Assembly: GCA_943736015.1 (NCBI GenBank)
Contig: OX031065.1
Location: forward strand, 26,426,427-26,490,426
Source: Tridacna crocea
Taxonomy: Eukaryota > Mollusca > Bivalvia > Cardiida > Cardiidae
DNA: 64,000 nt
Direction: 5' to 3'
A program made the translations under genes and the position numbers. The notes beneath the pieces are model-generated. The model did no database searches and was not told the origin of the DNA. It saw only the letters and a program-made list of their open reading frames with translations. Below, one piece after another: positions 1 to 64,000 of this stretch. Position 1 is the first letter of the stretch. Each line of letters begins with the position of its first letter.

Positions 1-299
1 AGGTGTAAAAAAGTTTAAGAATCTTTGAAAGAGGATATTTCTATTAAAATTTTCTGGCATCTTCTGCTAAAACATTATAAATCTCTAATACGATACTCCA
101 ATTATTGCACATAGAACATTAGTTCCTGTTGAAATAAAAACCAAGAGAAGGAAACGCTGAATCAAAAGGGTTTTCTATTATTGGAAGAAATAAAAACTTG
201 AAGAGATCTGATGTGTTAAATGACATCCTAGCAAAAGAGAAAGAGGCTAACTGAAAGGAAACAAGGCAAGGAATAGTTGTGAAAGAGATTGATCAATTG

Positions 300-512
300 A
301 ATAGTGTTGAATGCCGCTTTCAACATAATTCAGTCATATGACTGCAACAGCCTAAGTATTCATGTATGTCCTGGGTGTCAACAGTACTACACTAGGGCTC
401 TGAAGTGTCTTGAAGGACACTCCAATGCCAAGCACAGAATATCCAGTGAAGCTCAAACCTGGGGGCTCCCACACTTTACTACTGAGCTACACAGGAGACC
501 TGGGAAGGAGAT
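300..512 (-). repeat. tRNA-derived SINE (family S1)
   Basis: On the minus strand a pol III A-box-like stretch (TAGCTCAGTAGTAAAG, complement of 474-489) is followed by a B-box-like GGTTTGAGCTTC (complement of 448-459) at tRNA spacing, then about 140 bp of unrelated body ending near 300. This is SINE architecture. The head is too diverged to be a working tRNA. The 3' boundary is uncertain because no clear target duplication is visible. Confidence 0.7.
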
Positions 513-617
513 GGAAACTAAGAACTTGAGGTGGGGCTAATTACTAACATGGGCAAAAGACTGCTTCACTGGCATATTGTTGCGGTAGCCTAATGCTCAA
601 CACACCACTAAGAGAAT

Positions 618-760
618 CAAGCCTTACAAAGCAATCCCCACTTTTAAGCACCCTGTGCGAAAAAGCTTTTAAAAACATATTGCAAAAAGGACCAGGATTC
701 CCTCCTTTTCAAAAATGTTTTCTACCTAGTTCCAGAACCATAACTATAGAGGATATTTCT
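618..760 (+). repeat. Pal-1 MITE, degenerate, 3' part lost
   Basis: The left arm is recognisable (CAATCCCCACTTTTAAG, CACCCTG) and so are both outer stem sequences (AAAACATATTGCAAAAAGG and CCTTTTCAAAAATGTTTTC). The core has mutated to CCAGGATTCCC and the right end is missing. Confidence 0.5.
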
Positions 761-1264
761 TTTTTTTTTCAATGAAAGATCAAACTTTATTTCATCAAGT
801 GAAATTTATGGGTAATAATTTCAGAGGTGGCTGTGCTACCCTTGAAAATATTACAGATGATCCTGTATAGTTGTTTTTCTGCAGTTTCCCCATTGCATGC
901 TCCACAACATTAAAATGCATTACTATATTATGTTAAGTGCTAGAAATGTAGGATAGATGCACATAAAGTGCATCACAGTTCTGTCAGGTTGAGTGGCACA
1001 CACTGTTTGCAAAGTCACTATTAAGCCAGTATTACTGTTTTAGCCTTCATTTGAAGAGTTACTGGAGTATCTACAAGTAATTTCAATGGTTGTAACCATG
1101 AAATACCAAACCTTATAATCCACCATTATTTCCCGATAAACTGCCAAGACGCATAGAATATATCTCATTTATATCAATTTTGAATATACAGTATTGTCTG
1201 CAGATGTTTTGAAATTCAACGAGTCAAATATTATTTGGGAGAGGGTTAAAAATATACTGATGGG
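761..1264. other. No recognisable feature
   Basis: AT-rich sequence. I see no ORF, tRNA, terminal inverted repeat or tandem repeat in it. Confidence 0.5.
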
Positions 1265-1473
1265 TTATCCTTTTTCCAAACAATCCCTGCTTTCTGTGAC
1301 CCTGAATGGGAAGCCTTTTAAAAATATGGTGGGAAAAGGTAACTAGCATTTTCTCCCTTTCCCACAATGTTTTCTACCCTGCATGAAACAAATTTAAATT
1401 TCTGAGTTATGTTCATTTTGTCATACTTTCAATTTGGACCAGTCCAAAATGTTGTTGTTTGGTCAACAGTTAA
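1265..1473 (+). repeat. Pal-1 MITE lacking its left core arm
   Basis: Both ends are present (TTATCCTTTTTCCAAACAATC and GGTCAACAGTTAA). The sequence passes from GGGAAAAGG straight to TAACTAGCATTTTC, so the left inner palindrome arm is deleted up to the dyad centre. Confidence 0.8.
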
Positions 1474-2020
1474 ACTGCCTAGAAAATCAACTTGCCTCTC
1501 TTGAGTCTGTAGTATTGGACTACTCTAATTGAATGCTTTTCTGAAAGACTTTTCACAGCTTCAGTTCAATCTTGAATTACTTCCTTCTCTTTTTGCAGTC
1601 AGCTAATTTGTATCTGAAAGAAATCAGAATAAATATTACTGAAACAAACAATTGTATCAAATGATCCTATAATCTTACAAATCTAAAGGAAGGATGTTTT
1701 TGAAACACTGTCTTTAAAAGAGAAATGATAACAAATATTTCCTCCTTTTCCCATGATATTTCCTCTGTACCAGAACAAGGCCTCTACCATTTAGAGTTGA
1801 TTTGCATAATTCCTTACACCTTACGACAAAGTTGAAATATGCATCGTCAGCTTTTGAACAGTGATCATGAAAATATTGTTATCATGAAAATCGAACTTTC
1901 TTCTTTCGACATTTGGATATTCAATATTTTGTCCTTTTTCCACAATATTTTCAAAATCCTGCCTCTGGTCATACATGTATATTAGTTGGTAATGTTCCTC
2001 CAGTTGCTCAGATAGATCTA

Positions 2021-2241
2021 TTAACCTCTCACCAAATAATAACATTTTGTACTTGACCAAACTGAAAGTTTGCAGAAGAAAAATGAAGCCCAAATTATAA
2101 TTGCTGTCTTTGATGAGGTAGGAAGCATTGTGGTATAAGAAGAAAAATGCTGGTTACAAACACTTTCTCCTTTTCCCTGATTGAAAAAGGCCTTTACTTG
2201 GGAGAATCATTAAAACTCCGGAATGCACAGTACAGGGTTAA
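2021..2241 (-). repeat. Pal-1 MITE, diverged
   Basis: TTAACCTCTCACCAAATAAT at the left and ACAGGGTTAA at the right match the Pal-1 termini. The core AGAAAAATGCTGGTTACAAAC is only partly palindromic. Confidence 0.75.
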
Positions 2242-2340
2242 GAAGCAGAAAACATCAAAGTCAAGTTCCAAGAAACAAAAATCATTTAAATGACAAATTA
2301 GTAACCACCAAGGACATAATTCCAGACAAAATTGTTCTCA

Positions 2341-2607
2341 TATGGTTTGCAACATGCGAAAAGGGGCCTCCGGACATTTGTGTAAAGCACCATCTCAGAT
2401 CAGCCTGCGCAGTCCACACAGGCTAATCAGAGATGGCACTTTACGTAAACATCAAATCTTGTCCTACAGTAGATTTACATGAAAACAGAAAATCACACAT
2501 GACTGGAAAGTTAGTGTTGGATCAGCCTGTGTGGACTGCGCAGGCTGATCTTGGACGACACTTTACGAAAAAGTCGAAATGTCCCTTTTCTTGTGTTGCA
2601 AGCCATA
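2341..2607. repeat. Hairpin MITE with GATCAGCCTG stems (family H1)
   Basis: Imperfect terminal inverted repeats run from TATGGTTTGCAACATGCGAA to the complement near 2590-2607. Inside lie two inverted copies of a stem: CAGATCAGCCTGCGCAGTCC at about 2395 and the complementary GGACTGCGCAGGCTGATC near 2533. A second copy lies at about 29.7 kb. There is no ORF, so it is non-autonomous. Confidence 0.7.
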
Positions 2608-2812
2608 TTTGGTGTGCAAGCCTTCCAGACCACTACATGGCCATGCTAGAAAATGGGTCGCTAATTTTGTACCTTAAATGGTTCTACCTGGTCAAATATA
2701 TCATGAAATAAGAGGACTATAATTGCCTTTCATTGCTCAATTGCTGTTTTTCAAATATATTTAAAACAAACCTTGATTCATCTAAATATTCAACCCACAA
2801 GAGCAAAACAAC

Positions 2813-3415
2813 TTGCATCAAAACAAGAAGGCCATGATGGCCCCGAGTTGCTCTCTCCGGCCTGTCTGACCCAACAAGCCCAATTTCAAATCACTTCCGA
2901 GACATCAAACCAAACATTTTAATACACTTTCAAAATGTGGCCTCAAGAGTGTTGATAATTTTTTTCAAAAATTTATATCATAATCAGTGATCTACTTCTA
3001 TACCAAACATGAACTCTTTTCCAACTTATAGATATCATCAAAATGAACATTCTGTTGTTCTCATGACCTACATTTTGACCTAGTATATGCCATTTTCTGA
3101 CTGGTCCCATTTCATAAACATTCTGACTAACTTTCAGGTGCCACAGACTGAAAATGTGGCCTCTAGAGTATATACAAGGTTTTTCTAAGGTATGATCTAG
3201 AGACCAGTAGTTGTTGACCTGACATGACCTGTTTACAAAAATGGTCCAGATATCATCAAGACAAACATTCTGACCAAGTTTCATTAGTATCAGACTAAAA
3301 ATGTGGCCTTCAGATGATGCATAAGGTAACAGTTGACAAACCACAAATGCCAGACATAGCAAAATAAAAAAAAAAGTCCCTCACAAGCACTTTGTGCTCA
3401 GGTGACCTAATAAAT
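2813..3415. repeat. Dispersed repeat with 'AAAATGTGGCCT' units
   Basis: The block begins near ACAAGAAGGCCATGATGGCC and ends with GCACTTTGTGCTCAGGTGAC, a combination I associate with dispersed bivalve repeats. The phrase AAAATGTGGCCTC recurs near 2933, 3151 and 3299 with surrounding homology (CATCAAGACAAACATTCTGA), so the interior is a degenerate tandem repeat. A relative lies at 21.6-22.1 kb. The 129-codon minus-strand reading frame here is a by-product of the repeat. Confidence 0.65.
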
Positions 3416-3579
3416 ACAGGTAATCAGCATTTTATCCTCTTACAATCTCTTCTACTAACAGCAAAACAACTTCCATTTTTTGAGCTACATTAAATTTGTT
3501 GCCTGGGTGCAAATTAATACTGTCAGTATTTTCTCAAAATCTTGAGTATTTTGTTTTCTGGCAAACTGATGATCTGCCT

Positions 3580-3806
3580 TTACCCATTACCACACAATCC
3601 CTACTTTTAAAGACCCCGAGAAAGAAGCCTTTAGAAAACATTGTGGGAAAAGGAGAAAATGCTGGTTCCCAGCATTGTCTCCTTTTCCCACATTGTTTTC
3701 TACTCTTCACAAAACAAATTTCAAATTTTAGTAACATTTATTTTGTCATATGCAAATGCTTTCAATTTGGACCGGTCTACAATTTTGTCGTTTGGTAAAG
3801 AGTTAA
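3580..3806 (+). repeat. Pal-1 MITE, near full length
   Basis: Intact ends (TTACCCATTACCACACAATC; TTTGGTAAAGAGTTAA). The core is GCTGGTTCCCAGC, and one mismatch (ATTGTCTCC) has opened the stem. Confidence 0.9.
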
Positions 3807-4532
3807 CCAAGTTCTCCTTTTCTTGCTCTGTTGCAAAAGTTTCAAATACAACTGTGGTACCCCAAAACTGAGTAGGTGTCAGTCACTAGAAGTAGAGAGC
3901 TAATAAAATGTGACTTCTAGGTCCTGCGACGAAGTTTTTGCTTACATATCTAACCAACTTATAAACCTACATTCTTCCAAGTCTGGTCTGTAATTCACCT
4001 AAATTTGTGTAAATGTCATAAAATTTTAGATTATATTTTGTGTTATGTAATTATACCTTCTAGGGAACCATCAATATTAATTCCATTTGCCTGCTTCAAA
4101 GAATTATATGACGGAAACTTCTTGTAAATTTGATTACCCCAGAATAATTTTGCGTTTTCACTATCTCTGACGGACTGATTTTTCAAAATGAATCATGAAA
4201 AAGACAAGGATATTCAGATTTTATCATCTTTTCATGTTAATTGAGAACTTTATAATACCCCATCTCTCTCTCATGACACATTTTGCAATTAAAATTGCGC
4301 AAGAGCGAAGGAACCCCCTAATCAGATTGCATATTTCTACTATATATTCAGCAAAAATTACGATGATTTGTGATTCTCGCTGGCTAGAAATCAATCAATC
4401 TTGTCCAGAAAGTTGTATTAATTAGACAGAATAAAAAGAAATGGTTTCCGTAGAGTCTTTCATTCCAGGCAACAAAATTGGCTTTATACAGTAGTTGAAT
4501 GAATTTGTGTGATTTCTCATAATAATGCTTAC
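3807..4532. other. No recognisable feature
   Basis: AT-rich sequence with a short 76-codon frame (about 4195-4425) that shows no recognisable domain. No repeat boundary is seen. Confidence 0.45.
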
Positions 4533-4675
4533 ACTTCATTTACCAAATGACATTATTTTATATCAGTCCGAATTGAAAGCAGTTAAGTCGACAAAATGAA
4601 AGCTACTGAAAATTTGAAATTTGTTTTGAAAAGGGTAGTGAACATTGTGGGCAAAGGAGAAAATGCTGGTTCCCA
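4533..4675 (-). repeat. Pal-1 half-copy ending at the dyad centre
   Basis: The right-hand arm and first stem half are present (TTTGTTTTGAAAAGGGTAG, GGAGAAAATGCTGGTTCCCA). Homology stops one or two bases beyond the palindrome centre. Confidence 0.8.
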
Positions 4676-5301
4676 TGGTACTTATATCATCTTCTGCAGA
4701 ATTTATTTCTGATCTTGTACAAATGAATATATTGTGGGTTTACTTCCAAAACCTTGTAACTAAGGCTTGTTACAAGCTGTATTTACGAGATTTTGAAAGT
4801 AAGCCGACGATATATAATATAATACAAAGACTGTTATAGAAGTTATTTGCAGGCTATATTGTCTGATCTCACCTTGAAATGGAAATTTACATAAAACAAT
4901 AAATGTACTGAAAAGACCTGATTGGTTGAAATCTTTTTCAGTGGCTCAAAGTAATTTTGAAAACCAATCACAAAGTTTCATCAATCAATGAGATTTGTTT
5001 AAAAATACATCTTGACTCGTTTTCAGCTAGTTTATAACCTATTTCATCCTTATCTTATGCAACTATTATCATTCTTGTATCTTCGTGCCAAATGTAGTGC
5101 CTGGCTACTACAGGGTTGCAAAGTTTATGACGGATAGAAAATACATCTCATGTTTTGCAGGAGTTACAAGCATTTTTATTGTTGTTGTTGTTTCCAGTTT
5201 TAAATGAGGACAAATCTCTAGAGCTTTTCTATCCCATGTAAATTGGTACATGTAATTTGTTAATTCTAACACACCAGAGCCACTCTACACACTTTCAAAG
5301 T
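4676..5301. other. No recognisable feature
   Basis: AT-rich sequence upstream of a split Pal-1 copy. A GTT triplet run lies near 5182. I see nothing else. Confidence 0.45.
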
Positions 5302-5897
5302 TTAACCCTTTAAGGTAAGACCTGTGTAATGTACTTCAGGTGAACATTTGGCAAAATTCTAATTGGTTGTTTAAATAAGGATAAATAAGGATTTATGCAG
5401 AAATGATATTTTTGCACATTTCTAACGGATCAGAAATTCCGTTTATGTCTATCTTGAAACTATTTTTTGATACCTTTGTTTGTTTTCTAAAAAGGGAGGT
5501 AATTATTATCTCTTTTTCAATTGAGAATATAGCGGTTTTAAATTTATAAATGATAATTCAAAGATGGAAAAAATGGAAAAAATGAAAAGGTGAAAGTAGT
5601 TCAATAATACTCATTTTTAATTATAGCTAATTTTGCAGGATGATATTTTAGTGGAAATGGCAGTTTTCCATTACACAGGTCTTACCTTAACACACGGCAA
5701 AGTTTTAAACCTATCCAAATTGAATGCATTTGCAGATGACAACGTCAAAGTGGCTCAAATGGTGCAATTTAGGGTTGAAAACATTGTGGGAAAAAGAGAA
5801 ATTGCTGGTTACCAGCATTTTCTCCTTTTCGAACAATGTTTTCAAAAGGCTTTTCCTCAGGGTCATTAGAAGTCTTCACTGTGTGGTAACAGGTTAA
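5302..5897 (-). repeat. Pal-1 MITE interrupted by a TTAA element
   Basis: The first bases, TTAACCCTTTAA, lie at 5302-5313. The rest resumes after 5690 with CACACGGCAAAGTTTTAAAC and continues through the core (GAAATTGCTGGTTACCAGC) to GGTAACAGGTTAA. Removing 5314-5690 restores a normal Pal-1 end. The core arms differ (GAGAAATT versus AATTTTCTCC order), so the stem has one imperfect turn. Confidence 0.85.
5310..5690. mobile_element. TTAA-target MITE nested in Pal-1 (family T1)
   Basis: TTAA at 5310-5313 and 5687-5690 flanks a perfect 17-bp inverted repeat: GGTAAGACCTGTGTAAT on the left, ATTACACAGGTCTTACC on the right. The element is 373 bp between duplications, AT-rich and without an ORF. A precise TTAA duplication suggests piggyBac- or Kolobok-type mobilisation in trans. 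A diverged relative in inverse orientation sits inside the hAT-like element at 38.8-39.2 kb (shared TTACCTCCCTTTT segment). Confidence 0.85.
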
Positions 5898-5933
5898 CAA
5901 AATTTTTCTTGTGAGCTGTAGGGATGTACCCTT

Positions 5934-6161
5934 ACAAGTGGATCTCAAAATGTGACCAAACCTGAAGAACCTATTCAAAACATTGTGGGTAAAGAAGAAA
6001 ACACTAGTGAACAGCATTTTCTCCTTTTCCAACAATATTTTCTCCCATTTAAAAGGCATCGATCATCTTTGTGACTTCATGTATTTTGTCCTCATCAAAA
6101 ATTTATTTCATACTTTCAATTTGGACAAGTCTTGAAATTTTTCTATATGGTAAAAGTTTAA
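5934..6161 (+). repeat. Pal-1 MITE, diverged
   Basis: The stem is recognisable (AAAACATTGTGGGTAAAGAA; CCTTTTCCAACAATATTTTC) and the right end is TATGGTAAAAGTTTAA. The left end is weak. Confidence 0.7.
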
Positions 6162-6252
6162 TACATTCACCTTGGTGAACATGTAGATTCAAGATTAGGC
6201 TGTACAAATAGTGATATCTGATCTTGACAATTTAACATACTGAAGCCAAACA

Positions 6253-6477
6253 TAACCTTTAACCACACAATCCCTACTTTTGACGACCCTGAGAAAGAAG
6301 CCTGTAGGAAACATTGTGAGAATAGGAGAAAATGCTGGTCACCAACATTTTCTCCCTTTTCAACCATGTTTTCTACCCTTCACAAAACAAATTTCAAATT
6401 TTCTGTCACTTTTATTTTGTCATCTTCAAATGCTTTCTTGAACAAACCTAAAATTTTGTTGTTTGGTAATGATTTAA
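6253..6477 (+). repeat. Pal-1 MITE, full length
   Basis: Arms CACACAATCCCTACTTTTGA and AAAATTTTGTTGTTTGGTAA flank a core with the dyad GCTGGTCACCAAC. The stem carries several unpaired changes. Confidence 0.85.
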
Positions 6478-6509
6478 AATGCAACATCCGAGTCCTTTAC
6501 TAATAATAA

Positions 6510-6719
6510 TCCTGAAGAAGGGCTTTGAAAACATTGCGAGAAAAGAAAATAATACAAGAAACAAGCATTTTCTCTTTTTCCCTCCATGTTTTCTGTACAT
6601 TTAAGGTAAAATCTCTTTGTTTAACCTGCATTTAATTTCTCCTCTGCGAATGTTTTCAATCCAAACAAAATTAAAATTCTGACATTTGGTATAGCACTAC
6701 AAGGGTTAAACATTTCTAG
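6510..6719 (+). repeat. Pal-1 MITE, 5' truncated
   Basis: The copy begins inside the left arm (CCTGAAGAAGGGCTTTGAAA) and ends at CAAGGGTTAA. The core is heavily mutated. Confidence 0.65.
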
Positions 6720-7071
6720 AAATGGTTTGCATTTCTAAAACACTATAATGGCTAACATAAATTCATTACGTATCTTAGTGCATCTTTATGGCTGCTTTCT
6801 TAAAAGGTTCTAATTGCTTGTGGTGCGCTGCGGAGATCTGTATAACATCATTAAAATACAATTCGGGCCTCCCAAGTGATATTAAGTAGATCATATGACC
6901 AATTAAAAGGCCCGAAAAACAATATAAAATTCTCATGTGTACTTTGCGAAATTAACTTTTATGTTATGTAATGGTGGAATCTTGAAGATACTTTTAACAA
7001 TTCAAGTCATTTGAATTTAATTAAATAGACTGGCTCCTATTCTGCCTTGTAATAATTTTATTTAACCCTTT
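6720..7071. other. No recognisable feature
   Basis: AT-rich sequence. A short inverted pair (TTCGGGCCT near 6862 and AGGCCCGAA near 6910) could form a hairpin with a loop of about 40 nt. Confidence 0.4.
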
Positions 7072-7224
7072 TCAAACAACCCCAAGTTTTAACTATCCAA
7101 CATGGGAATTTTTTCTAAAATATTGTAGAAAAGAGGAGTTAATGCTGGGAACCACCATTTTCTCATTTTTTCCACCATGTTTCCTATTCTTGCTAAAACA
7201 AATTTCATAAATTTGAGATACATT
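7072..7224 (+). repeat. Pal-1 MITE, 3' truncated by its neighbour
   Basis: TTAACCCTTTTCAAACAACC start and a diverged core (ATGCTGGGAACCACCATT). Homology stops where the next copy's TTAA begins. Confidence 0.7.
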
Positions 7225-7455
7225 TTAACTCATTACCAAACGACAATATTTTAGGCTTGTCTAAATCGAAAGCATTTGCAGACGAAAAAATAAAAGTGAC
7301 TGAAAATTTTTAATTTGTTTTGTGAAGGGTAGAAAACATTGTGGGAAAAGGAGAAAATGCTGGTTACCAGCATTTTCTCCTTTTCCCACAGTGTTTTCAA
7401 AAGGCTTCTTTAAATTAGGGGCATCAAAAGTAGGGATTGTGCGGTAATGGGTTAA
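7225..7455 (-). repeat. Pal-1 MITE, well-preserved palindrome
   Basis: TTAACTCATTACCAAACGAC to GCGGTAATGGGTTAA. The core stem is nearly perfect from GAAAACATTGTGGG to CCCACAGTGTTTTC. Confidence 0.92.
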
Positions 7456-7518
7456 TTGTCATCTGGAATGCTTTCAGTTTGGACCAGTCTAAAATATTAC
7501 TGTCTGGTAAAGAGTTAA
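7456..7518 (+). repeat. Pal-1 3'-end fragment
   Basis: Only the right arm is present (TGCTTTCAGTTTGGACCAGT to TCTGGTAAAGAGTTAA). It is wedged between two minus-oriented copies and shares its terminal TTAA with the next one. Confidence 0.75.
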
Positions 7519-7742
7519 CCCTTTACCAAACAACAACATTTTAGACTGGTCCAAATTGAAAGCATTTGCAGACAATAAAATGAAGGCAATTCAAAAATTG
7601 AAATTTGATTTGGTAGGGTAGAAAACACTGTGGGAAAAGGAGAAAATGCTGGTTACCAGCATTTTCTCCTTTTCCCACAGTGTTTTCAAAAGGATTCTTT
7701 CTCAGGGTCGTTAAAAGTCGGGATTGTGTGGTAAAGAGTTAA
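7515..7742 (-). repeat. Pal-1 MITE with perfect stem (CACTG/CAGTG variant)
   Basis: Full length. The stem reads AAAACACTGTGGGAAAAGG against CCTTTTCCCACAGTGTTTT, a compensated base-pair change relative to the CATTG/CAATG copies. Confidence 0.95.
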
Positions 7743-7806
7743 CTCCTAATGAGGTAATGCTAACCAACTACTTCATTATATGTAATGCCTTGGTTTGATC
7801 CTCACT

Positions 7807-7862
7807 GAACTCTTCATCAAACAACTTATATCTGTCCATATTGAAAGCATTTGCAGACTGCT
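7807..7862 (-). repeat. Pal-1 arm fragment
   Basis: CTCTTCATCAAACAAC, then ATATTGAAAGCATTTGCAGA, match the outer arm. It stops at the next copy's TTAA. Confidence 0.6.
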
Positions 7863-8097
7863 TTAACTCATTACCACACAACAAAATTTAAGGCAGGTCC
7901 AAATTCAAAGCATTTACAGATGACAAAATATACATTGCTCAAAAAGGGAAATTTGTTTTGGGAAGGGTAGAAAAAATTGCGTGATAAGGGGAAAAAATTA
8001 ATTCTGATTACCACCATTTTCTCCTTTTCCCACAATGTTTTCAAACTGCTTTTCATTCAAGAGTGTCAAAACTCAGAACTGTGTGGTAAAGAGTTGA
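7863..8097 (-). repeat. Pal-1 MITE, core decayed
   Basis: Ends are clear (TTAACTCATTACCACACAAC; TGTGGTAAAGAGTTG). The left stem half is disrupted (GGGGAAAAAATTAATTCTGA). Confidence 0.85.
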
Positions 8098-8118
8098 TTT
8101 GTAGTTCTCTTGGCTTCA

Positions 8119-8228
8119 TTAACTCTTTACCACACAATCACAACTTTTAACAACCCTAAGAAAAAAAGCCTTTGAAAACAATGTTGGGAAAGGAGAAAAT
8201 GCTAGTTTAACTTACTGGCATTTTACTA
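8119..8228 (+). repeat. Pal-1 partial copy
   Basis: Left arm (TTAACTCTTTACCACACAAT) and first stem half to ATGCTAGTTTAACTTACTGG. Nothing recognisable follows the centre. Confidence 0.7.
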
Positions 8229-9066
8229 GAAATTTTCATTTACAGCAAAAAAAATGGAACACTGTAAACGAAGGCTGTTACATGTTGCAAATACATCAAT
8301 CTGCTCTCAACAGCAGTTTTCTGAAACTTGTGGTCTCTCTTATCAGTCCGCTTACCAAAGCTGTAAAAGCCTCCTCTGCAACCCAAAGAAAGATGACTTT
8401 TCATTACATACTGAGAAAAACTGTTTTTGGAAAACAGCATTTTCTTCTTTTTCCACTCTGTTTTACCAGGACTTCCAAAACCAACTCCAATCATTTGAAC
8501 TCTTTTTGGTTTATTTTCAGGAAATCTTTTGTTCAAAAAATGACCACAATATTTTCTTGGCTCGTAAAGCCAAATTTCTTTGGTCCCACACTACTGATTC
8601 TAACTCACAACACAGATCTCAGGGACAACAAAAAATACAAAAAAATATAAAAAGGGCAAAACAAACATAATAAAATCTCTTCACAAGCTGTCATCAATAT
8701 TCAGGACCTGAGAAAAAGCGAGAAAGTTTGGCACCAACATAGCATGTCATAAAATCTCGTGCATTTTTCTCCATCCAAGGAAATGTTCCCCTTGTCATTC
8801 ATGCAACCCAATTAAGCGATTCGGGCCCATCTCTATGAATTCCATTAAGAAATCACCATAAAAGCATATCATCAATTAAGAATTCAGTCGCAGTGCCCCA
8901 TTCTTAATTTCATTTAGCAATCACTTTCGCTGTTGTAGATTTTTCTCTTTATGTGAACTGACAGCCAGAGCTACTCTAAAACTTGGGAAGACAAATTATG
9001 CAATGTTTCCCTCTATCCATAATCCATATATCTCAATTCCTTGATAGAGCTCTGTTCCTGTTTTTT
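8229..9066. other. Mostly unassigned; homeodomain-motif-rich segment
   Basis: 8425-8475 resembles a decayed Pal-1 stem. 8690-9060 is free of recognised repeats and is rich in TTAAT/AATTA words (for example CATCAATTAAGAATTC). I see no coding frame with recognisable protein. It could be unique regulatory DNA, but motif density alone is weak evidence in AT-rich sequence. Confidence 0.3.
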
Positions 9067-9295
9067 TAATTCTTTACCAAACAACAAACTTTTAAACACA
9101 TCAAAATTAAAGCATTTGCTGATGGCAGAACAGATGTGGTAAAAGTAATGAAAATCGTTTCTGACACTAGGTAGAAAACACTGTGGCAGATAAAAACGAA
9201 ATTGTTAGTGGCCAGCATTTTCTCCTCTACCAAAGTTTTGTACAGCATCCCAAATCTATGGTCATTCAAACTCAGGATTGCTTGGTAAAGAGTTA
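9067..9295 (-). repeat. Pal-1 MITE, core decayed
   Basis: Ends TTAATTCTTTACCAAACAAC and CTTGGTAAAGAGTTA. The dyad is GTTAGTGGCCAGC, no longer symmetrical. Confidence 0.8.
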
Positions 9296-9354
9296 GTATT
9301 CTAATGAACAAAATTTTGGACTCAGGGGTACGGATATCCTGCATCAGACTCGTC

Positions 9355-9440
9355 TGACTAGGGTACATTTGACATCGGACAAGTAGCTTTTTGCAATCTA
9401 CTTGTCCGCAGACAAGTAGATAATGAGGAGGAAACTGAAA
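9355..9440. repeat. Possible hAT-like end fragment
   Basis: A repeated ACAAGTAGA/TCTACTTGT hairpin motif resembles the subterminal part of the large hAT-like element that ends at 20478 (GGACAAGTAGACAAAG). Only short motifs match. Confidence 0.3.
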
Positions 9441-9651
9441 GTGAAGAACTGTGTTATAAAACATTTTTTTCTTGTGAAATAGAAATATTCTTTCATCTCA
9501 CTTCGTCAACAACATTTTTAAATTAAAGTGATACTGGAATCAAAAACAATAATTTGGCCGACTCTAATTTTATCGCCTACGCAAGCTTTTTATTTTGATT
9601 GCGCTGCAGGATGGTCAAAATATTGTGGTTTCTTAGCACTATTTGGTTTGT

Positions 9652-9880
9652 TTAACCCATTACCACATAATCCCGAGTTTTAACGACCCTGTAGGAGAAG
9701 GCTTTTGAAAACATTATGGGAAAAGGAGAAAATGCTGGTAACCAGCATTTTCTCATTTTCCCACAATGTTTTCTTCCCCACGGAAAACAAAGATCATCAT
9801 TTTTGTAATATTTAATTTGTCGTCTGCAAATCATTTCAATTTGGTCCAGTCCAAATTTTTGTTGTTTGGTAAAGAGTTAA
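9652..9880 (+). repeat. Pal-1 MITE, full length
   Basis: TTAACCCATTACCACATAATC to TTTGGTAAAGAGTTAA. The stem is intact except for TCTCATTTTCCC. Confidence 0.92.
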
Positions 9881-10508
9881 TTGAGGCAACCATAACCAAA
9901 CGGAGTTATTTTTTGCAAATTATAAAATCGCATGTAGACTTTACTTTCATACATTTTCCTATCATTCAATATTAAATTTGTTTTTGTCGTTCACAAAAAC
10001 TTACAGCTGACAAAAGAAGTTGTCTTGTCTTAATTTAACACTGGAACACATTCTTAATCAGTTGCAGTAAACATTATCTGAAAGAAAACCAAACAGGCTG
10101 TAACCAAATAAAACATGTCAAGAACCAGCAAACAAAACAAACAGTTCATTACAAGGGTTGTAGACAATAGACCTGCACAGCCCTTTTACTTTCGCCATAA
10201 AACTGTCAAATTCTTTGCTGATTGATCTACAGGTAATTGAATCTCCGCATACCAAGTCTCAATTTGTAGTGCGAAGTCTGTTGGACATCGCCAACCTCCA
10301 GTTCTCCAAAGACTAGACCATTATTACTGCACATGATGCAAACTATATTTCCAGACAATAACCAGGCTTAGCCCTGCAACTTCCACAAATACATCTTCGC
10401 AAGCCAAGGGTTACGATCCACTATGCTACTCTACCCTTGTTGGATTGAGCTTGATTTCGACAATCACCCGATACGCATTTTCATTGGTTGCAGCTAGCTA
10501 TAACTGCA

Positions 10509-10737
10509 TTAACCCATTACCACACAATCCTTACTTTTGACGCCCCCGAGAGAGAAGCCTTTTGAAAACACTGTAGGAAAAGGAGAAAATGCTGGTAACA
10601 AGCATTTTCTCCTTTTCCCAAAGTATTTTCTACCCTTCCCAGATCAAATTTCAATTTTTCAGTCACCTTTATTTTGTCGTCTGCAAATGCTTTCAATTTG
10701 AATCAGTCTAAAATTTTGTTGTGTGGTAAAGAGTTAA
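10509..10737 (+). repeat. Pal-1 MITE nested in MULE M1
   Basis: Full-length copy (TTAACCCATTACCACACAAT to TGTGGTAAAGAGTTAA). In the third MULE copy the leader runs without a Pal-1 at the matching place (ACTGCAT then the CATAGCATTTCATC region), so this insertion is younger than the MULE. Confidence 0.92.
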
Positions 10738-10802
10738 GTCGCTCGTAGCATTTCATCTTTGATAAAAATAGAACAGGGTCGCTATAAAAACAAAAGGTAA
10801 AC

Positions 10803-11097
10803 ATGAATACCTCCGTGGATGTGTACACGATCTGTAATGATTTATTACCAAGGAAAACGTAGATGAACAATATTTATATAACGTTTCAATGTGACCAATC
10901 CATTATCAGATGTTTTATGCTATATCCCAGCACCTGACCATGGAATGTCAAAGTATGTTTGTGGTTATTGCTTCATGTTGCATTATTGTATTCGTAAGCG
11001 GTTTGTAAAACGACATTTTATTGGCTATAAGAAATATGATGTAAAGGGAGATAATAAGCAGCATCCAATAGGGTGCATGTCACGGAAATCTTGAAAT
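10803..11097 (+). pseudogene. MULE-borne ORF remnant, CxxC-type N-terminal domain (second half)
   Basis: ATG at 10803 opens MNTSVDVYTICNDLLPRKT and meets a stop at codon 20. A second frame from about 10888 reads VTNPLSDVLCYIPAPDHGMS, then KYVCGYCFMLHYCI, to the stop ending at 11097. The two parts lie in different frames, so at least one frameshift has occurred. The motif order (C near the start, LxDVL, P, S-x-YVCGxCF) resembles a small zinc-binding domain built from two CxxC pairs. The MULE at 35.6 kb encodes the matching first half (CRVC, LCEVLGRVP). The domain family is not one I can name. It may be the first exon of the autonomous element's protein or a captured host exon. The remnant is not functional as it stands. 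Confidence 0.55.
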
Positions 11098-11166
11098 CGG
11101 GCTCGATCCACCAAGGCAAGATCCACGTCGTCATCGTAACCTTGGTTCGCGAAGATGCCACAGATA

Positions 11167-11406
11167 ATTATTTCCTCTTATCATAATGATGGCTGGTAAG
11201 CAGTACTAGTATTTACTCCGGCACCCATGGGTGTACTATAGTTGTGTTGAACAGGGCTGTAAGTGCAGACACTGAGATACTTTGCCATCATTTAAGCAGT
11301 TATAGTGTAACTGTTGAGGCTTTTTCAATTGCAAAATTTTTGCATATCAATTTTCGATTTACCATATGTATGTACATGCAAAGCCATTAATTTGTATATT
11401 GATGTG
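11167..11406. other. No recognisable feature
   Basis: Short spacer between the MULE duplication and the mariner element. Nothing assigned. Confidence 0.4.
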
Positions 11407-12723
11407 CGTGGGGTGATCAAAAAGATCGTACACTACCATGTTATTTTGAAAACTACTACACGTAGAATTACAAAATTTTGTATAGATGAGCACCAATTAT
11501 CTGGTAACTGGCTCAAGCTTTCAAATGTCATATTCAGGTAGGTAAATAATGACATCATCTTAAGGACGTCATATACCGCATAAGCGGTTTAAAATATCGG
11601 ACGATGTTTAATTTGAGCTGGGAGTAATCATTAAGTTTTCCATCGAACTCGAAAAGTATTCATCGGAAATCAAAAGAGATTTAGAATCAGTTAAAGGGGA
11701 CTCTGTGCTCAAGAAATCTAATATTTGTACATTGATCGGACTGGTTTAGACAAGGGTGCGATACTGTAAAAAATGACCCTGAATCTGGCCGTCCATCAAC
11801 ATCAGAAATAGACAAAAAACCATAAAGGCTGTAGAGCGGCATGTAAAACAGGATCGCCGAGATGCTGTCAGGAAAATAGTTTATACATTTGACCTTTAAT
11901 TTAGAAGTGTCCAGCAGGTTTTGACAGGGAATCTTGGAATGTAGCGTAATTGCACAATGCGGGTTCCTCAGCAACTGACGCCCGAGAAAATTGTGGTTGG
12001 GATCAAAATCTTTAAAGAAATTTCTGAATGCATTAGGGTAGAGGGGTCAAACCTTACTGATCGTATAGTAATTTGCTATGAAAGATAGGCACACCGTAGC
12101 ACGACTGAATATAAACAACAAAGCAGTGTTTTGAAACATTCAACATCGCCTTCCACTGGTAAAGCTAACCTTTCTAAGTCACTTGGCTAAGTTATCTACA
12201 TCAAGTATCTCTGTTCTCCTGTTTTTCTTCTAAATTATTTTGTATCTATACAAACTACAGTCAATAGTGAGTTTTATGCTCACACTATTCAGATGAATTT
12301 CACATACACGGTATGAAAAACTTTGCCAGAAGTCCTGCAGGGTGACGTTACTTTACAACAAAATAATGCCCTAGCTCTCAGAGCCACACTTGTACTGAAA
12401 ACTTTGCAAAAATTAAACATGGAAAAACTTAGCAATACACCGTATAATTTAGTCCTGACTCCACGTGTCCTCTGACTAAAACCTGTTTTGAAAGATTCTC
12501 TATGTGGCATGCACTACGAGAGCAGAGAGGAGCTACCCCTCGCTAAAACTGGGTCCTTGATGGTAACGCCACGTGACGAGCTCCTGCTCATGGAAATCAA
12601 GAATGAATAAGTGCACAGAACTCAGAGGAGGTTGTTTTCAAAAATAGGGAACAATCCCAAGTTGTTTTTTATAACAATATTCCGATGCCGGCACTGGTCC
12701 ATGTTCTTTCTGATCACCCCTCG
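11407..12723 (+). mobile_element. Full-length but inactive mariner-like element
   Basis: The ends are inverted repeats: CGTGGGGTGATCAAAAAG at 11407-11424 and the complement of CTTTCTGATCACCCCTCG at 12706-12723. TA follows the right end. The left target reads TG, presumably mutated. A length of about 1.32 kb is normal for mariner, and the interior encodes a broken transposase. Confidence 0.85.
11630..12609 (+). pseudogene. Mariner transposase pseudogene
   Basis: Cut-and-paste transposase of the mariner (IS630/Tc1) family, decayed by frameshifts and stops. Blocks in order: NDPESGRPSTSEIDKK (family ...DDPRSGRPST), RRDAVRKIV, VQQVLTGNLGM, CTMRVPQQLTPE (family WVPRxLTPE), EYKQQSSVLKHSTSPSTGKA (family YTPExKQQSxxWxHxxSPxxxK), GTTINSEFYAHT, LQQNNALALRA (family LQDNAPAHRA) and LNMEKLSNTPYNLVLTP (family LNFExLxHPPYSPDLAPSD). 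All three catalytic aspartates are lost: the DETW position reads YER, DNA(P) reads NNA, and the PSD position is replaced. The many stops show that this copy is old. It cannot supply transposase. Confidence 0.9.
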
Positions 12724-12832
12724 TACCTTGAAATTCAGTCTGCTGTTTTCCAATTTGGCCAAAATCCTGCTTGAATATCCCAAAATGAAAGGATAAGACC
12801 CCTTCCCAATTTTTGGAGAAAAAAAAAGCCCC

Positions 12833-13061
12833 TTAACCCATTACCACTCAATGACACCTTTTAATGCCCCTAGGGAAGAAGCCTTTTGAAAACATTGTGG
12901 GAAAAGGAGAAAATGCTAGTAACCAGCATTTTCTCCTTTTCCCACAAAGTTTTCTATCCTATCAAAGCAAAATTGCACCATTTTAGTAACTTAGAAATTG
13001 TTGTCTGCAAATGCTTTCAATTTGGATAGGTCTAAAATTTTGCTGTGTGGTAACGGGTTAA
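12833..13061 (+). repeat. Pal-1 MITE, full length
   Basis: TTAACCCATTACCACTCAAT to TGTGGTAACGGGTTAA. The palindrome is near-perfect, with one core change (GCTAGTAACCAGC). Confidence 0.93.
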
Positions 13062-13199
13062 AGATTTGCTCAATTTATTTTCATCATTATTATCAAAAAA
13101 CCTAAACAAAGAAAATTTAAATGGTTATAATAACATCATTATCTACAAACTATGCTAATTCAGTATGGTCTTTGTGTGCCATTTAAAACTGTTTCATTT

Positions 13200-13289
13200 T
13201 GGACAAGTAAGCTTTTCTGACGGATAAGTAGACTTTTTAGATTTACTTGTCCATGGACAAGAAGAAAATTTCAAGATTTCCACACCTCT
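13200..13289. repeat. Possible hAT-like end fragment
   Basis: GGACAAGTAAGC, ATTTACTTGTCC and the terminal-looking TTCCACACCTCTG resemble hAT subterminal/terminal motifs. The partner end is not seen. Confidence 0.3.
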
Positions 13290-13456
13290 GGCACTAGTCC
13301 GAAATGAAAGCTTTTTTACAGCAGACAAAATTTAATGAAAGGTGGCTCAAATGAAGGGGTTTCTTTATGAAATGCTAGAAAACATTATGGTTAAAGGAAA
13401 GGCTGGGTACATACAATATCTGATAGGCTTCAACTTCAGGATTATTTGATAAAGGC
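13290..13456 (-). repeat. Pal-1 MITE, degenerate
   Basis: CACTAGTCCGAAATGAAAGC, AGAAAACATTATGG and a decayed right end are recognisable. The core is largely gone. Confidence 0.5.
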
Positions 13457-13475
13457 CGTGTCGTTTATCGGATTC

Positions 13476-13920
13476 CTTTTAGAACAAGCCCGATGAAATT
13501 GTTAATCACATGAGTGAACATTTCAGTATCATTCTTCTTTATTTCACTGTAAGAGGTCTTTCAGAAAATAGCTGTGTTGTCTTGGGGCTGTCTTCCACGA
13601 TATTCAGCAATGTCTTACCTCCAGATATCGTGTAGATATTACCCTATCACTGAATGCATTATAAAAAATGTCTGTCACAGATTTAGAATTTGTGTGCCAT
13701 GGCACTTTACTGCACAAGCCATGTGCTTTGCAATGTGGGTGACTTTATCCTGATTTCAACATGTATGACTTCTTTCTGTGGGTTTAAAGATCAGAGGTCG
13801 ACAGCCCTAACCAAGACAGCACAGCAATTTTCTGAAAGACCACTTACAGTGAAATAAAGGAGATTGATATTGAAATGTGCACTCAAGTGATTAACAATTT
13901 CATCAGGCTTGTTCTATAAG
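13476..13920. mobile_element. Foldback element with ~115-bp inverted arms
   Basis: The left arm from 13476 (CTTTTAGAACAAGCC, then GATGAAATTGTTAATCAC, ... TTTATTTCACTGTAAGAGG, ... GTCTTGG) is repeated in inverted form at about 13801-13920 (complement CTTATAGAACAAGCC, then GATGAAATTGTTAATCAC ... CTTTATTTCACTGTAAGTGG ... GCTGTCTTGG). The spacer is about 200 bp with no ORF. The arms are about 90% identical by eye. No target duplication was identified. Confidence 0.8.
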
Positions 13921-15284
13921 GAGAGAGCGTTATCTACCATCACAATGAAAACATCATTTAATGTTTAAATGACGCCAATGACCGAAAAAGCAATTTTGAA
14001 TCAAAATCACTATAAAACCGCAAACTTTAGTGAAAGTTGAATTTAATTATCACACAAAAAACTTACACATTTTATATTTTATATAAATATAGATATATTT
14101 TTCATCTCCTTATCTTTTATTTTAAGCCAAAGTATAAATGTATCAAAGTGTTACCTTACTTTCCAGACACCCTGTACTTAAAGAAGGTAAAAAAAAAAAG
14201 ATCATACAGCTATGCCGAAAAATGGCTGACATTAATTTTGTTTTCATAAAAATTATCTGTGAGGTAAGAAAGGAAAATTACTCTTGATTCATAGGAACGA
14301 TTTGATGTAGTTGAACACATGTGAAAAGTTTTTTTTATATTACTGTAATGTATAACAAATGATCAAACACTAAAAGAATTTTTGTGCACCACTGATGCGC
14401 ACTGGTTTTAAGAATGTGCGTGAATACGAAAAATCTTGGGAGATTTTCATAATCATGCACTTTGGATCAGACACTGAGTACAGAGTAAAGAGGCAAAAAA
14501 AAAACATGAATGATACCAGCTACATTTTTTTGCCTAAGTAAAAAATATACGAAAATCTCAAAACCACAGGAAAATAGAAAAGCCATCTTAAAAAAAAAAC
14601 GTTTTTTGGGGTGATTACAAAAATCAATTTCACTTATTCTGGGATCTAAAATATAAACTTCACCATCATTTTCAGTAATTCAATTAATGCAAAATCAAGC
14701 CAACTCTAGCTCTCCTGCTTTTAGGCATTAGATTTCTGTTTTCTTTCCCTGTAAAAATTATCTCTCTGCTGTCCACTTTGTATTACTCCCAGCAGCTTCG
14801 TAATCATCAGACTTGCCTCCATAAAAACCATTCCTATATCATTTATAATTTGCTAAACATGGAATCACAAACCAAATTAGGAAAGATTATTCACAGTAAT
14901 GGTATTTGTTTCTGCCGACTTATATCAAATCAATTAGCCTGCCTGTAGTTATGTGAGGCTTCAGGGTTCCCAAATGACTCCAAGAAATTAGATTTTGATA
15001 TATTTTTCATCAAAAATGCATATTATGTATTCTGATAATGGCGGCTCTCTGCAATTTGGGACTACCGAATGGAGCCTTGGATCAGTGTAATTGTTTTTGA
15101 GGTCCACTTGCATAAATAATTAGATCTTGTCGTATATAATGATTGGTGACATCATAAATGATCTGTAACCAAGGCAACGTGCTTTGTGTTAATTCTGAAA
15201 TTTGCCCGGCAATATATGCAAATTTTCTGAATCTTGGCGTTTCAAGAGCATTGTTTTAAACAGACCCAATATTTCAGTTCTCAT
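13921..15284. other. Longest repeat-poor stretch; contains an RFX X-box-like site
   Basis: Nothing repetitive is recognised over about 1.36 kb, unusual for this window. A near-symmetric RFX X-box-like motif, GTAACCAAGGCAAC, lies at 15165-15178, close to homeodomain-type words and an inverted CCAAT (GATTGG). No coding frame looks protein-like. It may be conserved regulatory or intronic DNA, which sequence alone cannot prove. Confidence 0.35.
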
Positions 15285-15507
15285 TTAACTCTTTACCAAA
15301 CAACAAATAGTTTACCCTTCCAAATTGAAAGCAGTTGCTGAAAAGATGATAAATTTGATAGTGGTACAAATCAATTACTGTTTTGGTTTTTTTTTTTGAC
15401 AGGGTGGAAAACATTGTTGGAACAGGAGACTGCTAGTTTAGTTTCCAGCATTTTCTTCGATTCAAAAAAGGGTCGTGAAAACACAGGGATGTTTGGTAAA
15501 GGATTAA
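15285..15507 (-). repeat. Pal-1 MITE (first of three sharing TTAA ends)
   Basis: TTAACTCTTTACCAAACAAC to GGTAAAGGATTAA. The core is decayed (GCTAGTTTAGTTTCCAGC). Confidence 0.85.
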
Positions 15508-15728
15508 CTCTTGACCACACAGTCCTGACTTTTGTCCACCAGTAGGAAGAAGCCTTTTTGAAAACATTATTGGAAAAAGCTGTAAATGCTGGTAACCAGC
15601 ATTTCCTCCTTTTCCCACAAAGTTTCCTGCTCCATCATGGACAAAAATTTAATCATTTTTTGCCAATTTTAATCAGTCATCTACAATTGTTTTGACAAGT
15701 CCAAAATATTTTTTTTGTAAAGAGTTAA
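15504..15728 (+). repeat. Pal-1 MITE (second of three sharing TTAA ends)
   Basis: Its first TTAA is also the last TTAA of the preceding copy, in opposite orientation. The core is ATGCTGGTAACCAGCATT and the outer stem is decayed. Confidence 0.85.
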
Positions 15729-15912
15729 CTCTTAATGTGTTTCTATGACTCTAAGGCAGGATGCTTTAGATAACCAAGTCTTAGCAAGCATTATCTATTC
15801 TCAATTTTCTTTTTCTACCCTTTCAAAGACAAATTGAGCAAATGATGCATTCATAACAATGCTTTACATTTGGAAAAAGTCGAACATTTTTTCATTTGGT
15901 AAAAACTTTAAA
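15725..15912 (+). repeat. Pal-1 MITE, degenerate (third of three)
   Basis: Shares TTAA with the previous copy and ends TTTGGTAAAAACTTTAA. The interior is strongly diverged. Confidence 0.6.
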
Positions 15913-16206
15913 ACTTTAACCTGCAGAGTTCCTTATAAGCTAATCTGAACATTTTCAGTTGGGACAGAATTACTGTAGAGATATTACTTAAAGTCAAAGC
16001 CTCTATGGTCCATACTATTCACAAAATACTAGCCTGCTCATATCAAAGATCATACTGCATGTACATTATGGATAGTCTGATTGTTATCCTCTTTGCTGAC
16101 AGAAGGAAACTAAGGGGTAATGAAAGAATTCCATCAATATTCTAAAATGCAAATCCCACTTGCAGCATGAAAGCATCATTCAAAATAATGATGAGAGTCA
16201 AAAACT

Positions 16207-16434
16207 TTAACCCTTTCCCAAACAAGCCCTGGTTTTTACGTGTCTGCAGTAAAAGTCTTTTGAAAACACTGTGGCAAAAGGAGAAATTGCTCGTAACGAG
16301 CAATTTCTCCTTTTCCCACCGTGTTTTCTACCCTTTTTGAGAACTTTCTGGCATTTTCTCCAAATCTAAAATTGTCGTCTGCAAACTCTTTTGGTTTGGA
16401 AGAGTCCAAAATTTGTCGTTTGGGAAAGGGTTAA
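16207..16434 (+). repeat. Pal-1 MITE, subfamily B
   Basis: Ends TTAACCCTTTCCCAAACAAG and GTTTGGGAAAGGGTTAA. The core is AATTGCTCGTAACGAGCAATT, so the loop-proximal stem differs from subfamily A on both sides and is still self-complementary. Confidence 0.93.
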
Positions 16435-16483
16435 TGCAACAACATGAATATGGATAATTGCTCTACGAGCTTCTTAATCAACC

Positions 16484-16688
16484 CTTTTACTCTTCACCAC
16501 AAATACAATTTTGGACTAGTCCAAACTGAAAAGATTAGCAGACAACAAAATATATGCATCTGAAAAATTTAACTTTGTTTTGGGAAAGGTGTAAAACTGT
16601 TACCAGCATTTTCTCCTTTTCCAACAATGTTTCTAAGAGGCTTCTTTCTAAGGTTCATTAAAAGCCAGGATTATATGGTAAAGGATTA
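16484..16688 (-). repeat. Pal-1 MITE lacking its left core arm
   Basis: GGTGTAAAACTGTTACCAGC: the left stem half is deleted exactly up to the dyad. The right stem half is intact. Confidence 0.8.
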
Positions 16689-16770
16689 GCTCTTTAATAC
16701 CACACAATCCTGAGTTATAAAAGGCCCTAGGAAAAAAGACCTTTGAAAACAATGTAGGAAAAGCTGAAAA
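16685..16770 (+). repeat. Pal-1 left-arm fragment
   Basis: CTCTTTAATACCACACAATCC through GAAAACAATGTAGGAAAAGC. It shares its boundary with the preceding copy and stops inside the first stem half. Confidence 0.65.
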
Positions 16771-17059
16771 CAACCCTGGAGCAGAAGCCTTTCTTAAAAC
16801 ATAGATTGGACTTGTCAGTCTTCTTAAGGCCAAATCTGTTGGGAGTTTACCACCTGTTGGTTTGGTTTTCTTTCAATATTACCGGTATTTACAGTTACGG
16901 CTCTTTTCATGGTTTGATCGCTAAAGACAAAATATCGCAAATACACACTGCATAACTTAGATACCAGCATATCATGCATTTTTGGCTATAAGAAAACATA
17001 TGCAGCACACTGCGTTGTATTTGTCGATCGATAATTATGGAGACTGCAGTTATAAACAA

Positions 17060-17369
17060 GATCTTCAAAATTTCCCCAATAAAACGCCCTGTAAAACATT
17101 AGACACATGAGACAGGTTAGCTCCTAGGTCTTATGGTAAGTCCTAAGAAAATTTATCGAGTTTTCACTATAAAAGCCAATGTAAAACTTATGACCCCTGC
17201 AGTTGGGCCAAACTTGACCCCCAAAGAAATAATTTGGGTCCTCTTGGTAGAGGTCCACAAGATATAGATAAAACACACAAAATTTGGTAGCCCTAGGCCT
17301 TATGGCTATGTACAAGCAGATTTTTAAAGTTTCCCTACAGAAGCCCATGTAAAACTCGTGACCCCAGGG
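17060..17369 (+). repeat. ~165-bp tandem array, part 1
   Basis: Units contain AAAAGCCAATGTAAAACTT, GACCCCnnnGGGCC, GGTAGAGGTCCAC and GGTAGCCCTAGGCCTTATGG. CCTAGG landmarks lie near 17123 and 17291 (168 bp apart). The array is interrupted at 17369 by a hAT-like element and resumes at 20479. Confidence 0.8.
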
Positions 17370-17709
17370 CAGGGATGTAAAATTACACACGTCCGCTCAT
17401 ATTGACCAGTAACATTGGCTTTGGGCGAGTAGAAAAAATGAAAAGTACTGATAGTTAGGGCTCCGTATCGGTCAGTTCGATCGATACGATATTTGTATCG
17501 ATACAAAATGATCGATATTCGATATATCATATGATATTTCAATTTTCAAGAAAAGACAGAAAAAAATGCGAAAATTGTGTTTGTTCTTTTTTCAGCATAC
17601 CTGAAAAACAAAATACCGCAAATTTAACACTTCTAGGTTGTATTGAAATTTCATAATTATGTAGGCCTAAATTAATATGAATTCTAACTAGATCTACATT
17701 TACTACTCA

Positions 17710-17938
17710 TTAACCCATTACCCAACAATCCCTACTTTTGACGCCTCTGAGAAAGAAGCCTTTAGAAAACATTATGGGAAAAGGAGAAAATGCTGGTAAC
17801 CAGCATTTTCTCCTTTTTCCACAATGTTTTCTACCCTTCACAAAACAAATTTCAAATTTTCAGTCATTTTTATTTTGTCGTCTGCAAATCCTTTTAATTT
17901 GGACAAGCCTAAAATATTGTCGTGTGGTAATGAGTTAA
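17710..17938 (+). repeat. Pal-1 MITE nested in the 1.9-kb hAT element
   Basis: TTAACCCATTACCCAACAAT to TGTGGTAATGAGTTAA, with a near-perfect stem. It sits three transposition layers deep (array, hAT, hAT, Pal-1). Confidence 0.93.
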
Positions 17939-18008
17939 AAAGCTGAAAAGACAGTCTAAGAGGACTCTGATCGGACAATGTCAAGGAGACATTTTGTTGT
18001 GTCATGGT

Positions 18009-18213
18009 CTTACGAACGAAGTCCGTAACAAAGAAACAAATGAATAAATGCATGGCAGAAATAAGGATCGGAGCGGGATTCGAACTCCGAACTCCCGGAC
18101 GCAAAGCCAATACCCTAACCACTGAGCCAAAGAGATATCTCCCTGACGCAGTAGCCAGGTATTGTATTTAAATCGGGAGTATGCCATGCAGGAAGGAGTG
18201 GTCTCCCGTAACA
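18009..18213 (-). repeat. tRNA-derived SINE (family S2), copy 1
   Basis: The minus strand reads GGCTCAGTGGTTAGGGTATT (A box) and GTTCGAATCCCGC (B box), with a short body to TTCGTTCGTAAG. The 205 bp differ from copy 2 by one visible substitution (ACTCCC versus ACTCCT). Confidence 0.8.
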
Positions 18214-18330
18214 CACCCCCTCTTAAAGTCATCATTTATTGATGACTCGAAGCCTTATTAGGCAGGAAGTCCGATTTTGGACAACAAATGGGATTAATGG
18301 CTCAATGGCCAATCCCGGACGAGCCCCCAT

Positions 18331-18535
18331 CTTACGAACGAAGTCCGTAACAAAGAAACAAATGAATAAATGCATGGCAGAAATAAGGATCGGAGCGGGA
18401 TTCGAACTCCGAACTCCTGGACGCAAAGCCAATACCCTAACCACTGAGCCAAAGAGATATCTCCCTGACGCAGTAGCCAGGTATTGTATTTAAATCGGGA
18501 GTATGCCATGCAGGAAGGAGTGGTCTCCCGTAACA
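18331..18535 (-). repeat. tRNA-derived SINE (family S2), copy 2
   Basis: Same 205-bp unit, same orientation, 117 bp away from copy 1. Near identity points to a recent segmental duplication, or to two recent insertions at one spot. Confidence 0.8.
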
Positions 18536-19455
18536 ATGGGTTTCCGTGTTTTTTTTTTTCACCAAACAATTTTTCACGCGTGTTAATTTCTGGATAGGTA
18601 AGCTCACATGATTCGAAATAGATTTCTCAATAAGGATTAGAACTAGCATCAAAACCTGTTATTTTACTCACGATAAACAGATAATGGCCTTTTTTGTCCA
18701 TGTTTTTTCTTACGTGAGGTCTCGCATGTGATTAACATTTGTTATGCAAATCAAGGCTATAAAATGATTTACACAATAATTTACGCAAGTCGGAACACTG
18801 ATTTCAGATAATCTAATGGAAAAAGAGATTTGATTTTCGAGTCACATTTTTCGGCAATATTAAAAGATCGACCAAATAAAATCTTAGAAAGGTTAAAAGG
18901 TCATGGCTTCAATTTTTTTCCATCGCTACCTCTCGATCACATCACGAGATGTTCATTACCTTTCTTTAATCAACTATATTGACCAATTATCAGCGTAAAT
19001 TTGTCTGCAATCTGCTGATTGATGCATAATTTGCAGATTTCAAACAACATGACGGGGTAACAAGAATAGGGGTATTAGCTAATTGTCATCCATTGTGTAA
19101 CGGGTACAGGGCGAGTAATAAAGAATGACGCATTTCGATTGGTTGTAAGTTTCCCAGGTAGCCACACCTACCTCTAGGACTACTCGACTTTAGAGATTAC
19201 CTAAAGTAAACGCGTAATGAATTTCGCCGTTAAAAACAACTAAACTGGGTATTTATATGCTTTACTTTTATTTTCTTTTGATGATCGATATTTTGTTCGA
19301 TACAGAAACGTTCGATCCGATATATCTATCGAACGTAAAATACCGGTTTTCGATATATATCGAGTACCGGTACGGAGCCCTACTGATAGTACTGAAGGCC
19401 AGGAAATTGAGGATACGAAACAATACAAGAGGTCAATTTTAAGTAATACAAACAG
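18536..19455. other. Interior and right arm of nested hAT elements
   Basis: No protein-like frame. The right arm carries the GATCGATATTTTG and CGATATATATCGAG subterminal motifs. Confidence 0.5.
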
Positions 19456-20478
19456 ACAGACAGACTGGGATACAAGCGGATTCCACTAAGCTCCTGGAAT
19501 TCTTGGTTTTAACAGGAAGTTTTGAACTGATACAAGAAAGCACCAGCCAGAAACTAATTAAGCCAGAGCTAGGCATGTGCTCACAGTTATGGGGTGCTTG
19601 ATGATGGCTTAGAATACTTAGTAATTTGTCGTGCTTGTAAACAATCTTGAGCAAGTCAAAACTGAACTATTCAATCGGTGCAATACCAACTTTGGTTATC
19701 TAAATTTTCTGAAAACATGTGTCCTGAATGACGTTATTTTTCACATTTATGAGTTGTCTATTAACAGTAGCATATTTTTCCCCAACATTTATCTTAATCA
19801 AATGAAAAGTTTCTTTATTGTCAATTACGTCGCACAGTAGATTGTATACATGTATTAAAAATGTTTTATCACTATTTTTAATTGCCAAATCAGCTACCTC
19901 TATTTAAATTCCATTGATGACCCACATGAAATTAGTAATCACTTCATGAGAGATTATAGGACCAACATATGATTACAATTAAAAACTGAGTTTAATAAGC
20001 AACTTTTACAGATGATAAATTAAGGTGCTTAAGGGGTAGGGGGGGAGGGGGGAAGAAGGTGGTGTTGTCTGCAAATGCTTGAAATATATGTCTGACTCTT
20101 TTTTTTAAACTCGTTCGGAAGTTAAAATATACGAAAAAAAAAGAATGGTATTGAATAAAGCAGTAAATTTAATTGTAATTTATTTTTATGGTGATTTTCC
20201 CATGACGAATGAGTTAAGTGTACTTTCCCTTGCCCAGAAATAATTTCTGACACTTTCTTTGTCTATTAATGTGCCTGAATTAAATCATTGCTTTGTTTGT
20301 CTCTTTAAAAGAATGAAAACGGCAGTTCACACATCTTTGAGGAAAGGGCATTTATGAAATAAAAATGCTCATTCAAGTCCACAAGATCGGACAAGTGATA
20401 ATGTCATAAGGATGAGTAACATTTGCTACCCACTCATCCTACAGGACAAGTAGACAAAGAAAAATTTTTACATCCCTG

Positions 20479-21616
20479 CAGGGCAGGGCCAAATTTGACC
20501 CCAGGGCTATAATTTGGGCACCCTCGGTAGAAACCTACCAGATAAAGCTACATGTAAAATGTGGTAGCCCTAGGCCTTATGGCTATGTGCAAGAAGATTT
20601 TGAAAGTTTTCCCTACGTAAGCCCATATAAAACTTGTGAACCCCCTGAGGCAGGGAAAAATTTGACCCCTGAGCTATAATTTGGACAACCTTGGTAAAAG
20701 TCCACTAGATAAAGCTACATGACAGATTTGGTAGCCCTAGGCCCAATGGTATGGTAGAAGAAGAAATTTTTAAAGTTCTCCCTATGTAACTTGTAACCCC
20801 TGGGGCCAGGCCAATTTTGACCCCAGGGCTATAGTTTGGACACACTGTGGTAGAGGTCCACTAGATAAAGCTACATGCCAAATTTAGTAGCCCAAGAGCT
20901 ATGGCTAGGTAGAAGAATTTTAAAGTCCTCCCTATATAAACCCACGTATCACTTGAGACCCCCAGGACCAGGCCAATTTTGACCCCAGGGCTATAATTTG
21001 AAGAGACGTCCACTTGATAAAGGTACATGCTAAATTTGGTAGCCCTAGGTATTGGCAGAATTTTGGTTGGGGTTTAACACCACTTTAACAGCTAAGGCAC
21101 ATGTTTTTCCTGACTTTCTCACACCAGTACAAATACAACTTTCTTTCCAAAGCTACCGACTACTTTTCTCACATGCTTCAGCAGAGGTGAGAAGCAAAAA
21201 TACGCTGGAAAGAAAGAAGAATTTTAAAGTTCTACCTATATAAGCCCATATAATACTTGTGGCCCCCGGGGCGGGACCAATTTTGACCCCAGGGTTATAA
21301 TTAAAAATTTGGTACAGGGCAACTAGATAAAGCTTCATGCCAAATTTGGTAGCCCTAGGTCTTACGGTTTCAGACAAGATTTTCAAATATTTTCAGTTTT
21401 GTTGCCATGGCAACCAGAGTTTTTGAAGGAATTAAATCATTTCAAGAAATTCTGAAGAGGACCATGTCAGGATAATTTCTGTGAAGTTTCATCAAAATTG
21501 GAAAGGTAGTTTCAGAGATCATGTTTGAAATTAAGTTAATGAACGCATGCACGCATACACAACAGACACCGGGCCATGACATAAGCCCCTTGGCCTATGG
21601 GCAGTGGAGCTAAAAA
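20479..21616 (+). repeat. ~165-bp tandem array, part 2, with terminal module
   Basis: CCCTAGG-type landmarks at 20568, 20735, 20891, 21043 and 21353 give units of about 150-167 bp. The last gap is lengthened by an inserted SINE fragment. From about 21395 a non-repeated terminal module follows (GTTGCCATGGCAACCAGAG, then GAACGCATGCACGCATACAC, to CTATGGGCAGTGGAGCTAAA). GTTGCCATGGCAAC is a perfect RFX X-box-like palindrome, but here it is part of a dispersed repeat. Confidence 0.8.
21059..21226 (-). repeat. tRNA-derived SINE (family S3), headless copy
   Basis: Matches, in reverse, the body of the SINE at 51.9-52.1 kb (shared CACATGCTTCAGC, GGTGAGAAGCAAAAATA and ACTTTCTTTCCAAAGC). The tRNA head is absent. 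It lies inside the tandem array. Confidence 0.8.
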
Positions 21617-22105
21617 CAAGAGGGCAATGATTGCCTTGAAATAGCTCATCTGACTCTTTTGACCAAACATGGCCCCTTTTTAGTCTCTTTTGAGAAATAA
21701 TGATAAACAATCCACCAAGATTTTCATAAGTATTTGAATGAAAATGTGGTCTCTGCAGGTTTTTCGAAGATTGGATTCAGTGAGCTAGTTATGGACCCAA
21801 CATGATCCATCTGCAAAATGGTCTAAGAAATCATCAGTGCAAACATTCTGAGTCTTGTGAGTATTGCATTAAAAATGTAGCCTCTAGAAAGTACACAAGG
21901 TTTTTGAAAGACCTGACTTGGTGACTTTGTTCTTGACACAACATGACCCATTTTTTAACTCGTACAAGTTTTAATTCTGACACTGTTATTGTCATTCTGA
22001 CAAACTTTCATGAGTTTTAGATCAAAATTGTAGCATACATAATGCTATTCTGACCAAGTTTTTTTATCAATATGACCCATTTTTTAACTAATCTGAGATA
22101 TCACT
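21617..22105. repeat. Dispersed repeat, relative of 2.8-3.4 kb
   Basis: Begins ACAAGAGGGCAATGATTGCC and contains GAAAATGTGGTCTCTGCAGG and AAAAATGTAGCCTCTAGAAA with ACACAAGGTTTTTGAAAG, parallel to the units at 2.8-3.4 kb. Confidence 0.65.
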
Positions 22106-22109
22106 AACA

Positions 22110-22211
22110 CATTTTAACTCAAAAGCATTATTTTCCTTTTCCTCCAATGTTTTCAACAATCTGATTATTTTAAGGGTCATATAAGCACCAAAACTGTGCA
22201 AGGCATTCAAT
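22110..22211 (-). repeat. Pal-1 3' half, degenerate
   Basis: CCTTTTCCTCCAATGTTTTC, then TTAAGGGTCATATAAGCACC, resemble the distal stem and arm. Confidence 0.45.
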
Positions 22212-22366
22212 GTCCACTGGATTATTTCATTGTACCAGTGTCCATTCTAGAAACTGAAATGAGGGAGTACAATCTAAACAATACGGCTTAGAAAAATTTG
22301 ATGGAAGGGGAATAATTTTGTCTCTTAAAATAGACATCTGTTCCTGCCCAACACCATACCATAACC

Positions 22367-22464
22367 TTAGCCCTTTACACAAGATTCCCATGATTTAACG
22401 ACTTTTCTAAAACATTTTGAAGGATTCTGAAAACAATGAGGTAATGGGAAAACACTGGTTACCA
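22367..22464 (+). repeat. Pal-1 half-copy ending at the dyad centre
   Basis: TTAGCCCTTTACACAAGATTC through GAAAACACTGGTTACCA. Homology stops right after the centre, as in three other half-copies. Confidence 0.65.
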
Positions 22465-23044
22465 AAAAGAGCCTTTGAAGGGTATAAAAAAAGTCTGACC
22501 ACTTTTTGGCACACTTTTGACCTACATTTTGGTACTAATAACAAATGAATTAATAGAAATTTGTGATTGCTAAAATGAACAAAAATTTAGACAGTCGTGT
22601 TTATTGTGAGAGCTCTCATCTATCTGCTGGCAAATTTTTACCTTTTATCTTTCTTAAATTTTGGGACTTTTATATTGTTTATCTTTTACATGGGACTGCC
22701 AAACTTCGGCTCTTTATTTATCTAATTGAATAGACACTGTAATGCATTCATCGGATGTATGGATATTGTGAATTGGACCCATGACAAAATAGAAGGGGTG
22801 CAGAATTTTTCTACCTAACTTATCTGAACTTGGACTACTTGCTTGCCAAAAGATTTTTTTTTTCAGAATTTTGTGGCCAAGTGCATTTCAGAGCTGCACA
22901 AAATAGTAAATGCGAAATTTATATCCTTCATTACCCTAAAATGCTTTACCTCTTACGTCTAAACTGTTAAAAACGTATCGAAAGCACAGAGGCACATTAC
23001 AGCTGCTGCTACCCAACTTGGGTACTTTTCCCCGTTTGAGGTCA
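22465..23044. other. No recognisable feature
   Basis: AT-rich sequence. A weak Pal-1-like outer arm may be present near 22935. I see nothing else. Confidence 0.4.
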
Positions 23045-23255
23045 ACAAATAATTTTTGGTTCTCATGACCAGAAGAAGACGCCTTCTGAAAACATAGCAG
23101 AAAAAGGAAAAAAATGCTTGTATCCAGCATTTTTTCCTTTTCCCATTGTTTTCTACTCTGCTAGAGTCACATTTCAAATTCCAGTCATGTTATTTTGTCG
23201 TCTGCAGACGCTTTGAATTTGGACAAGTCTAATCTTTGTTGTTTGTAACATTTAA
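23045..23255 (+). repeat. Pal-1 MITE, 5' end unclear
   Basis: CCAGAAGAAGACGCCTTCTG, core AAATGCTTGTATCCAGCATTT and right end GTTGTTTGTAACATTTAA. Confidence 0.75.
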
Positions 23256-23934
23256 TGAAGAGAGAAACAATATGATGAAGGTAAGACAAGCAACATTTCA
23301 ATGACAATTTAAAATGGAATCACGAGCAGAACTTTACAGTATGGGAGTCCATTGAACATCAAATTTGTCATTTCAAAATGAAGGTGTGGCAACACTAGTC
23401 GACCAAGTCATTACATTTGAGGGTGTGACAAAATTGTCCAATACCTTGAACGGTAGTGTCACCTTTACCCATATATAGGTATACACATCAATAGTCTGTC
23501 AGCTGAAGAATGAAATGTACCGTTACGACTAAAAGAAATGTTATTGATTACGAACGTTCATTACTCATCATTTTTCCCTATTTCCGGTTGAAAATACCGG
23601 CTCAAATTCGGATATTTCAACAAAATGGAACATGACAGCGCAATAAACAAAGACAGTAAGCTAAGATGAAATGACATATACTACAAAAAAAGATTGAATT
23701 GCTAAAAATATAGTGAAAAATCACGTTATACCATATGCGACGAGCGAAATGTTACACTTCATTCGCCATTTGCAATATCCCAGCATGCAATTTCCCGCCA
23801 CATTTCAAAATCAGTCTACTGAGAGTTCCAGATACAACATTTCGCTATTTTATATAAGAGTAATATTGGCACTTACACAAAGGGCTTACTTTTAGTGATA
23901 GTTAACCACCATTTTCAAAGCTACAAACACTAAT
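23256..23934. other. No recognisable feature
   Basis: No repeat or ORF is recognised. An ETS-like TTTCCGGTT lies near 23580, without other promoter features. Confidence 0.4.
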
Positions 23935-24010
23935 TTAACTCTTCACTAAACGACAAAATTTTCCACAGCTCCAAATAGAAAGCATTTGCACACAACAATT
24001 TAAAGTGTGG
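23935..24010 (-). repeat. Pal-1 outer-arm fragment
   Basis: TTAACTCTTCACTAAACGAC through GAAAGCATTTGCACACAAC. Nothing of the core remains. Confidence 0.65.
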
Positions 24011-24727
24011 TGTCCAGCGTTCTAAGTGTAGTGGGTGGAAGTCCGCATATTTTCCAACCATGATTCCGAATTTTATAAACTTAGTAAATCCACCAATATG
24101 TTAAATATCGAAAAAGTATAATTTGCGGGGACTTCTAATGATTTAAAAGGGCAGATCTACAGTCCTACAGATCTAATATAAGCATGTACAGGCCTAGATC
24201 TAGATCTAGATCTGTATGCCTATAAAATCGTACACATGTTCTGGCGGAAGCTTCATCTAATTAGTGGATTTTGCCTTGATATTTTTGCCTATTTTGTAAA
24301 CAGGACTAAGTGAAGGAGAATGACATTTTGAGAAAAAAATATTTCCAAAAGAGCTGAACGGGAAAAAATCGTAGGTGGGAATCCAAGCACATCCCTACCG
24401 AGCAATCCAACCCCCATTTCATTTTTCCCCATAAGGGATTGGAACCATGACTGAACGTTGCCAGATAGGCCTAAACGACCCCAAACACATAGCCTGTTTT
24501 TCAACTTTCGCTTTCAAACCACACCATAATGTTCACCACATCAATGGTCCTGCCTAGCCTGGGTCTGAGCCCGATAGGGCCCATGTTTTTGTGGACGTTA
24601 CAGTGTCAAAATTAGGCCTATGGTAGATCTAGAAATTATGGAAGCGATTGACCGATTGACGGTTTTGCCAGAAACCTGCTGACATTGTGAAAGGAGATCG
24701 AGATAAGAAACAATTAGGCTACTATGC
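24011..24727. other. No recognisable feature
   Basis: Somewhat higher GC than its surroundings. A TAGATC run (24195-24213) forms a local palindrome. No protein-like frame. Confidence 0.4.
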
Positions 24728-24928
24728 CGATTTTGATCCCAGTGACCCCGGGAAAGAAGCCGTTTGAAAACATTGTGGGGAAAGACAGAACGCTGGTATC
24801 CAGCATTTTCTCCTTTTCCAACAATATGTCAAAGAAATATTCTACCGTTTAAGACACACTGAAATTGTCGACTGGAAATGCTCTCAATTTGTACAAGGCT
24901 AAAATTCTGTCGTACGGTAAGGGGTTAC
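24728..24928 (+). repeat. Pal-1 MITE, left terminus lost
   Basis: Starts in the left arm (CCAGTGACCCCGGGAAAGAAG), has the core ACGCTGGTATCCAGC, and ends TACGGTAAGGGGTTA. Confidence 0.8.
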
Positions 24929-25154
24929 AAACATATCACCGCCGCGGCTAGGCCCTAGCCTACAATAGGAACAATCGTTGTTTTCTGTATTTCTAGAATT
25001 ATTCCCTCACATTTAAAGAAATAAGCTGCCTATATAGCCTACTACCAAGGACAATAATAGTTCGCAGGCCGCACTACAGATGGATATTCATTGACTTTGC
25101 GTTTAAATATCGTCGCCACCGGTTTCCCATATGGGCGACGCCCCATGAAGGCTG

Positions 25155-25368
25155 TTAGTGTTGTTACGGGGGATAGTGCAGATACAGGACGAGACCCATC
25201 CTAAGTTTCGTTTGGTTCTTTATCGTGTATAGCACCGTAACACAGAACCTCCTGTTTCACGCCTCATCTGAAAGACCATTAGACATTTTAGATGGCCTGT
25301 CGTGAGGATCGAACTCACACCCTCATGTTCACGAGTCTTACGCTCTACCAATTGAGCTATGCAGGCTG
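25155..25368 (-). repeat. tRNA-derived SINE (family S4)
   Basis: The minus strand from about 25368 reads GCCTGCATAGCTCAATTGGT, with D-arm GCTC/GAGC (A box, complement of 25341-25359), a T-arm GTGAG-TTCGATC-CTCAC (B box, complement of 25306-25314) and an acceptor pairing GCCTG/CAGGC. The anticodon arm is poorly paired (loop CTCGTGA), so it is not a sound tRNA gene. A body of about 130 bp follows to the poorly defined end near 25155. Confidence 0.75.
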
Positions 25369-25449
25369 GCCACATAAGGCTAAGCTGACGTTGTAGTTTT
25401 TGTTACATTTCCAGTGTTCATGCTGTTGTCATACCATGTATCGCAAAAT

Positions 25450-25481
25450 TTAACCCTTTCCAAAACAAACAATCCTGAGTT
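25450..25481 (+). repeat. Pal-1 left-end fragment
   Basis: TTAACCCTTTCCAAAACAAAC, then AATCCTGAGTT, then an abrupt switch to an inverted right arm. Confidence 0.6.
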
Positions 25482-25706
25482 CTAACTTATCACCAAACGA
25501 CAAAATTTTAGGTTTGTCTAAATCGAAGGCATATTTACAGACTGTCAGATAAAAATGACAGAAATTTTGAAATTTGTTTTGTAAAGGATAAAAAATATGT
25601 TTTTATAATCTTCCAGAGGTAAATTTCAACTACGTTTCATTGCCATCTGCCGATACGTTCCATTTGGACAAGTCTTAAATTTTGTCGTTTCGTAAAGAAT
25701 TATATA
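25482..25706. repeat. Pal-1 inverted dimer of right arms
   Basis: Both ends carry the same arm. The left end reads CTTATCACCAAACGACAAAA, TTTTAGGTTTGTC. The right end reads GGACAAGTCTTAAATTTTGT, CGTTTCGTAAAG. The usual ACAATCCC arm is missing and the core is not palindromic. The structure looks like a foldback rearrangement of Pal-1. Confidence 0.7.
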
Positions 25707-25715
25707 AGATTGATT

Positions 25716-25808
25716 TTAACCCATTACCACACAATCCCTACTTTTGACGACCCTGACAAAGAAGCGTTTAGAAAACATTGCGGGAAAAGGAGAAAATGCT
25801 GGTAACCA
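25716..25808 (+). repeat. Pal-1 half-copy ending at the dyad centre
   Basis: TTAACCCATTACCACACAATC to GAAAATGCTGGTAACCA, then unrelated TGTAGGGAATAAAG. The retained half is well conserved, so the truncation is not simple decay. Confidence 0.9.
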
Positions 25809-25834
25809 TGTAGGGAATAAAGAATATGGGATAT

Positions 25835-26090
25835 TTAACCCATTTCCACACAATGACGACTTTTAACACCACTGAAAGAGAAGGCTTTTGAAAACATTGT
25901 GGGAAAATGAGAAAATGCTGGTTATCAGCATTTTCTCCATTTTAAGAGCGATTACGTAATCGCTGTTTAATTTCACAATGTTTTCTACTCTATCAAAGGA
26001 AAATCATTTCATTTGAGTCACTTTAAAACTGTCATCACCAAATGCTTTTAATTCGTACAGGTCAAAAATTTTGTTGCGTGGTAAAGGGTA
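25835..26090 (+). repeat. Pal-1 MITE with a palindromic 18-mer inserted in its stem
   Basis: Full-length copy (TTAACCCATTTCCACACAATG to GTGGTAAAGGGTA). The right stem half is split after TTTTCTCCATTTTAAG by AGCGATTACGTAATCGCT, a perfect palindrome, followed by GTTTAATTTCACAATG. Confidence 0.85.
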
Positions 26091-26214
26091 TTCACCAGCC
26101 ATTCTTCAGAATATTCTCAGTCTTATTCTCTAAGATTTTCTAAATTCGAAAGTAACACAACTTCTGAATGGCTAAACCATTTGGTTAGGCAAGGCCACGA
26201 AAGGACTCTTCTCA

Positions 26215-26290
26215 GACATTGAAGATCAAGATCAGATTTCACAAAACATGCAGTCTGATCTTAGCTGTATAAACAGATTTTGTTCTAAAA
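26215..26290. repeat. AGATCAGACTGCACA-type hairpin repeat (family H2)
   Basis: AGATCAAGATCAGATTTCAC and ATGCAGTCTGATCTTAGC are inverted stems. Related stems recur near 37.4, 38.3, 48.6, 49.2 and 61.2 kb. Confidence 0.55.
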
Positions 26291-27183
26291 AAGGCAAGTA
26301 CGTTTGAAATTGAGCAAAATGAAGGTTTTGAATAACGACTGGAAAGCTCATTTATTTTTTAATTAATTAACTTATTTAGCAGCGTACGAGTTGATTTTTT
26401 ATTCGAACCAGTAGCTCTAGTTTCTTGGAAAAGCGGCCTTTTTGCAACTGTAACGCGACCAGCCAGCAATAGATCGACATTCCATCACTTCTGAGACAAA
26501 TATTGAGTCGTTAACAACTCGCTGATAACTGGTCTCAGGTCCGTGACTGCCAGGTTGCAACGGGAGCATGCACTCGCCGGCCCATGTGACGAGATAAGTT
26601 TTCTGCAAATCTCCCCGCCCCTCAGAAAAAGGGGGACAGTGCCAACAACTACGTTTAAAACTATCAGCCAGACTTAGAAACTACAGGAAGCTATCCTTTA
26701 GGCAAAAGACCCGATTACATGGTCGTCTGAATTCTTAGAAACTATGCAAGTACGCGGGTCCGCAAGTGTTTATTGTTTTCATGGGACATGTTGCAGAACG
26801 GGATAGATAGATAGATACATGTAGATAGGGAGAAATACGGGACAGAGGGAGGAGGGAGCGATGTAGATCTAGATATCGTAGCTTCATGGTGTTGTAACTC
26901 ATTGTTCAAATGCAAGAAATGATCAGACAAGATTTCTGCACTTTCATGCAACCGATTTTCAAAAGAAAGTGACCACTGCATAGTTTGAGAAGGTATGCAT
27001 GTATACATCTATACTTAATTAGATATCGTGCGATTGATACATCTATGGACTTTTTTTTTGTGGACATCATTTGTAGCTCTTATATATCATCATTACTTTC
27101 CATTAAGAAGCATTTTTCAAATACCTATCAAACTTTGAAAAAATGACATGCGCAGACAAGGCCTTTTAATTTTCTGCGTTTTT
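26291..27183. other. No gene recognised
   Basis: Contains a short GATA tetranucleotide run (26799-26818) and two minus-strand frames (about 63 and 88 codons) without recognisable domains. Confidence 0.4.
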
Positions 27184-27720
27184 GCGCATGCGCGTGGATT
27201 GTTCGGGAAGACGTCGAGAAGAGAGTTTTGCTTGATGCGAGTTTTTGAAGTTTGCTGTGGGTTTTTTTTTTTGCATTCGGTTGGTAACTGTAAGTGAAAC
27301 TTAAATTTAAACAGATGAAATTTAAACAGATAAAAACAAATGATAATATAGTCACCTCGATATAAGAGACATAGATCACGTTTTAAAGAAAATAATTGAC
27401 CGGAAGTTGGTTTTGATTGGAAGCAGACGACTTCACAAACTGCAATTAAACTTTATATTTTTACTTTTCACAGCAAAAGTTCAAGGGTGTCAGCAAGATC
27501 CAACGGTGTTTGCTATCCTTACTCTCTTTTCGACAATTCCGGAGATGAGCTCAGACCAAAATGCAATTTTCTAGACGGTTAATGTTACCGGAAGCGACGC
27601 CCAGACGTAACATACTGTAGACTTTGGAGCGTGCGAAATTTGATTGCCACACTGTGACGGTTGAACATTGCTTCACTTTTGATTACTCTTCCAGAAGTAA
27701 CAGGAAGGGGTCTCCAAAAG
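27184..27720 (+). promoter_or_regulatory. Candidate TATA-less promoter and non-coding first exon
   Basis: A perfect NRF1-type palindrome, GCGCATGCGC, lies at 27184-27193. ETS/GABP-type sites follow: ACCGGAAGT (27399-27407) and ACCGGAAGCG (27587-27596). A strong splice-donor sequence CCAAAAG|GTAAGGT falls at 27720/27721. The first ATGs downstream (27545, 27582) open only very short frames, so an exon ending at 27720 would be 5' untranslated. NRF1 plus ETS is characteristic of animal housekeeping promoters. The combination in one 540-bp repeat-free block is more than I would expect by chance, but no transcript evidence is available. A candidate next exon lies at 32361. Confidence 0.45.
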
Positions 27721-27929
27721 GTAAGGTATTTGTTGTATAGGTCAAGTTTAATAATAGCTGAGTTTTCTTAAGAACTATGAAGTTAATGCTGTCACTATTT
27801 GTTTGAACTGCTCATTTGAATGTAAATAATGGTGTCACTGCACTTTATTTACAAAATTACATAATAACAAAGTATGCATGTTGACCTTTTTCAAGTGGTC
27901 ACTCATGACTAAACCATGTTTCAGAAGAA

Positions 27930-27981
27930 TTGTCTGTGAAAGTAGAAAACCTTGTGGGAAAAGGAGGAGATGCTGGTTACC
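27930..27981 (-). repeat. Pal-1 half-stem fragment ending at the dyad centre
   Basis: GTAGAAAACCTTGTGGGAAA to GATGCTGGTTACCA, then unrelated sequence. The outer arm is also absent. Confidence 0.75.
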
Positions 27982-28035
27982 ATAGCTTAGTAGGTAGCAT
28001 ACAATTCGTGAACAGGAGGTTGCTGTACCTAGTTT

Positions 28036-28263
28036 CAAAACTCTTTACCAGATGACAAAATTTTGGCTCGTCCGAACCAAAAGCATTTACAGACAATAAA
28101 TAAAAGGGACTGAAAATTTGAAATTTGTTTTATGAAGGGTAGAAAATATTTAGAGAAAAGGAGAAAATGCTGGTTACCAGCATTTTTGTCCTTTTCCCAC
28201 AATGTTTTGTAAAGGCTCCTTTTTCAGAGTTGTCAAAAGCAGGGATTGTGTGGTAATGGGTTA
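28036..28263 (-). repeat. Pal-1 MITE, full length
   Basis: ACTCTTTACCAGATGACAAA to TGTGGTAATGGGTTA. The stem has one extra base (CATTTTTGTCC). Confidence 0.9.
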
Positions 28264-28876
28264 TTTTTATTTCAAGGTTATTGTGACAGGATTCATTCCT
28301 CTCATATATTGCTTACCACTGTATGTGGGAAAGCAACCAGTGGCTTGGAAAGAATAATGTGCGGAGCACTAGTACAAGAAATGACAGCATGGATAAGTGC
28401 TTGCTGTTGTGATATAACTGAAATAATATTGAAAATGGCATTAATACCATGCAATCAATCAGTCTGACTGCTGTCAAGGGTTAAAGAGCAGTGATGATTT
28501 AAATCAGGTCAAGTGAAGAGATTCTATGACCTTTTTTATCAGATGAATTAAGTGCACAAGTTCAGTTATATAAATTATTAATTTCATCAGGAACAACTGG
28601 TTTGATAATTAAGTGTATCAAATGCATTATATTTTTTTATCACCCAGGGTTTAGAACCAGTCGGCTGGAATTATCACCCCGAAAACAGTTATTTGTTGGG
28701 TAATTATGCAGTCTGAACAATTTTCTATACCTGATTGACATTTGCGGCTATCGATCTTATTAATTATCACAAAGTAATTGTCGAGAAATAGTTTTATAAA
28801 CGGTCTGAAAGCTTCTTACTGAAATAATACCTATGGCATAAATATAATAATTACTCTCCCAATCAATAACAGGCAA
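28264..28876. other. Repeat-poor, TAATTA-rich stretch
   Basis: No repeat is recognised. Many homeodomain-type cores occur (TTATTAATTATC, TGATAATTAAGTG). A frame of about 73 codons at the left edge shows no domain. Confidence 0.3.
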
Positions 28877-29095
28877 TTAACCCGTTACCAAACAGGCTAT
28901 GTTTAGACATACAGTTGACTTCAAAGTTTTACTGAAGCCTTTATTGCACAATCCAGGGTATTAATGACTGTGATGAAAAAGCCCCTTAAAAACAGAAAAG
29001 GATGCTATTAGTCCTCTTCTCTCCTTTTCCCAGAATGTTTTTTCTCTTCCTTCTATCATTTTAGCCACATTGGAATTGTCTGCAAATGCTCGTTG
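28877..29095 (+). repeat. Pal-1 MITE, degenerate
   Basis: TTAACCCGTTACCAAACAGG start. CTCCTTTTCCCAGAATGTTTT and ATTGTCTGCAAATGCTCG are recognisable. The left stem half is mostly lost. Confidence 0.6.
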
Positions 29096-29162
29096 TATGT
29101 GCATGTCATATTCAGAAGTAGGGCTTACACAGAAGCTATTACCCATGCTTGAAGGGGCTGTT

Positions 29163-29391
29163 TTAACTCATTACTGAATGACAAAATTTTAGACTGGTCC
29201 AAATCGAAAGAATTTCCAGACGACAAAATAAAAGTGACTGAAAAATTGAAATTTGTTTTGTGAAGGGTAGAAAACATTGTGGGAAAAGGAGAAAATGCTG
29301 GTTACCAGCATTTTCTCCTTTTCCCACAATGTTTTCTAAAGGCTTCTTTCTCAGGAGCGTCAAAAGTAGGGATTGTGTAGTAATGGGTTAA
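29163..29391 (-). repeat. Pal-1 MITE, best palindrome in the window
   Basis: TTAACTCATTACTGAATGAC to TGTAGTAATGGGTTAA. Positions 29268-29338 form a perfect 71-nt palindrome: 35-bp arms around a single central T at 29303, TAGAAAACATTG on the left and CAATGTTTTCTA on the right. It is the best reference copy for the family. Confidence 0.97.
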
Positions 29392-29678
29392 TAAATGGCT
29401 GGTGCTTAGGGTATATGCTATCATAGCTGAATGTGTCACACCAGGTAGCGTTTTATTGAGTAAACGATTATTTCAGTTTGAAATTCAAAGTAACTGTCTT
29501 CGCATAGAAAAGCAGTTTGGTTTTGCACTCAGAATGCCCAAATTAGATGTATGTGTATTTGAAGAATGCCATCTAAAGGGAAGTAATGGCAAATGCTTTC
29601 AATTGGGATAAGTCTGCATGTATGTTGTTTAGTAGACAGTTAACCAGTTATGACAGAAGACAAATTTTTACACTAATC
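29392..29678. other. Possible Pal-1 end fragment, otherwise unassigned
   Basis: GCAAATGCTTTCAATTGGG, then TTGTTTAGTAGACAGTTAA (about 29589-29643), resemble a Pal-1 right end. Confidence 0.45.
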
Positions 29679-29915
29679 CATATGTCATGCAACTCACAAA
29701 TATTCAGATCAGCCTAGGCACACCGTGCAGACCGATCTGAAACAACTTTTCTTCTTTTATGTAATTTTCTGTTTTGCACAAGTATACTGTGGGACAACAT
29801 CTAATGTAATCGTAAAGTGCTGTCTTGGATTAGCCTGCACAGACTGCACAGGCTGATCCAAAACAACACTTTATGCAAATGTCTGAATGCCCCTTTTCAC
29901 GTGATGCAGGCCATT
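29679..29915. repeat. Hairpin MITE with GATCAGCCTG stems (family H1), copy 2
   Basis: CATATGTCATGCAACTC at the left and GTGATGCAGGCCATTTG at the right, with internal CAGATCAGCCTAGGCACACC and GCACAGGCTGATCC. It abuts and truncates a MULE copy. Confidence 0.7.
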
Positions 29916-30164
29916 TGAAATAAAACTGCGTCATTGACGCAGGATTTGTGCGTCATGGAAAATCTTGTATTCATATTTATCTTCTGTTTTTATCCGAAAG
30001 GTTGTGACCTTGTTCTATTTTTATCAAAGATGAAATGCTATGAGCAATTTAATTCATGCAGTTAGAGCTAGCTGCAAGTATTGAAAATGTGTATGGGGGG
30101 GAATGTCGAAATCAAGCTTGATCCGCTAAGGGTAGAGTAGATTGTCACCCTTGGCTTGCGAAGA
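29916..30164 (-). mobile_element. MULE-like element, truncated copy (M2)
   Basis: On the minus strand, CATCTTCGCAAGCCAAGGG at 30164 is followed by the same leader as M1: TACTCTACCCTT, CAAGCTTGATTTCGAC, TTGCAGCTAGCT, TAGCATTTCATCTTTGAT, AAAAATAGAACA. It reaches an ATG (29974-29972) opening MNTRFSMTHKSC, comparable to MNTSVDVYTIC in M1. The rest is cut off at the H1 MITE. Confidence 0.8.
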
Positions 30165-30272
30165 TGTGTCAGTTAGAAATTGTATTCCCATGCTTACTTT
30201 GCGTATGGAATAATATGGGATATTTTAGGTTGGAGTAATGGGGGAATTGGCAATTTGTTTCTATGTGCAGCT

Positions 30273-30470
30273 TTAACTCCTTATCAAACAACCGAGAGTT
30301 TTAAGACACAGAGGAAGAATGCCTTGAATTACATTGTGGAAAAAGGTGAAAATGCTGGTATGTTATCAAATAAGCAGCTCATTTCCTCCAAGTCCAACCA
30401 TGTTTTCAATCCTTCAAAAACAAATCCCATTATTTAAATCACATTTAATTTGCAACCTTGATATACTTTG
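30273..30470 (+). repeat. Pal-1 MITE with altered right core half
   Basis: TTAACTCCTTATCAAACAAC to AAAATGCTGGTA. After the centre the complementary arm is replaced by unrelated sequence until TTTCCTCCAAGTCCAACCAT, then GTTTTC resumes. Confidence 0.65.
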
Positions 30471-30589
30471 ACTTGGTGTGACATTATTTGTGGTTTGGTT
30501 AAGTCAACTCATGCCTATAAAGCATTTCATAATTTTTGTATCCTCATCGTTGTATCCTCATCGAAGACGGGACGTATTATGGGATCACC

Positions 30590-31800
30590 TGTGGCGCACA
30601 GGTATGCGGATGGACGGACGGACTTGTGGATGGGTAGTGGGTAGCCGGCCGGCCTCCAGTTCCTTTTCTGTAGCAAAACTTAGTCACTTCCAGTCTGATT
30701 GACGTGAAACTTAGCATTTGCGTTTGTTGCAATGATATGGATTGCATTGCCAAAGAACCAGAAGTCTTTGAGTTCTTTGCCTTTGTCATTTTTACAGCAT
30801 TTTGTGCTTGTCTGGATTATAACTTTGTCATTTCTGGTCTAAACATCATCAAATTTGGTATGCATAATTGCTGAAAAATTACAGAGTGTAGTGCTAAAGA
30901 ACTATAACTCTACCTAGCATGAATTTTTATAGCATTTCGTGCTTGTGTGGACCATAACCTTGTCATTTAAGTAGGAATGACTTAACTCTTTACCAAACGA
31001 CAATATTTTGGGCTTGCCCAAATCGAAAGTATTTTGCAGACGACAAAATAAAAGTGATTGAAAACTTGAAATTTGTTTTGTGAAGAGAGGAAAACATTGT
31101 GGGAAAAGGAGAAAATGCTGGTTTCCAGCATTTTCTCCTTTTCCCACAATGTTTTCAAAAGGCTTCTTTCTCAGGGTCGTTAAAAGTAGGGATTGTGTGG
31201 TAATGGGTTAAAATATGATTATTTGTTGTATAATTTGGACGTGCAGTGTGCAAGAATTGTAACTCTACCTCATGCTGTCTTTGAGTTATTTCCCTTTGAT
31301 CATTAATTTTACAGTATTTATTGCTTGTGTGGAATATAAATTTGTCATCTCAATTAAGAAAGACTGAAAACTTGGTATGCATGTTGCAATATTATGGAGT
31401 ATAGAGCTTAAGAACAATAACTACCTTGTGCGGATTGTAATTCTACTTTGATCATCATTTTGACAGTATTTCTTGCTGATCAAGAACGGCACTTTGTCAA
31501 ATTGACTTCAGACCAGGTAGTTTGCTATAGTTAGGAAAAGTGCATTGCACTGGGGCCGTAACCTTACCTAATGCCCTTTTGGAATTATTCCCTATTCATT
31601 TTTTTTTTAAAGCTTTTCATGCTTCTCTACAACATAACTTAGTCTTTTCATGTTCCAATGATCTGAAACTTTATATGCATTATAGTGTGCAGGAAGTGTA
31701 ACTATCTGCAGTACACAGGGAATGTAATTATCTAGTCTAGTTTTGGAGTTATTTCCCTTTGATGAACTTTTTTAGAGCTCTTCATGTTTTTTCAGAGCAT
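30590..31800 (+). repeat. ~150-bp degenerate tandem array
   Basis: The phrase TTTACAGCATTTTGTGCTTG and its variants recur near 30795, 30933, 31312, 31463, 31614 and 31776. Spacing is about 138-162 bp once the inserted Pal-1 copy is discounted. It begins after a GGACGGACGGAC run. Small reading frames here are not genes. Confidence 0.65.
30982..31211 (-). repeat. Pal-1 MITE nested in the ~150-bp array
   Basis: TTAACTCTTTACCAAACGAC to TGTGGTAATGGGTTAA. The stem is perfect outside a one-base mismatch at the centre (GGTTTCC). Removing it restores about 149-bp array spacing. Confidence 0.93.
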
Positions 31801-32086
31801 ATGGCTGCATCATGTGTTCCTAACATTAAAGTAGACATTCATGCATTCTTCAATCACTTACATGATTTCTGCCGCATTACTATTTTCTTCTACCTGCTCT
31901 TTACGATTTTTATCCCCTCTCGACAACTGGCACTGGGATATGGGTATCTTGCTGCAATTTTCTGTTCTTGTTCCCTGTTGTACCTATCTGGAACTATTCA
32001 CTATTTGCAGGAATGCAGAACAAAGTGCAGGTTTAGAATTTCAGCAGGCAAGACCTGAACTATAAATCTGTTGGTAATGTTGTCTT

Positions 32087-32324
32087 TTAACTATTTCCCA
32101 AACAAGCCCTGGTTTTTACATGTTCTGCAGAACAAGTACATGTATTTAAAAAACACTGTGGGGAAAAAAAGAAATTGTTCGTAACAAGCTATTTTTTTTT
32201 TCTTTCCCAAAGTGTTTTCTGCCTATTGGAAAACTTTGTGGCATTCTCATCAAATTCAAAATTGTCATCTGCAAACACTTTGAGTTTGGATGGTCTAAAA
32301 TTTTGTCATTTGGGAAAGGGTTAA
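32087..32324 (+). repeat. Pal-1 MITE, subfamily B
   Basis: TTAACTATTTCCCAAACAAG to ATTTGGGAAAGGGTTAA. The core is GAAATTGTTCGTAACAAGC, partly decayed on the right side. Confidence 0.85.
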
Positions 32325-32360
32325 AGCAAAATTCATTATCAAATTGTTTTTCTTTTCCAG

Positions 32361-32429
32361 AAATGAAGTATGATGCTATTGGGTAAGCTTGGAGAAACAA
32401 AATGCTCTTCTGTCTGGTTAGACTTTCAG
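32361..32429 (+). CDS. Candidate small coding exon with start codon
   Basis: A polypyrimidine acceptor TTTTTCTTTTCCAG ends at 32360 and a donor CTTTCAG|GTAAGG begins at 32430. Between them one frame runs from an in-frame ATG pair at 32370 to the donor, reading MMLLGKLGETKCSSVWLDFQ and leaving phase 0. An out-of-frame ATG at 32363 opens a 7-codon upstream frame. The predicted peptide matches nothing I recognise. The exon would suit the promoter-like block at 27.2-27.7 kb as exon 2 of a plus-strand gene whose other exons are not identified here. Acceptor-donor pairs this close occur by chance in long sequence. Confidence 0.25.
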
Positions 32430-32608
32430 GTAAGGGATTTGCAGGTAGCTATATTCCTCTCATTTCCTATTTGTTATAACAGCTTTTCTTTGTCCAAAAT
32501 TTTCAAAACCACACATCTTAAAATGCCAAAATGTAGCACTTAGTCTAAGTATAAATAGGTACAATCTTGTCCAACATCAAGAAGAACGGTATAAAAATGG
32601 ATGAGCTT

Positions 32609-32829
32609 TTACCCCTTGACTTAACAATTCCAAGTTTTAGCAACTGTGAGGAAAGCCCTTTAAGATTTTCATAGGAAATGGAGAAAATGCTTTCGATCTT
32701 TATTTAGCGTTTTCTAAACTTTTACAGACAAATCTCATGATTTTTAGCCACATCTAAATAATTGTTGAAGGATACCTTATATTTAGTCAAATCATAAAAC
32801 TACATGTATGTCCTTTGGTAAAGAGTTAC
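32609..32829 (+). repeat. Pal-1 MITE, degenerate
   Basis: CTTAACAATTCCAAGTTTTAG, AAATGGAGAAAATGCTTTCG and the right end CTTTGGTAAAGAGTTA. The palindrome is lost. Confidence 0.65.
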
Positions 32830-33361
32830 AAGATATTTTACTCGTGTAGCATTTAGTAACAGGAGAGTGCATAAGTGAGCTTTACATATTTTCCTCATTT
32901 TGCTTACAATCTAATTACGGGAAGAATATTACGCGTAAATTATTATTGATCACCAGACTACAGGTTCTGCAAACAAGTACTTTTTCCAGACTCATTTGCA
33001 TAAATATAGGACATTCTTTATTGATGCTGTTAAACTTCATTATAGTAAGACAGAAATAATGGGATCCAGTAGAAGGCTTTTTTTTTTAGATTGATCGTGT
33101 AGTACATGTTCATTTTCTCCAGGTTTTATCACATGACAAAGTTTTATTAGGCATAGTCAAAAACTTCTCAGCTGTCACAATTAGATATAAACCAAACATT
33201 CAAAGCTTCTAAAATTTTATTCAGAAGATCTTTGGCATAAGAACAGATCTGTGTAAATTTTCATACAGTTCCTTTTGCAGCCAAGCTAGCCATTATTTGA
33301 TTCTGACTTGTGTCTTACAGAGCACTTTGAATTACTGCCCTTTTCAAAATCAAGTTAATAC
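32830..33361. other. Repeat-poor stretch with a POU octamer
   Basis: No repeat is recognised. ATTTGCATAAATAT (about 32994) contains a POU octamer. Not otherwise interpretable. Confidence 0.3.
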
Positions 33362-33590
33362 TTAACCCATTACCACACAATCCCTACTTTTGACGCCCCT
33401 GAGAAAGAAGCCTTTAGAAAACACTGTGGGAAAAGGAGAAAATGCTGGTAACCAGCATTTTCTCCTTTTCCCACCGTGTTTTCTACCCTTCCCAGAACAA
33501 ATTTCAATTTTTCAGTCACCTTTATTTTGTTGTCTGCAAATGCTTTCAGTTTGGACCAGTCTAAATTTTTCTTGTGTGGTAAAGGGTTAA
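33362..33590 (+). repeat. Pal-1 MITE, full length
   Basis: TTAACCCATTACCACACAATC to TGTGGTAAAGGGTTAA. The stem is CACTGTGGG against CCCACCGTG, a single mismatch. Confidence 0.95.
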
Positions 33591-34021
33591 TTAGATTGGC
33601 GTGCTTGTTCTCTTTGTACTACATTCTCAATGTGACCTCTCTTTACTATACCTGTAGGACAATGCTGGAATTTTGAGGCAGTGATCATTTTGGGCCGCGA
33701 AATAGCGAGATTCTCTCATTAAAATAGCAAATATCGCATTTCTAAATCTCAACTGAACCAAAATATCGCATGCCGATTTTTGACAGATGATAGGGATAGA
33801 ACTCGAGTGTCAGTCCTTACATAACGGAAATCCGCACAATAAACTAGTCTATCCACTGGTTCCCCGCGTCGTAAAACAAGATATACGGGAAGCAGATTAC
33901 CATTTGCAATATTCGGCTTGTTCGGTGTTTTTCCTTATCATTAGCGGACCGTGATATTGCATGCGAAAGCAGTTCTTCTAGAAGTCGTCTGCAGTTTTGT
34001 GTCAGGCACAGTGCGAGGAAA

Positions 34022-34261
34022 ATGCCTCCAAAGAAGAGGCAAGTAGAATCGAACCAAATAAAATCTTGTAATAAAATAACCAGTTTTCTTATGAACTCAT
34101 GAGTCGAGACTGATGAGAGTGCTGAAAGCCCAGATAAATATGATAAATCTCCGACCAAGTCCAACGATGACACTGCTACTTCTTTGGATCCTTCGATACC
34201 GAAAAAAATAGTCAAATTTAAAGAAAAGTGGCTTAAGTTTCATGGGTTGAAAAAATGTTGA
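34022..34261 (+). pseudogene. N-terminal remnant of a hAT-type transposase-like ORF
   Basis: ATG at 34022 opens MPPKKRQVESNQIKSCNKIT. An in-frame stop falls at codon 27, then the acidic/serine-rich linker VETDESAESPDKYDKSPT continues, then IVKFKEKWLKFHGLKK, then a stop at 34259-34261 where a Pal-1 insertion starts. Basic N-terminus, acidic linker and a K-W-x-x-[FW] segment at about residues 65-76 is the layout I know from KIAA1586/ZNF862-like hAT-derived proteins, where a zinc-finger region follows. Nothing beyond this is present. The assignment rests on layout rather than a long alignment. Confidence 0.5.
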
Positions 34262-34437
34262 CACACTGGGTTTTAGCTGTAAGACTTGTGAAAACAATGT
34301 GGGGATAGGAGAAATTGCTCAAATTGAGCAGTTTATCCTTTTCCAACATTGTTTTCTCTCATTTCAGAGAAAGTAGACTGGTCACTTTTAAAATAGTGTC
34401 TTAAAGAGGTTTGGATTTGTGGTTTGGAGAAGAGTTA
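34262..34437 (+). repeat. Pal-1 MITE, subfamily C-like, degenerate
   Basis: Core GGAGAAATTGCTCAAATTGA, GCAGTTTATCC, with flanks GAAAACAATGTGGGG and CCAACATTGTTTTC. It ends GGTTTGGAGAAGAGTTA. It interrupts the hAT-like ORF remnant. Confidence 0.65.
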
Positions 34438-34554
34438 GATTCCCGAAAAATGAAACATAAAAAATCTCATTAAAATTTTAAATCTCTCATAATTTTTTAG
34501 CAAATGGAACATTTTCTCTCATATATATGTCCAACCAGAATGATCCCTGTGAGG

Positions 34555-35585
34555 TCATATGTTAATCAATATTTCACAATCAAAATTTGAGTAAAGAAAT
34601 CAGAAAAGTCGTGCGCAAACATTTCCACATCAGGCGAACATACTGAGCAATGATCTTCGATGAATTCTGTGTCAAGGCAAAAATGATTCCTCCTATTGAC
34701 ACAAAGAAGTTTATGTACAGAACAAAAGAGGGCTCTGTTTTTTCAATGACATAAATTTTGGTTTTGAGTGACACAAAATATTGAAGGATGGTATTGTTAC
34801 GATTCAAACATAATGAGAAAGAAAGCCAGCATCAAGCCTTTTAACAGATAACAATATTTTTTTTAAATGAACAAAGATGAAAGAGTACAGAAAAAATTAA
34901 GTTGGAATGAATTTTGACAATTCTTAATCCTAGAACAAGAAATAGAATAAGTCCCTCAGAATTAAGAATGATGTTTAGACTTCAAAATAATGAAAATTCT
35001 GGTTTAAAACCTAAATTAACAACAGTTTCAACTTGCAAGTAGATATGAGTAACCTGTATCAAAAATAAAGTTATTCCAACTTATAAACGTATATCATAAG
35101 TTAAATCCAACACTTTTCACACTAATTTTGTATCCTCCGAGCCACAAGTCTGACTCCTAGTCCCAAATTCACCAAATAAGTCACTCTTATTTATATCAGG
35201 TTGGAAAATTCTAGATTAGTCTTTTCTAGAAAGATAACATCATTAATTAGTAAACAGCCTGATTCTAAAAATAACCACAATGGAATAACCAATAGATGTT
35301 TTTCGTGGTTCTAGAATATTCTGAAAACAGGTCATTGAGTATCATAACTACATAACAATGAAATTTACAGATGAAAAAAGATCCGAGACACATTCAAGCA
35401 AGCATAAAATGTTAAAAAGGTGCTAGATGTTATTTCTGTGAACAAGTAAAAATCCATTGACAGTGTAGCAGATAATGTTGCCATCTGCCATGGGACTATT
35501 TATTCCAGTTTGAAGGACGGCATTAATATGAGTAAAGTCATTCCAAGATGGATGCCTTATTAACCTTCTGTAAAAGAGAAAGCAA
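34555..35585. other. No recognisable feature
   Basis: AT-rich. One minus-strand frame of 75 codons (34580-34807) is hydrophobic without recognisable motif. No repeat boundary is seen. Confidence 0.4.
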
Positions 35586-35594
35586 CCCACAATG

Positions 35595-36133
35595 CATCTT
35601 CGCAAACCAAGGATACTAACTCCACTTTGTTCGTTACATACCTTGGCCGCTCGCCTCTTTAAAAATCGAAACTCCCGCTGCGCCACCTGTGGAATATCAT
35701 GAGTTGCGTAACCTTTGCTGATGTTAAAATTTCTGACAAATCAAAATGCTCGTAATAAAATTTGTTGGTTATGCATCAAATAAGGCTGCACTTTCGGATT
35801 CATCACACCAAAACAAAACAAATAGACGCAATCATTTGGCTATGGAACCCGTCCTAATACTTCACATAATTGATCGTAAACAAAAAAAAACTCATTAAAT
35901 ATCGATCGTCTACTCTTTTTTTGGCAAATTTCATCACAAACACGACAACTTTCATTTTTGATGGGCGCCGCCATTATTGTTTTCTGTTTTGCGAAAGATT
36001 TCTTGTTACAGTTGATTTGATTGGACGCGATGGGTTTTGATCGCATCCAATGAAAAGGCGCAGCGGGAGCTTCGATTTTTAAAGAGGCGAGCAGCCAAGG
36101 GTACTACCCTAGTATCCTTGGCTTGCAAAGATG
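35595..36133 (-). mobile_element. MULE-like TIR element with exact 9-bp TSD (copy M3)
   Basis: The ends CATCTTCGCAAACCAAGG and the complement of CCTTGGCTTGCAAAGATG extend inwards as an 85-bp inverted repeat (GCTCGCCTCTTTAAAAATCG, CTCCCGCTGCGCC on both arms). CCCACAATG at 35586-35594 and at 36134-36142 is an exact 9-bp duplication, the Mutator-superfamily signature. The interior encodes on the minus strand the first half of a zinc-binding-like domain. It is only distantly related to M1 beyond termini and domain. Confidence 0.9.
35840..35974 (-). CDS. MULE-borne short ORF with CxxC domain (first half)
   Basis: Start at 35974-35972, where a YY1-like CAATAATGGCGGC overlaps the ATG as in many animal promoters. 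The 44-codon product begins MAAPIKNESCRVCDEICQKK and continues SRRSIFNEFFFVYDQLCEVL, then GRVP and a stop. C10 and C13 form a CxxC pair. RSIF and L-x-EVL match in order the elements seen in M1 (NIYI, LSDVL), and M1 adds the downstream YVCGxCF that would complete a four-cysteine site. The frame could start 24 codons earlier (36046), but the YY1 overlap favours MAAP. The ORF ends where the domain's second half would begin, so this copy is truncated or lacks a following exon. No named family is assigned. Confidence 0.5.
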   Translation of the reverse strand: MAAPIKNESCRVCDEICQKKSRRSIFNEFFFVYDQLCEVLGRVP

Positions 36134-36142
36134 CCCACAATG

Positions 36143-36941
36143 TAGCGATCCAGAATAAGCAACCCGATAAAGAAACTGATAACGGTATATTTCATCAATT
36201 ATATTAATCTTTTGATACCAGGTAAAGATTTTAGAGATATTTCTAAAAAAAAGTATAGAAACTGATACTCTAGAAGCTCTAGTAGTTTATTCGAAACTAA
36301 CATTGTATTTATAGTCGAGTATCACGCAAATAAAGGGGTGGTGATGGCATTCTAAATCCATAATATTTTTTTCAGACCTTATGATGTGGATACTCATTCG
36401 AATCGTCTTGTCTCATTACTTTTTGAAGCCTCTGGGTTTCAGGCCTTGGCTGCGACTAAAAGTGCCAAACTTACGAAATGAATGTTCTTTAATCTTTAAA
36501 ACAAAGCCAATTCCAGGCAGCTTTGGGTCACCCTATGGATAGTGTATTCAAAAGATCAAACTGCCTGTTAAATGCAGGCTGATCTTGATATACTTTATCT
36601 CCAAACAGTAACTATGGATGGGATTATGCATTGGAGGAGTTGATTTTGAATTCATCTAAGTCTACTGTTGTAGAATAATTTAGCAGTGCTTTCTCCTTGA
36701 GCAACAAAGCAGTCATTCAGTGGATAATATAATTACCCAAATTTAATATGACGAAGATTTCTCACGCATCTATGTCATTATTTTGTTTTTGTCGTATATT
36801 AATGATATGCAAATTATGGCCTTCTATCGAGATGACTGAACAATGATCCCTCTTCCCTAAATACTTGCATGCCACCAGATTTAATTAGTGAGGAAATAAT
36901 TGAACACTGGCCATCTCCCAATCCTTAGACTGTCAAAGACA
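36143..36941. other. Mostly unassigned; POU octamer and H2-like fragment
   Basis: 36550-36600 (GATCAAACTGCC...GCAGGCTGATCTTGATAT) resembles H2 hairpin stems. 36700-36920 is repeat-free and contains ATGCAAATTATGG (POU octamer, near 36809) and several AATTA words. Confidence 0.3.
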
Positions 36942-37107
36942 ACTTATTAGATGACAAAATTCTAGACTTGTTCATAATGAAAACATTTGCAAATGACAAA
37001 TAATTGTTGCTCAAATGATGGCATTTTGTATGTAATAGAAGAGAAAACATTGTGGGAAAAGAAGAAAATGCTGGTACCTACCATTTTCTCCTTTTTTACT
37101 GAAGGTT
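36942..37107 (-). repeat. Pal-1 MITE, distal end missing
   Basis: TAGATGACAAAATTCTAGAC, then GAAAACATTGTGGGAAAAGA, core GCTGGTACCTACCATT. It stops before the ACAATCCC arm at the next copy. Confidence 0.75.
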
Positions 37108-37108
37108 T

Positions 37109-37333
37109 TTAACTCTTTACCAAGCAACAAAATTTTAGCTTTGTCCAAATCGAATTTGCAGAAAACAAAATAAAAGTGGCTGAAAATTTGAAATTTGTTT
37201 TGTGAAGAGTAGAAAACATTGTGTGAAAATGAGAAAATGCTGGTTACCAGCATTTTCTCCTTTTCCCACAATGTTTTCCAAAGGTTTCTTTCTTAGGGTC
37301 GTTAAAAGTCGGGATTGTGTGGTAATGGGTTAA
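37109..37333 (-). repeat. Pal-1 MITE, full length
   Basis: TTAACTCTTTACCAAGCAAC to TGTGGTAATGGGTTAA. The core palindrome is perfect around GCTGGTTACCAGC, with outer mismatches. Confidence 0.93.
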
Positions 37334-37401
37334 ACAGCCATATGCAGGGGTAATCTGAACAAGGAATAGTGTGGTTGACTGTAAAGGGTTGTGTTGTTTA
37401 G

Positions 37402-37470
37402 AGAGTAGATGAAGATCAGACTGCACATATATTGGACTGTATTCTGATCTTTATTTACATTGTCCACTAT
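37402..37470. repeat. H2 hairpin repeat
   Basis: GAAGATCAGACTGCACATAT and GACTGTATTCTGATCTTT are imperfect inverted stems. Confidence 0.5.
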
Positions 37471-38234
37471 TTTGCGGTACATTTAACTGAAATGACTTTG
37501 AAACAGCATCAATGGGTATTTTTTCCTGCTGTTCATTTTCCTCCTTTTATGGTACTTTATGGGTTAGGTTTGTATCATACATTCACGGAATGACTTGATC
37601 TGCAACAGAAATTATTCTTAAATGGTGCGAGAAATGGACAAATTAATCCACAAAAGCAATCTCTCACAAGTGATGCAGTGGTTTTGTCCCTGATGGTATG
37701 AAAATTTTTTATCATGGTTTTGTTTCTTTTGCCCCCTTGTCTATTACACATTGATAAAAAATGAATATCACATTATGGGTGAATCCTTCACTGTGGTAGC
37801 TGCATAGTTTCTGCATATATGGCAAATAGCTGTTTGAAAAAAATAACCTGTTAGAACTATCTTGGCAACAGGATTTTTTTTTTTGGTCAAATCTGCGAAA
37901 AAATACTCTTAACCAATAGACCATCTGCCAAATTCCATTACTGACGCGTCACCACGAGTTACTTCCCTTGCGAGTACTCTCCACTGGACAATCTTTCCCA
38001 ATCTTGAATATACCGAATAGTGAAAAGGTCATATTTTTAAATGGAATTCACCCTAAACGTGATAAATAATACAACAAAAACCCTAAATCGGCCATGCCAG
38101 TAGTTTTATCAATTATCTTTTTTCGAAGATACACAAAAAAAGAACTCGTTTTGTCAATCTTTCGGTAAACTTCAGAGATCATAAGCAGCGCTATCTGCTG
38201 TCGGGCGTGTTGATAGAACTTTTTGTATGCAGAC
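37471..38234. other. No recognisable feature
   Basis: Two minus-strand frames of about 63-70 codons lack recognisable domains. Confidence 0.4.
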
Positions 38235-38395
38235 TGCATTAACCCTTATGCTGCGTAGCGCGACTCAACGACTTTTTGCAGATTATTTAGATCAAGATCA
38301 GACTACGAAAAATGTGCAGTCTGATCCTAGATCTACACTGTCCGAAACGGAGATATTTTACCTGGAGATATTCCTTTGAAATAATATTTGGGATT
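38235..38395 (+). repeat. H2 hairpin repeat with TTAA-type end
   Basis: TTAACCCTTATGCTGCGTAG at the start, then AGATCAAGATCAGACTACG and ATGTGCAGTCTGATCCTAG as inverted stems. The TTAACCCTT start again resembles piggyBac-type ends. Confidence 0.6.
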
Positions 38396-38539
38396 TTACT
38401 ATCGACTTTAAAATTTGTGTCATATTATTATTTAGTAGGATAAGGTTTAATAACTTTAAAATCAAATCCCCCTCCCATTCCGAAAGAAATGAGTGCAAAT
38501 ATACAGTTAAACTGAGACCAGTTAAATCAGGTTACATAA

Positions 38540-40049
38540 CAGTGCTCTCAATAAGGGACCATTTCAGGAATTTTTGTAATTCCATGTTCAAATTTTAGGA
38601 ATTTTTTTAAAAAATCAGGAATTTTTTTTCCACATCGGTCAATGTGGTCTTGAGTTTAGATTTATTTTGATTGTGTTGCAGAATGACCAACCTTATGTTG
38701 TGGTTACACTAAAGTCTTATCCAGGAAGACATGTCCTTAGAATAACCATATAATGGGGATAAAAATGCATATACATGTATATCTATAACAAAACTGATCA
38801 TGACATGTGATTGGCTGGCAATGATTGTCCATGGTAACTTAAGGTGGTATAATTCTCATGGAAAACAGCTATTTCCACTATAATATTATCCTAAAAAAAG
38901 TTGCTACAATTGAAAATGAGTATTATTGTACTACTTTGACCGAGCCATTTTTTCCATTTTTTTTTTCCTTTTTAGAATTATCATTTATAAATCTAGGGCC
39001 ACTCTATTCTCATTACAAAAGGAAATGAGAATTACCTCCCTTTTCGGAAAAAAAGAACAAAATATCAACAAATATCTTCAAAATGGACATCAAATAAATT
39101 TCTGGTCCATTAGAAATGTGCAAAAATATTATACCAGTATAAGTCCTTATTTATCAATTAATAAGAGATTTCATTCCATTTTGCGCTAGAAGTGTTAGGA
39201 TGGTAATAACTGAAGAATTATAACCATATCCATGTTTCATTATTGTTAAAATGACGTGTTGCACAACAGCCTGTTTCTTTCTTCTTTTGTTTCAAACCAA
39301 GTGAACATGCGAAACCATCCATCTTGTATTTTGATGTGCATGAATTTCTTTCACTTTCTTGGAGGATTATGGAAGACACGTATTTCAGACAGACGAGAAT
39401 TCCTTCGTAACGACGGTCACGTCGCACAATGATTCTTTAAAAAAAAAAAAAACTCCTTAAGTACACTGCATAATTCCCGAAAGAAATGCGTAACGAAACT
39501 ATAATCTGCTGATTTTTCAAAGAGTCGGACAAAGCATTTGTACATCTATTAGATCTACTCGATTATTTGAATTTCTTTCATGTTGCATTTTGCAAACAAA
39601 CAACATTCCCCGATCTTCGATTGCATGCCTCTATTAATTGCATTTATCCATTAATGTCTATCGCTGCAGTCAAATTAAAGGCGATTGATTACTAAGCGAT
39701 CTTAAATTGATGGACCAATTAAACACGTACCATAATCCGGTCATAAATTGGATAAACAATCGCATATGTGTAATTGTCATCTGTACACCGTAATCTGGAC
39801 CACCAAAACGCTTTAACATGGCTATAGAGGCTCTTTGTAAAGCGCCTTCCTTACATTGAATGGACGTTATCGAAGTTTTCCACATGAGTCAAACCCTTTG
39901 TGCATTAAAAAAAAACCGTCCGGATTGAAATTCTCGGACGTTTTTGTCATAATATGGACGTTAAAAAAACGTCCGACTTGGAAAATGCCGACGTTTTTTC
40001 TAAAAATTTGGACGTAATACACGTCGACGTCTGCTTATTGAGAGCACTG
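38540..40049. mobile_element. hAT-like element, 6-bp TSD, motif-rich ends
   Basis: CAGTGCTCTCAATAAG at the left and its exact complement CTTATTGAGAGCACTG at the right. ACATAA lies directly outside both (38534-38539 and 40050-40055). The left subterminal region repeats AGGAATTTTT, and the right repeats GGACGTTTT/CGTCCGA. The 1510-bp interior has no recognisable transposase. It contains a relative of the T1 TTAA element. Confidence 0.85.
38839..39200. repeat. Diverged T1-like TTAA element
   Basis: In reverse it aligns with 5310-5690: GAGAATTACCTCCCTTTT, AATATCAACAAATATC and TCATTTATAAATCTAG match the complementary segments. Boundaries are approximate. Confidence 0.6.
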
Positions 40050-40055
40050 ACATAA

Positions 40056-40624
40056 TAATGCATTTGAAAACAAAAAAATTGAAGGGGCCAATGATTAGAA
40101 CAGACTTACCCCCTATAACAGATTTAAACAATTCCAAACCTTTACATGTGATCAACGTCAGACTGAACGTAATAAACAATTATGACACGTGTGTGTTAGT
40201 CGGTGCCTAAGAAGAGCATAACAGCTTTTTATCAAATAGATGCACCCACTTTGACGGTGAAATACCGAGATCAAAAGAACACCCAGGTAACCCTTTACTA
40301 GCTTTTCAATGAAAACAAGTATAGCACGTATAGATTTGCCCACTGAAAATGAATCCCGTAAATTCAAACTGTATAATGTCCCAGTTTTTGGTAAATAGAC
40401 TGTGTCTGTCTATTTGCAGATACTGGAACGATTAAAAAAAAAAAAGAATTACTATCACTTTAATAGTTTAAATAATTCAAACCACCAACCCCTGGATTTC
40501 GAGCCTGTACGTTTCAAACTTAGCTACGGAATTCGGCAAACATTAGTTGACCAATCAGACATAAAAATAGGGAAGGTCTATTGCAGTTATATAAATGTTA
40601 TTTTTCCCCTTATTTTGTTATTTT
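40056..40624. other. No recognisable feature
   Basis: No repeat or gene is recognised. Confidence 0.4.
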
Positions 40625-40749
40625 GGATAGCAAAGAAAAAGGAGAAAATGTTGGTTACCAGAACTTTATCTCTATTTAACAGCATTTTCAAAAGCAATTA
40701 TTTATTTATTTTTCAAGGTCGTAAAAAGCTTGGGTTATGTGGTATAGGG
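40625..40749 (-). repeat. Pal-1 MITE, proximal arm missing
   Basis: GGAGAAAATGTTGGTTACCAG to TATGTGGTATAGGGTT. The second stem half is decayed. Confidence 0.65.
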
Positions 40750-40979
40750 TTTGAACCTTTTACCAAACATTTCCTGGTTTTTATGACCTTGAGATAGATG
40801 CCTTCTGAAATCATTGTGGGAAAAGGAGAAAATACTGGTAACAAGCATTTTTCTCCTTTTCTCACAATGTTTCATACCCTGCTGGAATCGAATGTCAATT
40901 TTTGAGTAGTGTATTTTGTCATCTGCAAGTGCTTTCAATTTTGTCCAGTCTAAAATTTTGTCGTCTGGTAAATGGTTAA
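40750..40979 (+). repeat. Pal-1 MITE, full length
   Basis: TTGAACCTTTTACCAAACATT to TCTGGTAAATGGTTAA. The core is AATACTGGTAACAAGCATTT. Confidence 0.85.
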
Positions 40980-40989
40980 ATAGTTATCG

Positions 40990-41175
40990 TGAATGTTTTT
41001 ACCCAATGTCAACACCTTGGACTCGTCCAGATACTTAGCATATGGAGACGATCGAATAAAAAAAGGCCAAATGGTTGTAATTGTCCTTGAAAAAGTAAAA
41101 GAATATTGTTGGGACAGGAGAAAGTGCTTGTTGCAATCCCTTCCTATTTTCCCCACAATATTTTCTCTCACACTT
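40990..41175 (-). repeat. Pal-1 MITE, degenerate
   Basis: TTTTTACCCAATGTCAACACC, GGACTCGTCCAGATAC, GGACAGGAGAAAGTGC and CCCCACAATATTTTC are recognisable. Confidence 0.5.
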
Positions 41176-42084
41176 TGAAAATTCATTTTTCACAGATGTC
41201 TCTGTACTGTATATTGATTACTTTTTTTCGTTTTTTTTTGAGGGCGGGGGGGATGTGTTAAGGTTGAAAAAGTGAGACAAATAACATAAAATGAGGAAAA
41301 TCAGCACGTCTGCCCCCTTTTTTTTTCCGGATCCCCATAACTCGGAATACTTTGGTAAAAGGTTAAATAGCTGTCCAGTGTCTTCAGAAAGACAGGAACA
41401 GTCCATTTACTGATATTATAGCACTATTATCAAACATTTTTGTTGCACTTTCAGGCAAGTTCCTATTGACGAATAACTTCATATTATAGATCATAACGAA
41501 AGAAACGTGGCTTCAAATTTCAAACCTTCCATATCTTCTTCACAAAATAATTATTCAAGCTTCATTTTGAGTATATGTATTTTAAAATTATGCGTCTAAT
41601 GAAATTTTATACAAAAAAAAATAATGGGTGAAGGGTTAACTCGGTGTTCCTTTGATCTCGGTATCGCACTGTGCTGGACAGGGCGGAAGACCTTTAGAAC
41701 AGCTGTAATGTACTTACTTCTTACAGATTAACACACACGTGTCACATTAAATTGACCCGTCTTATCTTTTGTCTCATATCTATTTACCCGTTTGGTGATC
41801 ATTAGTGGACGGGATTATAAATTTTATACATGTTACAGAGGGTAAGTTCATTCTTACTTTTCTACATGCCCTTTATTTCAAACCGATCTCATAAAATGTG
41901 TACTTTGTCTATTCCTAATTATTTTTTTTCAAAAGCAATGTCATGAAATATGAATAAATTGTGTTAGAATTGATTTCATATTGATTTCTTACTATGTCAC
42001 TTTTTTCAGTGATGAATTTGTCCAAATTTAAAGGATTTGTGAACGGGACATACAGTATTTGTTATTGAAATAATGCTTTGATTG
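41176..42084. other. No gene recognised
   Basis: A possible Pal-1 end (ACTTTGGTAAAAGGTTAA) lies at 41350-41366. The rest is AT-rich without structure. Confidence 0.4.
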
Positions 42085-42120
42085 TCCGGTGTCACGTGAT
42101 ACTTCCGGTGCGCCGCTTAG
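42085..42120. promoter_or_regulatory. Possible promoter motif pair (E-box plus ETS)
   Basis: TCACGTGA (42092-42099) is followed two bases later by ACTTCCGG (42101-42108) and CGCCGC. USF/TFE-type E-box next to ETS is a common animal promoter arrangement. No exon is evident on either side. Confidence 0.3.
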
Positions 42121-42165
42121 GAGAAAATGGAAATATCGCTTATATCAAATTTAATTGGCAAATCG

Positions 42166-42387
42166 TCAATTACCGCACAGTCCCTACTTTTGAGGCCCCT
42201 AAGAAATAAGCCTTGAGAAAACATTGTGGGAAAAGGAGAAAATGCTGGTAACCAGCATTTTCTCCTTTTCCCACAAGGTTTTCTACCTTCACAATACAAA
42301 TTCCAAATTTTGAGTCACTGATTTTGTTGTCTGCAAATGCTTTGGATTTGGACAAATCTAAAATTTTGTCGACTGGTAATGAGTTAA
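42166..42387 (+). repeat. Pal-1 MITE, full length
   Basis: TCAATTACCGCACAGTCCC to ACTGGTAATGAGTTAA. The stem is intact save for ACAAGGTTTTC. Confidence 0.92.
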
Positions 42388-42608
42388 GGTCTGCATGTCA
42401 CTTCTTAACTTGTAGAATGTCAAACAAGGGATGTTTGAAGTATGATGGTAAAAAGTTCCGCTGCACACACATTTCATTGCCAAGGATGTTTTCGGAACGA
42501 TATCTTGATAAATATCAGTGTGCCTCCAAAACCAAACTGTATATAATGTTAGGTCCGATGTTAATCAACAGAAGAGCAATTTGAATTTTGTCTATGGCAT
42601 CCAAACAG

Positions 42609-42837
42609 TTAACCCTTTACCATACAATTCCAACTTTTAACACCCCTGTGAAAGAAGTCTTTTGAAAACACTGGTGGAAAAGGAGAAAATGCTGGTAACC
42701 AGCATTTTTTCCTTTTCTTATGGTGTTTTCTTCACTTCGTATAACAAGTTTCAATTCTTTTGTCACATTTATTTTGTCGTCTGCAAATGCTTTCAATTTG
42801 GATTAGCCTAAAATTTTGTTGTTTGGTAAGGAGTTAA
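42609..42837 (+). repeat. Pal-1 MITE, full length
   Basis: TTAACCCTTTACCATACAATT to TTTGGTAAGGAGTTAA. Core GCTGGTAACCAGC, outer stem partly decayed. Confidence 0.92.
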
Positions 42838-42901
42838 CATGTACAAGCAGCCCATAACAGTGATGTTAATTTATGAAGTTCAGGGTCATTCAAATTGCAG
42901 T

Positions 42902-43107
42902 TTAGCTCTTTACCAATCAGGCCCATCTTTTAGGGACCCCACAGAAGAAAACTTTAAAACATTGTGGGAAAAGAAACAAATGCTGGTAACCAGCATTTTC
43001 TCCTTTTTCTCCACAATGTTTTCCATTCAATCAGAGAAATATTTGTTGTCTGTAATTGCTTTCCATAAGGTCAGATCTAAAAAATCTGTCTTTGGGTGAG
43101 AAGTTAA
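42902..43107 (+). repeat. Pal-1 MITE, diverged
   Basis: TTAGCTCTTTACCAATCAGG to TTTGGGTGAGAAGTTAA. Core AATGCTGGTAACCAGCATT. Confidence 0.82.
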
Positions 43108-43745
43108 GAGAGAGGAGAGATGAGGCCTCTTGGGCAATTCCTTCTATCTTCAGGAAGAATAACTGGACAGAATTATATTTAGGGACAAGAGAAGACACAT
43201 AATGATTATAATTGAAGAGAAATCGTGGAATAATTGGGAGATTCTACTCTTTTTTTTTTTCCCTGTTCTTTTTTTACTAAAGCATCTGATCATCAGTTGC
43301 AGGTCAATGCTTTTGTTTTACAAAAGATCAAGTTTAGAAATAATGTTACAAAAGTAGGAATGTTTCCACTTTGCTTTTTACCAGACTAGAAAAAATTAAG
43401 ACTTATTTTGTTGGAAAGTATTTGCAAGTAGTAAATTGAATGTATCCAAAACAAAGAGTTCAATCTTTTAGGGTATAAACCATGGTGGATAATGAAAAAA
43501 ATGATGGGCCACTCACATTTTTTTTTTTCTACAGTGTTCAAAATAAAAGCCTGTTTGGTTAATGTTTGGTTGAAAAAAAAAGTCACATTTTTACCACAAT
43601 TTTTTCACACATATATCAATATAATTTACCTACTAAACCTTGGTTCATGTTGATTATCTGAGATTTCCAAGTCTGCTGCAAATTTTAGTTGGAAAAGTGT
43701 GAGATAGATTATACTCACCAGGAGTTTTTCAGATTTTGGGCAAAG
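43108..43745. other. No recognisable feature
   Basis: AT-rich with T-runs near 43250 and 43522. Confidence 0.4.
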
Positions 43746-43786
43746 ATTGATTGATTGGTTGATTGATTGATTGATTGATTGATTGG
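43746..43786. repeat. (TTGA)n microsatellite
   Basis: About ten units of ATTG/TTGA, one variant unit. Confidence 0.9.
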
Positions 43787-43858
43787 CATTTCACATCATT
43801 GGCAACATTATGTCTGTCATATCATAGCAATAGCTTACTTGTGTGTCTTCTCTTAACT

Positions 43859-44078
43859 CTTTGTGTGGTGTCAGTGGTCATGAGGTAGAGCGTCGGCATC
43901 ATAACCTAAAGATCTTGAGTTTGATACCCAGGAGCGGGTGTCAACTATGGGATTTTTCATTGGCCCACATATTCGGCGTGAGTATTGGTGTAGTTCCCAG
44001 GAAGCAGAATCAAGAGAGATTAGTATAATTTATAAGAACTTGTTTCTCAATCGATGTAAAATAAATATTTTTAAACTA
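43859..44078 (+). repeat. tRNA-derived SINE (family S5)
   Basis: CATGAGGTAGAGCGTCGGC (A-box region) and GAGTTTGATACCCAGG (B-box region), then a body with GGATTTTTCATTGGCCCACA and a TAAAATAAATATTTTT tail next to a Pal-1 copy. Confidence 0.75.
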
Positions 44079-44079
44079 A

Positions 44080-44312
44080 ACTAACTCTTTACCAAATGCC
44101 AGGTCCTTATGCCATAGTTTTAGATAGTCCAAATATGAAGCATTTGCAGACAACAAAACTGATATTACTAAGAAATGGAAATTTGGTTTGGGAAGGGTAG
44201 AAATCATTGTAGGAAAAGGAGGAATTGCTGGTTACCAGCATTTTCTCCTTTCCCACCATGTTTTCAGATGGTTTCTTCCCCAGGGTTAACAGAACAAGGC
44301 ATGACTTGAGCT
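44080..44312 (-). repeat. Pal-1 MITE, distal end lost
   Basis: CTAACTCTTTACCAAATGCC, then an extra GGTCCTTATGCC. The core is GGAATTGCTGGTTACCAGC with unequal arms. Confidence 0.8.
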
Positions 44313-44748
44313 CTAAAGTCCGATGTAAAGGCAAGTAGAAAAGTTGCTTTTGTATGAGATATTGCTTTAGATGAGGAAATTCTTTTGTCAAAGGTTTTTT
44401 GGTGCATAAATTGATGAGGAAATGATCTTATGCATATTTTCTGTTCATGGAAAGATTATAATCTCAGCATCTTTTTAGTTAACCTGTTCAGTGTTCACGA
44501 AGTGCTTAGAGTGAGCTATTGTGATCAGTCACTGTCAGTCGGTGCCTGTCATCTGTCCATTCACATTAAATTTTCCTTGTTTACACTCTAGCATCTACAA
44601 ATATCAACCAATCAGCACCAAACTTAGTCAAAATATATATGACCGTAAGATCTTACATGATTTTTATTATGTATCTAATCGGACCCATAAATGAACGACA
44701 ATTTAGTTTAATTCAAAGTATCATGTCATGAGGAGTATTCATGTCTAT
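44313..44748. other. No gene recognised
   Basis: Part of it (TACAAATATCAACCAATCAG, CACCAAACTTAG) resembles the tail of a dispersed bivalve repeat, without clear limits. Confidence 0.3.
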
Positions 44749-44977
44749 TTAAGTCTTTACCAAATGTCAGAATTTTAGACTTGTCTAAAATGAAAACATT
44801 TGTAGACGACAATTAAAATGTAGTTGAAATGATGGCATTTATCTTTGATAGAGTAGAAAAAACTGTAGGAAAAGGAGAAAATGCTGGTCACCAGCATTTT
44901 CTACTTTTCCAGCAGTGTTTTCAAAACCCCTTTTCCTCAGGGTCTTTCAAACTGGGGTTCATGTGGTAAAGAGTTAA
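44749..44977 (-). repeat. Pal-1 MITE, full length
   Basis: TTAAGTCTTTACCAAATGTC to ATGTGGTAAAGAGTTAA. Core GCTGGTCACCAGC. Confidence 0.92.
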
Positions 44978-45033
44978 AGGATTGTGTGGGATGTTACTGT
45001 TAAGGTTGTATTACAGTTTGGCTTTGTTTTTTG

Positions 45034-45064
45034 CCCCCCTCCCCCCTTGCCCCCTTGCCCCCCT
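45034..45064 (-). other. G-quadruplex motif
   Basis: The plus strand CCCCCCTCCCCCCTTGCCCC continues CTTGCCCCCC. The minus strand therefore has four runs of five or six G with loops of one to three bases, a textbook G4-forming pattern. Confidence 0.8.
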
Positions 45065-45315
45065 TGATATACAGGAGTCTATTTACTTGCAAGTCAAAGA
45101 TGAAGTTGTTAATTGAAATGCCAATATATAATAATCCTGTATTTTCAATTTGCACTATTTATGTGAGGCCACGACAGCAGCGAAAGAATGAGGGGGCAAT
45201 CAGTGTGTTGTTAATTCTTATAAAACTTTTTCCATGCTCGACTCAGCTGAGAATTAAATTTCACAGTAGTGCAGATATTGTGTAAATGTAATATGATGAA
45301 ACTGTTGGAAATGCT

Positions 45316-45392
45316 GAACTTTAGAACTTTTCTTTGTCTCTTCCCATGGAAATTGTGAACTTTAGAACTTTTCTTTGTCTCTTCCCATTAGA
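45316..45392 (+). repeat. 41-bp direct duplication
   Basis: GAACTTTAGAACTTTTCTTT starts at 45316 and again at 45357, followed both times by GTCTCTTCCCAT. Confidence 0.9.
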
Positions 45393-45436
45393 TCAAAGTT
45401 ATCATGTCAAAGTCTCATACTATTTTAGGCATAGAG

Positions 45437-45665
45437 AATCCCTTTACTCCGTAGATACTCATTTTGACATTTGAACAACAAACAGCTTTTGAAAATATTG
45501 TTGGAAAAGGAGAAATTGCTTGTAACGAGCAATTTCTCCTTTTCCCACAATGTTTTCCACTCATTCAGATATTTTTATTTTCATTTGTCCATATTTTTGA
45601 CATAATATCTTTATTTGCTGCTGAAATGGAAGAGCCTCAAATTGGTATATCAGGTAAAGGGTTAA
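45437..45665 (+). repeat. Pal-1 MITE, subfamily C
   Basis: Left end CCCTTTACTCCGTAGATAC, core GAAATTGCTTGTAACGAGC, right end TCAGGTAAAGGGTTAA. The arms differ from subfamily A and match the copy at 63.7 kb. Confidence 0.85.
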
Positions 45666-45779
45666 GTAATCTGCATAAACTCAATTGATTGTAGACTCAA
45701 GTCTTATAAGCATGACTTTAGTTTTATAAGCATTGGCATCAAGCTGATTCAAATAAAACAAGCAATTTCGTTGAAATGA

Positions 45780-48179
45780 TATCCCCCGCCGAAAAAGACC
45801 TTTTTTGATACCAACGTATAAGAGGTATTGTATTTTGCATGTACATGTGGCCTTTTTGTTATTGGTCCATGATAAAATTATACATTACACTCCCTTGTTC
45901 CATGGCACAGGATTTCATTGCATAATAACTCAAAAATCATAAAAAGCAGAGTTATCATTCTTGTACAATGCAGTCCCCCACAATAAAATCTATCCACGTA
46001 TGAAGAAACATGTCATTAACTGAAATAATTTTTGAGTTATGTCCTGGACAAAAATTGAGCCTGAAAAATAACAAAGGGCAATAATTCAAAAATCATATTG
46101 CCAGAGTTATCGTTCTTGTACACTGCACTCCTCACAGTAAGATCCATCCACCGATTAAGTTACATTTTCATATCTGAAATAGTTTTTCAATTATGTTCTG
46201 GACAAAAGTTAAGCCTGAAAAATAAGAAGGGGTAATAACTCAAAAATTATGAAAGTTAGAGTTATTATTCTTGCGCACTGCACTTCTCCTTATTGAAAAC
46301 TAGACACATACAAATTTTCAAGTTGATATGTGAAACAATTTTCAAGTTATGTGCTAGAGAAAAAAAATTAAGCCTGAAAAATAACGAAGGGCAATAACTC
46401 CAAAAATTTGAAGGACAGAGTTGTCATTCATGTACACTGCACTCCTCCTTAACGAGATCTATCAACTTATGAAGTTTGAAGTTGGTATCTGAAATACTGG
46501 TTAAGTTATCTTCCGGATAAAAATCGGGGATGGAAGGAGGGACTGACAGAGACTATTATTCCCCCCCCCCACCAGCGAGATAATAAGTATGAAAAATAAA
46601 CTAGCACTTGTTCCAGAACAGGATAAATTCATCAAAGGTAATCAGTCAAAAAAAGCCTGTGAATCTAAATAGAAATGTGCTAACAAAAATCCAAAGTAAA
46701 AATTTACAAAGGGCAATAACTCCAAAAATACTGAAGATAGAGTTATGGTTGTTGTGCACTGCACTTCTCCTCAATCAGTTCTATATGTGTGTGAAGTTTC
46801 AAGTTCCTAGCTTTTATACTTGTGGAGATATGCTCCGGACAAAAATCCAAAGTTGAAATTTACAAAGGGCAATAACTCCAAAAATACTGGAGATAGAGTT
46901 ATGATTCTTGTGCACTGCACTTCTGCTCAGTGAGTTCTATATGTGTGTGAAGTTTCAAGTTCCTAGCTTTTATACTTTTTGAGATATGCTCGGACAAAAA
47001 TGCAAAGTTAAAATTTACAAAGGGCAATAACTCCAAAGATACTGAAGACAGAGTTATGGTTGTTGTGCACTGCACTTCTCCTCAATGAGTTCTATATGTG
47101 TGTGAAGTTTCAAGTTCCTAGCTTTTATACTTTCGGAGATATGCTCCGGACAAAAGTCCGAAGTAAAAATGTACAAAGGGCAATAACTCCAGAAATACTT
47201 CAGATACAGTTATGGTTCTTATGCACTGCACTTCTCCTCAATGAGTTCTATATGTGTGTGAAGTTTCAAGTTCCTAGCTTTTATACTTTTGGAGATATGC
47301 TCCAGACAAAAATTCCAGAAAAAAATGTACAAAGGGCAATTACTCCAAAAATACTGAAGATAGAGTTATGGTTCTTATGCACTGCACTTCTCCTCAATTA
47401 GTTCTATAAGTGTGTGAAGTTTCAAGTTCCTAGCTTTTATACTTTTGGAGATATACTCCAGACAAAAATCCAAAGTTGAAATTTACAAAGGGCATTAACT
47501 CCAAAATACAGAAGACAGAGTTATGGTTGTTGTGCACTGCACTTCTCCTCAATTAGGTCTATATTTGTGTGAAGTTTCAAGTTCCTAGCTTTTATACCTT
47601 TGGAGATATGCTCCGGACAAAAATCCAAAGTTAAAATGTACAAAGGGCAATAACTCCCAAAATACTGAAGACAGAGTTATGGTTGTTATGCACTGCACTT
47701 CTCCTCAATGAGTTCTATATATGTGTGAAGTTTCAAGTTCCTAGCTTTTATTCTTTCGGAGATATGCTCCGGACAAAAATCCAAAGTTAAAATGTACAAA
47801 GGGCAATAACTCCAAAAATACTTTGGATACAGTTATGGTTCTTATGAACTGCACTTCTCCTCAATGAGTTCTATATGTGTGTGAACTTTCAAGTTCCTTG
47901 CTTTTATACTTTTGGAGATATGCTCCGGACAAAAATTCCAGGAAAAAAGTGTACAAAGGGCAATAACTCCAAAAATACTGAAGATAGAGTTATGGTTCTT
48001 ATGCACTGCACTTCTCCTCAAATAGTTCTATAAGTGTGTGAAGTTTCAAGTTCCTAGCTTTTATACTTTTGGAGATATGCTCCAGACAAAAATGTGGGAC
48101 GGAAGGACGGAATGACGGAATGAGGGAAGGACGGACGGAGACTATTACCATATCCCCCGCCGCCTTTCGGCGGGGGATA
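45780..48179 (+). repeat. 156-bp tandem array in a hairpin-ended element
   Basis: The motif GGGCAATAACTCC occurs at 46711, 46867, 47022, 47178, 47334, 47490, 47645, 47801 and 47958, a spacing of 155-157 bp over nine units. Older diverged units lie near 46076, 46230 and 46389. The block opens with TATCCCCCGCCGAAA and closes with the hairpin TATCCCCCGCCG/CGGCGGGGGATA after a GGACGG run. An internal end-like CAGAGACTATTATTCCCCC at about 46548-46568 suggests two fused elements. A 113-codon frame is simply the monomer translated repeatedly. Confidence 0.88.
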
Positions 48180-48339
48180 AAAAAAAAACTCAGTAAATAA
48201 GGTGTCTTTGGTGGATTACTTTCTCTTTCTTGTTTATTCATAGAACTTAGAATTTACAATTTCCAAGCAGAAGGCTTTATTTTCGATGTGAAGTGGTGAA
48301 ACAAACAAGCTGTATATATCATTGTGCTAATAATCTGAG

Positions 48340-48560
48340 TCCCTTAGTAGACAGCAGACAACTCTGAGGAAGAGGCCATTTGAAAACATTTTGTTAAAAA
48401 GAGAAAATGCTGGTAACTAGCATTTTCTCCTTGTGCTACAATATTTTCTATCCTTCCATGGGCAAGTGTTTATTATTGAGACAATTAGATCTAATTAGTT
48501 GTAGTACTGAAAAGCTGTCAGTTGGGCAAGTCTAAAGTTTGTCATTTGGTTAAGGCTTAA
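48340..48560 (+). repeat. Pal-1 MITE, diverged
   Basis: GAAAACATTTTGTTAAAAAG, core AATGCTGGTAACTAGCATT, right end ATTTGGTTAAGGCTTAA. Confidence 0.75.
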
Positions 48561-48665
48561 CCTTTTCCAGAGTTACAGGCAAAAGCATCTTTTGCAGATG
48601 GCATAGATCAAGATCAAACTGTGCACTCTGACTTTTTGTATAGTCACACCCAAAAGATAAGTCTG
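48561..48665. repeat. H2 hairpin repeat fragment
   Basis: GCATAGATCAAGATCAAACT and GTGCACTCTGAC follow directly on the Pal-1 terminal TTAA. Confidence 0.45.
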
Positions 48666-48905
48666 TGTTTCATTGGATTGTATAGAAAGAAGTCAACTTT
48701 GTATAATAATTTGATGCAGAAAGAGTCAACAAAAAAACTATGCAATGACTAGACTGCTGTAATCTGATGTAGGTAGTTTTGAAATTAGATGCACAAAATA
48801 AAAGAGCTTAAAAAGAGTATTCCAAATGCTAACCACTTTACCCATCCTATCTTTCTCTAAAATTTAACATAAAGCTCTGTATTAAGAGACCATTATTCTG
48901 ACTCT

Positions 48906-49108
48906 TTAACACTTCACAACACAATTCTGAATTTTAATGACCCTATAAAACAAGCCGTTTTGGAAAACTTTGTTGGAAAAGGAGAAAATGCTGGTAACCA
49001 GCATTTTCTCCTTTTCCACAATGTTTTCAACGCTACTAAGAATAAATTTCATTATCTTAGCTTTCAATTTGGACAAGTGTAAAATTTTGTTGCTTGGTAA
49101 AGAGTTAA
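48906..49108 (+). repeat. Pal-1 MITE with shortened right arm
   Basis: TTAACACTTCACAACACAATT to CTTGGTAAAGAGTTAA. The core is perfect. The TTTTGTCGTCTGCAAATG part is deleted. Confidence 0.88.
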
Positions 49109-49756
49109 GAAAAATATCAGACTACAGAATGATGATGATAAACTTGTGGCTTTTGCTGACAGTGAAGATTAAGATCAAACAGTACAAAGATTGCAGGTAG
49201 ATCTTTGATCTATACTGTATGACACATTGTAAATTATTTTGATCTGAATAATCTTGAGAGTGTAATGATTCAACTTTTTCTGCAGACTGAAATCACCAAT
49301 CTTTCCTCTCAACAAGATAACCCAAAATGTATCTACAGTGCACTCGGGAAACAGCAAGATCACGGGGACAAGAAGTATTACCTTGTTGTAACCGGGTCTC
49401 ATTATAACCAAATCAGAAATCAAACATCGTAAGGATACGTAAGGATACAGACCTTCATACTGTTTACTTTCCTTTACACCGGAAGTAGCTAATTAATCCG
49501 ATAATTATTCGATAATTGCCTTGCATGGTGACAAACTATGCAGATGATTTGTATTTTATCAATGGACCTTGTTGTAAGGTGGGAAATTGATGTGTGGGGC
49601 CTTTACTATTTTTAAGTTGTAGCCGATATCTCGCCCTAACCGATCTCATTCTACCCAGTATAAAATGAAAGAAAAAAAAGAAGGAATTTTGCAGGGAATC
49701 TGCAAGATGTACCTTACAAGCGGTATCTCGCTGAAACCGATCTCGTAATATGTGGA
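49109..49756. other. H2-like stems, then unassigned
   Basis: 49145-49215 carries AAGATTAAGATCAAACAG and AGATCTTTGATCTATACTG, H2-like stems. An ETS-type ACCGGAAGT lies at 49478-49486. No exon is evident. Confidence 0.35.
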
Positions 49757-49916
49757 GTGGACTGTAGATCATTTCTGAAAGCCTTTGCAGATGACATGCA
49801 GCATGATATGAGGAGTTGGGGTCTTCAAAGGAACAAAAACGTTGTAAGAAAAGGTGTAAATACTGGTGTTCAGCATCTTCTCCTTTTCTTATGTTGTATT
49901 TGTCTTTGTTCTCAGG
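49757..49916 (-). repeat. Pal-1 MITE fragment, degenerate
   Basis: AAAGCCTTTGCAGATGACAT, AACGTTGTAAGAAAAGGTG and CAGCATCTTCTCCTTTTC, cut by the next copy. Confidence 0.6.
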
Positions 49917-49918
49917 GT

Positions 49919-50146
49919 TTTAACCCATTACCACACAATCCCTACTTTTGACAACCCTGCGAAAGAAGCCTAAAAAAACATTGAGAGAAAAGGAGAAAAT
50001 GCTGGTAACCAGCATTTTCTCCTTTTCCCACAATGTTTTCTAACCTTCACAAAACAAATTTCAAATTTTCAGTCACTTTTATTTTTTCATCTGCAAATGC
50101 TTTCGATTTGGACAAAACTGGAATTTTGTTGTTTGGAAATGAGTTA
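49919..50146 (+). repeat. Pal-1 MITE, full length
   Basis: TTAACCCATTACCACACAATC to TTTGGAAATGAGTTA. The core is perfect and the outer stem nearly so. Confidence 0.94.
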
Positions 50147-50546
50147 GAGATACAAAATGCTATTGTTAAGGCTTGATTTTTTTTTTCAGTCTTACCTTTT
50201 ATTGACAATTTAAAATGTAGAATTGCTTTACATTTACATTTGTTTTAGCAGATACAATTATAATGAATCAAATTCATCCTTTATGAGTAACTGCTGTGAT
50301 TTGGGTCTTTATTTCTAGAATGACAGTGCCTGTTGGGCTTATTCCAGGCTATAAGGATTGAAATTATGATCTGCAGATTTGGTGTCATAGAATTATCTGA
50401 ATATAATGGGAGAAAAATTCAGACATAAAGTAGGCACTAATTTCTGTCTAGATGTAAAAGGACATTTAGAAAATGTAATTAACAGTGAGAGGTATCATGT
50501 ATGCTTAGATACCTGTCAGAAACTTTGTTTGAAAATGACACATTTA
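50147..50546. other. No recognisable feature
   Basis: A 60-codon frame near 50406-50588 shows no domain. TTTATTTCTAG near 50319 is acceptor-like, without a matching exon. Confidence 0.4.
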
Positions 50547-50640
50547 AGACTTTGCCACACATCAAAATTTCAAACTCACCGATTTTGAAAGCAATTGCAG
50601 ACACAAAATAATAGATGGCTGAAATGACAAAGCTTGTCTT
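50547..50640 (-). repeat. Pal-1 outer-arm fragment
   Basis: TAAGACTTTGCCACACATCA and TTGAAAGCAATTGCAGACAC. It stops at the next TTAA. Confidence 0.55.
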
Positions 50641-50935
50641 TTAACTCTTTACCGAATGACAAAATTTTGGACTAGTGTTGCAAAAAGCAATACTATCATG
50701 CATGTTAGAGAATAATTAATGTCTCATTTGAAGTTTTTTCTTCTTTTAAACCCTATACCTAGCCTGGGTAACGGTTGTGTTTCTAAATCATTCCGTACCA
50801 GCTTTTTCCACTTTCCCAGAATGTTTTCTGCCCTGCTTGAAACAAATTTCCATTTTTGAGTTAAGTTTATTTTGTTGTCTGCAAGTGCTTTCATTTTGGA
50901 CCAGTCTAAAATTTTGTAGTTTGGTAAAGAGTTAA
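50641..50935. repeat. Pal-1 inverted dimer of right arms
   Basis: Starts TTAACTCTTTACCGAATGAC, AAAATTTTGGACTAGT, and ends GACCAGTCTAAAATTTTGTA, GTTTGGTAAAGAGTTAA. Both ends are the same arm, in inverted orientation. The right half also keeps a distal stem (CCACTTTCCCAGAATGTTTT). Confidence 0.75.
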
Positions 50936-50984
50936 AAATGCCTATCGTTCAAACTGGATTTCATTTTTTGTGAGCAAATACTGG

Positions 50985-51028
50985 TATTTTCAATTTGGAT
51001 CAGTCTAAAATTTTGCCGTTTGGAGAAG
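50985..51028 (+). repeat. Pal-1 right-arm fragment
   Basis: ATTTTCAATTTGGATCAGTC, TAAAATTTTGCCGTTTGG. Confidence 0.6.
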
Positions 51029-51886
51029 TTTTCAAAAGGGTTTTATGTTTTTGCTTTCTTTGAAAACATCGTAAGTTTTCACTTCTTTAGAGATAATTAA
51101 ATTTTTTCTTGCCTGAAAAAATGACATTTTGTGCTTGGTAACAAGTTATTTCTGGTAGAAAAGATGTCTTCTGTAGCATTTAACAAATCTTAAAACCAAT
51201 TAACATGCCAGTGTATGGCTGCATACGTAGATAATGTTACTTGATGATGCATTTTTTTCCTAGTTTTGGTTGGGCTATTTTCAAGGCAAACATCAAAGTA
51301 TTGTTGTAGCCCTGATGTTGTCACCTGCTTCATGGAAAAACTCTGAGATTTTAAAATACCTCTATATCTACTGTAAGTATTTACTATAAACTTCAACCAT
51401 TTAATAACTATCAAAATATACTTGTGATAAAGTATAAGAGCTGCCTCATCACATCACATTATAGGTCCTTGCACATGACAAGCTTTATGCACTATTACTT
51501 GATATATAGGACAAGATTTCACCTTTATTACTAGCCAAACACAGGCTAAATTCAATTGTCAGTATTTTTTGTTGTATTTGTCAAAGACAATGCCACTATT
51601 AGTTCAATATTGAATTTTGAAGACCATGTGTCATATTTTGTGCAAAGCCAAAGGAAATAAATCCACTCAAACTCAAATTTTCTTAGGCAAATGAGTTTTT
51701 CGGTAGTAATAAGTTATGTAATTGGAAATGGCATTTTAAAATACATTGTGTGAGGCCATCGATCATGGAGATACTAATTTTTGATTGAAAATAGCCTCAC
51801 TTGCTCAGTCATCTATTAAAAAATTGTCCCATGGCTTGCTCATCGTATGATTGCATGCTACTCCATTTTATTGAGCATGAGCCCAC
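51029..51886. other. No recognisable feature
   Basis: Start of the longest Pal-1-free interval in the right half of the window (about 51.0-55.0 kb). No gene-like frame. Confidence 0.4.
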
Positions 51887-52140
51887 CTGGGTGGCTCAGT
51901 GGCAAGCGTGTCGGACTCATGTCCTGGTTGTTGTGAGTTCGATACCCGGTTGAGGCAAACTTTCTTTCTGACTTATTTTTGCTTCTCACCTCGGCTGAAG
52001 CATGTGAGAGAAGTAGTGGGTGGCTTTGGAAAGAAAGTAGTGTAAGTACCGGTATGAGAAAGCCAGGAAACACATGTGCGTAACTGACCGCCATGATATG
52101 ACCTTAGCTGTTAAAGTGGAATTAACCCCAATAGAGCCAA
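51887..52140 (+). repeat. tRNA-derived SINE (family S3), full length
   Basis: GTGGCTCAGTGGCAAGCGTG (A box) and GTGAGTTCGATACCCGG (B box) form the head. The body shares CTGAAGCATGTGAGAGAAG and GGAAACACATGTGCGTAAC with the headless copy at 21.1 kb. Confidence 0.85.
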
Positions 52141-52884
52141 CCATTGATTGAGCATGAATATTCATAGATTGAAATAATTGATTGTATTGTTGGGAATTAA
52201 ATGTTTACAGCTCAAAATTTTTCAATACCATAGTTTTCAGATACAAACTAATTATACTGATACATTCACATGGTTTTTCTAAACTATGTCATGAGTAATC
52301 TCCCTTTTACTGAAATGTTATTTATTTGCATAGTAGGTTGATTTTAAAGCCAGTATTAAGTACCACTTTAGCATTCTCAACGCTTTGATTTGATGTCTAA
52401 CTTCAATGGAGAAAATTGTTATTTATAATCCACACAATAACATATCTTCAATTCTCCAATCTGGTACATAGAATGTAATGTTAAACTTCATGAGCTGACT
52501 AGTTTTTCTCTTCCAACAGTAATATGAACATTTTAAGTCAGTATATTGAACAAATTTGATTGGTCAGTGCAATCTGTATATCAGGATTAAAGGAATATGC
52601 TACAATCAATCTTAAACAATTCCATTTTATGCTTATAAGAAAAAACTGATTGGCCAAAGGTATTTTTAGAAACATGACATTTTTTGCAAAACTGCTATTC
52701 AAAGTTCATTGACAAACAAGATTTGCTAAAACTATTAAAGCCACAGTAAAGCCAAAGAATAATTAATTTTTACCATTCATACCTCAAAAATATAACTGAT
52801 AACCCATCACAACACATATATAAGATCGCAGAAAACCTGAATGTGTCAGTTACTGAATTGGTTGCCATGATATACGTGTCAAGT
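52141..52884. other. No recognisable feature
   Basis: AT-rich sequence without repeats that I can identify. Confidence 0.4.
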
Positions 52885-53184
52885 GCGGATCCAGGTATCT
52901 TTCTCAGGGGGGGTCCCACCGAAAACGAACTCGTCTTATTATATGATACTTTGGTTTCCGGATTTCAGTGGATGTAAGCCGTTTACAAGAAAAGTCAACG
53001 TTTCCAGTTCTAACCACGAGGAAGTCTCCACATTTAGAACCTTTTTTTCTTTAAAGTTATGACTGTATCTTACATAAATACTGTGCAATATCAAACCAGT
53101 ACCACCTCACGAATCCGGCACCCGCATTTTTGCCAAAATTCCAGGGGGGGGTCCGGACCCCCGGTTCCCCCCCTCTGGATCCGC
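52885..53184. repeat. MITE with GCGGATCCAG ends
   Basis: GCGGATCCAG at 52885 and CTGGATCCGC at 53175 are exact inverses. G-runs (CAGGGGGGGTCCCACCG) and C-runs (GGTTCCCCCCCTCTGG) lie just inside. There is no ORF. Confidence 0.65.
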
Positions 53185-55023
53185 CTATGCGTGTGCAAAA
53201 ATGCACTGAGAAGCACGTCAATTTAAGGTACTTTGTTGATCAAGATAGCCTTCATTATCGTTCATGTATATTCAAACTTGGTCTTCGAGACTGTTACATG
53301 AATTAAAATTGCATCTCATTAGTGTTATGGCATAGTACACTGGACTACTGTTTACACAAGCAATTCTATGTCATCAGAGAGTAAGATTGCTCATTCTGAA
53401 TCTGTTTTTTTATTTCAATGTAGAAAACTGTGTTTTCATGATAAATAAGTGACCATCAGCCTGTGTCGTCGTTTCTGTTTACATTGTCCACAAACTTGGT
53501 TTTTCAAGCTTAGAAAGGGGACAAAACGATCAAGCGAATGAAAGTTTTTTTTCGACGCATTGAATTATCACATGGTGTTTATGTCACCATTACGCCACTG
53601 CGGATATTTACGATGAAAAGACAGCTAATTATCGGCGATCATTGTTGTAAAGAAGCAGTTAATGCAACACGGCAGGATCTGTATGAGTTGCTTTTTTTTT
53701 CTGCCATCGACTGAAACTTTTACAAACTGTAGCTTTGCATATCGTTAAAGTAAAAAAAATCACCATATTCACATTGTAAAAATGAAATTTACTTTTTTTT
53801 CATAAAACAGGCCTTTTTACATTTGGACTTAAATGAGATTTTAAGTGTGGTATTAAAATTTCCATCTCGTGCTTAAAGGAAAAATATTTGTCCCTCACCA
53901 AAGTTTTAACCTTCATTACTTGCTTTATATCTGTCCATTTGTTCTATTCCATGTATTTCATAGTGTTCGTAGTTCAACATCCGGTTCTCGTCTTCTATAT
54001 TATTGATGGGATAGTTTTGTCAAAACTTCAGTGCCTTTGAAAAACTTACATGTCACTCTCATGAATAAAAAGTGCACTGTAATCTATTAATGAAGCCAAT
54101 GATGTATTTCCAGAAGCAGGAGCGATATTTAGGCAGAGCTGCTGCCAAAATATTGTTTTTTATACGCAGCATCTTCAGATGTATCATACCAATCCAACCT
54201 TTGGGCTGCTACCTCTGCTTGAAAAGAATCATTTCTTCATGTTCAGCTTTCTCAGGTTTAAGATCTTTTCCCACAAAGTTTTTGAAAGCCACTTACTTCA
54301 GCACCATTAAAATACTGGAACATTTGATGAAAGACTGATAAAAAAATAAACAGTGTAATGATGAAAGAATTAGCCTGAGTTAGCTCCACGAAGAAACCCT
54401 GAAAATCCTAGGTGATTATTCACCAGGCACGAATTATTCTCTCAATGCTTGACCGAACTTGGTACTAATTTGAAACAATTATCAATTTAATTTGAAAGAA
54501 AGAAAAAGAGAAGAAAACTTGGCAAAAGATCCACTGGTATGTTTATCATGTAAATTTAAGTCTGATCTGTTTTGGGAGTTGTTCTATTTGAAATACCACT
54601 ATGAAGAAATAAATTATAAAGTATGGTGCTGGTCATCAAAACCAAATGATAAATAATAATTCACAGGAAAAGGATTTTTCTGCCACTTATATGCTATTTT
54701 GCAATGTTTCCATAAGTTTTATTTCTGAAAAACAAAGGTTCAGTCTCAAAGATCTAAATAAAGCTTTGTGTCCTGTAGACTTTTACACTCATAAAATCCT
54801 GGATATCAAGTCAATGAATATTACTTTAACGACATACATGACAAATTAATGTTCCCACCTTACTGCGCATATTTTTTCCCCTGGATAGCGAATAAACAAT
54901 GCACCTATGTATTTCTTGCACATATGATAGCACTATTGGTGCTCTGAAACAAGTAGCACTTTCTTTGGGTGGTATTTGTACAGAGACAAAAAATGGATCT
55001 GTAAACTGCTACCGTGAAAATTA
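53185..55023. other. No gene or repeat confidently recognised
   Basis: 1.8 kb. The 88-codon frame at 54072-54338 has no recognisable domain. TTTTCCCACAAAGTTTTTGA (54267) may be a Pal-1 stem remnant. Confidence 0.4.
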
Positions 55024-56155
55024 TGAGCCCATTACCACACCCTGCTTTTAACAACCCTGAGAAAGAAGCCTTTAGAAAACATTTTGAGAAAAGGAGAAAA
55101 TGCTGGTAACCAGCATTTTCTCTGTTTCCCACAATGTTTTCTACCCTTCACAAAACAAAGTTAAAAAATTTAGTCACTTTTGTATTGCTGTCTGCAAATG
55201 CTTTCGATTTGGACTACCGTAAAACACTGTGTATACCACGCAGGCATGTATAACATGCAGGCCTTTTTCAGCATCAGATCCGAGGGAAAAAGGTTGTTCG
55301 GATGTACAACACGCATCAAAAATTGACCAAAATATCGTAACATCTGAAGCTTACGACGCTATCTTGAAAAATTGTAGATGGCGATACTTTATCAAAGGGA
55401 AATAACCATTTTTAATCAAAGTGGAAATGGTAATGATTCGATGTGTACTCGGGGGATTATAAAAACATGCCAGCTTATGACATGTTGCAAATTCACACAT
55501 AGAACTGACGACCATATCGTAGTTTATCTCCTATTTTCTCACCTCGATCGACAAATGTGACAGGTGTGAAATAAACATAGATCTATATGATGTAAATCAC
55601 GGTTTTCGTAAAAAGTAGCGATAAATATATATATATTTTAAATCACTCATTTCTTTCTGAATCATTATTTTACTATTTTATAATTGTTCAATTTTAGCTA
55701 TTAACAAAGAATAAAAAAAAAATATGAGACGAATCAGACGATAATAGTAAATCAATATTTATCATTCCGGGGTACGTTCGCCATTGCCAAAATGGCTGAT
55801 AGAATCGGGAAATTATGAAACCTAATCCACAAATTAAGAATGAACAAGTACATTTTCATAAAATTAAAACATAACGTATTTTTTAAATCCGTAAAAGTTG
55901 AAATGGGATGTTGACGAAAGTTAAGGCTGTGACGAGAGAACTTTGCCATTTTGTACCTACGCCCCGTCCCCCACCCACCCACTTTGAACAGGTATACGAC
56001 CGACTTTCAAGGAGGAGAAAAAAATGGGTTTGCCTGTTGTAGTGTATAACACGCACTCCCAAGTTTGAAATTATTCAGAGTTGAAAAAATGAGCGTGTTA
56101 TACGCACCAAAACACGGTAACCCAAAATTTTGTCGTTTGGTAATGATCGAGTTAA
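55024..56155 (+). repeat. Pal-1 MITE interrupted by a TA-target element
   Basis: Left part 55024-55216 (CCCATTACCACACCCTGC through CTTTCGATTTGGACTA). The right part resumes at 56120 (ACCCAAAATTTTGTCG, TTTGGTAATGATCGAGTTAA). Removing 55217-56119 joins GGACTA to ACCCAAAATTTTG as in intact copies. Confidence 0.88.
55217..56117. mobile_element. TA-duplicating TIR element (901 bp) inside Pal-1
   Basis: TA (55215-55216) and TA (56118-56119) flank CCGTAAAACACTGTGTATAC, CACGC and the complement of GCGTGTTATACGCACCAAAA, CACGG. The ends are imperfect inverses. CACGC/GTGTATAAC words recur inside. No transposase frame is seen. TA duplication points to the Tc1/mariner-type superfamily, but the family is not named here. 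Confidence 0.8.
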
Positions 56156-56698
56156 AATATTGTTGACATAGCGTTACACACAAACAAGCAAACAAAGGTA
56201 GGAAATTTAAATCTGTGGAACAATAGCTTTTTCTGCAATAGAAAATAATTTTGAAAAATCAATTCTAATGGGCAGTTTCTCCTTTTTCCTCCATGTCTGC
56301 TGATCCTATTTTATTCCTTGAAAAAATTAACTTCCACAGTGACTGTCATCCTTGTTTTCAGCCGAATAAGTATGGGTAGGTGCCATTTTTATTCTGTCTT
56401 TTGTTTAGAATTATAAATATCATCCTCGTTGACCCAATTTCGATTCATGCTGTAATCGACCCTGGGTTATTTGGCTGGCATTTTGATTGGTAATCTCAGT
56501 TTTTCTTTGAGAAAATTTAAACTATTCTTATCACAAATATGCCATCATTTCTATTTTTAGTAACTGATGAAATGAAATTGCCCTCCTTCCAAGAGAGAAT
56601 GAATATGTTGTCGATCTTTTCAATTGGCTGTAAGGGTACTTTCCGATTATATGAATATTCATAGGAAATGAAGATTTGCTAGTCAATTTTCCAAGGGG
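56156..56698. other. No recognisable feature
   Basis: CAGTTTCTCCTTTTTCCTCCAT near 56272 may be a stem remnant of Pal-1. Otherwise unassigned. Confidence 0.35.
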
Positions 56699-57246
56699 TA
56701 ATACCCCGGTCACATATTCACGGAAGGCCGCCACGGAAGAGCTACGGATTCGTTCCGGCATTGTCCGTGACAACTCGTACTAGTCTGTAGCTCTCCGTAT
56801 TGTAACCGTAGTCATTCGTAGTAGTCCTTGTATATCCGTAGCGGTCCTTGACAATTTTTGAACATGCACAAAAATTCGCTACGGATCAAACGACCGTAGC
56901 GTATCCTTACTAGTCCGTATTAGACCGTACTGACACGTTCTGGTCCGTATTAAAACCGTAACAGTCCGCACTTATCTGTAGGCCCAAATTTTTTTCAGGA
57001 TTTGATACGGAGAATTACGTATTAGCACGGTTACACTACGTTTTAGTTACGTTATGATACGGATTTGTCACGGAGAGTCACGACCTTAATACGTTGTACT
57101 ACGGAGAGGCAGGGATTCGCACGGTCTTTTACGGTTTACTACGTTGTAACACGACACAGTACGGAATTGTAAGGACCACTATTGTTTGGTAGGATAAATT
57201 CAGAATCATGTACTTCAGCAAGGGTATTTTTCCTCTATCTTTGTAG

Positions 57247-57468
57247 AATACAACGCAATTGCGCTTTGTTGTTGAGTCCACAATCATGAACTGTCAACAA
57301 ATGATGTTTGCAATAATTTGGCTGCAATTGGATATTTGTATGGCACAAAATGTCAAGGCACTGGTCCAGCAGCTTGATGACATACATAGATGTAATAATT
57401 ATATTTTTTATCGTACTACTAATAATACCTATAATTTAAGGTTACATATTTACAAAACATTGTACTAA
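57247..57468 (+). pseudogene. Possible Harbinger transposase N-terminal remnant
   Basis: An open frame from 57247, preceded by acceptor-like CTCTATCTTTGTAG, reads NTTQLRFVVESTIM, then NCQQMMFAIIWLQLDICMAQ, then NVKALVQQLDDIHR, and drifts into low-complexity residues before its stop. The helix-rich N-terminus with a hydrophobic stretch and LxQLDxIxR resembles the start of some PIF/Harbinger proteins, where an arginine-rich WVRPW segment follows. That segment is absent here. It has no ATG near the front and sits inside the Harbinger-like element. The match is by general pattern only. Confidence 0.35.
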
Positions 57469-57574
57469 AATGAATAAATATCAGTATTATAAAGTGACAT
57501 TCTATCCAAACAACGATGCTAAACATGCAAGTAAAACGATCAAATAGTACGAGTACATAAAACTGTCACTGTTT

Positions 57575-57725
57575 CTGGTGGTTCCGACAGCCGCAAACAA
57601 AACGGGAGGTCAAAGATTCGAGCCCCGCCAGGAGTCTGTTCTGATATGGCAGGTTAGTGAACCGCCAGCTAGTTAAATGTATGGTTACGGTTGCCTGCCT
57701 GGTGCCAGGCTGGCCTTTCAAAATG
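57575..57725 (+). repeat. Possible SINE fragment
   Basis: AAAGATTCGAGCCCCGCC resembles a pol III B box. The A box is poor. A GC-rich tail follows (GGTTGCCTGCCTGGTGCCAG). Confidence 0.4.
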
Positions 57726-57852
57726 GGTGATACTAACTATAAAGACAAGCATTTTACTTCTAAAACATAAACATTCACGATAATCAGTATAATTGTGAAA
57801 TAAACAGCAGATTTTATGAACATAAGAGAAACGTTATTGATCAATATTTTCA

Positions 57853-58079
57853 TTGAACCCTTTGCCATTCAATCCCTTCTTTTTATGGGTCTGCAACAGA
57901 CAAGTCAAGAAAACATTCTGATTCTAGGAAATCGAGAAAAATGCTCAAAATGGGCAATTTCTCCATTTCCCACAATGCTATTGTAGAACTGAAGCTCATT
58001 TGTACCAAATTTACAGCTTTTGTCTGCAGATGCTTTCAATTTCGTGGAGGCCAAATTTTGTCAACTTGTGATGGGTTAT
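57853..58079 (+). repeat. Pal-1 MITE nested in the Harbinger-like element
   Basis: TTGAACCCTTTGCCATTCAA to GTGATGGGTTATT. The core AATGCTCAAAATGGGCAATT is a decayed C-type core. Confidence 0.7.
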
Positions 58080-58639
58080 TGATTTTAATAATCAGGTAAT
58101 AAAAGACAGAGAATATGTGGACTAGAGATTGGCTCCGTATAGGTCCGTGGTAGGTCCGTATCGATCCGTGACGATTCGTACTACTACGTATCGGATCGTT
58201 CTAATTCGTACTAATCCGTACCTGTACCGTAGCAAATCGTAGTGTATCCGTACTACAACCGTCCTGATTCGTGTCGCTCCGTATTAAACCGTGTCCAACC
58301 GTAACAGTCCGTATCACTCCTGGAACTCTGACCTACATTTTGGCTGTAGATCCGTCGAACTCCGTACTCACACCGTTGTGTATCTGTATTGGAACCGTAG
58401 CGGACTATGGAATTTGTCATTTCCGTAGTCATCCGTGAGCGATTAGACCGTAGCTCTTCCGTGGCGGTCTTCCGTGAATATGTGACCGGGGCTTAATGCA
58501 TGGAGAGTAATGCATTAACCTGGGTTCCGAGGATGAAATAATATAGGTATGGAAATCTTAAGAAAAGCCTGTCTGTTGGAAAATATGTATTTACATTGAG
58601 CACATTAATTTTGTATTGAACGCATTAATTTTGTATATG

Positions 58640-58772
58640 ACAAAATTATGTGGCTTAAGTGATGAGATTTGTATTTGAAAGAACTGAAAACGTGATAAAA
58701 GAAGAAAATGCAGCAACTAGCATATACTCCTTTTCCCACATGCTTACAAAAGACTGCTTGTGGTAAAGGGGT
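58640..58772 (-). repeat. Pal-1 MITE, degenerate
   Basis: ATGACAAAATTATGTGGC, GAAAACGTGATAAAAGAAG and CTCCTTTTCCCACATG, ending GTGGTAAAGGGGT. Confidence 0.55.
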
Positions 58773-58894
58773 CATATCTAAGGTGCCAGAGCACTGTTGT
58801 ATACTTAAGCGCTTTATGTCAATGTCATTCTGTTTATTCTGATATACAATTTTCTTGATCTTTTGTTAGCTGTGCTGGTCAAAAGAGCCTTCAT

Positions 58895-59117
58895 CAAACC
58901 CTTTCCAAACAGGTCTTAGTTTTTACGAACTTGAGAAGAGGGCTTTAAAGATATATAATGTGAAGAAAGGAGAAAATGCTTGTTATGTGCATTTTCTTCT
59001 TTTTCCCCAGTGTTTTCCACCTTCTCTAAAGTACACCTCATCATTGAAGCCATGTTGGATTATTTGTCTGCAAATGCTTTCAGTTCAGAAAAAATTGTTG
59101 TTTGAGTAAATAAGTTT
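58895..59117 (+). repeat. Pal-1 MITE, diverged
   Basis: AAACCCTTTCCAAACAGGTC, core AAATGCTTGTTATGTGCATTT, right end GTTGTTTGAGTAAATAAGTT. The core differs from subfamily A but is still roughly symmetric. Confidence 0.7.
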
Positions 59118-59561
59118 ATAGTCCTTCACACAAGGTAAAAGTACCACAGGCAATGACGAAGCAAAATACTTAAAAGATTAGAAGAAAATAGTGCTCAGTT
59201 GGAAATGGTATTATCACTACTTGCTATCTTTTTGTTGTCTGTATACATGTAGTAATTCTGTCAGAAGCTTAAATACTAATTTTTTACAATAAAGCTGTTA
59301 AAAGCAATTTATCTTAATAATGATTAAAATAGTTTTATGGGTGAGTTGCAAGAAATGAACATTCAACATCATAACTGAGAATGAAAGCACAGATAAGACA
59401 GACATTTCTCAATTAGAACCATTTGTAATTGTTCCATGTACTGAATAGCTGTAACTTGAGGCAGTGATTGTAATTTGAAATTCATGGGAAATGATTTGAA
59501 AAACTTGTAGAACACCATGTTATTAATTTTATCCTTCAAGAACCTGACCTCTTTCCTTTCA
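59118..59561. other. No recognisable feature
   Basis: AT-rich spacer. Confidence 0.4.
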
Positions 59562-59790
59562 TTAACGCTTCACAAAGCAATCATATGTTTTATCGTGCAA
59601 GAGGATGACAGCTTTTGAAAACATCATGGATAAAGGAAAAAATATTGGCACCCATCATTTTCTCCTTTTCCTCAATGTTTTCTAACAGTTGAGGCACAAA
59701 TCCCATTATTTGAACCAAAATAAAATTTCCAATTGCAAATGCTTTGAATTTGGACAAGTCAGGAGTTTTTGCGGTTGGGCTATAAGTTAA
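59562..59790 (+). repeat. Pal-1 MITE, diverged
   Basis: TTAACGCTTCACAAAGCAATC to GGTTGGGCTATAAGTTAA. Core AAATATTGGCACCCATCATTT. Confidence 0.78.
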
Positions 59791-59925
59791 GCTTTAAAAG
59801 TGATGCTTCAAAATCTTGCATTTCTTGGTCTGAACTTAGTATCCCAAAATATTTTAAGCTGTAAAAGTGATGCTTCAAAATCTTGCATTTCTTGGTCCGA
59901 ACTCAGTTTCCCAAAATGTTTTAAA
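59789..59925 (+). repeat. 67-bp tandem duplication
   Basis: AAGCTTTAAAAGTGATGCTT at 59789 recurs as AAGCTGTAAAAGTGATGCTT at 59856. Both are followed by CAAAATCTTGCATTTCTTGG. The first unit overlaps the Pal-1 end. Confidence 0.9.
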
Positions 59926-60121
59926 CATTTTTTCAATCTATTTTTCTATGACTAGCTGGCTGATTAGCTACAAACTTCTGTCTCAGCCAGTCATATGGCT
60001 GGTACTGCAATTTAGAACAAAATGTTGAACAGAGAATGATAGGTTATTATGACAGTAGATGGCCTTGTTGTACAATCTTCTGACTTGTAGTCTGATAAAA
60101 GGTGAAAGCAATAGGTATTTT

Positions 60122-60353
60122 TTTACCCTTTCCCAAAATGACAAATTTTAGACTCTTCCAAATTACTGAAAGAGTTTGCAGACAACAATTTTAAATTTGA
60201 TGAAAATGGTTGAAAGTTCTTATGAAGGGTAGAAAACACTGTGGGAAAAGGAGAAATTGTTTGTTATGAGCAATTTCTCCTTTTCCCACAGTGTTTTCAA
60301 AAGACTTGTACTTCAGACATGTAAAAACCAGGGCTTGTTTGGGAGAGGGTTAA
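60122..60353 (-). repeat. Pal-1 MITE, subfamily B, good palindrome
   Basis: TTTACCCTTTCCCAAAATGAC to TTTGGGAGAGGGTTAA. The stem CACTGTGGGAAAAGGAGAAA pairs with TTTCTCCTTTTCCCACAGTG. The loop-proximal part is TTGTTTGTTATGAGCAA, where one side has changed. Confidence 0.92.
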
Positions 60354-60419
60354 TAAGAATAGATGGCACAAGAGAAACAGTAGTATGAATGATAAAATTC
60401 TTATTTGGGCCTGCCTTCC

Positions 60420-61090
60420 ACTACTACCCCGATTGCTTGTGGAAGGGTTGCAGATGAAAAATGGCTAATTTCGGCGAGCTTTCAGGATGAAAATGGGTGG
60501 AGCTTGACGAACAGGGCTCGTTCGGCAGTGATATGAAAAACAGTATGCGAAATGTGCCGAAATCTTACCCAAGTATGCGGATCCAGTACAGCAAAATGCC
60601 AATCAGTCCAGGATTGTTGACTGAGTGTTTCCTGATCACGCAGAATGGCTGCAGTTCACTTGAAGAACATACAGAAGCGTTTAAGAATCAATGCTGATAT
60701 GTTGGCCATGTGAGTGCCAAGGTATAGGCAAGTTATCTTTCCTGAACAGCTCGGGGTGACACAGTGAATAAGAAACCTCGCCAAATGCTGCCGGATTATG
60801 CGCGATGTATTTCAGAACGTCTGGAATGATCACTGAAGGTTCCCCGAAGAAATGCCAACGGTCCCCGACGTTTCTCTCGAACTCAACGATTGGCGTCCAA
60901 ATTTTAAAACTTTTAAAATTTGGATCCCGAAGCTTTTTTGATCCCGAATCGGCCCTGACACACTAAGAATGTTTCAAGATGGGTTTAAGAAACACCAAGA
61001 ACAGTTCCCGATCATTGCGAAGATGTGCTGAAGCATCCAGTTCCTGTCATTTTTACGATCGGGAACCTTTTGGGGTCCTATATAGCGGAG
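60420..61090. other. GC-richer block of unknown nature
   Basis: Visibly higher GC than its surroundings, with CGG/CCGA words (AATTTCGGCGAGCTTTC, CGATCGGGAACC). A perfect 27-nt palindrome lies at 60897-60923 (CCAAATTTTAAAA, C, TTTTAAAATTTGG). A 66-codon frame (60497-60697) begins MELDEQGSFGSDMKN without a known domain. It may be a foreign or unique segment or an old transposon. I cannot classify it. Confidence 0.35.
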
Positions 61091-61104
61091 GGCCAGTCTT
61101 ACAT

Positions 61105-61300
61105 AACCCTTATTCTGCTAAATAACTAAAAAGAAATTATCATTTTGATAGTAAAACCGCAAATTTTGCTATTTCAAAGTTACATTCTTGGCAAAATATC
61201 TGCTCATCAGACACACGTTGTGTGCAGTCTGATCTTGAACTACAGTTTCCACAAAAGGTCAGTGAGTCACGCTTTACAGTCTGAATTGAAGAGGAACAAT
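61105..61300 (+). repeat. H2 hairpin repeat with TTAA-like start
   Basis: AACCCTTATTCTGCTAAA matches the start of the H2 copy at 38.2 kb. TGTGTGCAGTCTGATCTTGA is the H2 stem. Confidence 0.55.
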
Positions 61301-61394
61301 GGAAAGTGACCTTGCCAGCTATTGCATCTTTGTTGTTGTTGTTTTGCATATTATCAAAAAAAAAAGTTTTCAGTTAGATATATTGGAGATTATT

Positions 61395-61430
61395 TCAAAT
61401 AGTTGGTTGAAAAGGAGAAATTGCTGGTAA
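61395..61430 (+). repeat. Pal-1 half-stem fragment ending at the dyad centre
   Basis: AAAAGGAGAAATTGCTGGTAA, then unrelated sequence. Confidence 0.55.
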
Positions 61431-62035
61431 ATTTATTTGTCTGAAATTACATAAAGAGTGTACTTTGGTTAGTAATAAGGTAATACTTTTAAAAATATCA
61501 AATTACTAGCTACAAGAAAAGAACTTTCACCTTGTTATACTCCTGCAAAACAAATGTTTTCGGGGGTATACTGGAATCAGTCTGTCTGTCCGTGTGTCTA
61601 TCTGCATACAAAATATTAGTAATTTTGTGTTGCAAACTCCTCCTTCAGTTTTCCTGCTATTGTATTGAAAGTTTATTGATACATTGATTGTATACTGAAG
61701 TTTTACAAGACGCAGTTTTCAATCATCTACTCCCTATGGTTTTGGGGTAATATCCCCTTGAACTTAGAATTGTTTTTTTTTAAATTGCCCGTTTCTGTCA
61801 AAGCACTGGCGGGGTTAAATCACATTCAGTGACAGCTCTAGATATATTTGCTTGTAAAGTATGAATATGTGCACCTGGATCAATTAAGGGCAGCAAAATT
61901 TGTTATTGGTCTCATGAATAGGCCTGAATTAGGCCTGCAGGGTCCAAGAGTAAAGATGTCCACATTTCGACCAATCACAAATTGCAGTTTATTCAGTTGA
62001 GATTATCAAAACCACAAAATAGAGCAAAATCAAGC
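61431..62035. other. No recognisable feature
   Basis: CAAACTCCTCCTTCAGTTTTC and neighbouring CTGTCTGTCCGTGTGTCTAT look like part of a dispersed repeat. No gene. Confidence 0.35.
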
Positions 62036-62256
62036 TTAACTCTTTACCACATAATCACGACTTTTAACGCCCCGTATAAGAAGCTTTTTGAAGACATTTT
62101 TGGAAAAGGAGAAAATGCTGGTAACCAGCATTTTGTCCTTTTCCCACAGTGTTTTTTTCCCCATCCAAAAAAAAATTTCAGTTACTTTTAATTTTTCGTC
62201 TGCAAATCCTTTCGATTGGACCAGTCTAATTTTTTTGTAGTTGGGTAAAGATTGAA
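62036..62256 (+). repeat. Pal-1 MITE, full length
   Basis: TTAACTCTTTACCACATAATC to GTAGTTGGGTAAAGATTGAA. Core ATGCTGGTAACCAGCAT perfect. Confidence 0.9.
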
Positions 62257-62766
62257 ACAGCTACAAAAAAAATACCCATGATGTTGAATGATTTTATAGT
62301 AATATTTCAGGCTATTGTACCAATAGGGTCCTGAATTTAGCTTGGAGATAAGGTGCAGGATTGGTAATAATTAGCAAACCTGTGTACAGCCCCATACATA
62401 TGGGCACTAAATCTTGAATTGCTCTTATACTGGTGTTTTTGGGAAAGAGACCTTGGAGCTGCAGCCTTGAACCAGTGGGCATGTATAAGTGAGCTGTGAT
62501 ATCACTGATATAATGTTGAAAGCTTTGTTATAGCTATAAAATCAATCAACCATTGGAACAGCATTCTCTTTTCCAGTCCACAGAATATAACTAGCTGGAG
62601 AGACCGTTATCGGTGAGAAAAGATAAGTTTTGAAGAAAATGCTGATTACCTGAAGACATAAAGATAGCACATCTATCTTCAATCAGATAAGGCCTTACCT
62701 CATGTATTGAAATAACAACTTTCAATGGATACAATCATTTTTGTTCTGAATATTAATACAATGCTG
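62257..62766. other. No recognisable feature
   Basis: AT-rich. A possible stem remnant (GAAAATGCTGATTACC) lies near 62634. Confidence 0.4.
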
Positions 62767-62998
62767 CACCCCTTACTCCAAACAATCCTGCATGTTCATA
62801 ATGATCGCAAGAATGATAGTTGTATTATCTCTGCAAGGAAAAGGAGAAAATGCTGGTAACTAGCATTTTTCTTTTTTTCCTGCAGTGTTTTATACATGTT
62901 TAAAGATAAGTCCTATCATTTTAGGTACACCGTATGTGTAATTTCAAATAATTTTTATGACAAGACTGAAAATTTTGTTGTCAAGCAAAGAGTCAAGT
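62767..62998 (+). repeat. Pal-1 MITE, diverged
   Basis: ACCCCTTACTCCAAACAATCC, core AATGCTGGTAACTAGCATT, right end TCAAGCAAAGAGTCAA. Confidence 0.75.
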
Positions 62999-63225
62999 GA
63001 AACATTACTAAACGACAACATTTTAGACTGGTCTAAATTGAAAGCATTTGCAGACTACACAATAAATGTGAATCAAAAATTGAAATTTGATTTAGAAAGG
63101 GTAGAAGACATTGTTGGAAAAGGAGAAAATGCTGGTTACCAGCATTTTCTTCTTTACTCACATTGTTTTCAAAATTCTTCTTTCCCAGGGTTGTTAAAAG
63201 TCGGGATTTTATGGTAAACGGTTAC
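62997..63225 (-). repeat. Pal-1 MITE, full length, abutting the previous copy
   Basis: CATTACTAAACGACAACATT to TTATGGTAAACGGTTA. The core is perfect around GCTGGTTACCAGC. The outer stem has TTTACTCACATTG. Confidence 0.9.
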
Positions 63226-63717
63226 ACATAGGTTGGAAAGGTGTCTAGGTGTGAGGCTTGTCATACTTCTGTGGGTTGTTGCTAGATCTTACCAGGACGA
63301 GCATCCAGTATTTGTCAAATTTGGACTACTCCAATTGGTATCAACAACTTTGGTGTAGTGAAATAACAGTATTCAAGCATTACTTGATCTATGCATCAAT
63401 AAGATAATTAACTGCATGTGTCATGGAGAAGGGTTATCTTGATAAGTGTTAATCTGAAAAACATGGAAAAACTGGAATCGAGAGACACAACATGGGGGTT
63501 GATTAGTATTTTATCTATCCCTAGATTATTTCATTAGAAACCCTGAACTGGAGTAGACTCTCCTTATCCCACCGTCTAAGTTTTTTTTTTACAATCAATT
63601 CACGAAAAAGTATAAGCCATACTGTATGAAAAGGGGATTTTGATGCATCTTCAAAGGTATCGACGCATGTCAGCCTGTGCTCACCTGGGTGGAAACCTTT
63701 TGCTTTTGGTAAATGTT
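63226..63717. other. No recognisable feature
   Basis: No repeat or gene is recognised. Confidence 0.4.
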
Positions 63718-63947
63718 TTAACCCTTTACCCCCATAAGGCATTTATAAGGTATCTCAAATTGACCCTAAATAACAGCAAGGATGAAGCTGTTTCTTATGT
63801 GTATATGACACCTTTTGATAGCATAGAAAACATTGTGACAAAAGGTGAAATTGCTCATTATGAGCAATTTCACCTTTTGCCACAGTGTTTTCAAAAGTCT
63901 CCAACAAGCAGTGCGTAGAAATGAGTATCTATGGAGTAAAGGGTTAA
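63718..63947 (-). repeat. Pal-1 MITE, subfamily C, compensated palindrome
   Basis: TTAACCCTTTACCCCCATAAG to GGAGTAAAGGGTTAA. The stem is CAAAAGGTGAAATTGCTCAT against ATGAGCAATTTCACCTTTTG. Two stem positions have changed on both sides relative to subfamily A (GAAAAGGAGAAA/TTTCTCCTTTTC). Confidence 0.93.
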
Positions 63948-64000
63948 ATGTTTCGAGAGCCATTCTACCTCAAGATTCAGTCATTTGCCAGACACGGGTT

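Follow-up and report, generated by a model that had tools for sequence, protein, structure and literature searches.

Three short sequences with related ends, M1, M2 and M3, lie in a 64-kb stretch of the Tridacna crocea genome (the window), and M1 and M3 contain parts of a reading frame with paired cysteines. The question raised by this locus is how such a frame came to reside in a small transposon. The preliminary description of the window left two answers, namely a Pack-MULE-like element that mobilises a promoter together with a first exon, or an unrecognised N-terminal DNA-binding domain of a MULE. Both were examined by following the ends of the elements and the encoded peptide through the genome (1.05 Gb in 31 contigs).

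Copies in the window and across the genome

Allowing up to three mismatches, the terminal motif CATCTTYGCAARCCAAGG is found five times in the window, at 10392-10409 (+), 11140-11157 (-, one mismatch), 30149-30166 (-), 35595-35612 (+) and 36116-36133 (-), whereas 0.17 matches are expected in shuffled sequence. M1 and M3 have both ends and, as first described, are flanked by 9-bp target duplications (Table 1); the inverted arms of M3 measure 25 and 44 nt. The claim that all three copies share their ends failed for M2, which has a single end and no left end motif, and the borders proposed for this copy (29916-30164) had to be replaced by the approximate limits of the family match. A palindromic repeat with the core GAAAAGGAGAAAATGCTGG, found for example at 10577-10617 inside M1, adjoins TTAA and matches the window 42 times on the plus strand and 46 times in reverse complement (up to three mismatches), many of these matches being pairs formed by the arms of a single copy. 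This repeat is apparently a further miniature transposon of very high abundance.

Table 1. Elements of the family in the window, with their target duplications and domain remnants
Feature	Position	Strand	Basis
M1, M1-like miniature element, complete though decayed	10392..11157	+	Both ends; consensus identity 93-96% over two parts
M1 left 9-bp target duplication, CCACAAATA	10383..10391	.	Read from sequence
M1 right 9-bp target duplication, CCACAGATA, one mismatch to the left one	11158..11166	.	Read from sequence
Nested repeat within M1, borders approximate, TTAA near both edges	10513..10735	.	M1 matches consensus 1-121 and 345-766 only
M1 domain, decayed four-cysteine (ZAD-like), frameshifted, first cysteine gone, second CxxC kept	10803..10974	+	
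M2, M1-like fragment with one end, limited to the 5′ end and the leader	29967..30166	-	81% identity to M1-like consensus 1-199; one end motif
M3, complete M3-like miniature element, frame on minus strand	35595..36133	-	Ends, inverted arms; aligned with 37 other M3-like elements
M3 left 9-bp target duplication, CCCACAATG	35586..35594	.	Read from sequence
M3 right 9-bp target duplication, CCCACAATG, exact	36134..36142	.	Read from sequence
M3 ZAD-like domain remnant, second CxxC damaged	35810..35974	-	Open frame 35974-35843, then stop

In the whole genome, the terminal motif gave 7,087 matches (3472 + 3615) against a single one for its reversed control, and a longer, looser version of the motif gave 2247 + 2351 matches against none. 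The first eight loci chosen by the end motif each contained an inverted partner end at a distance of 179-558 bp, together with a 9-bp duplication that had no more than one mismatch. Duplications were counted over 66 distinct pairs of ends separated by 60-900 bp, which were taken from the window and from loci picked by the end motif or by the domain, and whose copies span 76-766 bp. The 9-bp duplication was exact in 29 of these pairs and had no more than one mismatch in 48, against 0.66 in shuffled flanks. Exact duplications of 8 and 10 bp were scarce (5 and 1), and the remaining 18 pairs had further mismatches or a shifted duplication. When the domain was the basis of selection (30 loci, L029-L058), both ends were present in 28, an exact 9-bp duplication in 20 and a duplication with at most one mismatch in 26. 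Three forms recur: an M1-like form of about 530-560 bp, an M3-like form of about 550 bp and an abundant 400-bp deletion form of the M1-like type, which lacks the domain core and has imperfect inverted arms of about 60-100 nt. One locus (L067, C14:18310000-18319999) contains two M3-like copies, at 3216-3765 and 6325-6874, in inverted orientation and with reverse-complementary flanks, as if one insertion had been carried by a larger inverted duplication.

The existence of a family with long terminal inverted repeats, 9-bp duplications and one common four-cysteine domain is well supported. Like MITEs, its members are short, present in high copy number and bounded by paired ends with target duplications, and they hold no transposase. 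They resemble the MULE superfamily in the length of the duplication (9 bp, within a range of 8-11) and in combining long, imperfect terminal inverted repeats with high-copy short derivatives devoid of transposase, but differ from it in that no linked transposase was found. We consider it rather probable that M1, M2 and M3 represent one very abundant non-autonomous DNA transposon group of the MITE type and of MULE kind, the MULE assignment being drawn from the duplication length and the form of the terminal repeats alone. MULEs and abundant MITEs are among the elements reported from bivalves (PMC10294476), and the end sequence of this element did not occur in any of the papers searched.

A four-cysteine domain and its resemblance to ZAD

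The peptides first quoted for the two copies are present, on the minus strand of M3 (35974-35843) and on the plus strand of M1 (frame 10882-11094). The whole domain is encoded by neither, and the M1 frame contains stops besides its frameshift and lost first cysteine. That the two parts outline one domain was borne out by copies elsewhere in the genome, which follow the pattern M-x6/8-C-R-[IV]-C ... LP-K ... RR-x-[IV]-F ... P-x-P ... Y-x-C-x2-C-F. The arrangement C-x2-C ... C-x2-C is retained in unmodified copies of two diverged subfamilies (L053; L071 and L072), and both CxxC pairs, with their four zinc-ligand-type cysteines, are intact in L003, L053, L059, L060, L071 and L072. The peptides of the two subfamilies reach an alignment score of 128 (2000 shuffles gave 52 at most) when a frameshift and a stop are bridged in the M1-like peptide. 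The domain occupies the same position in both, just inside the 5′ end, in DNA that has otherwise diverged. Absence of the cysteine motif from a family consensus, named beforehand as a refutation, was not observed for the M3-like consensus, which has the motif. To read it in the M1-like consensus (6 copies), one frameshift and one stop must be bridged, but it is intact in the single M1-like copies L071 and L072, which are unmodified and flanked by exact 9-bp duplications. The four-cysteine domain is real. In L071 and L072 it is followed on its 3′ side by GTAAGC, a splice-donor-like hexamer at which a first exon might end.

The proportion of intact copies depended on how the loci were picked. 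Protein searches of the genome with three queries gave 2501, 3400 and 5779 first-look candidates, the best 150 of each being scored, and the four-cysteine frame was open in 22 of the 30 loci selected in this way by the domain. In a frame-blind sample (L001-L028 and the window), only one of 12 domain-bearing copies, L003, was intact.

By hmmscan, L072 and L071 matched the ZAD profile (zf-AD, PF07776) at E 9.3e-4 (19.8 bits) and E 0.018, respectively, over profile positions 1-52 of 75. The curated cut-off of this profile is 28 bits, and no match exceeded it, the best values being 19.8 bits by hmmscan and 23.9 bits in the genome; the M3-like members gave no zf-AD match. A genome search with zf-AD at E 0.001 returned nothing, and 14 control genomes were equally silent. 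At E 10, 17 weak matches were obtained, of which 11 were copies of this element (nine from one domain-copy list and two from another). This result indicates that the profile retrieves the elements independently and does not reveal a clear host ZAD gene. The profile scores, all under the cut-off, suggest that the domain is weakly related to zf-AD. ZAD has been described as a domain with four invariant cysteines, a function in dimerisation and an N-terminal location (PMC9810180), and the ZAD of insect ZAD-ZNF proteins is likewise a short N-terminal domain of the form C-x2-C ... C-x2-C. The elements differ from these proteins in that their domain is located inside a transposon and in that the open frames among the domain copies listed (best 150 per query) reach at most 187 aa and, read unspliced, lack a C2H2 array. 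ZAD and other zinc-finger-associated domains have been described in relation to transposons (PMC10547256), and the literature search found no paper combining MULE, zf-AD and transposase.

Other candidate relatives were rejected. The M1 and M3 window peptides had no Pfam match at E 10, and the further Pfam names obtained (DHC_N2, OapA_N, zf-piccolo and SipA_VBS) were all below cut-off, at E 0.03 or worse. Sequence searches of the PDB gave chance-looking matches, the best of which (E 0.001) corresponded to residues 5-27 in ubiquitin-fusion chains and had no stretch that passed by itself, and none of the 30 viral-contig stretches that fit the peptide pattern is a relative.

Selection on the reading frame

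Among 38 M3-like elements, divergence from the consensus amounted to 0.054, 0.046 and 0.050 at the three codon positions and to 0.041 outside the frame, and pairs within this group differed by 8/6/7, 8/7/6 and 7/4/9 at the respective positions. There is no protein constraint among M3-like copies, as for copies that are moved passively. The two subfamilies were compared in six pairs, unmodified L071 or L072 against L053, L060 or L059. Third-position differences were about twice those at the first or second position (for instance 17/13/30 and 17/16/31), synonymous sites were saturated, dN was 0.39-0.47, and 24-26 of 50 residues were identical against 13.5-15.4 under random placement, a value reached in at most one of 1000 trials. 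With the edited M1-like consensus, 24 of 49 residues agreed against 14.0. L071 and L072 differ from each other by 4/4/7 (dN 0.075, dS 0.244) and share 43 of 50 residues against 39.0 at random, which 12 of 1000 trials reached; this weak constraint is compatible with separate derivation of the two copies from an evolving source. Constraint between the subfamilies together with neutrality among copies indicates that the frame was a real protein during divergence of the source lineages and later became passive cargo in the miniature elements.

Origin of the domain

The elements are probably non-autonomous derivatives of a MULE-type element, of which they would keep the 5′ end together with a first exon, or open reading frame, of ZAD-like type. 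Some transposase acting in trans would move them and produce the 9-bp duplications. The gene of the autonomous parent may begin with the ZAD-like domain, either as the N terminus of the transposase or as a separate accessory protein, and the domain may serve in dimerisation or DNA binding; the miniature copies would be internal-deletion derivatives of that parent. Of the two answers in the preliminary description, the N-terminal MULE domain fits better because two subfamilies that have diverged in their DNA carry the domain at one position and it is constrained as a protein between them, though a transposase fusion was not seen among the copies listed and the stretches read.

MULE transposase profiles gave 61 matches to PF10551, six to PF21056 and one to PF00872 in the genome. 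The PF10551 matches nearest to the domain copies listed (best 150 per query) were 119 kb, 48 kb and 95 kb away for the three lists. Longer copies with the same terminal repeats and a fused MULE transposase, which the preliminary description suggested looking for, were absent from these copies and from the stretches read. Nine 10-kb stretches surrounding domain copies that were unusual in their frames or ends contained no transposase-bearing element with these ends. As autonomous elements, L059-L067 were rejected for the short elements inside them (except L065 and L066, which showed one-sided ends only), and the long-frame copies L073-L075 for a 3′ end that follows after the usual distance. Since scoring covered the best 150 candidates for each query, out of thousands, the parent is perhaps present yet missed, or extinct. 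Downstream of the one-ended M3-like copy in L066 (C13), a 797-aa open frame begins at 6468; presumably it resembles the propeptide of a secreted metalloprotease.

The same genome contains MULEs with another N-terminal zinc-binding domain. L069 (C9:57328500-57334500) is a FLYWCH MULE whose frame measures 515 aa and whose inverted repeats, about 185 bp long, are made of GGACGTTTTGGCCA units; L070 is another, with a 432-aa frame. They were rejected as partners of the present family, because they have FLYWCH in place of the ZAD-like domain and other ends, the long inverted repeat of L069 being unlike those of M1 and M3. L069 is one of about twenty near-identical MULEs with 515-aa frames and equal PF10551 scores, which suggests recent activity of this type. 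Three further PF10551 matches with equal scores (C15:116668, C15:199768 and C30:6446) lie in open frames of 1237 aa.

Pack-MULE-like capture would mean that an ancestral element once took promoter and first exon from a host ZAD-like gene, before the subfamilies split, and has since spread them. We regard this as unlikely. The elements do hold a CCAAT-like leader, an ATG and a domain of first-exon size without transposase, resembling Pack-MULEs and Pack-TIRs as short elements with coding-type sequence between terminal repeats, and two related host exons, if captured, would likewise yield constraint between the subfamilies. However, a single ancient event followed by passive movement would not do so, and the diverged subfamilies with a domain constrained between them differ from such systems. 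A parental host gene is also lacking: the search for it gave no zf-AD match at E 0.001 or above the cut-off, with element copies swamping the protein searches and making up most of the weak matches, but this is not decisive because the control genomes were silent too. Further, a survey of 100 animal reference genomes reports no Pack-MULE (PMC8277862). Nor did the leader behave as a mobilised promoter. The YY1-like start described for M3, ATGGCGGC, recurs in the M3-like consensus and is absent from the M1-like one, where that start reads ATGAATACC; the inverted CCAAT motif is indeed in the leaders, but at or inside the terminal-repeat region and not as a separable captured promoter. From the terminal repeat to the ATG, the leader would rather be the promoter and 5′ UTR of the element itself.

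It is very unlikely that the 550-bp element is a tiny gene in its own right, encoding a stand-alone ZAD-like protein of 60-80 aa with a trans-acting role such as that of a transposition repressor or dimerisation poison. The many open frames among domain-picked loci and the weak constraint between L071 and L072 would agree with such a gene, but the M3-like elements show no codon-position bias, the frame-blind sample had a single intact copy and the core of the domain is gone from the abundant 400-bp form. A chance reading frame with a coincidental likeness between M1 and M3, for which the failure of the window peptides in Pfam and the PDB might speak, is extremely unlikely, being contradicted by the shuffle test, the codon test on unmodified copies, the intact copies in two subfamilies and the retrieval by the zf-AD profile.

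Under the preferred reading of a MULE-type source, the domain in the miniature elements is probably a leftover of the parent transposon. In the rows of a published table of MULE zinc fingers, PHD, FLYWCH, SWIM, C2H2, CCHC and RING types appear and ZAD does not (PMC6446971); if the domain belongs to a transposase gene, it would add a zinc-binding module to the known MULE repertoire and would provide ZAD, on whose origin outside arthropods the literature found has little to say, with a relative on the transposon side. A bolder and unlikely extension is that the ZAD-like domain is an integral, previously unrecognised module of MULE-class genes with an origin shared with arthropod ZAD, which may even have been recruited from a transposon. 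Should the parent never be found, the family would amount to ordinary MITEs that preserve an informative coding fossil. Whichever reading holds, thousands of copies with a leader and an ATG-started domain provide the genome with raw material for the exaptation of exons or promoters.
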